From: an uncultured Clostridia bacterium | GTDB taxonomy: Bacteria; Bacillota; Clostridia; Lachnospirales; Lachnospiraceae | Assembly: GCA_946624325.1 (NCBI GenBank) | Contig: CAMOSC010000005.1 | Location: 1-38,903, forward strand | Length of the DNA stretch: 38,903 nt | Reading direction: 5' to 3' | Part shown: piece after piece, positions 1 through 38,903 of the stretch | Layout of the letters: each line of letters opens with the position of its first letter | Position numbering within the stretch: position 1 is the first letter of the stretch | The notes under the pieces: model-generated | Seen by the model: only the letters and a program-made list of their open reading frames with translations | Databases searched by the model: none | Told to the model about the DNA's origin: nothing | Translations under genes and position numbers: made by a program

Positions 1-203
1 ACGAGTACGATCGTTACCCAGATCATCAAGGGCGGCGGTCGGCAGATCACGGACCATGAGCATCAATGCTCATGGAGCCAATTCTTCAATCTCTGCACTT
101 TAATACTGTAAAGCCGTGAACAACAAACAGAAAAGGAAACCTTGACAGCTGTATATTAAACGTATATACTCAAAATAGACAAGCTGATCAGCGGAGGTAC
201 AGT

Positions 204-455
204 ATGAACGCTATTAAAGAGCTTAGAAATGCAACAAAAATGAGTCAGAATAAATTTGCTGCTTATCTTGGAATACCTGTGGCTAATATTCAGCACTGGG
301 AGCAGGGAGTTACAACGCCTCCAAATTATCTGGTAGCACTCATTTCGCGAGTTATGAAATATGACGGTTATATCAGCCGTGTGTTAACACCTGCCGAAGT
401 AGATATGCACCGGGAAACACAGACAGCATATTCTTTATGTGAATGCAAGTTATAA
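204..455 (+). CDS. HTH (XRE/Cro-like) DNA-binding protein, short
   Basis: ORF 83 aa with helix-turn-helix pattern 'MSQNKFAAYLGIPVANIQHWEQGVTTPPNYLVALI'; upstream GCGGAGG-type RBS. Confidence 0.7.
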   Translation: MNAIKELRNATKMSQNKFAAYLGIPVANIQHWEQGVTTPPNYLVALISRVMKYDGYISRVLTPAEVDMHRETQTAYSLCECKL

Positions 456-753
456 GGGCGATAATGATCTTGGCAGATTGATGCATGATTTCCTGTTTTC
501 AGATCCGGATGATATGTACACGGAGCTGCTGGCAGACAAAGCGAGATATCTGAAGTCCGATCCGAAGGGAGTTGATATTATGTGTAAGGTGATGGAAGAC
601 CTCAGGGAGGAATCGATTCAGAGAGGAATTGATCAAAATCGTGTGGAGAGCATCAGGAACTTGATGCTGACACTTAAAATGACAGCTCAACAGGCTATGG
701 ATGCACTTTTGATTCCAGTGACTGAGCAGTCCAAATATGCCGCAAAGCTCTGA
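439..753 (+). pseudogene. C-terminal fragment of a Rpn/PD-(D/E)XK 'transposase-like' nuclease family protein
   Basis: 'DNDLGRLMHDFLFSDPDDMYTELLADKARYLKSDPKGVDIMCKVMEDLREE...IRNLMLTLKMTAQQAMDALLIPVTEQSKY' resembles the C-terminal tail of that family; the N-terminal nuclease domain is absent and the fragment overlaps the preceding ORF end. Confidence 0.45.
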
Positions 754-914
754 TTTTCCTGCCCATCAGACAACGACAAGCTTTCATGCACCACGAAAAT
801 CGCATCATTGATCTGGCAGGTTGTTTTTCATTCGGCGGGCATCTGTATGAAGCAGGCACCGCACTGGCAGGTGCCAAAGTAGAAATTGCCTATGATCCTC
901 TGGATAAGCGTAGA
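753..914 (+). pseudogene. C-terminal remnant of DDE transposase (Mu-transposase-type C-terminal beta-barrel)
   Basis: Open frame without its own start gives 'FLPIRQRQAFMHHENRIIDLAGCFSFGGHLYEAGTALAGAKVEIAYDPLDKRR', matching the 'R.VD..G.....G..YE.......G..V.V.YDP' pattern of transposase C-termini; catalytic domain missing. Confidence 0.5.
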
Positions 915-1079
915 CAGCGGGACAGTAGGGCGAACAGCACTCCCGGTTGGATTTTCTGTATCAACAATTCTTTGGGGATCACCGAATGTTTTCAGATAAT
1001 AAGGAACGGAATCTTGATTTTATGGACCTTGACAGGTATAATTATTTTGAGAGATTATGTAATAAGGGGAGGCATCTGA

Positions 1080-2021
1080 ATGACTGAGGAGAAGAAACTG
1101 ACCTACGAAGAACTGATGGCAGAGCGGGATGCCTACAAAGCCGAGAACGATGTCCTGAAGAAAGACCGTGTAAACCGTCAGGCGAAGAATTCCGTATTCC
1201 TGAACCTGTTTACACGCAAGGAATATCAGCTGAGACTTTACAAAGAATTGTTTCCGCAGGATACCACGATTACAGAAGACGATCTTGAACTTGTCACCTT
1301 GGACAACGTTCTGACGATTCACCCGTATAATGACCTTGGACTTCTGGCAAGAGGAAAGCTGATCATTCTTGCGGAAACACAATCTACATGGTCTGTGAAT
1401 ATTATTTTCCGTTTGGCTGATTACTACTACGATTCCGCAATGAGTTATCTGGTCATGCGGAAAGCCGATTTGTATGCTACACCGAAAGTAGATATTCCGG
1501 ATGTGGAAGCTTTTGTAATTTATACCGGAAAGAAAAAGATAGAGAAGGACGTTTTATCCCTGAACCAGGAATTATTTGGTGGCAATTCGGACAAACCTGA
1601 ATTTAAAGCGCGAATTCTGCATGGTGATTATAAGGGTGAGATTATAGCAGAGTACATGGGGTTCTGTCGTATCTGGGACCAGACTGTGGTTTCTGTCAAG
1701 AGTCCTGAAGAAAAGAGAGAAGCAGTCGTATTGACCATAGACCTTTGTATTCAGAAAGGCTATCTGGCCAAATATTTCGAAGAACACAGAGCGGAGGTGG
1801 AAAAAATCATGTTAACAATGTTAAGCCCCGAATATGTGAGAATAGCTTCAGAGAGAACACAGAAGATTAAAGAGGATATCAGTTTTGGAAGATTTGCAAA
1901 CATGCCGGAAGATCAGATCAAAGCATTGATCATTCGCCGCTATGATCTCACACCGACTTATGCTCAGAACTTCCTTGATGATGATTCTGATCCGGATGAT
2001 TCTACACCGGCTGCTATTTAA
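1080..2021 (+). CDS. Rpn family recombination-promoting nuclease / PD-(D/E)XK putative transposase
   Basis: 313-aa ORF; 'NSVFLNLFTRKEYQLRLYKELFP...LIILAETQSTWSVNIIFRLADYYYDS' typical of the family; RBS GGGGAGG upstream. Confidence 0.7.
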   Translation: MTEEKKLTYEELMAERDAYKAENDVLKKDRVNRQAKNSVFLNLFTRKEYQLRLYKELFPQDTTITEDDLELVTLDNVLTIHPYNDLGLLARGKLIILAETQSTWSVNIIFRLADYYYDSAMSYLVMRKADLYATPKVDIPDVEAFVIYTGKKKIEKDVLSLNQELFGGNSDKPEFKARILHGDYKGEIIAEYMGFCRIWDQTVVSVKSPEEKREAVVLTIDLCIQKGYLAKYFEEHRAEVEKIMLTMLSPEYVRIASERTQKIKEDISFGRFANMPEDQIKALIIRRYDLTPTYAQNFLDDDSDPDDSTPAAI

Positions 2022-2278
2022 ACGATTATGTTATGATCATCCAGCTCGCCTGGCTGCGCACCCTGTGTTAATCTACACAACCGGAATCCTGCCTGGCGGG
2101 CTTCTTTTTTGAATTGTACTGAGGCCGGAGGAAATGGCAGAATTTGACGCGGAGGAGTTGCTTACAATCCAGTGGGCTTTAGATAAGCTTTCAGGCGAGC
2201 CAAAATCAAAGGGATCGGTTCAACCAACGCGGAAAACTGGGAAATATTTGAAAATATCATTACCGATAGAGACAGAAC

Positions 2279-2935
2279 ATGGTACAAGGATCAATTAAAA
2301 GAAGAACGAGCCGCAGACTTGCAGAGGTGGATATAAGCGGAAATATTTTTGAAGCTTATATATCGAATGGGATAGATATGGAGTTTTTGAAAACCGGAGC
2401 AATCTGTTTTCTTCGGGAAGCGGAGAATGAAAACCGAAGATCCCCGTTTGATTTATATTCAGTTTACGACGGCGATACATTGGTATGCGTTGATACAAAA
2501 GAACCGCTTAGAATCGCTGAAAGATGGGCATTGAACAATCTTAACGGCAAACTGGATGGAGGAGTATCTTTTTATCAGGACACAAAGGGAATGACGCTCC
2601 TTACCCTCGGCAGAGAAAACCATGATCTGATAATTCAGGTGATGGGAACTTCTTTTGTAAAAGATAGAATAGCATATCTCCCGGGAATACCATCTAAGGC
2701 ATTGAATGAAAGACTGGCATCTCTTTTGTGGATGAAGAATCGTGGACAAGATCCTCACCTGCTGTTTGTGGTCTGCAGGTGTGATGCAGATTATTTTTGC
2801 GCGAATCGCGAAGTTGATCCGTATTTTGCAGATCTTCTGGAGGATGTAAAAAATAACGGTATACCGATAGAAGCGGTGAGATGTTTGGTTAACGAAGAAG
2901 GTATGACGTTTGATTTCACAATTCCACTGAGATAA
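2279..2935 (+). CDS. Divergent SfsA-like protein
   Basis: 218 aa; C-terminal 'LLFVVCRCDADYFCANREVDPYFADLLEDVKNNGIPIEAVRCLV' follows the SfsA 'LFvvqR.Da..f.pn.eiDP.Fa..L..a...Gv...a' pattern. Confidence 0.6.
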   Translation: MVQGSIKRRTSRRLAEVDISGNIFEAYISNGIDMEFLKTGAICFLREAENENRRSPFDLYSVYDGDTLVCVDTKEPLRIAERWALNNLNGKLDGGVSFYQDTKGMTLLTLGRENHDLIIQVMGTSFVKDRIAYLPGIPSKALNERLASLLWMKNRGQDPHLLFVVCRCDADYFCANREVDPYFADLLEDVKNNGIPIEAVRCLVNEEGMTFDFTIPLR

Positions 2936-2939
2936 AGAT

Positions 2940-3150
2940 GCTGCTCGGTATTGGAATGCTCCTCGTCAATGATGACGATGAAATCCATCCCGGCGCGATG
3001 GGCCTTCGCAATGCGGTCAAACAGATTTTGCGTGGTTCGATGTGGAACCATAGAGCATTTTCTGGCGGCTTTGTTCCTCCAGATCGGCCTTACCAGGACA
3101 AAGCCAGATGAAGGCTGTATAAGCATTGACCTTGTTCAGGTACGCATCTA
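2940..3150 (-). pseudogene. Remnant of type III restriction enzyme (Res) / DEAD-DEAH helicase
   Basis: Minus-strand frames give 'VNAYTAFIWLCPGKADLEEQSRQKM' and, in another frame, 'SMVPHRTTQNLFDRIAKAHRAGMDFIVIIDEEHSNT', i.e. helicase motif II (DEEH) and flanking blocks separated by frameshift/deletion. Confidence 0.5.
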
Positions 3151-3242
3151 CAGTAAACCATATTCTCGTTCTCTTTACGAACACCGCAAAACGCATTGCA
3201 TATTGCGGCAAAATATGATATGCTTTTTCATGAGGTGACAGA

Positions 3243-3554
3243 ATGTACGAATACTTTGAATTTGATATTGAAAATGCATCTTTTGAATGGGATGAAGAGA
3301 AGGAGATACAGAATTTCAAAAAGCACGGGATCCGTTTTAAGACAGCTGCAAAAGTTTTTCTGGATCCCAATAAGCTGATAAGAAAAGACGAAGAGCATCC
3401 GGAAGAGGAACGATACAATATCCTTGGAAAAGTCGGCAGGATCTTATTTGTTGTATGCGTATTCAGAGGAGATAATTGTGTTAGACTGATATCAGCAAGA
3501 GTTGCTTCTGTTCCGGAAAAGGAGAGGTATGATCATGGTGAAGATGAGTTTTAA
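3243..3554 (+). CDS. brnT: BrnT-family toxin
   Basis: 'FEWDEEKEIQNFKKHGIRFKTAAKVFLDP...EERYNILGKVGRILFVVCVFRGDNCVRLISARVASVPEKERY' is a characteristic BrnT pattern. Confidence 0.85.
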   Translation: MYEYFEFDIENASFEWDEEKEIQNFKKHGIRFKTAAKVFLDPNKLIRKDEEHPEEERYNILGKVGRILFVVCVFRGDNCVRLISARVASVPEKERYDHGEDEF

Positions 3555-3837
3555 AGAAATTAATTCCGAATTGAGCAAAGAAGATATTCTTGAATTGGAA
3601 GATGCAGCAGCAAGAACTATAGTATATGATGATGAAAGTCCTGAGATGACGCCGGAAATGTTAAAGCAGTTCAAGCGGATGAAGCAAATAAGCAGGACAA
3701 AACAAACAGCGTCTATTCGGTTATCGGAAAAAGCACAAAAGTTTTCGAAGTCCTATGGCAAGGGTTATACTTCCTTCCTGAGCCGGTTGATAGATGCAGC
3801 ATTAGATGATGCCACGCTCGTTAAGAAATGCTTATGA
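3535..3837 (+). CDS. brnA: BrnA-family antitoxin
   Basis: Overlaps the brnT end (ATG 3535 after GGAGAGG RBS); 'SPEMTPEMLKQFKRMKQ...KQTASIRLSEKAQKFSKSYGKGYTSFLSRLIDAAL' fits the RHH-type BrnA C-terminus. Confidence 0.8.
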   Translation: MVKMSFKEINSELSKEDILELEDAAARTIVYDDESPEMTPEMLKQFKRMKQISRTKQTASIRLSEKAQKFSKSYGKGYTSFLSRLIDAALDDATLVKKCL

Positions 3838-4074
3838 TGAACAGAAGGCGCGAAATTATTCCTACCCTTCACCGGCAGTTCCGGCACCAACCTAATCTAT
3901 CTCCTTGATACCATGCTCACAGGCATCGCCGAAGCAGCACTGATGATGAAGAGAAGGAGAAGTGCAGCGTGATAACCGCCCGGTACACGAATCTTCACAT
4001 CTCAAATAATCAAGGATCTCTGAGAGACACAGGTCCCCGATGACTATTTTATCAAATTACCTGAGGAGAACATA

Positions 4075-4704
4075 ATGAATCAAACCGAACGCCGCGACAA
4101 AGAACTTGCTTACATTGCTGATCAGGAAGTTGCAGAGGAAATGATTGCCTGCAGAAAGATCCTGCAAAAGCTGAATTTCATGGATCGATCTGATTTTGAA
4201 GGCATTTCGAATGTCGTGAAAGAGTTGCTCGGCGCGGAGGGAGCGTTCATAAATCCGCCTTTTTACTGTGATTACGGAACGCATATTAAGGTTGGTAAAA
4301 ACTTCTTTGCCAACTATAACTGTACCATCATCGATGTTGCGACCGTCACAATAGGGGACAACTGTCAGATGGCGCCGAACGTAGCCATCTACACGGCAGG
4401 CCACCCGATCTATCCTTCTGTCCGCAATTCGGCCTATGAATACGGCAAGGCCGTTACGATCGGCGATAATGTATGGCTCGGAGGGAATACGGTTGTCTGC
4501 CCGGGCGTTCATATTGGAAGCAACGTGGTCATCGGCGCGGGAAGTGTGGTAACAAGGGATATCCCGGACTGGTGTGTCGCTGTCGGAAACCCCTGCAGGG
4601 TCCTGCGCAAAATTACGGAAAGCGATAAGAGGAAGCTGTTCAGGGATGAGGAGATAGATGATGAGGCATGGCAGGATATTGTTTCAAGGGGCTATGCTGA
4701 CTGA
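4075..4704 (+). CDS. maa: Maltose/galactoside O-acetyltransferase family (sugar O-acetyltransferase, left-handed beta-helix)
   Basis: 209 aa; hexapeptide repeats 'VTIGDNCQMAPNVAIYTAGHPIYPSVRN...VTIGDNVWLGGNTVVCPGVHIGSNVVIGAGSVVTRDIP'. Confidence 0.85.
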   Translation: MNQTERRDKELAYIADQEVAEEMIACRKILQKLNFMDRSDFEGISNVVKELLGAEGAFINPPFYCDYGTHIKVGKNFFANYNCTIIDVATVTIGDNCQMAPNVAIYTAGHPIYPSVRNSAYEYGKAVTIGDNVWLGGNTVVCPGVHIGSNVVIGAGSVVTRDIPDWCVAVGNPCRVLRKITESDKRKLFRDEEIDDEAWQDIVSRGYAD

Positions 4705-4731
4705 CGGCTTCCGGTCTGATACACATTATAT

Positions 4732-4890
4732 GGAATTGTTCAGGGCCAGACGAATGACAATCTCAGGAGGATCGTGGATTCAGCCGACTGAAATCCATGC
4801 TTTTCCACAGAGCAGCATCCGGAAGGCACACCGCGGCACCGGAAGTGGCTGTTTCATGCCATTCCCGGGGTTCGGCTCTGAACAGCTGAC
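4732..4890. repeat. Family A cruciform repeat, copy A1 (degenerate, reverse orientation)
   Basis: Starts GGAATTGTTCAGGGCCAG and ends CGGCTCTGAACAGCTGAC, with internal palindrome GTGGATTcagcCGACTGAAATCCAT; see A5-A7. Confidence 0.6.
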
Positions 4891-4913
4891 ATTAAATTTG
4901 GAGGGAGAAAACC

Positions 4914-5816
4914 ATGTCGGACGTACAATACTATAAGGCTGTGGAAATTGCGGAGAAATCGTGGCAGATCGAGTATGCCTTTACGGATCAGGAGCATGTG
5001 TACTGCTATCTGCTGGAAGGGCGCGACTGTGCGCTGGTGATTGATACGATGTACGGTTACGGGAGCCTGAAGACCTTCTGCGAAACACTTACCGAAAAAC
5101 CGTTAAAACTGGTATGCACGCATTTCCATCTGGATCATGTGGCTGCGAACAGCGAATTCGGATGCTGCTACATGCATCATCGGGATATCGCGAATTATTA
5201 TGATTCCAGGCTGCCCGGAACGGAGCAGATGCTCTTGCATGCGAAGGAGGAGGCATTCCCGGAGCTGCGGGAGCGCATGGAGGAGGCGGACATGGTGGCG
5301 TTCGCGCCCGTGCCGGCTTATCCGCTCTATGACGGGGATCTCCTTGACCTGGGAGACCGGAAGATTGAGGTGATCCTGGTCGGCGGACACTCGGCGGGCT
5401 CCGTGGTATTTCTGGACAGGGAGCGGCGCATTGCCTATACCGGCGACTGCTGCAACAGCAATACGCTGCTGGGCTTTGGAAACTCCCTTCCGGTGGCGGC
5501 ATATCTGAAGAACCTGCTGCATTTCAAGAAGTACCAGGACCAGTTTGACATGATGTACGGCGGACACCAGGTGCTGCCGCCGTCGGTCATTGACGAGGGC
5601 ATTGAGCTCTGTGCCAGGATTATCGCCGGAACGGATGATAAAGAGCAGGTGCAGGGGATGTTCGGCCGCATGACGACCTACGGGGCCAGACATGCGGACG
5701 GCCCTCTGTCGCGGGCGGACGGGAAGCTTTTCAATATGTGCTACAGGCCGGAGCGGATCCTTGAAGCGGAAGAGCGCCCGAGAGTGATAGATTTTAAGCC
5801 GGTGCCGATGTTCTGA
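4914..5816 (+). CDS. MBL-fold metallo-hydrolase
   Basis: 300 aa; HFHLDH metal-binding motif ('LVCTHFHLDHVAANSEF'), 'GHSAGSVVF', 'YTGDCC'. Confidence 0.85.
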   Translation: MSDVQYYKAVEIAEKSWQIEYAFTDQEHVYCYLLEGRDCALVIDTMYGYGSLKTFCETLTEKPLKLVCTHFHLDHVAANSEFGCCYMHHRDIANYYDSRLPGTEQMLLHAKEEAFPELRERMEEADMVAFAPVPAYPLYDGDLLDLGDRKIEVILVGGHSAGSVVFLDRERRIAYTGDCCNSNTLLGFGNSLPVAAYLKNLLHFKKYQDQFDMMYGGHQVLPPSVIDEGIELCARIIAGTDDKEQVQGMFGRMTTYGARHADGPLSRADGKLFNMCYRPERILEAEERPRVIDFKPVPMF

Positions 5817-5837
5817 TTTCCAACTGGATGTTTCCTC

Positions 5838-6005
5838 ACTGCTCAGAGCCGGACTGTGTAAATGGCAAAGAGAAGGCCTCTGCGGCTGCGGTGTGCCCGC
5901 CGGATGCAAATCCCTGAAGAACCCTGTGTTGCATCCGGCGGACACGCCGCAACTTCGGAAAAGGCTGTTTTCGCCATTTCCGGAGTCTGGCTCTGAAGAG
6001 TTACG
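5838..6005. repeat. Family A cruciform repeat, copy A2 (mirror-type hybrid)
   Basis: ACTGCTCAGAGCCGGACT...GTCTGGCTCTGAAGAGTTAC; contains GCGGTGTGCCCGCCGGATGCAAAT and its inverse TTGCATCCGGCGGACACGCCGCAA. Confidence 0.75.
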
Positions 6006-6096
6006 ATAATTTTACATATTCCGAATAACTTACGATGGAAAAATATACGGAGTTGTGTTAGAATAAAAGGAGATGAACCGTGTATTTTCAATCTAT

Positions 6097-6185
6097 GAGG
6101 AGACATATTCTGCCCACGGCTGCGTTTTTTGCAGGCGTGGCTGCAAAACAGTCATCCGCTGCTGTTAAGCCAGGGCACAAAACTG
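6097..6185 (+). repeat. Family D leader-like repeat, copy D1
   Basis: GAGGAGACATATTCTGCCCACGGCTGCGTTTTTTGCAGGCGTGGCTGCAAAACAGTCATCCGCTGCTGTTAAGCCAGGGCACAAAAC; tandem with D2 (offset 95 bp). Confidence 0.65.
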
Positions 6186-6191
6186 TTTTCA

Positions 6192-6284
6192 AAGGAGACA
6201 TGTTTGTCCGCGGCTGCATTTTATCAGGTGCGGCCGCATAACAGCCATCCGCGGCCACTAAGCCAGAGTACCGAGTACAGAACC
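6192..6284 (+). repeat. Family D leader-like repeat, copy D2
   Basis: AAGGAGACATGTTTGTCCGCGGCTGCATTTTATCAGGTGCGGCCGCATAACAGCCATCCGCGGCCACTAAGCCAGAGTAC; hairpin GCGGCTGCA/TGCGGCCGC. Confidence 0.65.
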
Positions 6285-6307
6285 ACATTTTGGGAGGAGG
6301 AACCAGA

Positions 6308-9187
6308 TTGAGACGTCCTATTTCACATATCGCGCTTGGAAGTATGCTGATTGCCGGAACGGCTATGGTGGTTACCGGCTTTGCGGGGAAAACGCTGGCG
6401 GAAAATGCGGCGGAAACCTCAGCGGCCGGGGAGATGGTGGCGGAGTCCGCTGCCGAAGCCGGAACAGACGCTCTTCAGGAGCCGCTGACCTCGGAGTATG
6501 AAAGCAGTGAATATGAAACAGCTGATCCGGAGACTCCTGAACCCGTAACGGAACCGGAGACCTCCGAACCCATGACAGAGCCGGAAACGCTCTTTGCCTG
6601 GGAGAATGCCGATTACGAGTATCTCCGCGTGGGCAGCACCACGCCGTTCGGCGGAAAGTTCTTCACCGATATGTGGGGCAACGCGATGAGCGATATCGAC
6701 GTGCGCGCGCTCATCCACGGCTACAATCTGGTGGAGTGGAAGGGAAGCGAGGGAACCTTTGCGATAGATCCTTCCGTTGTCAGCGGCATTACGGTTGTAG
6801 AGGATAACCAGACAGGCAACCGTACCTATTATTTCACGGTTTACGACGATCTGTTTTATAATGACGGCACGCGGATCACGGCGCGGGATTATGCCTTTTC
6901 CATGCTGCTGTCCATCGCTCCGCAGATTGCGGAGCTCGGCGGCAATACCAGGGATCTGGAGTATGTGCTGGGTTATGAGGAATACATAAACGGCGAGGTG
7001 CCGTATTTGTCCGGTATCCGGGTGCTGGCGGACAATCTCCTTTCCATCACCATAAAAGGCGAGTATCTGCCGTTCTTCTATGAGCTGGGACTGCTGGACT
7101 GCGTCCCGTATCCCATCCACGTGATTGCCCCCGGCTGCCAGGTTGAGGATCTCGGAAACGGCGTTATGATTACCAACATTCCGGACTACGAGGAGCCGGA
7201 GGAGGAAACGGAAGAGGAGCTTTCGGAGGAGGAATCCCCGGAAAACGAAGAGGCGGTTTCGGGAGAAGACGCCGGAGAGTTTACGGAGGAGCTGACCGGA
7301 GAAGAGGCCTCGGAGGAAGCCGGGTCTGAGGCGGAAACGGAAGAGGAGACGACCGGAAGCGGGGAGGAAGAGCCGCGCTTTACCGCGGAGCTCCTTACAA
7401 AGACCATCATGGATGAGGAGAGCGGGTATCTGGCGCATCCGACCGTGACGAGCGGCCCGTATACCCTGGTATCGTTTGACGGAAGCACGGCTTATCTCGA
7501 GGCAAATGAATACTATAAGGGCAATTCGGACGGTCTTCGCCCGGTGATTGACAGGCTGGAGTTTGCCACCGCAGACAACGCAACCATGGTGGATGAGCTG
7601 GAGGCCGGCGAGTACGGCCTGCTGAATAAGGTTATGAACGGCGATGCGGTGAATGCGGGCATGGCCCTGACAAGGCTGCGCGACCGGCACAACCGTCCCA
7701 TCTACGGTATGAGCAACTACATGCGCACGGGTCTGGCTATGATCAGCTTCAGCACGGAACGCGATATGGTGAGCTCTGAAAAGATGCGCCAGGCGATTTC
7801 CCACTGCATCGACAAACAGGCCCTGATGGAGGATTATGTGGGCAGGTCCATGGGTTCCGTGGTGAACGGTTATTACGGAATCGGCCAGTGGATGTACCAG
7901 CTGATCAGCCATACCGGCGCGATGCCCTATCCGATAGACGAGCCGGAGGATGAAAATGATGCCGAGGCCGTCGCGGCTTACGAGAAGGAGCTTGCCGAGT
8001 GGGAAGCCCTGAACCTTGACAATGTTGAAATTTACGAGCTCGATGTAAACCAGGCGGCCCTCCTGTTTGAGGAAGAAGGGTGGAAGCTGAACGCCGAAGG
8101 AGAGGCGTTTGATCCTGAGGAGGATACCGTCCGCTACCGCGCCGAGTACCATCCGGAGTGGGTGGAGGAGGAAGAATCCACCGAGGGGCTGACAGAGACG
8201 GAGGAATTCTCCGGACTGTCCGAAGACGGAGATGTGACTGACGCGGCAGAAGAGCCGGCCGGTGAAGAAACACCCGGAGCAGAGACTGAAACGGAGACTG
8301 CCGCAGAGCCCGAAACCGAAGAGGAGACCGCGGAGGAACCCGTTGAGACCGAAATCGTGGAGCAGGAGGACGGCTGGTTCCTTGTTCCGCTGACGCTCTC
8401 TCTGCTGATCCCGGAGGGCAATAAGATTATCGACGTCATGGATGAGAATTTCACGGATTATCTGGCGGAGGCCGGTGCCGTTCTCACCATCAGCACGGCT
8501 CCCATGGATGAAGTGCTTCGGTACTACTATCGCCAGGACAACCGCGACTTCGATATGATCTACATGGCCACAAACTTCGACGTGGTCTTCGATCCGGCTC
8601 AGACCTTCCTGTACACCGAGCCTGAGGAGGAGACGACAGAGGCGGAAACCGAGGAGCTTACGACGGAAGAAGAGACAACAGAGATCGGCCTGGAAGAGAT
8701 TGTGACCGGGGAAGAGGAGCTTTCCGGGGAGTATAATGCCGCCGCGTATGAGGATCTGGTTGAGGAATCGACCATTTCCGCGGAGGAAGGCCGGAGCGAA
8801 GAACTGACCGCGGAGGAGGAGACGACAGAAGAGCTTCCTGTTCCGGATACCCGCAATACCACGGGCATTTCCGATAAGACGCTCTATGAGCTGGCTGTGG
8901 ATATGCGCCGCACCGATCCGGGAGATGTGCTGACCTACATGAAGAAATGGGTGGCATTCCAGGAACGCTTCTCCGAGGTCGTGCCGTTAATTCCCATCTA
9001 TTCCAACGTCTACTTTGATTTCTATCCGCGCATTCTGCACGGCTACAACATCTACGAGAATATTTCGTGGGGCAACGCCATTGTCGGTGCATGGCTGAGC
9101 GATCCGGAGGACGAGGAGGAGACCACGGAGGAAGCCGAAGCGGAATATGAAGCAGCGGACGGTGAAACGCTCGAGGAGATAGACTGA
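6308..9187 (+). CDS. Family 5 extracellular solute-binding protein (peptide/oligopeptide type) with Glu/Thr-rich low-complexity inserts
   Basis: 'YTFTVYDDLFYNDGTRITARDYAFSMLLSI', 'TSGPYTLVSFDGSTAYLEANEYY', 'MRQAISHCIDKQALMEDYVG...' are SBP_bac_5 hallmarks; TTG start at 6308 preceded by GGGAGGAGG (ORF track starts at 6290 inside the RBS). Confidence 0.75.
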   Translation: MRRPISHIALGSMLIAGTAMVVTGFAGKTLAENAAETSAAGEMVAESAAEAGTDALQEPLTSEYESSEYETADPETPEPVTEPETSEPMTEPETLFAWENADYEYLRVGSTTPFGGKFFTDMWGNAMSDIDVRALIHGYNLVEWKGSEGTFAIDPSVVSGITVVEDNQTGNRTYYFTVYDDLFYNDGTRITARDYAFSMLLSIAPQIAELGGNTRDLEYVLGYEEYINGEVPYLSGIRVLADNLLSITIKGEYLPFFYELGLLDCVPYPIHVIAPGCQVEDLGNGVMITNIPDYEEPEEETEEELSEEESPENEEAVSGEDAGEFTEELTGEEASEEAGSEAETEEETTGSGEEEPRFTAELLTKTIMDEESGYLAHPTVTSGPYTLVSFDGSTAYLEANEYYKGNSDGLRPVIDRLEFATADNATMVDELEAGEYGLLNKVMNGDAVNAGMALTRLRDRHNRPIYGMSNYMRTGLAMISFSTERDMVSSEKMRQAISHCIDKQALMEDYVGRSMGSVVNGYYGIGQWMYQLISHTGAMPYPIDEPEDENDAEAVAAYEKELAEWEALNLDNVEIYELDVNQAALLFEEEGWKLNAEGEAFDPEEDTVRYRAEYHPEWVEEEESTEGLTETEEFSGLSEDGDVTDAAEEPAGEETPGAETETETAAEPETEEETAEEPVETEIVEQEDGWFLVPLTLSLLIPEGNKIIDVMDENFTDYLAEAGAVLTISTAPMDEVLRYYYRQDNRDFDMIYMATNFDVVFDPAQTFLYTEPEEETTEAETEELTTEEETTEIGLEEIVTGEEELSGEYNAAAYEDLVEESTISAEEGRSEELTAEEETTEELPVPDTRNTTGISDKTLYELAVDMRRTDPGDVLTYMKKWVAFQERFSEVVPLIPIYSNVYFDFYPRILHGYNIYENISWGNAIVGAWLSDPEDEEETTEEAEAEYEAADGETLEEID

Positions 9188-9298
9188 TATCGGGGCTGAA
9201 AGCAGGAACCACTGCTGGCCGTCCCGCCGGTGGAGACGCGGTTTCCGTCCGCACCGGTATGTGTATAAAACGGGATTCGCGGAGTGCGAATGAACGCA

Positions 9299-9334
9299 GA
9301 AGCAGCCCGGGAAGCGTTTCCCCGGGCTGCTTCT
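9299..9334 (+). terminator. Strong GC hairpin downstream of the solute-binding protein gene (U-tract weak)
   Basis: AGAAGCAGCCCGGG-aagcgttt-CCCCGGGCTGCTTCT. Confidence 0.5.
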
Positions 9335-9354
9335 GGTTCTGAATGACTTGCTGA

Positions 9355-9470
9355 AGTTCATAGCCAGGCGCAAATCCATGATTCCTCACGGATTAGCATC
9401 CGGCGAGCACTCCGCAACACTGGAAATGGCGCTTTTTGCCATTTCCGGTGTGTGGCTGCGAACAGTAGCA
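9355..9470. repeat. Family A cruciform repeat, copy A3 (truncated, reverse orientation)
   Basis: GTTCATAGCCAGGCGCAAATCCATGATTCCTCACGGATT...CCGCAACACTGGAAATGGCgcttttTGCCATTTCCGGTG...GCTGCGAACAGTAGC. Confidence 0.65.
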
Positions 9471-9486
9471 ATGGCTTTAACGGAAA

Positions 9487-9516
9487 ACCGGATGGGCGGA
9501 AAACCACCCATCCGGT
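9487..9516. repeat. Family B palindrome, copy B1 (probably also the SRP RNA terminator on the minus strand)
   Basis: ACCGGATGGGCGGAAAACCACCCATCCGGT. Confidence 0.65.
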
Positions 9517-9526
9517 TAATTTCTTT

Positions 9527-9791
9527 TTGTGCGCGCCCCGGCTTCGAATGCTGCCCCCAGACGTTACCTCTGCAGTTAGCTCGGTCCAGGCACCCTCACG
9601 GCACACAAGATGATCTGCTTAGTGCTGCTTCATTCCTGACCTGACACGGTTCACAGAGTCCTGTTGCGCAAGACCCGAACGTCAACGCCACTTACAGAGG
9701 GCTGCTCCACAAACAGACACCCTCGGCCGGGGCATGGCCCCCACTATAGCGGATTGAGGGTACAAGGCGCCGCTGCTGCCCCGGCTGCGCA
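9527..9791 (-). ncRNA. ffs: Signal recognition particle RNA, large (Alu-domain containing) Firmicutes type
   Basis: Reverse complement contains 'CTTGTACCCTCAATCCGCTATAG', 'GTAAGTGGCGTTGACGTTCGGGTCTTGCGCAAC' and helix-8 core 'GTGTCAGGTCAGGAATGAAGCAGCACTAAGC', in the order of clostridial SRP RNA; complementary termini TGCGC/GCGCGCA. Confidence 0.92.
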
Positions 9792-9797
9792 AGGTAT

Positions 9798-9826
9798 ATT
9801 GTAGCGTATGGGTCGGGAATTGTCAA
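9798..9826 (-). promoter_or_regulatory. sigma-A promoter of SRP RNA
   Basis: Minus strand TTGACA (9826-9821), 17-nt spacer, TACAAT (9803-9798), ~6 nt before the inferred RNA 5' end. Confidence 0.85.
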
Positions 9827-10012
9827 GAAAAATACCGGACGGCGGCAACAATGTACATGCGGATAATTGCCATGGGCCCGGTACTGTGTTAAAATGGACT
9901 GGACCGCAGTGTTCGCGCAGGAACCCGGCAGGCGTGGAAGCCGCTTGCGGGCTTCCGCATCTGCAGGTTGACAGATAAAAGCAGCCGAGATCTGCGAATG
10001 TCCGCCTGCGGA

Positions 10013-10046
10013 ATCGGGTGGCGGATGGTTTTCCCGCCAATCCGAT
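10013..10046. repeat. Family B palindrome, copy B2
   Basis: ATCGGGTGGCGGATGGTTTTCCCGCCAATCCGAT. Confidence 0.6.
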
Positions 10047-10082
10047 CCTGCGGTATTATTTGAGAAGGAAGATGTTTTTTTC

Positions 10083-11435
10083 ATGAGTAACCGTCGCAGC
10101 TTTTCACTGACCGAGGGACCGCTGCTCCCCGCCATCGTGCGCTTCAGCATCCCCCTGGTATTCTCCAATCTCCTGCAGGTCCTGTTTAATATGTCGGACA
10201 TTGCCGTGGTAGGACGGTTTGCCGGCGCCGAAGCGCTTGGGGCCGTCGGTTCCACCGCAACCATGGTCACCCTCTTTACCGGCTTCCTGATCGGCATGGG
10301 GAGCGGCGTAAACGTGACAACGGCACATTATATCGGGGCAAAGCAGCCAAAAGACGTCTCGGAAACCGTTCATACCGCGCTGATCATCCTGTTTTTCTCG
10401 GGACTGGCGCTGCTTGTCTTTGGCTTTGCCTTTGCACCGGCCCTGTTAAAGCTCCTGGGCACGAAAGAAGTGCTGTACGCGGGGGCGTTAAGATATTTGC
10501 GGATCTACATGTTCGGCATGCCGGCACTGGCGCTGTTTAATTTCGGAAACGGCGTGCTCTCCGCTTCCGGGGATACCAGGCATCCGCTGCTGTTCCTTTC
10601 CATGGCCGGAGCGCTGAATGTGGCGTTGAATCTCCTGTTCGTGATTGTATTCGGCATGGCGGAGGCGGGTGTGGCGCTGGCGTCCGTCTTGTCCCAGTAC
10701 TGCTCGGCGGCCATGATCCTGATTTTTCTTTCCCGCTGTGAAAAGCCCCTTAGCCTGGAGCTTTCAAAGCTGAAGGTGACGCCGGGCAAATGCCGCCAGA
10801 TCCTGAGCATATCCCTGCCGGCTGGCCTTCAGAACGCGATTTTCTATATCGCAAACCTATTCATACAGGGAGCGGTAAACACCTTTGACGCGGTTATGGT
10901 GGAGGGCAATTCCGCCGCAGCCAATGCGGACTCGCTGGTCTATGATGTGATGGGCGCCTTTTACATGGCCTGCTCCAGCTTTATGAGTCAGAATTTCGGG
11001 GCGGGAAAGAAAGAACGCGTACGGAAAAGCTACCTGTTATCGCTGCTGCTATCCTTCTGCGCGGGAGGCGCAATCAGCATCTGCCTGCTTGCCTTCGGAA
11101 GGCAGTTCCTGTCGCTGTTTACCGGAGAGCCCGAGGTGATAGAGGCAGGTCTGATCCGTCTGCGGATTATGGCGGCGTCCTATGCGTTTTCATCGCTGAT
11201 GGACTGCTCCATCGCGGCATCGAGGGGACTCGGCAGGAGCTTTGTCCCCACGGTCATTGTCATCCTGGGATCCTGTGTATTCCGGATCATCTGGATCTTT
11301 ACGGTATTTGCACATTTCCATACCATGCGTTCCCTGTATCTGCTGTACATATTCAGCTGGGGGATTACGGGGACCGCGGAGCTTTTGTATTTCCTGCACT
11401 GTTACAGGCAGCAGATGCGGCAGCTGGGCAGCTGA
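10083..11435 (+). CDS. MATE family efflux transporter
   Basis: 450 aa multi-TM; 'LTEGPLLPAIVRFSIPLVFSNLLQVLFNMSDIAVVGRFAGAEALGAVGST' typical MATE N-terminus. Confidence 0.92.
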   Translation: MSNRRSFSLTEGPLLPAIVRFSIPLVFSNLLQVLFNMSDIAVVGRFAGAEALGAVGSTATMVTLFTGFLIGMGSGVNVTTAHYIGAKQPKDVSETVHTALIILFFSGLALLVFGFAFAPALLKLLGTKEVLYAGALRYLRIYMFGMPALALFNFGNGVLSASGDTRHPLLFLSMAGALNVALNLLFVIVFGMAEAGVALASVLSQYCSAAMILIFLSRCEKPLSLELSKLKVTPGKCRQILSISLPAGLQNAIFYIANLFIQGAVNTFDAVMVEGNSAAANADSLVYDVMGAFYMACSSFMSQNFGAGKKERVRKSYLLSLLLSFCAGGAISICLLAFGRQFLSLFTGEPEVIEAGLIRLRIMAASYAFSSLMDCSIAASRGLGRSFVPTVIVILGSCVFRIIWIFTVFAHFHTMRSLYLLYIFSWGITGTAELLYFLHCYRQQMRQLGS

Positions 11436-11459
11436 GCCCCGGCAGCCTCAGACGGATCT

Positions 11460-11645
11460 GCCGGAAAGCGGGGAGGTGCAGGCCTGTCTCGGAAAGCATG
11501 TGGTACAGGCCTGTCTCGGAAAGCGGGGAGGCGTAGGCCTGTCTCGGAAAGCATGTGGTACAGGCCTGTCTCGGAAAGCGGGGAGGTGTAGGCATGTCTC
11601 GGAAAGCGGGCGGTACAGTTCTGTCCCGGAAAGCGGCAGGGTACG
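11460..11645. repeat. Tandem repeat family E, ~27-28-bp unit, about 6-7 copies
   Basis: Units 'TCTCGGAAAGCATGTGGTACAGGCCTG' and 'TCTCGGAAAGCGGGGAGGYGTAGGCCTG' alternate between the MATE stop and the next CDS. Confidence 0.85.
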
Positions 11646-11711
11646 GAGGGAGATGTCCCCTTCCGCAGTTCGGGCGGAGGCATACGATTGCGTTATAGAA
11701 AGGATCGGTCA

Positions 11712-12653
11712 ATGAAAATTCAGAACGGAACCATCTGGAAGGATACGGAGGGAAATGTACTCCACGCACACGGAGGGCATATCCTGAAGCATGAAGGCGT
11801 CTATTACTGGTACGGAGAGGACAGGCGGGACAACCTGTATGTCAGCTGCTATGCCTCAGAGGACCTGGTGAACTGGAGCCTTCGCCGGCATGTGCTCAGA
11901 ACCGATTCCCCGGTGCGGGAGACCCGGGTCCGGGCAGACCTGCATCTGGTTCATGAGGATGGGTCAAAGGTCAACATTGAGCGGCCGAAGGTGCTGTACA
12001 ATGAGAAAACCGGGAAGTTCGTCATGTGGATGCACTACGAAAACGGCAGGGATTACCGCTGCGCGGCCGCTGCCGTGGCGACCTGTGATACGCCGGACGG
12101 GGATTTCGTGTATCACGGGAGCTTTAACCCCTACGGAGAGATGTCCAGGGACTGCACGCTGTTTAGGGACGGGGAGAAGGCGTATTTCCTCTCCGCATCG
12201 CGCGATAATGCGGATATGCACATGTATCTGCTGCAGGAGGACTGGCTGAATGTGGAGCGCTTCACGGCAAACTTCTGGCAGGGAGAGTACCGGGAGGCGC
12301 CGGCCGTGGTAAAACGGGGCGACCTGTATTACATTCTCTCATCCTTCTGCACCGGATGGGCCCCGAACCAGGGAAAATATGCCGCGGCACGGTGTCTTGA
12401 GCAGGGCTTCGGGTTCCAGAGGGAGATCGGGGACGAAACCACCTATCATTCACAGCCTGCCTTTATCCTGAAGCTGGAAGGCACGGAGGAGACAAGCTAT
12501 ATTTACGTTGGCGACAGGTGGAACGGCAAAGACTATTTTGACTCCCGCTATGTCTGGTTCCCGCTGGAATTCGGCGAAGACGGATCCGTCAGGATGATCC
12601 CCTGCGATGAGCTGGAAATCGACGCGGAAACCGGCCGGGTGCGGGCCCTGTAA
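11712..12653 (+). CDS. Glycoside hydrolase family 43-like five-bladed beta-propeller protein
   Basis: 'AHGGHILKHEGVYYWYGEDRRDN...YASEDLVNWSLRRHVL...IERPKVLYNEKTGKFVMWMHYE...SRDCTLFRDGEKAYFLSASRDN...EAPAVVKRGDLYYILSS' matches the GH43 exo-galactanase-like pattern; ATG at 11712. Confidence 0.75.
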   Translation: MKIQNGTIWKDTEGNVLHAHGGHILKHEGVYYWYGEDRRDNLYVSCYASEDLVNWSLRRHVLRTDSPVRETRVRADLHLVHEDGSKVNIERPKVLYNEKTGKFVMWMHYENGRDYRCAAAAVATCDTPDGDFVYHGSFNPYGEMSRDCTLFRDGEKAYFLSASRDNADMHMYLLQEDWLNVERFTANFWQGEYREAPAVVKRGDLYYILSSFCTGWAPNQGKYAAARCLEQGFGFQREIGDETTYHSQPAFILKLEGTEETSYIYVGDRWNGKDYFDSRYVWFPLEFGEDGSVRMIPCDELEIDAETGRVRAL

Positions 12654-12715
12654 CGGTGCTGCCATTTCATCGGATCTGAAATATCCATTGTCCCGGATCG
12701 AAAGAAAATAATAAG

Positions 12716-12750
12716 ACTTCCCGGGTTGCAAGCCGGAAGCTTTTTTTGTA
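12716..12750 (+). terminator. Rho-independent terminator
   Basis: GACTTCCCGGGTTGCAAGCCGGAAGCTTTTTTT. Confidence 0.7.
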
Positions 12751-12821
12751 TAATAAAGTAGCAGTAACAAATCTGATTGCGGCCGGCTTTTAACGGCAGC
12801 CGGCATCTACCTTTTAAAATC

Positions 12822-12850
12822 AGATGGGCGGGAAAACCATCCGCCCATCC
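12822..12850. repeat. Family B palindrome, copy B3
   Basis: AGATGGGCGGGAAAACCATCCGCCCATCC, directly next to family C. Confidence 0.6.
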
Positions 12851-12857
12851 ACTTTTT

Positions 12858-13133
12858 GAGCCATGCCGACAGATCGCAGCGCGAAATGCGTGCGCTGTGA
12901 TTGGAACGGCTCTGCCGTATGGCAGAAAATGCCATCACTGTCCCGGGTAAGCTAAAAAGCAGCTTACCCGTGCCGGTGCTGTCATTTTCTATCTTGAGCC
13001 ATGCCGACAGATCGCAGCGCGAGATGCATGCGCTGCGATTGGAACGGCTCTGCCGTATGGCAGAAAATGCCATCACTGTCCCGGGCAAGCTAAAAAGCAG
13101 CTTCCCCGTGCCAGTGCTGTCATTTTCTGCCGC
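12858..13133. repeat. Family C tandem duplication, two units of 138 bp, each with three hairpins
   Basis: GAGCCATGCCGACAGATCGCAGCGCG... at 12858 and again at 12996; the units differ at only a few positions; hairpins ATCGCAGCGC/GCGCTGCGAT, TCTGCC/GGCAGA, GGGTAAGCT/AGCTTACCC. Confidence 0.85.
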
Positions 13134-13158
13134 ATGGCTCATTGCTTCGCACATAAGA

Positions 13159-13181
13159 AAGGCCCGGCAGTGCCGGGCCTT
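13159..13181. terminator. GC-rich hairpin (possible terminator, T-run better on minus strand)
   Basis: AAGGCCCGGCAGTGCCGGGCCTT. Confidence 0.45.
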
Positions 13182-13258
13182 GAAGTGGTATAGATTATAA
13201 TGGCAGACGATAAAGGCTTTATTTCTTTGGCTTCTGCCGGATTCAGGAGCAGGCATCA

Positions 13259-14896
13259 ATGGCATACATGACACTCTATCGGAAATGGCGTCCTGCAAGG
13301 TTTGAGGATGTAAAAGGGCAGGATGCCATCGTGCGCACGCTCAGAAACCAGATCATCTCGGAGCGCGTAGGCCATGCATACCTGTTCTGCGGCACCAGGG
13401 GAACCGGGAAAACCTCGGTTTCCAAAATTATGGCGAGGGCCATCAACTGTGAAAACCCCGTCAACGGAAGCCCCTGCAACGAATGTGCGGCCTGCAGGTC
13501 CATTCTCGCGGGAACCTCCATGGATGTGGCGGAGATCGATGCGGCCTCCAACAACGGCGTGGAGAACATCCGCGAAATCCGGGAACAGGTGCAGTATCCG
13601 CCCGTAAACGGCAAATACCGCGTCTACATCATTGACGAGGTGCATATGCTCTCCACGGGCGCGTTCAACGCCCTGCTGAAAACCCTGGAGGAGCCTCCGG
13701 CCTATGTGGTGTTCATCCTGGCAACCACCGAGCCGAACCGTCTGCCGGTCACCGTGCTCTCACGCTGCCAGCGCTATGATTTCAGGCGCATTACCGGCGG
13801 TGAGATAGCCGCCCAGCTCTCGCACATTCTCTCGGAAGAGGGAATCGAGGCGGAGGAGTCTGCCGTACGGTACATAGCCAAAGCGGCGGACGGATCCATG
13901 AGAGATTCCCTGAGCCTCCTGGAGCAGTGTATTTCCTTCTACTATGGACAGAAGCTGACCTATGAGAAGGTGCTGGAGGTTCTCGGAGCGGCGGACACGG
14001 AGATTTTCTCCCGGCTGACCCGCTGCATCGAAAAGATTGATGTCAGAGGATGCATCGGCATTCTTGACGAGGTGAGCACCCAGGGCAAGGAAATCGGCCA
14101 GTTTGTACTGGATTTCACCTGGTATCTGCGCAACCTCATGCTGGTGCAGACAGCGGACGAAGGCGCGGAAGCGCTGGAAATGTCGCAGGAAAACTATGCA
14201 CGGCTGCGCGAGGAGGCACAGGAGCTGGATCCCGACGTGCTTATGCGCGATATCAGGATCTGTTCCGAGCTGTCCAACCAGATCCGCTTTTCCGTTTCCA
14301 AGCGCGTGCTGCTTGAGACCGCGCTTATCCGGATGATGCAGCCCTCCATGGAGGATGACACGGAGAGCCTGAAGGCCCGCGTGGCGCAGCTGGAGCAGGC
14401 AGTGGCAAACGGAACCGGCCTGCCCGCAGGGGCGGGAATGTATCCGGGACCGGATGGCGCCGCGGCGCAGCGTCCTTCCGGGAATGCACAGCCCGGCAGA
14501 GCGGGGCGCGAAGGAAATGCCGGAAATGAGCCCGGAGCTGAGAGGCCCGCGCCCGTCGTGGAGCTGTCCCCGGCGGAGTTTGCGGATTATGAAAAGCTCC
14601 GTGTGGACTGGAACAGGATTATGGGCTCCCAGAGCCCGTTTATAGCAAGCCTTCTCCGGGGAAGCGCGCTTGGCTATGATAAGGACCGCGGGCTGTGTAT
14701 CCTTTTCGCGGATTCTTTTAAATATACGGCCATGATGCAGGGAAAACGGATGGAAGAGCTGAATAACTGGATGAACCGGGAATACGGCAGGGAATTCCGC
14801 GTTTTCGCGCGGGTCCTGAACAGGGGCGAAGCGGCTCCGAAGGTGGTCCGCGGAAACCATATCCCGGGCATCGAGATGGAAATAGGCGAAGAGTAG
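13259..14896 (+). CDS. dnaX: DNA polymerase III subunit gamma/tau
   Basis: 'YMTLYRKWRPARFEDVKGQDAIVRTLRNQI...GHAYLFCGTRGTGKTSVSKIMARAINC...DAASNNGVENIREI...VYIIDEVHML'. Confidence 0.97.
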   Translation: MAYMTLYRKWRPARFEDVKGQDAIVRTLRNQIISERVGHAYLFCGTRGTGKTSVSKIMARAINCENPVNGSPCNECAACRSILAGTSMDVAEIDAASNNGVENIREIREQVQYPPVNGKYRVYIIDEVHMLSTGAFNALLKTLEEPPAYVVFILATTEPNRLPVTVLSRCQRYDFRRITGGEIAAQLSHILSEEGIEAEESAVRYIAKAADGSMRDSLSLLEQCISFYYGQKLTYEKVLEVLGAADTEIFSRLTRCIEKIDVRGCIGILDEVSTQGKEIGQFVLDFTWYLRNLMLVQTADEGAEALEMSQENYARLREEAQELDPDVLMRDIRICSELSNQIRFSVSKRVLLETALIRMMQPSMEDDTESLKARVAQLEQAVANGTGLPAGAGMYPGPDGAAAQRPSGNAQPGRAGREGNAGNEPGAERPAPVVELSPAEFADYEKLRVDWNRIMGSQSPFIASLLRGSALGYDKDRGLCILFADSFKYTAMMQGKRMEELNNWMNREYGREFRVFARVLNRGEAAPKVVRGNHIPGIEMEIGEE

Positions 14897-14920
14897 AAGA
14901 ACATCTGAAAAGTGGTCAGG

Positions 14921-15005
14921 GAGGAGACATATTTTGCACACGGCTGCACTTTTCAGGCGTGGCCGCAAAATAGTCATCTTTGATTATTAGGTCAAAGAAC
15001 AGAAC
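14921..15005 (+). repeat. Family D leader-like repeat, copy D3
   Basis: GGAGGAGACATATTTTGCACACGGCTGCACTTTTCAGGCGTGGCCGCAAAATAGTCATC, similar to D1/D2 8.7 kb away. Confidence 0.6.
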
Positions 15006-15030
15006 TTCGTTCAGGAAGGAGAAATTTAAA

Positions 15031-15393
15031 ATGGCAAAAAGAGGCGGTTTCGGCGGCGGAATGGGCATGCCCGGAAATATGAATAACCTGATGAAGCAGG
15101 CGCAGCGCATGCAGCGCCAGATGGAAGAGCAGCAGAAGGAGCTCGAGGAGAAGGAATTCACGGCACAGGCAGGCGGCGGTGCGGTAAAGGTTACCGTGAC
15201 GGGCAAGCGTGAGGTGACGGCTGTGGAGCTCTCGCCGGAGGCAGTGGATCCGGACGATATTGAGATGCTGCAGGATTTGATCGTGGCTGCCGTGAATGAG
15301 GCGCTGCGTCAGGTGGACGAGGCGAATGCCTCCAACATGTCCAAGCTGACCGGCGGACTGGGCGGAGCTTTGGGCGGAGGCTTCCCGTTCTGA
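15031..15393 (+). CDS. ybaB: YbaB/EbfC family nucleoid-associated protein
   Basis: '[76 protein letters not shown]'. Confidence 0.95.
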
Positions 15394-15394
15394 C

Positions 15395-15994
15395 ATGGAT
15401 TATTACAGCAAAGAGATCAACCAGCTGATCGAGGAATTCACACGGCTGCCCGGTATCGGCGCAAAAACGGCGCAGAGACTGGCTTTCCATGTGATCCATA
15501 TGCCGAAGGAAGAGGTGGAGCAGTTTGCGAACACCATGATTTCGGCGCGCAGAAACGTGCGCTACTGCAAATCCTGCTTTACGCTGACCGATCAGGAATA
15601 CTGTCCGATCTGCCGGAGCGACAATCGGGATAAGCATACCATCATGGTGGTGGAAAGCACCCGGGATCTTGCGGCCTATGAGAAGACGGGAAAGTATAAC
15701 GGCCTTTATCACGTACTGCACGGAGCCATCTCGCCTATGCTCGGCATCGGGCCGGCGGATATCCGGATCCGGGAGCTGTTGGTGCGGCTGCAGCAGGAGG
15801 ACATAAAGGAAGTAATTATCGCCACCAATTCCAGCCTGGAGGGAGAGGCGACGGCCATGTATATCAGCCGGCTTATTAAGCCTTCGGGTATTAAGGTATC
15901 GCGGATTGCAAGCGGCGTTCCGGTTGGCGGGGATCTGGAGTACATTGACGAAGTGACGCTGTCCCGGGCGCTGGACGGACGTGTGGAGCTGTAG
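15395..15994 (+). CDS. recR: Recombination protein RecR
   Basis: '[24 protein letters not shown]', Cys4 zinc finger '[16 protein letters not shown]', Toprim '[14 protein letters not shown]'. Confidence 0.97.
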
Positions 15995-16001
15995 GAGCAT
16001 T

Positions 16002-19000
16002 ATGGATAAATACGAATATCGCTTAAAGACAGATCATATCAAACAGGTCGCTGCCCGCAAGGATTACAGGGAGGCGGCGAAGCTGTGCGACAGCATAGAC
16101 TGGAGCAAGGTGCGTGATGTCAAGATGCTGACAACGGTATCGGATATTTACACCGCACTCCACCGCTACGAGGACGCCATGAACGTGCTGGTCCAGGCCT
16201 ATGAGTATGCTCCGATCGGAAGACGGATCGTATACCGTCTCACGGAGCTGGCGCTGGCAGCCAATAACTATGATGACGCCAAGGCATATTTTGAGGAGTT
16301 CTGCAATATCGCACCGCATGACCAGGGACGTCTGGTGCTGCTGTACAAGATGGCCTGCTCCCAGAATGCCACCGTGAAAGAGAAAATAACAATCCTCGAA
16401 GCCTACAAGCGAGAGGATTTTGATGAAAAATGGGCCTACGAGCTTGCCACGCTCTATGCCCAGAGCGGACAGACGGAGAAATGTGTCCAGCTGTGCGACG
16501 ACATCGTGCTGTGGTTCGGCCTGGGCGCCTATGTTGAGAGGGCGCTGGAGCTGAAGGAGCGCTTCGCACCGCTGACGGAAGAACAGCGCGCGAAGGCGCA
16601 GGAGCTGAAAAATCAGAAGGAGCAGGCGCAGTATGAGGAGCGCTCCAGACAGATTGATTCCATTAAAGGGGTTCCGGATACCGTGAAGGAGCTGCGCGTG
16701 GATTCCGAGCTGGACCGCGTGGGCAAGGCCACGGCGGAGATGGTCCGCAGCATGGAAAAGGAGAGCGGGCAGGGGCCGAGAACCGATGTGGATGCGAGCG
16801 TCCTGCAGCAGTTTAAGCGCGCGCCTATGGTTACGGTGACCCGTCTGGACGATCCGGATCCGGTGGAGGTGCAGAGAAGCCGTGAAAATGTGAACGGGAA
16901 GTCCCGTCAGTTCAACCGTCTGGTTTCCGCCAGCGTGCCGGAGGCGATGGATGATACCCGCCGGGAGGAGTTTGTCGGAAAGCTTGCCCGCCACAGGCGG
17001 CAGGCGAAAGAGGAATTCAACGCCACGCAGGCAAAGATCCCTCAGGGGCCCGTTTCCGGCGAGGCGGTGGAACAGTTCATGAAAGAGAGCGCCGAGGAAA
17101 ATGCCAAACGGCAGCAGATCCACGCGGATATCGCGCCAACAAGGACCGATCTCGGCGATGGTCTCGGCGCCACAAGGACGGATGTCTGGGATGAAAAAGA
17201 GGCGCAGCGGAAGGCTGCCATGATCGCCGGCGCCCGCACTGCCGACTACGGGGAGGAGTTTGCCGAGGCGATAGAGATTGCCGTTTCCCGGGCGGAAGAA
17301 GATGCCGGAAAGCAGAAGGCGGATGCCCCGGAGCAGGAAGCGCGGGAGATTTCTGCGGAGGCGCGGGAAGCGCATCGGGATGAACCCCAGGCTCCGGATA
17401 TGGAAGGCGGACCGCAGTATGTGGATGCCGTGGAGCCGGATGCGGAGAATTTTGTAACCTTTGATGGCCTTGGCGAGGTTCCGGAACAGGTATCCATGGA
17501 GTCCGCCGGAATCGCTGACGAGATCCCCGAGGAGGATATCCGCGATATACCCACCGCGGAAATTTTCGTGGAGGCGGAAGGCAGCATGGAAGAGGAGAAC
17601 GATACGGAAGATTCCGGAACCGGGCGGGAGAAGGAGCTGGAAGAGCCGGTCGAGGGCGTGGAGGGCGTATATGTTGCCCGCCAGGCCGGCGAGGAGTTCC
17701 CGCGGATGGCAGAAAACAGCCGTCGGATAGCCGATGAGGAGGCTTATGCGGAAGTCCCGGAAAACGGGGATGACATTGCCGACTCAGAGGCTGAATACGA
17801 TGATGAGTCGGAATACGATGACGAGGCGGATCGCTTTGATGAGGACTCCGACAAAGCAGAAGGTTATGCCGGCGATGCGGAAGAAGATTACGAGGCTTAC
17901 AATGACGGGAAAGCCGGAAAAGCAGACAGCGTGTCTGCGGCCAATGCTGAAGCCGAGGGGGACGATGACATGGCTGGCGAGGCTTCTGTAGAGGATATGA
18001 TGGACCAGGAGTATCAGGATTATATCCGGGAAGGCGGTTATAGACAGGCCGAAGAGGACGAATCAGCGGGCGGGGATGACGATGATCCCGAGGCTGAAGC
18101 GTACGGATACGAGGACGAGGCCGAACCCGAACCCGAAGGGGATGAATCCGAGTATGAGTATGACGATGAGTCTGAAGATGAAGAGTCCGAGTATGATGAG
18201 GACGATGAGCCTGAGGATGAAGAGTCCGGATATGAATACGAAGACGAGTCTGAGGAAGACGAGTCCGAATATGAGTACGAGGACGAGCCCGAGGAGGACG
18301 AATCCGAGTATGCTGAGGACGATGAGCCTGAGGAAGAAGAGTCCAGATACGAATACGAGGATGAGCCCGAGGAGGACGAATCCGAGTATGCGGAGGACGA
18401 CGAGCCTGAGGATAGTGAGTCCGGATATGAATACGAAGACGAGTCCGAAGAGGATGAATCTGAGTATGCGGAGGACGACGAGCCTGAGGATACTGAGTCC
18501 GGATACGAATACGAGGATGAGCCCGAGGAGGACGAATCTGAGTATACGGAGGATGACGAGCCTGAGGATGATGAGTCGGAATACGAGGACGAGTCCGAAG
18601 AGAATGAATCTGAGTACGCGGAGGATGACGAGCCTGAGGATGATGAGTCGGAATACGAGGACGAGTCCGAAGAGAATGAATCTGAGTATACGGAGGATGA
18701 AGAGCCTGAGGCTGACGAGTCCGGATACGAATCCGAGGATGAGTCCGAGGAGGACGGATCTGAGTATGCGGAGGATGAAGAGCCTGAGGATGATGAATCC
18801 GGATACGAGGATGAGCCTGAAAAGGGCAGATCCGGCAAGGGTGACAGTTCTTACGGAGACCGCAGGAAGAAGGAAACAGCGCGCAGGGTAAAGAAAGAGC
18901 TGGAAGGGATCGGAAAGAGCACATCCGGCATACTTCCCACAGGAGTGCTTCGCGTCAATCCCGAGAATCTGGCTTCTACCTGGCATTTCTCTGTCAGTGT

Positions 19001-19610
19001 TCCTGCGGGGGAAAACCAGATGGAAGCGGCGATGAGTTATCTGCGCCGGGTTGCGGCGAAAGCCAGCAGGACCGTTCCGCGCCAGGTGGCGAGGGTTACC
19101 GGAAAACAGCTCAACAGCAAGGACCTCCTGCAGTCCTTCGAGCGTCTGCTCGGGAAAACCATTGTGGTTCTGGAAGCCGGGGAGATCGAACAGCGTGTGA
19201 TCGAGGATCTCTGCGAGGTGCTTGATCCCTCTGACCGCAGCCTCCTGATGGTCCTGGTGGACCAGGATTACCGCCTGGATGCCATGTTTGAGAAATACCC
19301 GAAGCTTCAGCGCATTTTTGAAACCCGTTTCGTGGAGGAACAGATCACCGCAGCGGAGCTGCAGGCCTACGCGCGTGAATTTGCCGAGCGTCAGGACAGC
19401 ATACTGGATAAAACCGCGGAACTGTATCTGATCGGACAGATTGAAAAAATCCTGAAGAATCCGGAGAAGAACAAAAAGCAGATGGTGGATGCCCTGCTGC
19501 GCCGGGCCATTACGGCGGCCGACCGCAAAAAGAGCGGGTTTGGTTCTTTCTTTGAGTCAAAGCATGACAAGAACGGAAGGCTGATCCTCCGCGATAAGCA
19601 TTTTAAATAA
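16002..19610 (+). CDS. Large TPR / acidic-repeat protein with C-terminal AAA-like domain
   Basis: ~1200-aa ORF starting 8 bp after recR; N-terminal TPR-like helices; ~240-aa Asp/Glu/Tyr repeat array; conserved-looking C-terminal domain 'KTIVVLEAGEIEQRVIEDLCEVLDPSDRSLLMVLVDQDYRLDAMFEKYPKLQRIFETRFVEEQI'. Confidence 0.7.
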   Translation: MDKYEYRLKTDHIKQVAARKDYREAAKLCDSIDWSKVRDVKMLTTVSDIYTALHRYEDAMNVLVQAYEYAPIGRRIVYRLTELALAANNYDDAKAYFEEFCNIAPHDQGRLVLLYKMACSQNATVKEKITILEAYKREDFDEKWAYELATLYAQSGQTEKCVQLCDDIVLWFGLGAYVERALELKERFAPLTEEQRAKAQELKNQKEQAQYEERSRQIDSIKGVPDTVKELRVDSELDRVGKATAEMVRSMEKESGQGPRTDVDASVLQQFKRAPMVTVTRLDDPDPVEVQRSRENVNGKSRQFNRLVSASVPEAMDDTRREEFVGKLARHRRQAKEEFNATQAKIPQGPVSGEAVEQFMKESAEENAKRQQIHADIAPTRTDLGDGLGATRTDVWDEKEAQRKAAMIAGARTADYGEEFAEAIEIAVSRAEEDAGKQKADAPEQEAREISAEAREAHRDEPQAPDMEGGPQYVDAVEPDAENFVTFDGLGEVPEQVSMESAGIADEIPEEDIRDIPTAEIFVEAEGSMEEENDTEDSGTGREKELEEPVEGVEGVYVARQAGEEFPRMAENSRRIADEEAYAEVPENGDDIADSEAEYDDESEYDDEADRFDEDSDKAEGYAGDAEEDYEAYNDGKAGKADSVSAANAEAEGDDDMAGEASVEDMMDQEYQDYIREGGYRQAEEDESAGGDDDDPEAEAYGYEDEAEPEPEGDESEYEYDDESEDEESEYDEDDEPEDEESGYEYEDESEEDESEYEYEDEPEEDESEYAEDDEPEEEESRYEYEDEPEEDESEYAEDDEPEDSESGYEYEDESEEDESEYAEDDEPEDTESGYEYEDEPEEDESEYTEDDEPEDDESEYEDESEENESEYAEDDEPEDDESEYEDESEENESEYTEDEEPEADESGYESEDESEEDGSEYAEDEEPEDDESGYEDEPEKGRSGKGDSSYGDRRKKETARRVKKELEGIGKSTSGILPTGVLRVNPENLASTWHFSVSVPAGENQMEAAMSYLRRVAAKASRTVPRQVARVTGKQLNSKDLLQSFERLLGKTIVVLEAGEIEQRVIEDLCEVLDPSDRSLLMVLVDQDYRLDAMFEKYPKLQRIFETRFVEEQITAAELQAYAREFAERQDSILDKTAELYLIGQIEKILKNPEKNKKQMVDALLRRAITAADRKKSGFGSFFESKHDKNGRLILRDKHFK
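18131..18820 (+). repeat. Coding tandem repeats (acidic 24-26-aa units)
   Basis: e.g. 'DDEPEDDESEYEDESEENESEYAE' then 'DDEPEDDESEYEDESEENESEYTE'; units nearly identical in DNA. Confidence 0.85.
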
Positions 19611-19789
19611 ACCGCATGGCTGCGGATAGATACTCTGCCCCGGGCATAAAAAGCCCGGGGTGGGCAGCTTAAGACCGGGCTCGGGGAGTATTTTTCAGCG
19701 CTGCTGCAAACCCAGTTTCCGTAAGATGAGTTCGGGAGCATAGGTGGGAAAGCGCTCAAGGAAAGACAGGATGCCGGAAAGGAGTTTTT

Positions 19790-20494
19790 ATGAACTGGCT
19801 GACGATTGCGGTAATCGTGTTTCTGGCAGCTATGGCCGTTTACGGTTCAAAACGCGGACTTGCCAGGATGTGCATTTCGGTGGCCGCCATGGCTGTCTCG
19901 CTGGTGCTGGTATTTGCCCTGCGTGCGCCGGTGGAGCGGTTCGTGCGGGAACATACCTCTCTCGAGACATCGGTAGAGAGCTTTGTGGATGAGAATCTGA
20001 CCTCCGTTATCCGGGAGGCGGCGGACAGCGCGTCAAAGAGCGCCGGAAACCGGCTGGAGGAAACGGTTAAGGGCATGGATCTGCCAGAGCCGGTGCGGGA
20101 GCTTCTGCTGAACCTTGTCGGCAGCCGGGAGGCGGTATCCGGAAAAACGGGTGATCTGACGGATCAGCTCACGGCCATCATTTCCGAGGCGGTTTTTTCG
20201 GGAATGATCTTTGTTTTTACATTTATCCTGGTACGGGTGCTGGTATGGATCGCAAGCATCCTGATCCTGAAAGCTTCAAAGCTGCCGCTCATCAGGCAGG
20301 TAAACTCCCTGGCCGGGGCGGTAATCGGCCTGCTTTTAGGTGTGGTGATTCTCTGGGTAGCGGGTGTGGTGGTAACCACTGCTTCCACACAGGAATGGGG
20401 CCAGGAAGCGCTCCGTCTGATCGGCGAGAGCCCGGTACTGGATTTCTTTTACAGCAAAAACCCGCTGCTGAAACTCCTGGTTAAACAGGCTTAA
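19790..20494 (+). CDS. CvpA family membrane protein
   Basis: 'MNWLTIAVIVFLAAMAVYGSKRGLARMCISVAAMAVSLVLVFALRAPVERFV' plus 'ASKLPLIRQVNSLAGAVIGLLLGVVILWV'. Confidence 0.8.
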   Translation: MNWLTIAVIVFLAAMAVYGSKRGLARMCISVAAMAVSLVLVFALRAPVERFVREHTSLETSVESFVDENLTSVIREAADSASKSAGNRLEETVKGMDLPEPVRELLLNLVGSREAVSGKTGDLTDQLTAIISEAVFSGMIFVFTFILVRVLVWIASILILKASKLPLIRQVNSLAGAVIGLLLGVVILWVAGVVVTTASTQEWGQEALRLIGESPVLDFFYSKNPLLKLLVKQA

Positions 20495-20502
20495 AAAAGT
20501 AC

Positions 20503-20531
20503 TTGCATTTTTGATACAGATGCGGTATACT
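20503..20531 (+). promoter_or_regulatory. Promoter of tRNA-Cys
   Basis: TTGCAT (20503-20508), 17-nt spacer, TATACT (20526-20531). Confidence 0.7.
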
Positions 20532-20560
20532 TTAAAAGTCACATTGATTGTGACTTTTAT

Positions 20561-20631
20561 GGCGTGATAGCCAAGTGGTAAGGCACCGGTCTGCAACACC
20601 GTCACCACCAGTTCAAATCTGGTTCACGCCT
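20561..20631 (+). tRNA. tRNA-Cys (GCA)
   Basis: GGCGTGATAGCCAAGTGGTAAGGCACCGGTCTGCAACACCGTCACCACCAGTTCAAATCTGGTTCACGCCT: 7-bp acceptor GGCGTGA/TCACGCC, T-loop GTTCAAATC, anticodon loop CTGCAAC. Confidence 0.95.
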
Positions 20632-20634
20632 CTT

Positions 20635-20665
20635 AAACCCCCGGAAATATCCGGGGGTTTTTTTA
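20635..20665 (+). terminator. Rho-independent terminator after tRNA-Cys
   Basis: AAACCCCCGGAAATATCCGGGGGTTTTTTTA. Confidence 0.92.
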
Positions 20666-20675
20666 CGCGAAGCAA

Positions 20676-20735
20676 TGAACCATGCGCAGCGCACGTTTTT
20701 CGCGCTGCGATCTGTCGGCATGGCTCAAGGCGGAA
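20676..20735. repeat. Family C solo partial copy (inverted)
   Basis: AATGAACCATGCGCAGCGCACGTTTTTCGCGCTGCGATCTGTCGGCATGGCTC, reverse complement of the family C hairpin ends. Confidence 0.65.
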
Positions 20736-20738
20736 GGG

Positions 20739-20772
20739 ACGGGTGGGCAGATGGTTTTCCCGCCCATCCGAT
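20739..20772. repeat. Family B palindrome, copy B4
   Basis: ACGGGTGGGCAGATGGTTTTCCCGCCCATCCGAT, adjacent to the family C copy. Confidence 0.6.
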
Positions 20773-20780
20773 TTGCAGGG

Positions 20781-20853
20781 ACATACCAGGAGATCCAGGA
20801 ATGGGTGCGGGAGAGGTATGGATTACATGTGAGCAGGACAGGAATTATGAAAA
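20781..20853 (+). pseudogene. Short C-terminal remnant resembling the tail of 23S rRNA (uracil-5-)-methyltransferase
   Basis: 'TYQEIQEWVRERYGLHVSRTGI' followed by frame loss; resembles the TY.EIQ..V...YG..V tail. Confidence 0.35.
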
Positions 20854-21054
20854 CCCGCGCACCCATATACAGAGGGGCGGTTTGCCGATGTATCTGCGAG
20901 CGCGCCGTCCGACGGTGAACAACAGGAAATTTATCATACGGAAATAATATATAATATAGTATAATAATAGTATTTCACTTTCAAAAGAAATCGTGCTAAG
21001 ATAAAACCATCAAAAGGAAAGCAGCCGATGAATCATCGGAGAAGGAGGAGCATT

Positions 21055-21120
21055 ATGAAAAAGATATTAAAGAAGATTGAACTGTTCATCGAAGAGTATT
21101 ATGAGTCCTTTGGACACTGA
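21055..21120 (+). CDS. Small ORF, 21 aa: MKKILKKIELFIEEYYESFGH
   Basis: ATG 6 nt after GAAGGAGGAG; AT-rich promoter-like DNA upstream; terminator at 21181. Confidence 0.55.
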   Translation: MKKILKKIELFIEEYYESFGH

Positions 21121-21180
21121 TGTGTGCAAGAGGAATCAGCATGAGCGGGGATAACAGGAAAAAATCAGAAATACAGAGAT

Positions 21181-21220
21181 GAAAGCCGTCCGGTTCTTGT
21201 GAAACGGGCGGCTTTCATTT
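21181..21220 (+). terminator. Hairpin terminator after the small ORF
   Basis: GAAAGCCGTCCGGTTCTTGTGAAACGGGCGGCTTTCATTT. Confidence 0.65.
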
Positions 21221-21233
21221 CTGCGCCTGCGGA

Positions 21234-21268
21234 ATCGGGTGGGCGGATGTTTTCTCCGCCCATCCGAT
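21234..21268. repeat. Family B palindrome, copy B5
   Basis: ATCGGGTGGGCGGATGTTTTCTCCGCCCATCCGAT. Confidence 0.65.
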
Positions 21269-21369
21269 CGGCACCGCTGTGCAGCGGATGCGCGGATTAT
21301 CGTGCGGCAGAGAAACCTGAGGAACTGTCAATCAATAAGTCAGGAAATATGCCTGTCCGGCAGGTTTCG

Positions 21370-21921
21370 CTACTGCATCCGTGCAATAATGGCGGAACCG
21401 TGATCTTTCAGCCATTTTCTCGGAATCCTGTAATCCGGCATCACCCGCTCAACCTCCTGCCAGAAGCGCGCGGAGTGGTTCAGTTCCTTCCGGTGGCAGA
21501 GTTCGTGTACGACAACATAATCCTGAACCTTTTCCGGGGTGAGCATCAGCAGGCAGTTGAAATTCAGGTTCCCATCCGCCGAGCAGCTTCCCCAGCGGGT
21601 TCTCTGATTCCGTATCGTGATGCGGCCGTACGAAACGCCTGCAAGGGAAGCAAAATGGCGTACCTTCCCGGGCAAGACGGTCAGCGCCTGCTCTGCAAGT
21701 GCACGAATCGCATCAGAATCAAGCTTTTCCGCGGCCTCGGCCTCAGCGCGCTGCCGCATCAGCTTTTCCTGCGTGCGCAGGATCCAGTCCTGTTTGGCCT
21801 GAATAAAGCGTGAAATTTCGGCCCGCGAACAGCGGTATGGTGCCCGGACCAGCACTTCGCCGCTGCTTTTGATTTCAATGGACAGGGTCCTGCGGCTGCT
21901 GCGGATGAGTTGATAGTCCAT
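21370..21921 (-). CDS. YgjP/DUF45-type M48 family metallopeptidase
   Basis: 'NQRTRWGSCSADGNLNFNCLLMLTPEKVQDYVVVHELCHRKELNHSARFWQEV'; ATG at 21921 after GGGAG RBS. Confidence 0.88.
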   Translation of the reverse strand: MDYQLIRSSRRTLSIEIKSSGEVLVRAPYRCSRAEISRFIQAKQDWILRTQEKLMRQRAEAEAAEKLDSDAIRALAEQALTVLPGKVRHFASLAGVSYGRITIRNQRTRWGSCSADGNLNFNCLLMLTPEKVQDYVVVHELCHRKELNHSARFWQEVERVMPDYRIPRKWLKDHGSAIIARMQ

Positions 21922-22190
21922 TTTCGGATCTCCCTGTGATATTGCGTGCAGTCTGAATGTGCTCTTCCGGCAGGGCTTCCGGGAAGCCTGCTCGGCGGAA
22001 AGAGGAATTGAGAAAATTATATCTGAACAATTACAACATTTTATCATATTTTGCGTGGACCGGCAATGCCTTTTCCGGTCTCAAAGGACTTGCACCGCAT
22101 AGGCAGATATGTTAAAATCAGGAGAGCTGACGGTATCGCACCGCCTGTTTCAGCGAATGCATTGTAAAAAAGGAGTATTCTCCAACTGCC

Positions 22191-23189
22191 ATGATAGAAC
22201 TGAAAGCTTTATCCAAAACGTTTAAAACCGCGCAGGCGGATATTGTTGCCCTGCAGGATATCAACCTGAAAATAGAGGACGGGGAGATTTTCGGCATTAT
22301 CGGCCTGTCGGGCGCCGGAAAATCCACACTCGTGCGCTGCATCAACCTGCTGGAGAGGCCGACCTCCGGGGAGGTGCTGCTGGACGGCAAAAACCTGATG
22401 AATCTGTCGAAGAAGGAACTGCTGGCGACACGGCAGTCCATCGGTATGATCTTCCAGGGGTTCAACCTGTTAGAGCAGCGCAACCTCATTCGCAACGTCT
22501 GCTATCCGCTGGAAATAGCCGGTGTAAAAAAGGCTCAGGCACGGGCCAGGGCAGCCGAGCTCCTGGAGCTTGTCGGCCTGGGAGACCGTCATGAATCCTA
22601 CCCGTCCCAGCTCTCCGGCGGACAGAAGCAGCGCGTAGCCATCGCGCGGGCGCTGGCCACCAGTCCGAAGTACCTGCTCTGCGACGAGGCCACCAGCGCA
22701 CTGGATCCCAATACCACGCAGCAGATCCTCTCCCTCTTAAAGGAGATCAACCAGAAGATGGGCGTTACCATCATCGTCATCACCCATGAGATGAGCGTTA
22801 TCGACCGGATCTGTGACCGGGTTGCCGTCATCGACAACAGCCATATTGTGGAGGTGGGCAAGGTCAGCGAGGTATTCACCTCGCCCCAGTCCGAAATCGC
22901 GAAGGACCTGATCCTGCCGAAGGCGCTGAACGCGCATGTGGGCAGCAGGATGCTGCGCATCGTGTTTGACGGCCAGTCCTCTTACCGTCCCATCATCTCG
23001 AACCTGGTGCTGGAGTGCCAGGCGCCGGTAAACATTATGTTTGCCGATACCCGGGATATCGACGGCATTGCCTATGGCCAGATTGTGATCGCCCTTCCGG
23101 AGGACGAAAAGATGGTCAGCAAAATTTACGCCTGGCTGAGCGCAAATGAAGTGAAATTTGAAGAAGCCCAGACTGCCGGGAAGGCGTGA
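22191..23189 (+). CDS. metN: Methionine ABC transporter ATP-binding protein with C-terminal NIL domain
   Basis: 'MIELKALSKTFKTAQADIVALQDINLKIEDGEIFGIIGLSGAGKSTLVRCINLLERPTSGEVLLDGK'; signature LSGGQKQRVAIARAL; NIL-like tail. Confidence 0.93.
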   Translation: MIELKALSKTFKTAQADIVALQDINLKIEDGEIFGIIGLSGAGKSTLVRCINLLERPTSGEVLLDGKNLMNLSKKELLATRQSIGMIFQGFNLLEQRNLIRNVCYPLEIAGVKKAQARARAAELLELVGLGDRHESYPSQLSGGQKQRVAIARALATSPKYLLCDEATSALDPNTTQQILSLLKEINQKMGVTIIVITHEMSVIDRICDRVAVIDNSHIVEVGKVSEVFTSPQSEIAKDLILPKALNAHVGSRMLRIVFDGQSSYRPIISNLVLECQAPVNIMFADTRDIDGIAYGQIVIALPEDEKMVSKIYAWLSANEVKFEEAQTAGKA

Positions 23190-23212
23190 ACCCCTGTATT
23201 GGGCGGTTGTAA

Positions 23213-23285
23213 GACCCTTCCACCGGTAGGCGAACCTGCCGTAAACCAGTGCTTTTAAACCTGAAATCATAAAGTAGGGTGGCTA
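23213..23285 (+). other. Structured-RNA-like module, copy 1 (directly after metN)
   Basis: TAAGACCCTTCC-CGGTAGGcgaaCCTGCCG...AAAGTAGGGTGGCTATTTTC: GACCCT and AGTAGGGT offset by 60 nt. Confidence 0.4.
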
Positions 23286-23300
23286 TTTTCAAATATATGG

Positions 23301-23334
23301 TTGACAAACGAACATATGTTTGCTATCATATAAT
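23301..23334 (+). promoter_or_regulatory. sigma-A promoter with embedded LexA/DinR-type (SOS) operator
   Basis: TTGACA(23301)-17-TATCAT(23324), with CGAACATATGTTTG (23309-23322) in the spacer; one mismatch to CGAACRNRYGTTYC. Confidence 0.7.
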
Positions 23335-23489
23335 CAATCTGTACAGAAAGGAGGAAAATACATCATCATCATCATCTCCTTATTGGAGTGATTACCATGG
23401 GCATCTGAAATAATAAAGGATAAACATGCCGGTGTTTCTGGGAAACTGAACAAACCAGAACATAGAATTCACTTCAATGGTGGCAAGGA

Positions 23490-23645
23490 GTATAAGAGTC
23501 AGTATTCCTTAGAAAAGTAGCCTGAGTAATATCAGGTAGAGGTATTAGGCTGGTGCCATTAAAGACCCTATGTGAAGTCGCATGGGAAATTTATAAACAT
23601 CAACTATAAAGTTGAAAACAGCCAAGTAGGGTAACTGTTCAGAGT
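23490..23645 (+). ncRNA. Candidate structured RNA (several hairpins), copy 2 of the module
   Basis: AAGGAGTA/TATTCCTT, TAGCCT/AGGCT, CCCTATGTG/CGCATGGG, CAACT/AGTTG hairpins; GACCCT (23564) and AGTAGGGT (23625) offset by 61 nt. Confidence 0.45.
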
Positions 23646-23802
23646 CAGACCTTGGATACGGAAAAAACATTCATTTTCGGAGCAGCGGCGTACCTGCCTG
23701 ATAATAATCTCGGGAAATTCATGGATTTTAATTTGTTAAATTCACGATTCTGCGGAGATTGCAGCCCGGATCTGAACAGTTACAAATTCGGAGGAGTGAC
23801 AG

Positions 23803-24480
23803 ATGGTATCAGAAATGCTGACAAAACTCTGGAACAACGGAGTGCTGCAGCTGGGAGTCTGGGAAACGATCTATATGACGGTTCTCTCAACGCTGTTTTC
23901 CTATGTGATCGGCCTGCCCCTTGGGGTAGTGCTGTTTGTCACGGCAAAGGACGGCATCAGGCCCATACCGTGGCTGAACCGTATTCTCGGAGTCATTGTG
24001 AATGTTTTCCGCAGCATGCCGTTCATCATCCTTATGGTGGCCATGCTGCCCGTAGCCAAGTTTATTGTGGGAACCAGCCTCGGAAACAAGGCAATGATCG
24101 TAACACTTGTTATCGCGGCGGCACCATATGTGGCACGTATGGTGGAGTCCTCTTTAAAAGAGGTAAGCGCGGGCGTGATTGAAGCCGCGCAGGCCATGGG
24201 CTCTTCCACCTTCCAGATCATCCGAAAGGTTCTGATCCCGGAAGCGAAACCTTCCCTTATCACCGGATGTGTCATCTCCATGGTGACGATCCTGGGCTAT
24301 TCCGCTATGGCCGGGACCATCGGCGGCACCGGTCTTGGCCAGATTGCGATCACCTACGGCTACCAGCGGAGCAACCAGGATATCATCTGGATCTGCATTC
24401 TGCTGATTATCGTGATTGTGCAGGTGATTCAGGAGGTCGGAACCAGGATCGGAAGAAAGACAGACCGCAGAATTCATTGA
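23803..24480 (+). CDS. metI: Methionine ABC transporter permease
   Basis: 'LGVWETIYMTVLSTLFSYVIGLPLGVVLFVT...NVFRSMPFIILMVAMLPVAKFIVGTSLG...AAPYVARMVESSLKEV'. Confidence 0.93.
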   Translation: MVSEMLTKLWNNGVLQLGVWETIYMTVLSTLFSYVIGLPLGVVLFVTAKDGIRPIPWLNRILGVIVNVFRSMPFIILMVAMLPVAKFIVGTSLGNKAMIVTLVIAAAPYVARMVESSLKEVSAGVIEAAQAMGSSTFQIIRKVLIPEAKPSLITGCVISMVTILGYSAMAGTIGGTGLGQIAITYGYQRSNQDIIWICILLIIVIVQVIQEVGTRIGRKTDRRIH

Positions 24481-24576
24481 GTCTTCCGCATGCGCGCATC
24501 GGCAGTGGATTGCCGGTGCAAAAAAACGGGAGCGTATACCCTCTGGCCGCGCCGGAGCCTGGCCGCTTTCAGAGGA

Positions 24577-24613
24577 AAATGCCTCTTTTGCCCGCAGGGA
24601 AAAGAGGCATTTA
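24577..24613 (+). terminator. Hairpin terminator after metI
   Basis: AAATGCCTCTTTTGCCCGCAGGGAAAAGAGGCATTT. Confidence 0.75.
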
Positions 24614-24623
24614 CTGTATTATG

Positions 24624-24870
24624 GCCACCGTCCGCCATTCCGGAAGAAATAGGCGGCGCGTAGAAGAAAAATGTCCGCCATTCCGGAAGAAATGAACGAT
24701 GCGTAAAAGAAAAATGTCCGTCCTTCCGGGAAAAATGAGCAGTACGCAAAAGAAAGATATACGCCATTCCGGAAGCAATAAGCGGTGCCGAAAAGGAAAG
24801 CTGTCCTGTTTCCGTAAGAAAGAAATAAGCGGCACATAAAAGAAAAATATCCTGTTTCCCGAAAGGGAAA
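24624..24870. repeat. Tandem repeat family F, 43-46-bp unit, about 5 degenerate copies
   Basis: 'TGTCCGCCATTCCGGAAGAAATgarCGrTGCGTAAAAGAAAAA' repeated with drift up to the HAD gene RBS. Confidence 0.85.
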
Positions 24871-24899
24871 CCGATTTGTTCCAGTAAAGGAGAAAACCC

Positions 24900-25559
24900 A
24901 TGCCAGAATATCCATGCCTGATTTTTGACCATGACGACACGGTTGTGGCGAGCACTTCCGCAATACACTGGCCCTGCTTCGTGGAATATCTGAATCGGTA
25001 TTACCCCGGGAAAACCATTACCCTTGAGGATTACTTTATCAAAAATTTTACGCCGGGTTTCATTGAGATGTGCCGGGAGGATTACGGCATGTCGGATAAG
25101 GACCTGGAGGTGGAAGTAAAATTCTGGCAGGATTATGTGCAAAACCATGTGCCGGAGGCGTATAAGGGAATCCGGGAGATCATGGAGGCACAGCGGGCCA
25201 GGGGCGGTAAGATCGCCGTGATCTCGCATTCCTTCGACTACAATATACGCCGGGATTATGCGGCCAACGGCCTTCCGGTACCGGATATAATCTTTGGCTG
25301 GGAGCAGCCCAATGAGCGCAGGAAGCCGAATCCCTGGCCGCTGCTGGAGGTTCTGAAGGCGCTTTCGCTGCGGCCCGAAGAGGCGCTCATGATTGACGAT
25401 CTGAAGCCGGGGTACGATATGGCAAAGGCGGTAGGCGTACCCTTTGCGGCGGCAGGCTGGGCAAACGATATTCCCGAAATTGAGCATTTCATGAGGGCGA
25501 ACAGCGATTTCTACTTTAAAACCGTGAAGGAGCTCGCGGACTTTCTCGGGGAAGGATGA
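24900..25559 (+). CDS. HAD family hydrolase
   Basis: 'CLIFDHDDTVV', 'KIAVISHSFD', 'RKPNPWPLLEVL...PEEALMIDDLKPGYDMAKAVGV'. Confidence 0.85.
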   Translation: MPEYPCLIFDHDDTVVASTSAIHWPCFVEYLNRYYPGKTITLEDYFIKNFTPGFIEMCREDYGMSDKDLEVEVKFWQDYVQNHVPEAYKGIREIMEAQRARGGKIAVISHSFDYNIRRDYAANGLPVPDIIFGWEQPNERRKPNPWPLLEVLKALSLRPEEALMIDDLKPGYDMAKAVGVPFAAAGWANDIPEIEHFMRANSDFYFKTVKELADFLGEG

Positions 25560-25764
25560 AGCGGGGCTTTGTAAAATGGCAAGAAAAACACGCATTTTTG
25601 CATTTTCTTTTCGGCAGATGTCGTGTATACTGATATCATCAGAGCGCCGCCTGACGGGGCGGCAAATCCCGGGCGGAAGCTTTCGCGCGCAGCAAAATCT
25701 GTAAAAAGGAATTCTGCCGCTGCACAGCCGGCCAGCCGTCCGTATTTTTATAAGGAGAACAGCC

Positions 25765-27171
25765 ATGGCAAACATCAAACTTGGTTTTGCACCGACCAGA
25801 AGAAGCATTTTCAGCGCGCCGGATGCACTGAAGTATGCGGGACTTACCAAAAAACGCCTGGAGGAGCTGGGCGTGGATTTTGTGGATATCGATGATATCA
25901 ATGACGAGGGGCTTCTCTACAACGATAAGGACCTTCCGCGCATTGTTGAGAAGTTTCAGAAGGCCGGCGTGGATGGGCTGTTCATCCCGCACTGCAATTT
26001 CGGAACGGAGTATGTGTGCGCGAGACTTGCAAAAACGCTGAATGTTCCGGTACTTCTGTGGGGTCCGAGGGATGAGCGTCCCGATGAGAACGGCGTGCGC
26101 CTGCGCGACAGCCAGTGCGGTCTTTTTGCAACCGGCAAGGTGCTCAGACGCTTCCGCATTCCTTTCACCTATCTTACCAACTGCCGCCTGGAGGATCCGC
26201 AGTTTCAGTACGGTATCCGCAATTTCCTGGCAGTCTGCAACGTGGTGAAGACCTTCCGCCATACCCGTATCCTGCAGATCGGACCGCGCCCCTTTGATTT
26301 CTGGTCGACCATGTGCAACGAGGGCGAGCTGCTGGAGAAATTCAATATCCAGCTTTCCCCCATCCCGCTTCCGGAGCTCACCGACGCCATTAAGAAGGCG
26401 AAGGCGGAGGGTACCGAGGTAAAGAAGGTGATGGAGTACTGCCGTGAGCATATGTGCATCGCCGTTACGGAGGAGCAGCTCGAGACCGTGGCTGCCCTGA
26501 AGGTAGCCATGCGCCGCCTTGCGGATTTCTATGGCTGCAACGCCGGCGCCATCCAGTGCTGGAATGCCCTTCAGGGCGAGATCGGCATTATGCCCTGCGC
26601 CGCTAACTCCCTGCTGAATGAGGAAGGCTTCCCGGTAGTCTGCGAGACGGACATTCACGGAGCCATCACCGCGCTGATGCTGGAAGCTGCCGGCATGGAT
26701 GAAGCCCGTACCTTCTTTGCGGACTGGACGGTCCGCCATCCCGATAATGAGAACGGCGAGCTGCTGCAGCACTGCGGCCCGTGGCCGATTTCCGTCGCCT
26801 GCGAAAAGCCCACCATCGGCTATCCGCTGGCCTTTGACCATCCCGGTGCCGTGGAGGCCGAGGCTAAGCACGGAGAGATGACCCTCTGCCGCTTTGACGG
26901 CGATAACGGCGAATATTCGCTCCTGCTTGGCCATGCGAAGGGTGTTGACGGCCCGAAGACCAAGGGAACCTATGTCTGGGTTGAGGTTGCAGATCTGAAG
27001 CGCCTGGAGAACAAGGTGGTCTGCGGTCCCTATATTCATCACTGTGTAGGCATCCACAAGGATGTGGTTCCGGTGCTCTATGAGGCCTGCAAGTATATCG
27101 GCATCAAACCGGATCTCTATGATCCCATCGAGGATGAGGTTCAGGCGGCCATCTACGACCCGCAGAAATAA
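25765..27171 (+). CDS. L-fucose/L-arabinose isomerase family protein
   Basis: 468 aa; fucose isomerase-like layout 'MANIKLGFAPTRR...CNFGTEYVCARLAKTLNVPVLLWGPRDE...FYGCNAGAIQCWNALQ...GFPVVCETDIHGAITALML'. Confidence 0.8.
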   Translation: MANIKLGFAPTRRSIFSAPDALKYAGLTKKRLEELGVDFVDIDDINDEGLLYNDKDLPRIVEKFQKAGVDGLFIPHCNFGTEYVCARLAKTLNVPVLLWGPRDERPDENGVRLRDSQCGLFATGKVLRRFRIPFTYLTNCRLEDPQFQYGIRNFLAVCNVVKTFRHTRILQIGPRPFDFWSTMCNEGELLEKFNIQLSPIPLPELTDAIKKAKAEGTEVKKVMEYCREHMCIAVTEEQLETVAALKVAMRRLADFYGCNAGAIQCWNALQGEIGIMPCAANSLLNEEGFPVVCETDIHGAITALMLEAAGMDEARTFFADWTVRHPDNENGELLQHCGPWPISVACEKPTIGYPLAFDHPGAVEAEAKHGEMTLCRFDGDNGEYSLLLGHAKGVDGPKTKGTYVWVEVADLKRLENKVVCGPYIHHCVGIHKDVVPVLYEACKYIGIKPDLYDPIEDEVQAAIYDPQK

Positions 27172-27180
27172 AACATACGT

Positions 27181-27245
27181 GATTTCCGCCAGCGGAATCC
27201 ATGATCCCTCACAGATTTACGCCTGGCTCTGAACAGGAACCATAA
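27181..27245. repeat. Family A cruciform repeat, copy A4 (right half only)
   Basis: GATTTCCGCCAGCGGAATCCATGATCCCTCACAGATTTACGCCTGGCTCTGAACAGGAACC. Confidence 0.65.
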
Positions 27246-27264
27246 TAACAGGAGCAGAACACCT

Positions 27265-28095
27265 ATGGATAACTTAAAAGCGAAAGCGTACGAGCTTCGC
27301 AAGCATGTACTGGATATTATCATGGCCGGCAAGGGCGGTCATATCGGCGGCGATATGAGCGTTATGGAGATCCTTGTCACCCTCTATTTTGACCAGATGA
27401 ACATTTCCCCCGAGAATGCGGATGATCCGGAACGCGACCTTTTTGTGCTCAGCAAGGGTCACTCCGTAGAGGCGCTGTACGCGGTGCTGGCGGAGAAAGG
27501 GTTTTTCCCGTATGAGGAAGTTCTGGAGAAGTTTTCGAGGTTTGGTTCGCCCTTTATCGGCCACCCCAACAACAAGCTCCCGGGCATTGAGATGAATTCA
27601 GGCTCGCTCGGGCACGGGCTTCCCGTGTGCGTCGGCATGGCGCTTGCCTCCCGCATGGACGGGAAGAAAAACCGTGTCTATGTGGTCATGGGCGACGGCG
27701 AGCTGGCGGAAGGGTCTGTCTGGGAGGGCGCCATGTCCGGCGGCCACTATAAGCTGGATAACCTCTGCGCGGTAGTGGACCGCAACCGCCTGCAGATCTC
27801 CGGCTCCACGGAGGATGTCATGTCCCAGGACGACCAGGTGGAGCGCTGGAAGAGCTTCGGCTGGCATGCCATTTCCGTACCCGGAAACGATATCGACGCA
27901 CTTCACGCCGCTTTCGAGGAGGCGAAGGCCACCAAGGGAAAGCCTACGGTGATTATCGCGAACACCACCAAGGGACTCGGCTCCCCGGTGATGGAAAACA
28001 AGGCGAACTGGCATCACAAGGTGCCTACCGCGGAGGAGTACGAACAGATTATGAAGGATCTGGATGCGAGAAAGGAGGCGCTGCTTCATGAATAA
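27265..28095 (+). CDS. Transketolase, N-terminal (TPP-binding) subunit
   Basis: 'LVTLYFDQMNISPENADDPERDLFVLSKGHSVEALYAVLAEKGFF...GDGELAEGSVWEGAMSGGHYKLDNLCAVVDRNRLQISG'. Confidence 0.93.
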   Translation: MDNLKAKAYELRKHVLDIIMAGKGGHIGGDMSVMEILVTLYFDQMNISPENADDPERDLFVLSKGHSVEALYAVLAEKGFFPYEEVLEKFSRFGSPFIGHPNNKLPGIEMNSGSLGHGLPVCVGMALASRMDGKKNRVYVVMGDGELAEGSVWEGAMSGGHYKLDNLCAVVDRNRLQISGSTEDVMSQDDQVERWKSFGWHAISVPGNDIDALHAAFEEAKATKGKPTVIIANTTKGLGSPVMENKANWHHKVPTAEEYEQIMKDLDARKEALLHE

Positions 28096-29023
28096 GATTC
28101 CGAACAGACAGGCCATCTGTGAGGTGCTGATGGAGCATGCGAAGGAGGACCGCGATATTGTGGTGCTCTGCAGCGATTCCCGCGGGAGCGCTTCCCTGGC
28201 ACCGTTCGCCTCCGCTTTTCCGGAGCAGTTTATTGAAGTGGGCATTGCGGAACAGGATCTCGTGAGCATTTCCGCGGGACTTGCAAAGTGCGGGAAAAAG
28301 CCTTTTGCGGCTTCGCCGGCATGTTTCTTAAGCACCAGAAGCTATGAGCAGGCCAAGATCGACGTGGCCTATTCCAACACCAACGTGAAGCTGATCGGAA
28401 TCAGCGGCGGTGTCAGCTACGGCGCTCTGGGCATGAGCCATCATTCCGCACAGGATATCGCGGCCATGTCCGCCATCCCGAATATGCGTGTTTACTTGCC
28501 CAGCGACAGGCACCAGACAAGAAAGCTGGTTGAGGCCTTGTTAGAGGATCAGAAGCCGGCCTATATCCGTGTGGGAAGAAATCCGGTTGAGGATATCTAT
28601 GAGGAGGACAACACCCCCTTTGCCATGGATAAAGCCACCGTGCTGCGGGAGGGCAGCGATGTGCTGATCGTGGCCTGCGGCGAGATGGTCCGCCCGGCGA
28701 AGGAAGCGGGAGAAGCGCTTGCGGCGGAGGGTATTTCCGCCACCGTGCTGGACATGTACTGTGTAAAGCCGTTGGATGCCGAAACGCTCTTAAAATATGC
28801 GGAGTCCGCAAAAGCCGTCATTGCCGTGGAGGAGCATTCTCCCTTCGGAGGCCTGGGCTCCATGGTAGCGCAGCAGGTAGGCGCAAACTGCCCGAAGAAG
28901 GTTGTCTGCATGTCTCTTCCGGATTCCCCGGTGATCACCGGAAATTCGAAGGAAGTGTTTGATTATTATGGATTAAACGCTGAGGGAATTGCGGCATGCG
29001 CAAAGGCAGCGATCGGAAAATAA
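28088..29023 (+). CDS. Transketolase, C-terminal subunit
   Basis: 'FPEQFIEVGIAEQDLVSISAGLAKCGKKPFAASPACFLSTRSYEQAKIDVAYSNTNVKLIGISGG'; start overlaps the upstream stop. Confidence 0.93.
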   Translation: MNKIPNRQAICEVLMEHAKEDRDIVVLCSDSRGSASLAPFASAFPEQFIEVGIAEQDLVSISAGLAKCGKKPFAASPACFLSTRSYEQAKIDVAYSNTNVKLIGISGGVSYGALGMSHHSAQDIAAMSAIPNMRVYLPSDRHQTRKLVEALLEDQKPAYIRVGRNPVEDIYEEDNTPFAMDKATVLREGSDVLIVACGEMVRPAKEAGEALAAEGISATVLDMYCVKPLDAETLLKYAESAKAVIAVEEHSPFGGLGSMVAQQVGANCPKKVVCMSLPDSPVITGNSKEVFDYYGLNAEGIAACAKAAIGK

Positions 29024-29125
29024 CAGAATAGAATTCAGGCGCAGGGGCAGCGGGGCTGTTCCTGCGCCGTTGTGTTTCGCAGGACGCCGGTTAAGGCGTT
29101 TCCCGCGCCGGAAATGAGGAAGCGT

Positions 29126-30601
29126 ATGAAATACATTATCGGTATTGACCAGAGCACGCAGGGGACAAAGGCGATGCTCTTTGATGAGGGCGGAAAGATC
29201 CTGCTGCGCACGGACAAAGCTCACGCACAGCTGATTGATGAGAAGGGCTGGGTAGAGCATGATCCGGAGGAGATTTACCGGAATACCGTGTCTGTGGTCG
29301 GGGAGCTCCTGGAAAAGAGCGGCATAGACCGGAATGCGGTCTGTGCCCTGGGTATCAGCAATCAGCGTGAGACCGCGCTTGCCTGGTACCGGGAGAGCGG
29401 AAAGCCGGTTTACAACGCGATTGTCTGGCAGTGCGCGCGCGGTGCCGCCATCGCGGACAGACTGGATGCGCAGGGCAAGGCGGAGCTGATCAAGGCCCGC
29501 ACGGGCCTGCAGCTTTCTCCGTATTTCTCCGCGGCAAAGCTTGCCTGGATTATGGAGAATGTGGAGGGCGTAAAGAAAAGCGCCGAACAGGGCGGCGTAT
29601 GCTGCGGAACGATCGACAGCTGGCTGGTGTACAAACTGACCGGCGGAAAGGAGTTCCGCACGGACTATTCCAATGCTTCGCGCACCCAGCTTTTCAATAT
29701 CTCCAGTCTTTCCTGGGATGAGGAAATCTGTGCGCTGTTCGGGATTCCCGTGTGCTGCATGGCCGAACTCACGGGGTCCGACGAATGCTTCGGCGAAACC
29801 GATTTTGAGGGTCTGCTGCCCCGCAAAATCCCGATCCACGGCGTGATGGGCGATTCCCATGCGGCGCTGTTCGGGCAGGGATGCCTGGAGAAGGGCATGA
29901 TGAAGTGCACTTATGGTACCGGTTCCTCCATTATGATGAATATCGGTGAGGCCCCCATCTTCTCCGATCTGGGCGTTGTGACGTCGCTGGCATGGAAGAC
30001 CCGCGGGAAGGTGCAGTATGTACTGGAGGGCAACATCAACTATACCGGCGCAGTGGTTACCTGGCTGAAGGACCAGATGGGGATGCTCGCATCCTCGGCA
30101 GAGTCCCGGGATGTAGCCATGAAAGCCAATCCGGCGGATCATACCTATCTGGTTCCGGCCTTCTCCGGCCTCGGGGCGCCTTACTGGCGCAGCGATGTCT
30201 CGGCGGCGCTGGTGGGCATGAGCAGGACCACCGGGAAGGCTGAGGTGGTAAAGGCCGGTCTGGAGAGCATTGCCTATCAGATCACGGATATCGTGAAGCT
30301 GATGGCGGAGGCAGCCGGAATCCGGGACCTGGAGCTTCGCGTGGACGGAGGCCCCACACGCAATGAGTGGCTGATGCAGTTCCAGAGCGACCTCTTAAAC
30401 TGCACGGTCCGCGTGCCTTCGGCCGAGGAGCTTTCGGGAATCGGCGCGGCGTACGCCGCGGGGCTTGGCGCAGGCCTGTGGGACGACGGCATTTTTGACG
30501 GTATGCGGTATACTTCCTTCACGCCTGAGATGGAAGATACGGTCCGCACGGAAAAGTACGGCGGCTGGAAAAAGGCCGTTGATATGGTTCTGAAAGCTTA
30601 A
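29126..30601 (+). CDS. FGGY family carbohydrate kinase (xylulokinase/glycerol kinase-like)
   Basis: 'IIGIDQSTQGTKAMLFDEGGKILLRTDKAHAQLIDEKGWVEHDPEEIYRNTV...GISNQRETALAW...GDSHAALFGQGCLEKGMMKCTYGTGSSI...VDGGPTRNEWLMQFQSDLL'. Confidence 0.9.
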   Translation: MKYIIGIDQSTQGTKAMLFDEGGKILLRTDKAHAQLIDEKGWVEHDPEEIYRNTVSVVGELLEKSGIDRNAVCALGISNQRETALAWYRESGKPVYNAIVWQCARGAAIADRLDAQGKAELIKARTGLQLSPYFSAAKLAWIMENVEGVKKSAEQGGVCCGTIDSWLVYKLTGGKEFRTDYSNASRTQLFNISSLSWDEEICALFGIPVCCMAELTGSDECFGETDFEGLLPRKIPIHGVMGDSHAALFGQGCLEKGMMKCTYGTGSSIMMNIGEAPIFSDLGVVTSLAWKTRGKVQYVLEGNINYTGAVVTWLKDQMGMLASSAESRDVAMKANPADHTYLVPAFSGLGAPYWRSDVSAALVGMSRTTGKAEVVKAGLESIAYQITDIVKLMAEAAGIRDLELRVDGGPTRNEWLMQFQSDLLNCTVRVPSAEELSGIGAAYAAGLGAGLWDDGIFDGMRYTSFTPEMEDTVRTEKYGGWKKAVDMVLKA

Positions 30602-30683
30602 AAGGAAACGTGTAAACGCTGATTGAGACAGTGTTCCTCCCGGGATCGCTGAGATAACCGGATGATGTCGGATGAAAAATATC

Positions 30684-30838
30684 GTTGCTGTTCAGAGCCA
30701 GACTCCAGAAATGGCGAAAAGCAGCCATTTCTGGAGTTGCGGCGTGCCCGCCGGATGCAAAGCTGCGGGAAATCATGGATTTCCGCCAGCGGAATCCATA
30801 ATTTTTCCACAGCTTTGCATCTGGCTCTGAACAGTAAC
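30684..30838. repeat. Family A cruciform repeat, copy A5 (forward, 155 bp)
   Basis: GTTGCTGTTCAGAGCCAGACTCCAGAAATGGCgaaaagcaGCCATTTCTGGAGTTGCGGCGTGCCCGCCGGATGCAAAG...TGGATTTCCgccaGCGGAATCCA...CTTTGCATCTGGCTCTGAACAGTAAC. Confidence 0.9.
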
Positions 30839-30870
30839 CAAATTTCGACGCCAAAACACAGGAGGTGCGA

Positions 30871-31887
30871 ATGCTTCAGAAAACGATCTATCTTGCAGGA
30901 GGCTGTTATTGGGGCGTGCAGCGGTACATGGATGTAATCCGCGGCGTGCTGGAGACAGAAGTGGGTTTTGCAAATGGAGATACGGAAGCACCGACGTACG
31001 AACAGGTTAAACACGAGAACACGGGGCATGCGGAAACCGTCCGGGTGCTCTACGACGCGGACAGGCTGCCATTGGCCATCCTTCTGAAACTGTTTTTTGA
31101 AATTATCGACCCGGTCGCCGTGGATCATCAGGGTGAGGATTTCGGGCATCAGTACCGCACGGGCATCTACTGGACCGACCTTGCGGACGAAGCGGAGGTG
31201 CGTCATGCCCTTTCCCTTCTGGAAAAATCCGTGGGAAAGCCGCTGGCTGTGGAAGCCTGCGCATTGAAGCATTTTTATCCGGCCGAGGAGTACCACCAGA
31301 AGTACCTGGTCAAAAATCCGTCCGGATACTGCCATGTCAACCTGGAGGCAATCCGCCGGGCAGCGCTCACGGAAGTGCTGAGCCTGTATGACGAAAACGG
31401 AAATCCCGCGGGGAGCGCCATGATCCGCGGCTCGGAAACGCCGGAGGGCCTGTACCGCGGCGTGGCGGAGGTGGTGATCCGGCACAGGGACGGATCCCTT
31501 CTGCTCACAAGGAGGGATGAGCGCAAGCCCACCTTCCCGGGACGCCTGGAGGGCAGCGCCGGCGGTGCCGTGCAGTGCGGGGAGAGCTTTGAGGAGGCAG
31601 CCCGCCGCGAGGCGGAGGAGGAGACGGGCATTGTCTGCGGAGAACTGAAGCCCATGTACAATGTGCGCACCGGCGTGGCCTTCCACCAGGGCTTCCTTGC
31701 GGAGGTGGATACGAAAAAGGATGCCGTTAGGCTGCAGGAGGGGGAGACCACCGATTACCGTTGGGTAACGCCGGAGGAATTTCTGGAGATCGCGCCCGGC
31801 AAGGGCTATGCGGAGACGCTCTGGCGCCGGCAGGAGGAGAGCCTCCGCGCGGTGCTGGAGGGCGGTAAGAAAGAGAAAACCGATTAA
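30871..31887 (+). CDS. msrA: Fused peptide-methionine (S)-S-oxide reductase MsrA + NUDIX hydrolase
   Basis: N-term 'IYLAGGCYWGVQRYMDVIRGVLETEVGFANG...VDHQGEDFGHQYRTGIYW'; C-term Nudix box 'GGAVQCGESFEEAARREAEEETGI'; RBS AGGAGG. Confidence 0.9.
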   Translation: MLQKTIYLAGGCYWGVQRYMDVIRGVLETEVGFANGDTEAPTYEQVKHENTGHAETVRVLYDADRLPLAILLKLFFEIIDPVAVDHQGEDFGHQYRTGIYWTDLADEAEVRHALSLLEKSVGKPLAVEACALKHFYPAEEYHQKYLVKNPSGYCHVNLEAIRRAALTEVLSLYDENGNPAGSAMIRGSETPEGLYRGVAEVVIRHRDGSLLLTRRDERKPTFPGRLEGSAGGAVQCGESFEEAARREAEEETGIVCGELKPMYNVRTGVAFHQGFLAEVDTKKDAVRLQEGETTDYRWVTPEEFLEIAPGKGYAETLWRRQEESLRAVLEGGKKEKTD

Positions 31888-31923
31888 AACCGGATCAGCC
31901 GGATCAATTGAAGAATGCGATCG

Positions 31924-31967
31924 AAGGCCGGAAATGGACAGCATAATGCCTGTTCATTTCCGGCCTT
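31924..31967. terminator. Bidirectional terminator-like hairpin between convergent genes
   Basis: AAGGCCGGAAATGGACAGcataatgcCTGTTCATTTCCGGCCTT. Confidence 0.7.
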
Positions 31968-31973
31968 GATCAG

Positions 31974-33233
31974 TTACAAGCTGTCAGGGTTCTCGATGCG
32001 GAAGGGCTTCAGATCGCGGTCGGTCACCGTGATCTGCATATCGGCCGCGCGGCGCAGATCTGTCTGGGACATGCCTTTGGCGGCCACGAGTATCATTTTT
32101 GCGTACTTCCCGCCAAATCTGCGGGTTACCGCGGACAGCTCGTAGAGCGCGTTTTTGCCGGGACGGCCAAGCTTGCAGGAGATGAAGGTGGGAACAAAGC
32201 CTTTCAGGGAAATCACGTCAATTTCGTTGAGTACATCCTCACCGGAGCGGCGGTGGATTACCCCGTCCCAGTCCAGGTGGACGCCGACCTTGCTGTTTGG
32301 CGCTTCTCTGCGGAGCAGCTGGTAAATATGGAGCTCCAGGATGCTTCCGGCCTCGGTGAGGCAGTTGAGAACGGTTTTGTTTGCACAGGTAAAAGTCAGC
32401 GTGCCTTTTCGGATTCTCAGGTTGCAAAAGAGTCTGAGTTCCTCGCCGTCCTTCAGAAAGGCGCGGAGGGCATCCTCCGTGAAGATGCGCTGCTTTTTCA
32501 GGGAATCGCGGATGAGCCCGGCTTCCAGGCGTATGGTCAGCGTACTGTCGGCCGGCGCCTTCTGAAGCAATCCGGACATGGCGGGCCAGCCCTCCTCATA
32601 CCGGGTAAAAAGCTGCCAGATGCGGTTGATCAGGCTTTCGGTCTCCCGGTTGTCGATACCCTTGATTTCCTTATGCATGCGGTAATTGATCACGCCTCCG
32701 CGCATACGGATCCACTTGTCCAGGTCCAGGTGCGCAGTTATCTTTTCTGCAATTTCGGGAAGTACGCCCGACAGCGGTTTGTTGAGCAGGATCAGCTGAT
32801 CCGATTCAACCCGGTAGAGGTGGAGCGGAAGGGAGAGTTCCTGCGCGAGCATACCGAAAGAGAGGGAGACAAGGGTATCACAGCCGGTTAAATCCGCAAA
32901 TACTTGATTCCCTGCGGAACATTCGGAAACCGCCGTCTCCCGGATGATCTCCAGAAGGGCGGGCAGCAGCTCCGGCTGACCGGATGGGTCCGGCTGACCT
33001 GCAGACCGTGTGTCCGGCCGGGCCGCGTTGCGGGAAGGGGCGGAAAGGGGCAGCTCATAAAAGCAGGTTTCCGTTACACCGCAGACATCCCTGAGAAAGC
33101 GTCCGGTATCCTGCCGCATGACGGCAAGATCCTCCCGGCTGCCGAAGAAAATCATTTTATCGATATGAAAATGCAGGGCGCTGATCAGATTTTCAACGTG
33201 TTCTCTGCTGAGATATTTCATCAGGACGATCAT
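31974..33233 (-). CDS. Card1/DUF1887-like protein: CARF-like N-terminal domain plus PD-(D/E)XK-type nuclease domain
   Basis: 419 aa; C-term 'GSILELHIYQLLRREAPNSKVGVHLDWDGVIHRRSGEDVLNEIDVISLKGFVPTFISCKLGRPGKNALYELSAVTRRFGGKYAKMILVA' matches DUF1887/Card1; N-term 'VFADLTGCDTLVSLSFGMLAQELSLPLHLYRVE' at the CARF motif position. Confidence 0.8.
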   Translation of the reverse strand: MIVLMKYLSREHVENLISALHFHIDKMIFFGSREDLAVMRQDTGRFLRDVCGVTETCFYELPLSAPSRNAARPDTRSAGQPDPSGQPELLPALLEIIRETAVSECSAGNQVFADLTGCDTLVSLSFGMLAQELSLPLHLYRVESDQLILLNKPLSGVLPEIAEKITAHLDLDKWIRMRGGVINYRMHKEIKGIDNRETESLINRIWQLFTRYEEGWPAMSGLLQKAPADSTLTIRLEAGLIRDSLKKQRIFTEDALRAFLKDGEELRLFCNLRIRKGTLTFTCANKTVLNCLTEAGSILELHIYQLLRREAPNSKVGVHLDWDGVIHRRSGEDVLNEIDVISLKGFVPTFISCKLGRPGKNALYELSAVTRRFGGKYAKMILVAAKGMSQTDLRRAADMQITVTDRDLKPFRIENPDSL

Positions 33234-33272
33234 GGCGAAGCTCCTTTTGGCTGTTTGGGTATGCTGCCCGGA

Positions 33273-34898
33273 TCACATCCGGAACGGAAAGACCGGCAGC
33301 CCGGCGGCGTTTTTGACGTTTACTTCGTAATAAGGCGTGCAGGCGAAGGCCACATGCTCCGGCCTGACCGCTTTGCCGTCCGCGGATAGGCTTATGCGTA
33401 AGGTTTCATCGCGGATTTCGGCATGGATGGTGCCTTCGGGTGATACGGAGAGCAGGGAGAGCAGGTTTTCCTCAGGGGAGAGCTGCTCCGGAACATCGGG
33501 ATCGGAGAAGGAAGCGGCTTTTGCCTCCTCCGGGGTCAGGCCGCCGTTTTCGGGTGATGTCAGTGAAAGCCCGCGTGAATTCTTAAAAGAGATCACGGCA
33601 GTATCGCCGTCGTACGTCATCCGCTCTGCCCGCGGGGCATCACACAGAATATCCTGCCCGTACACATGTCCCAGGGCCAGCAGTCCCAGACGTTCTCCGG
33701 GTTTGCGCTTATGCTTGGGATGAATATCATTGTACATGCCCGCATCGCCAATGGATGCCATCCAGGTATCGTGCACTTCGTCGGCGGTGCGTTCCTGGGC
33801 AGCCCGGATTGCCGGGAAATTGTCGGCTTCATTCCCGAGCCACCGGTAGAACGGCGCAAGCTGTACGGTGAGGAAGAGAAGGGTCGGGTCCTCAAAGTCC
33901 GAGCGCCATTTCTGAATGAGCGCGTTCATGAGCGCGGTGTAGAGCTCCGGATGCGCTTCATCGCTGCATCCCTGGTACCAGAGGAAACCGCGGAGCGTGT
34001 AGGGCATGAGGTTTTTCAGCATGGTGTGATAAAGACCCGCCGGTCTCCAGGGATGTGTGGGCAGAATGGGCGGCATTTCGCCCTGCGGGAACATTTTTGC
34101 GGCTTCCTCCTGCTTCTTCCAGGATAAGCCGGGGTAGAGAATCTCATCGAAGGGCGTGGGATTTGCGGGATCCGAGAGCACGTTCTGCGGACCCTTCTTG
34201 GAGGCTTCAACGGCAGCATCCAGATCCGGTACGGATTTCAGCGCTTCTTTATATTCCGTGATCCAGACCTCTGCGCCTGCTTCACGGATGGTCTCCTCGG
34301 GAATCCAGCAGCAGGCCTTCGTGCCGCCCCAGTTGCAGCCGATCACGGCTATGGGGGAGGAAATCCCTTCCCGGAGTTTTCTCTCAAAGTAGTAGCTGAC
34401 AGCGGAGAAATAAACGATATTTTTTTCATCCAGACAGCGCCATTTTCCGAAGTTTGACAGATTTACGGCCTTTTCCATACCTTCCCAGGCAATTTCGGGA
34501 TAATCAAAGAAACGGATAGAGCGGAGGTCTTCCGGGGAGAGCCCGGCAAGCCCGGCCCGTTCCCTGTTCAGCTCCGCATCCGAATTCATGAGATATTCCA
34601 TGTTGGACTGACCGCCCGCAAGCCATACCTCACCGACTGCCACATCGATGATGCGTGCGCTGCTTTCCCCGTCCGTAACCGTCAGGATTTTGTCCAGCCC
34701 GGCTGCCAGAGGCGGAAGAACAGCCTGAAAATATCCGTCCTCAGCTGCGGTTGTACTGCATTCGGCTTCCGTTTTCCCGTCAAGATCCGCAAGGCAGACG
34801 TGTATGGCGGCAGAAGCAGCCGCCGTACCGAAAATCCGCACGGGCTTTCCCTGCTGGAGCATCATGTGATCGCTGAATACAAGCGGTAACTGAATCAT
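33273..34898 (-). CDS. Sialate O-acetylesterase-like (SASA domain) protein
   Basis: 'PLVFSDHMMLQQGKPVRIFGTA...VAVGEVWLAGGQSNMEYLM...GFLWYQGCSDEAHPELYTALMNALIQKWRSDF'. Confidence 0.9.
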   Translation of the reverse strand: MIQLPLVFSDHMMLQQGKPVRIFGTAAASAAIHVCLADLDGKTEAECSTTAAEDGYFQAVLPPLAAGLDKILTVTDGESSARIIDVAVGEVWLAGGQSNMEYLMNSDAELNRERAGLAGLSPEDLRSIRFFDYPEIAWEGMEKAVNLSNFGKWRCLDEKNIVYFSAVSYYFERKLREGISSPIAVIGCNWGGTKACCWIPEETIREAGAEVWITEYKEALKSVPDLDAAVEASKKGPQNVLSDPANPTPFDEILYPGLSWKKQEEAAKMFPQGEMPPILPTHPWRPAGLYHTMLKNLMPYTLRGFLWYQGCSDEAHPELYTALMNALIQKWRSDFEDPTLLFLTVQLAPFYRWLGNEADNFPAIRAAQERTADEVHDTWMASIGDAGMYNDIHPKHKRKPGERLGLLALGHVYGQDILCDAPRAERMTYDGDTAVISFKNSRGLSLTSPENGGLTPEEAKAASFSDPDVPEQLSPEENLLSLLSVSPEGTIHAEIRDETLRISLSADGKAVRPEHVAFACTPYYEVNVKNAAGLPVFPFRM

Positions 34899-34922
34899 GG
34901 TTCATTCCTCCTTAGATGGCTT

Positions 34923-36053
34923 TCAGGTGACATCGTGAGACGGTTTTGAAGGTCTGAAAATACGAATCAGGCCGATAAACAGGAAAAATGCGGCGGTACC
35001 TCCGTAGAAATACAGATACAGCGGATCCCGTATATTCATATTGAAATAAAACAGCCACAGAAGGGCAGCGGATACAGCCGCGAAGAAAAAGCAGCGGAAC
35101 CGTTTTCTGCGAAGGAAAATGCAGACCAGTCCGGTCAGCGCGAGAATCATCCAGACAACCGCAGGCAGCAGGGACAGCGGCAGCGGGATACGCTCAAGAA
35201 GCTGTTCGCTGAAAGTGCGCAGTGAAGAAAGGACCGTCTGTAACACATTTTCGGGTTTTGTACGTCCTTTATCTCCGGTCTGGCCGGAATGATTCCCGGT
35301 CTCCGCCTCAAATGAACGGTCTATGCCCGCTATATTTCCGGGATTTTCCTCCGGTTTGTGATCCGGATCCTCGCCGGAATACTCCACTACCATATCCGTC
35401 GCTGCGTCTGCCTCGGAAGATTCTTCCACTGCATCGGTTACGATCCGGACATTTACCTGCCTGTACGGAATCGTTCCTTCCGCTTTCACGGAGGGCTCTT
35501 TCGTGCCGTCTTCTTCAGTGTCGGATTCCGGAATTGATTCGGAAAAAGGCGCTTCGGATTCAAGGGCGCTTTCGGCCTCCGACGGGAAATCGGTAGTTTC
35601 GGGAATCTCTTCTTCGGAAGAACTTTCCCGGACAGGCCCGGCACCCGCTTCAACTGAGTATGTCTCGGTCTCCGCTTCTGCGGAGAATGTTTCGCTTTCG
35701 ACAGGGGTCTCGGTCTCTGTTTCCGCGGCAAAGGCTTCGCTTTCGAAACCGGTGCCGGTTTCCGTTTCTGTGACAAAGGCTTCGCTTTCGAAATAGATTT
35801 CGGTCTCTGTTTCCGGGGCGAATGCTTCGGTTTCGACAGCGGTCTCCGCTCCGAGCGTGCCGATCGGCGTTTTATTACCCGGGTTTCTCAGGGACGCAAG
35901 CAGAATTCCGACCCCAACTAACAGGGCGGACGCCGCGGCGAGCAGCCATCCACCGGTATGCCTGCCGGAAGCAGCCGGTTTGTCAGATGAAGAGGCGGAC
36001 GTCCGCCGCTTGTTTGGATCCTCCGGTTTGGATGGGAAAGGTAAGGAGCTCAT
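34923..36053 (-). CDS. Membrane protein with acidic Glu/Thr/Ser repeat region
   Basis: 376 aa; TM 'GGWLLAAASALLVGVGILLASL', 15-aa repeats, C-terminal TM pairs 'LPLSLLPAVVWMILALTGLVCIFL' and 'CFFFAAVSAALLWLFYF'. Confidence 0.65.
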   Translation of the reverse strand: MSSLPFPSKPEDPNKRRTSASSSDKPAASGRHTGGWLLAAASALLVGVGILLASLRNPGNKTPIGTLGAETAVETEAFAPETETEIYFESEAFVTETETGTGFESEAFAAETETETPVESETFSAEAETETYSVEAGAGPVRESSSEEEIPETTDFPSEAESALESEAPFSESIPESDTEEDGTKEPSVKAEGTIPYRQVNVRIVTDAVEESSEADAATDMVVEYSGEDPDHKPEENPGNIAGIDRSFEAETGNHSGQTGDKGRTKPENVLQTVLSSLRTFSEQLLERIPLPLSLLPAVVWMILALTGLVCIFLRRKRFRCFFFAAVSAALLWLFYFNMNIRDPLYLYFYGGTAAFFLFIGLIRIFRPSKPSHDVT

Positions 36054-36277
36054 AGCAACGCCCTCCTTGAAAAAACTCTGTAACCCGCATGCCCCGCAGC
36101 CCGATGCACCGATATGGCACCCATCAAGGCTTTTTCAGAGTAAAGTATACCATTTCCGATAATATGCGTCAACACGGGGAATTATCTGTACACAGAGCCG
36201 GTCATGCACCGGAAGAGGTACAAGCCTGAGTGACGGTTAAAATATCTTTTACAAACCCCGGTATTTCATGGTATATT

Positions 36278-36432
36278 GTTACTGTTCAGAACCGGGCGGC
36301 AATCTCATAAAAATCGCGGAATCCGCTGACGGAAATCCGCGATTTTCCTGGAATTGTCATCCGGCGGGCACGGTACAACTCCCGGAAAGGACCGCTTTTC
36401 GCTATTTCCGGAGTCCGGCTCTGAACAGTGAC
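36278..36432. repeat. Family A cruciform repeat, copy A6 (reverse, 155 bp)
   Basis: GTTACTGTTCAGAACCGGGCGG...GCGGAATCCgctgacGGAAATCCGC...CTCCCGGAAAGGACCGCTTTTCGCTATTTCCGGAGTCCGGCTCTGAACAGTGAC. Confidence 0.88.
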
Positions 36433-36458
36433 GACATTTTTTATTTCGGAGGGAAGAT

Positions 36459-36779
36459 ATGATTACGGTGAATCTGTATTACACAGGAAAGGCAGGAGCA
36501 GCCAGAGCGTTTGCCGAAGAGATGGAATCATCCGGTACTGCGGATCAGATCCGGAAGGAGCCCGGCAATCTTCGATACGAGTATTTCCAGCCGCTGAACG
36601 ATCCGGAAACCATCCTGCTGATTGATTCGTGGACGGATCAGGCGGCAATTGATATCCATCATGCGTCTCCGATGATGACAAAGCTTGCCGGACTTCGGGA
36701 AAAATATGATCTCCACATGCATGCCGAGCGCTTTGTATCCGAGGATCTCGGTTCGGATGACCGGTTCATCAGGAAGTAG
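36459..36779 (+). CDS. Antibiotic biosynthesis monooxygenase (ABM)/quinol monooxygenase-like protein
   Basis: 'MITVNLYYTGKAGAARAFAEEMESSG...LRYEYFQPLNDPETILLIDSWTDQAAIDIHHASPMMTKLAGLREKYDLHMHAERF'. Confidence 0.85.
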   Translation: MITVNLYYTGKAGAARAFAEEMESSGTADQIRKEPGNLRYEYFQPLNDPETILLIDSWTDQAAIDIHHASPMMTKLAGLREKYDLHMHAERFVSEDLGSDDRFIRK

Positions 36780-36812
36780 CGGACAGGGAACCGTTTTCGG
36801 TGCAAAATGCTT

Positions 36813-36967
36813 GTTACTGTTCACAGCCAGACTCCGGAAATGGCAGAAAGCAGCCATTTCTGGAGTTGTGGTGTGCCCGCCAGATGCAAATCAGCGGGAA
36901 TTCATGGATTTCCGCCGGCGGAATCCATGAATTTCCCACGGATTTGCGCCTGGCTCTGAACAGTAAC
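36813..36967. repeat. Family A cruciform repeat, copy A7 (forward, 155 bp)
   Basis: GTTACTGTTCACAGCCAGACTCCGGAAATGGCAGAAAGCAGCCATTTCTGGAGTTGTGGTGTGCCCGCCAGATGCAAATC...TGGATTTCCgccgGCGGAATCCA...GGCTCTGAACAGTAAC. Confidence 0.92.
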
Positions 36968-36997
36968 AAATGCCGGCAGGTACAACCAAAACATCTA

Positions 36998-37025
36998 TTG
37001 ACAAACATGCCTGCTGTGCTATAAT
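36998..37025 (+). promoter_or_regulatory. sigma-A promoter of lon
   Basis: TTGACA (36998-37003), 16-nt spacer, TATAAT (37020-37025). Confidence 0.85.
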
Positions 37026-37037
37026 AGTATGGATTTG

Positions 37038-37064
37038 TTAGCACTCATGACTATTGAGTGCTAA
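37038..37064. promoter_or_regulatory. CIRCE element (HrcA operator)
   Basis: TTAGCACTC-ATGACTATT-GAGTGCTAA, exact match to TTAGCACTC-N9-GAGTGCTAA. Confidence 0.97.
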
Positions 37065-37144
37065 GAAACTGACTTTGAATGATCCCCAAAGCATAGAGGG
37101 CATTCCGCATCAGTTTCGAAATCCGCCGAAAGGAGGCGCCAAGA

Positions 37145-38903
37145 ATGATTACGGTTCCTGTTTACAATATGGTTATCCTTCCCGGAATTACCTTCTATTT
37201 CCAGGGAAGCTATTTTAAAGAACTTGCAGGCTGCGATCCGGAGGTGGGGGATGAAGTCCTGTTTCTGCCCCTGAAGGAAGAGAAGGAGCGCAAGGATATT
37301 GAGGCTGATGATTTCTGCCGGGTCGGCGTTTCCGGTACGGTGGAGAGCATCAATGAGGAGGGCAGCGTAGGCATCAGGACAGTGGGCCGCATCACCATTG
37401 AGTCCGTGGATGTGATGAAGCAGCAGCCCGGGGCCGATGAGAAGGAAGGCGAAAAGACCTTTGTCGTGCATTATTCCGACCGGCCCGAGGAGGAGGATCT
37501 GGAGCAGGAGGAGCGCAATGCCCGGTTCGTGGCGGCCCGGACTGCCCTGATCCAGTTTACCGCCGGCTTTCAGTGGGGCATGATTGTGCGCAGCTATATC
37601 ATGCAGTGGAAGACCATGGGCGAGATGGTTGCCATGATGTCCTCAAGGCTTACCATCACCGCTGAAGAGAAATACGCCATCATTGCGGCGGATAAAATTT
37701 CCGAACGGACCGAGCTGATGGAGCAGGCCATCTATGAATTCATAGAGCTCTCCCGCATCAGCAATGAGGCCGAGAGCGACGCTGCCAGAACCAACGAGAA
37801 GCTTTACCGGGAGGATTCGCTGAAGAAGCAGATTTCCTTCCTGCAGAAGGAGCTGGATGCGATGCATCCGGAAAGCATCTCGGATGTACGGCGCTTTGAA
37901 CTGGCGATCCAGGATTCCAAAATGAACGAGACCGCCCGCAAGGAGGCGACCAAGGTTCTCAACCGCATGAAGCAGGAGGGGCAGAACAGTCCGGAGTACG
38001 GTCTTCTCTATGATTATCTGGATTTTGTCACGACCCTTTCCTGGGAAGCGGAGGAATTGCCGGATATCGATCTGAAGGAGGCAGAGGCCGTGCTGGATGA
38101 GGACCATTACGGCCTGAGGAAAGCGAAGCAGCGTATTCTGCAGCAGATCGCCGTGATGAGTCTGAATAAAAAACAGTCCGGCTCCATTCTGCTGTTCGTC
38201 GGTGCGCCGGGTACCGGCAAGACCAGCATCGGACAGAGCATCGCCAGAGCACTGAAGCGCAAATATGTGCGCGTCAGCCTGGGCGGTATCCGCGATGAGG
38301 CGGAGATCCGCGGTCACAGGCGCACCTACATAGGGGCCATGGCCGGCCGCATTATGGACGGAATCCGCAAGAGCGGTGCAGCCAACCCGGTCATGGTGCT
38401 GGATGAGGTGGACAAGCTCACAAAGGATTTTGCGGGTGATCCCTCGAGTGCCCTGCTCGAAGTGCTGGATCCGGAGCAGAACAGCACCTTCACGGACCAT
38501 TACATGAATGTCCCCTATGATCTTTCCAACGTGCTTTTTGTCTGCACGGCCAATACTACGGACACCATACCGGAGCCGCTGCTGAACCGCATGGAGGTGA
38601 TCGACTTCCCGGGCTATACCGCCACGGAGAAATATCAGATTGCCAAAAAGCACCTGATCCCGAAGGCCATGAAGGCTGCCGGCATCAAGGCATCACAGCT
38701 GCGGGTAAGCGAGGAAGCGGTCCGCACCGTGATCTCCGATTACACCATGGAATCCGGCGTGCGGGGCCTGAAGAAATGCATGGATACCCTGTGCAGGGTG
38801 GCGGCCGTAAAACTCGTCACGGGGGAACAGAAATCCCTGACCGTGAGCACCAAAAAGCTGAAGGAATTTCTGGACCGCAAGCCCATCCGCCCTGACCGCA
38901 TGC
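37145..38903 (+). CDS. lon: ATP-dependent protease Lon (3'-truncated by window end)
   Basis: Open frame from ATG 37145 after AAAGGAGG: 'MITVPVYNMVILPGITFYFQ...LLFVGAPGTGKTSIGQSIARALKRKYVRVSLGGIRDEAEIRGHRRTYIGAMAGRIMDGIRKSGAANPVMVLDEVDKL'; not in the ORF track because it runs off the end. Confidence 0.96.
   Translation, partial: MITVPVYNMVILPGITFYFQGSYFKELAGCDPEVGDEVLFLPLKEEKERKDIEADDFCRVGVSGTVESINEEGSVGIRTVGRITIESVDVMKQQPGADEKEGEKTFVVHYSDRPEEEDLEQEERNARFVAARTALIQFTAGFQWGMIVRSYIMQWKTMGEMVAMMSSRLTITAEEKYAIIAADKISERTELMEQAIYEFIELSRISNEAESDAARTNEKLYREDSLKKQISFLQKELDAMHPESISDVRRFELAIQDSKMNETARKEATKVLNRMKQEGQNSPEYGLLYDYLDFVTTLSWEAEELPDIDLKEAEAVLDEDHYGLRKAKQRILQQIAVMSLNKKQSGSILLFVGAPGTGKTSIGQSIARALKRKYVRVSLGGIRDEAEIRGHRRTYIGAMAGRIMDGIRKSGAANPVMVLDEVDKLTKDFAGDPSSALLEVLDPEQNSTFTDHYMNVPYDLSNVLFVCTANTTDTIPEPLLNRMEVIDFPGYTATEKYQIAKKHLIPKAMKAAGIKASQLRVSEEAVRTVISDYTMESGVRGLKKCMDTLCRVAAVKLVTGEQKSLTVSTKKLKEFLDRKPIRPDRM

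Follow-up and report, generated by a model that had tools for sequence, protein, structure and literature searches.

The window analysed here is a stretch of 38,903 nucleotides from the genome of an uncultured gut bacterium of the Lachnospiraceae, and the gene of interest within it is an ATG-initiated open reading frame whose product carries a CARF domain followed by a PD-(D/E)xK nuclease domain (Table 1). CARF domains are sensors in type III CRISPR signalling. The gene lies between a gene for an MsrA-Nudix protein, with which it is convergent, and a gene for a SASA-type esterase, as a previous reading made from the sequence alone had described. Co-transcription of the esterase and CARF nuclease genes is possible, and their pairing is not conserved beside relatives of the nuclease gene. 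A further protein of the window (34923-36053) has a repetitive Glu/Thr-rich stretch and hydrophobic ends and gave no Pfam match.

Table 1. Features of the CARF nuclease gene, its product and the adjoining esterase gene, in window coordinates.
Feature	Position	Strand	Basis
CARF - PD-(D/E)xK protein, DUF1887/Can2/Card1 family, 419 aa	31974..33233	-	Open reading frame, Pfam, PADLOC, PDB profile, model and fold search
Ribosome-binding-like AAAAGGAG, 7-8 bases 5' of the CARF nuclease ATG	33241..33248	-	Sequence read
CARF domain (Rossmann-like), N-terminal, about residues 1-155	32769..33233	-	Model (strands alternate with helices); CARF part of Can2/VC1899 (profile); CARF of Cam1 (fold search)
PD-(D/E)xK nuclease domain, C-terminal, about residues 290-405	32019..32366	-	PF09002, residues 295-404
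DLTGCDTL (residues 114-121), CARF ligand motif	32871..32894	-	Alignment counts
NEID (residues 336-339), Glu337 and Asp339 corresponding to SthCan2 Glu276/Asp278	32217..32228	-	Invariant (99/99)
SCK (residues 352-354), Ser for the ExK Glu, Lys354 retained	32172..32180	-	Alignment of 99
Glu365, helix following the SCK strand; putative relocated catalytic acid	32139..32141	-	Alignment; helix 360-373 in model
SASA-type esterase, 39 bases upstream of the CARF nuclease gene	33273..34898	-	Open reading frame list, neighbour reading

First, the protein had been taken for a Card1/DUF1887-like CARF nuclease, and this proved right, because Pfam, PADLOC, PDB profile and AlphaFold/Foldseek results agree. 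The Card1-like endonuclease domain (PF09002) scored 31.0 bits against a curated cut-off of 26.4, and the CARF4-CARF_PDDEXK models of PADLOC matched with E=9.4e-23. Searched with a profile built from the protein plus 16 relatives, the PDB gave Can2 (E=5.5e-23), VC1899 and Card1, with both domains covered. The AlphaFold model (mean pLDDT 91.9, pTM 0.89), in which residues 62-90 or so of the CARF domain form a low-confidence insert, had VC1899 as its best Foldseek match (E=4e-23) and Cdn1 as its second, with Can2 and Card1 also among the nearest solved structures. Thus profile, model and fold search all gave a CARF domain followed by a PD-(D/E)xK domain in a single chain, and the protein is a member of the PF09002 family despite lacking the glutamate of the ExK motif. 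By its sequence, this absence also means that it is not identical in kind to the characterised Can2/Card1 type.

Can2 (Sulfobacillus, PDB 7BDV) and Card1 (Treponema succinifaciens, PDB 6WXX) have the same domain order, a full-length profile match and Glu/Asp/Lys catalytic residues, whereas the window protein has no type III locus, has lost the equivalent of Can2 Lys99, and has Ser for the ExK Glu together with a Glu in the next helix. Cdn1 (Psychrobacter, PDB 8Z4I and 9U49), a Can2 relative of the CARF4 clade, shares the fold; it is type III-B linked, is activated by cA4 and cA6 (PMC12825302) and, unlike the window protein, uses the ExK Glu as a metal ligand. The best fold match is VC1899 (Vibrio cholerae, PDB 1XMX), also an orphan DUF1887 protein with CARF and PD-(D/E)xK domains and no type III system, which has ECK with a helix Lys where the window protein has SCK with a helix Glu, and Asn and Arg in place of Asp114 and Thr120. 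VC1899, the only orphan tested, lacks conserved cA4-site residues, is a weak RNase that is not regulated by cA4, and was called possibly degenerate (PMC7969007). Some genes of its family are likewise unlinked to CRISPR (PMC4012209). Stand-alone DUF1887 proteins were already known from VC1899; the broad clade described below and its active site appear to be new.

The motifs quoted earlier, DLTGCDT (114-120), NEID (336-339) and FISCK (350-354), are present letter for letter. In the nuclease domain, the catalytic Glu-x-Asp and Lys are supplied by Glu337, Asp339 and Lys354, the last being conserved in 98 of 99 aligned proteins, and the E276A/D278A change of the acidic pair inactivated SthCan2 (PMC7969007). 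The ExK Glu, which is found in the characterised Can2, Card1 and Cdn1 and is not constant in PF09002, is Ser352 here. This replacement had been presented as a peculiarity of the orphan, but Ser occupies the position in 95 of the 99 proteins, including type III-linked members, and Glu in only 4. At residue 365, 93 of the 95 Ser-type proteins have Glu, and the four Glu-type ones (SthCan2, Card1, VC1899 and L128) all have Lys. These counts represent consistency rather than independent repeats, since one swap or a few on the tree account for them; Fisher values for this swap and for the CARF lysine loss described below are inflated by kinship, with few evolutionary events in each case. In the two Ser-type proteins with a helix Lys (L025 and L048), a Glu precedes that position by three residues within the helix, and 10-14 residues separate the Lys from the helix Glu in 91 of 93 proteins. 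Since Ser352 is fixed throughout the branch and comes together with Glu365, we do not take it to mean that the enzyme is inactive or out of the ordinary.

A working variant of this kind is known from CCGG-family restriction enzymes (NgoMIV, Cfr10I, Bse634I and BsaWI), whose motif PDX21-53KX12-13E places the second acid on the helix that follows the Lys strand; for BsaWI an acid about one turn earlier was proposed, which mutation supports (PMC4652773). These enzymes are unrelated, sequence-specific and without a CARF domain, and the likeness is one of active-site layout only. By sequence and analogy, the metal site of Ser-type DUF1887 proteins has probably been relocated and still works. Four type III-linked PF09002 proteins of Bacillota (L123, L126, L132 and L138), which differ from the window protein in adjoining RAMP genes, in keeping Asn at position 114 and, mostly, in having the CARF Lys, show the same SCK and helix Glu, so this form of active site predates or is independent of the orphan state.

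Second, the CARF ligand motif had been described as unusual on account of DLTGCDT. Its Cys does differ from the common form, but it occurs in only 2 of 83 stand-alone proteins, and we rejected it as the key change because it is nearly private to the window protein and minor. The contacts with cA4 that SthCan2 shares with Can1 are Ser19, Thr42, Lys99 and Tyr118 (PMC7969007); we gave Ser19, Thr42 and Tyr118 no weight, since they are poorly conserved even in type III-linked members. At the Lys99 equivalent the window protein has Thr120 and so lacks the cA4-contacting lysine; of the 83 stand-alone proteins a single one has Lys or Arg there, whereas 8 of the 9 type III-linked proteins outside the clade have Lys. 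Likewise, Asp114 stands where type III-linked proteins have Asn (9/9 outside the clade), Asp or Glu being present in 80 of the 83 stand-alone proteins. Judged from the alignment, these two changes, common to the clade, are the informative ones. Glu or Asp also often appears at positions 119-120 alongside Asp114, which would give the clade an acidic pocket. A possible use of other ligands was noted for CARF families in which no positive residue follows strand 4 (PMC4012209), and the earlier suggestion that the protein responds to another signal seems likely from the Lys99-equivalent loss, Asp114 and the stand-alone state.

Third, we analysed the genomic setting. The gene had been called an orphan, which agrees with our results: no CRISPR-like array or cas gene was found in the window, so that the gene is neither in nor near a type III locus there, and the host genome (2.99 Mb in 277 contigs, 84.8% complete) had no match over cut-off for RAMP proteins, the Cas10 palm domain, mCpol or the SMODS cyclase. 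SMODS (PF18144) also had no match in 55 other carrier genomes; on this model, none of them showed a CBASS cyclase. We therefore set aside mCpol and SMODS as signal sources. Repeats were recorded at three places in the window. At 24630-24842 a 43-nt unit recurs in tandem about four times, with a degeneracy and spacing that do not suit a CRISPR array; at 11462-11636 a direct repeat of about 65 nt occurs three times, spaced by 55 nt; and a long run of 39-nt repeats (18117-18800) could encode an Asp/Glu-rich stretch.

Clustering of neighbours revealed no conserved operon partner, any one family adjoining the gene in at most 5 of the 80 loci, and the nearest relatives of the window gene share no adjoining gene with it. 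Some neighbours are possibly hidden, since at least 5 kb on each side of the gene was available for about half of the species-collection loci (30/59). In 6 of the 80 loci (e.g. L039:1298-2089, L052:7817-8536 and L046) a cysteine-rich protein with a CxxCxxCC motif (YkgJ-like) is encoded close by, a weak association. A defence island was considered and rejected: among the matches listed for 112 neighbouring proteins in PADLOC (25 of 54 families), most belonged to broad families (E1-E2, mad3), with single matches to the BrxHI helicase and others, and isolated defence matches may be hidden given that share of families. Plasmid, phage or viral-contig copies of the gene were not found, the viral scan reaching close relatives only.

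Fourth, the distribution of the gene is patchy. A protein search found it in 12 of 98 relatives and showed it to be missing from one of two congeners, and Pfam detected PF09002 in 17 of 299 genomes of the same family; thus it is not a core gene of the lineage, which would have spoken against the sequence-only reading. RAMP proteins occurred in 39 of these 299 genomes and in none of the 17 PF09002 carriers (Fisher p=0.14), and among species-collection carriers RAMP genes were present in 2 of 50, on contigs other than that of the nuclease gene. These carriers are certainly not enriched for type III systems. Outside the family, in the phylum sample, RAMP genes were present in 13 of 18 PF09002 carriers, within about 6 kb of the PF09002 gene in 12 of those. 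Type III genes lay on other contigs in three carrier genomes. In G002, a congener of the window bacterium, RAMP and Cas10 genes are located on a different contig.

A scan of a species collection (one genome per species; profile from five closer rows) yielded 67 loci; almost all belong to Lachnospiraceae or to unnamed relatives of animal-gut origin. In a tree of 90 proteins, 79 fell into a single Bacillota clade (SH-aLRT 89), mostly Lachnospiraceae and including the window protein, which sits in a five-member group with a support of 100. The impression of a single curiosity is thus mistaken: the protein belongs to a large stand-alone clade in which 78 of the 79 members have no known type III neighbour. 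The tree has long, variable branches, and dN/dS was 0.05-0.21 in the eight pairs for which it could be computed; the genes are under purifying selection. The scattered occurrence of the gene suggests that it encodes an effector in defence or stress which lineages acquire by transfer and lose again. In one member (L033:970-2637 and L043, genome G129) the reading frame extends into a nucleoside-deaminase-like domain (556 aa), which the closely related L042, of 401 aa, lacks. A second stand-alone PF09002 group was observed outside the family (L121, L122, L124, L127 and L131), with LSNG for LTGG in four; no RAMP genes were found in these genomes. Our literature search, which did not take in the main 2020 CARF classification (Makarova 2020), found no paper on the Lachnospiraceae clade; its sequences may have been grouped before, given that the PADLOC models already match them and that this classification lay outside the search.

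One protein nested in the clade, L135 (G702), is encoded by the leading gene of what looks like a complete type III-B operon (L141:3584-13887) with genes for CorA, Cmr1, Cas10 (GGED-type), Cmr3, Cmr4, Cmr6 and Cas6; the exact place of L135 in the tree is unsure because its branch is long. Its CARF domain has the acidic form at residue 114 and has lost the Lys99 equivalent. CorA relatives are activated by SAM-AMP (PMC12255297, PMC10600005), and, by eye, the Cas10 of this locus appears to have an Asp in the region of the conserved Asp of SAM-AMP synthases. Given this operon, it is possible that a clade member signals via CRISPR. The proteins might then be cA4- or cA6-responsive effectors acting in trans with type III systems that some strains possess or acquire transiently, as the type III genes on another contig of G002 would also allow. 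However, the whole clade, L135 included, has lost the Lys99 equivalent and carries an acid at position 114, and the lack of RAMP enrichment among family carriers differs from the 13 of 18 carriers outside it. We consider this explanation unlikely.

A constitutive housekeeping RNase or DNA-repair nuclease, in which the CARF domain merely dimerises, seems to us about equally improbable. Such a role would fit a chromosomal gene amid metabolic genes that has neither a conserved partner nor plasmid or phage copies, but a more even distribution would be expected of it, and the particular pattern of conservation in the CARF motif speaks for a ligand. That the protein is a relic detached from CRISPR that has ceased to be a regulated nuclease, the proposal made for VC1899, is the least probable of these explanations: the weak, unregulated RNase activity of VC1899 (PMC7969007), the lost cA4-contacting residue and the long, variable branches agree with it, but a relic would not retain its catalytic residues in dozens of species, and these are invariant across the clade, with the low dN/dS noted above.

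On balance, we think it probable, without being sure, that the protein is a functional, stand-alone, ligand-gated and metal-dependent nuclease whose signal is not cA4 and is not supplied by a type III CRISPR system in its host. A different signal is likely because the gene stands alone, the lysine is missing and the catalytic acid has moved to the neighbouring helix. This reading starts from the fold, the domain order, the conservation of Glu337, Asp339, Lys354 and Glu365, the absent lysine, the stand-alone state and purifying selection; for the dimer, gating, substrate and role we propose the following. The protein would be a homodimer in which a pocket between the two CARF domains binds a small molecule other than cA4; much as in Can2, this ligand would switch the paired PD-(D/E)xK domains to their active state. 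The nuclease would then cut RNA and/or nick DNA by means of a divalent metal coordinated by Glu337, Asp339 and the relocated Glu365, with Lys354 as the catalytic lysine.

More speculatively, the Bacillota clade may have left CRISPR and switched to a non-oligoadenylate signal from a yet unrecognised enzyme. A SAM-AMP-like or other cationic nucleotide is a candidate ligand, because the pocket is acidic and L135 lies in a CorA-containing type III-B locus, a type known for SAM-AMP signalling; we offer this as a tentative idea. The L135 locus is the best natural lead and test case for the ligand question.

If the Glu has been relocated as proposed, searches for the ExK motif would label active members of the family as dead. 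The clade also provides dozens of orthologues for ligand finding, some of them in named isolates (Butyrivibrio sp. CB08, Lachnospira pectinoschiza M83 and Oribacterium sinus DSM 17245). If it is indeed selected, stand-alone and changed in its pocket, CARF-gated nucleases would act in signalling routes unrelated to CRISPR.
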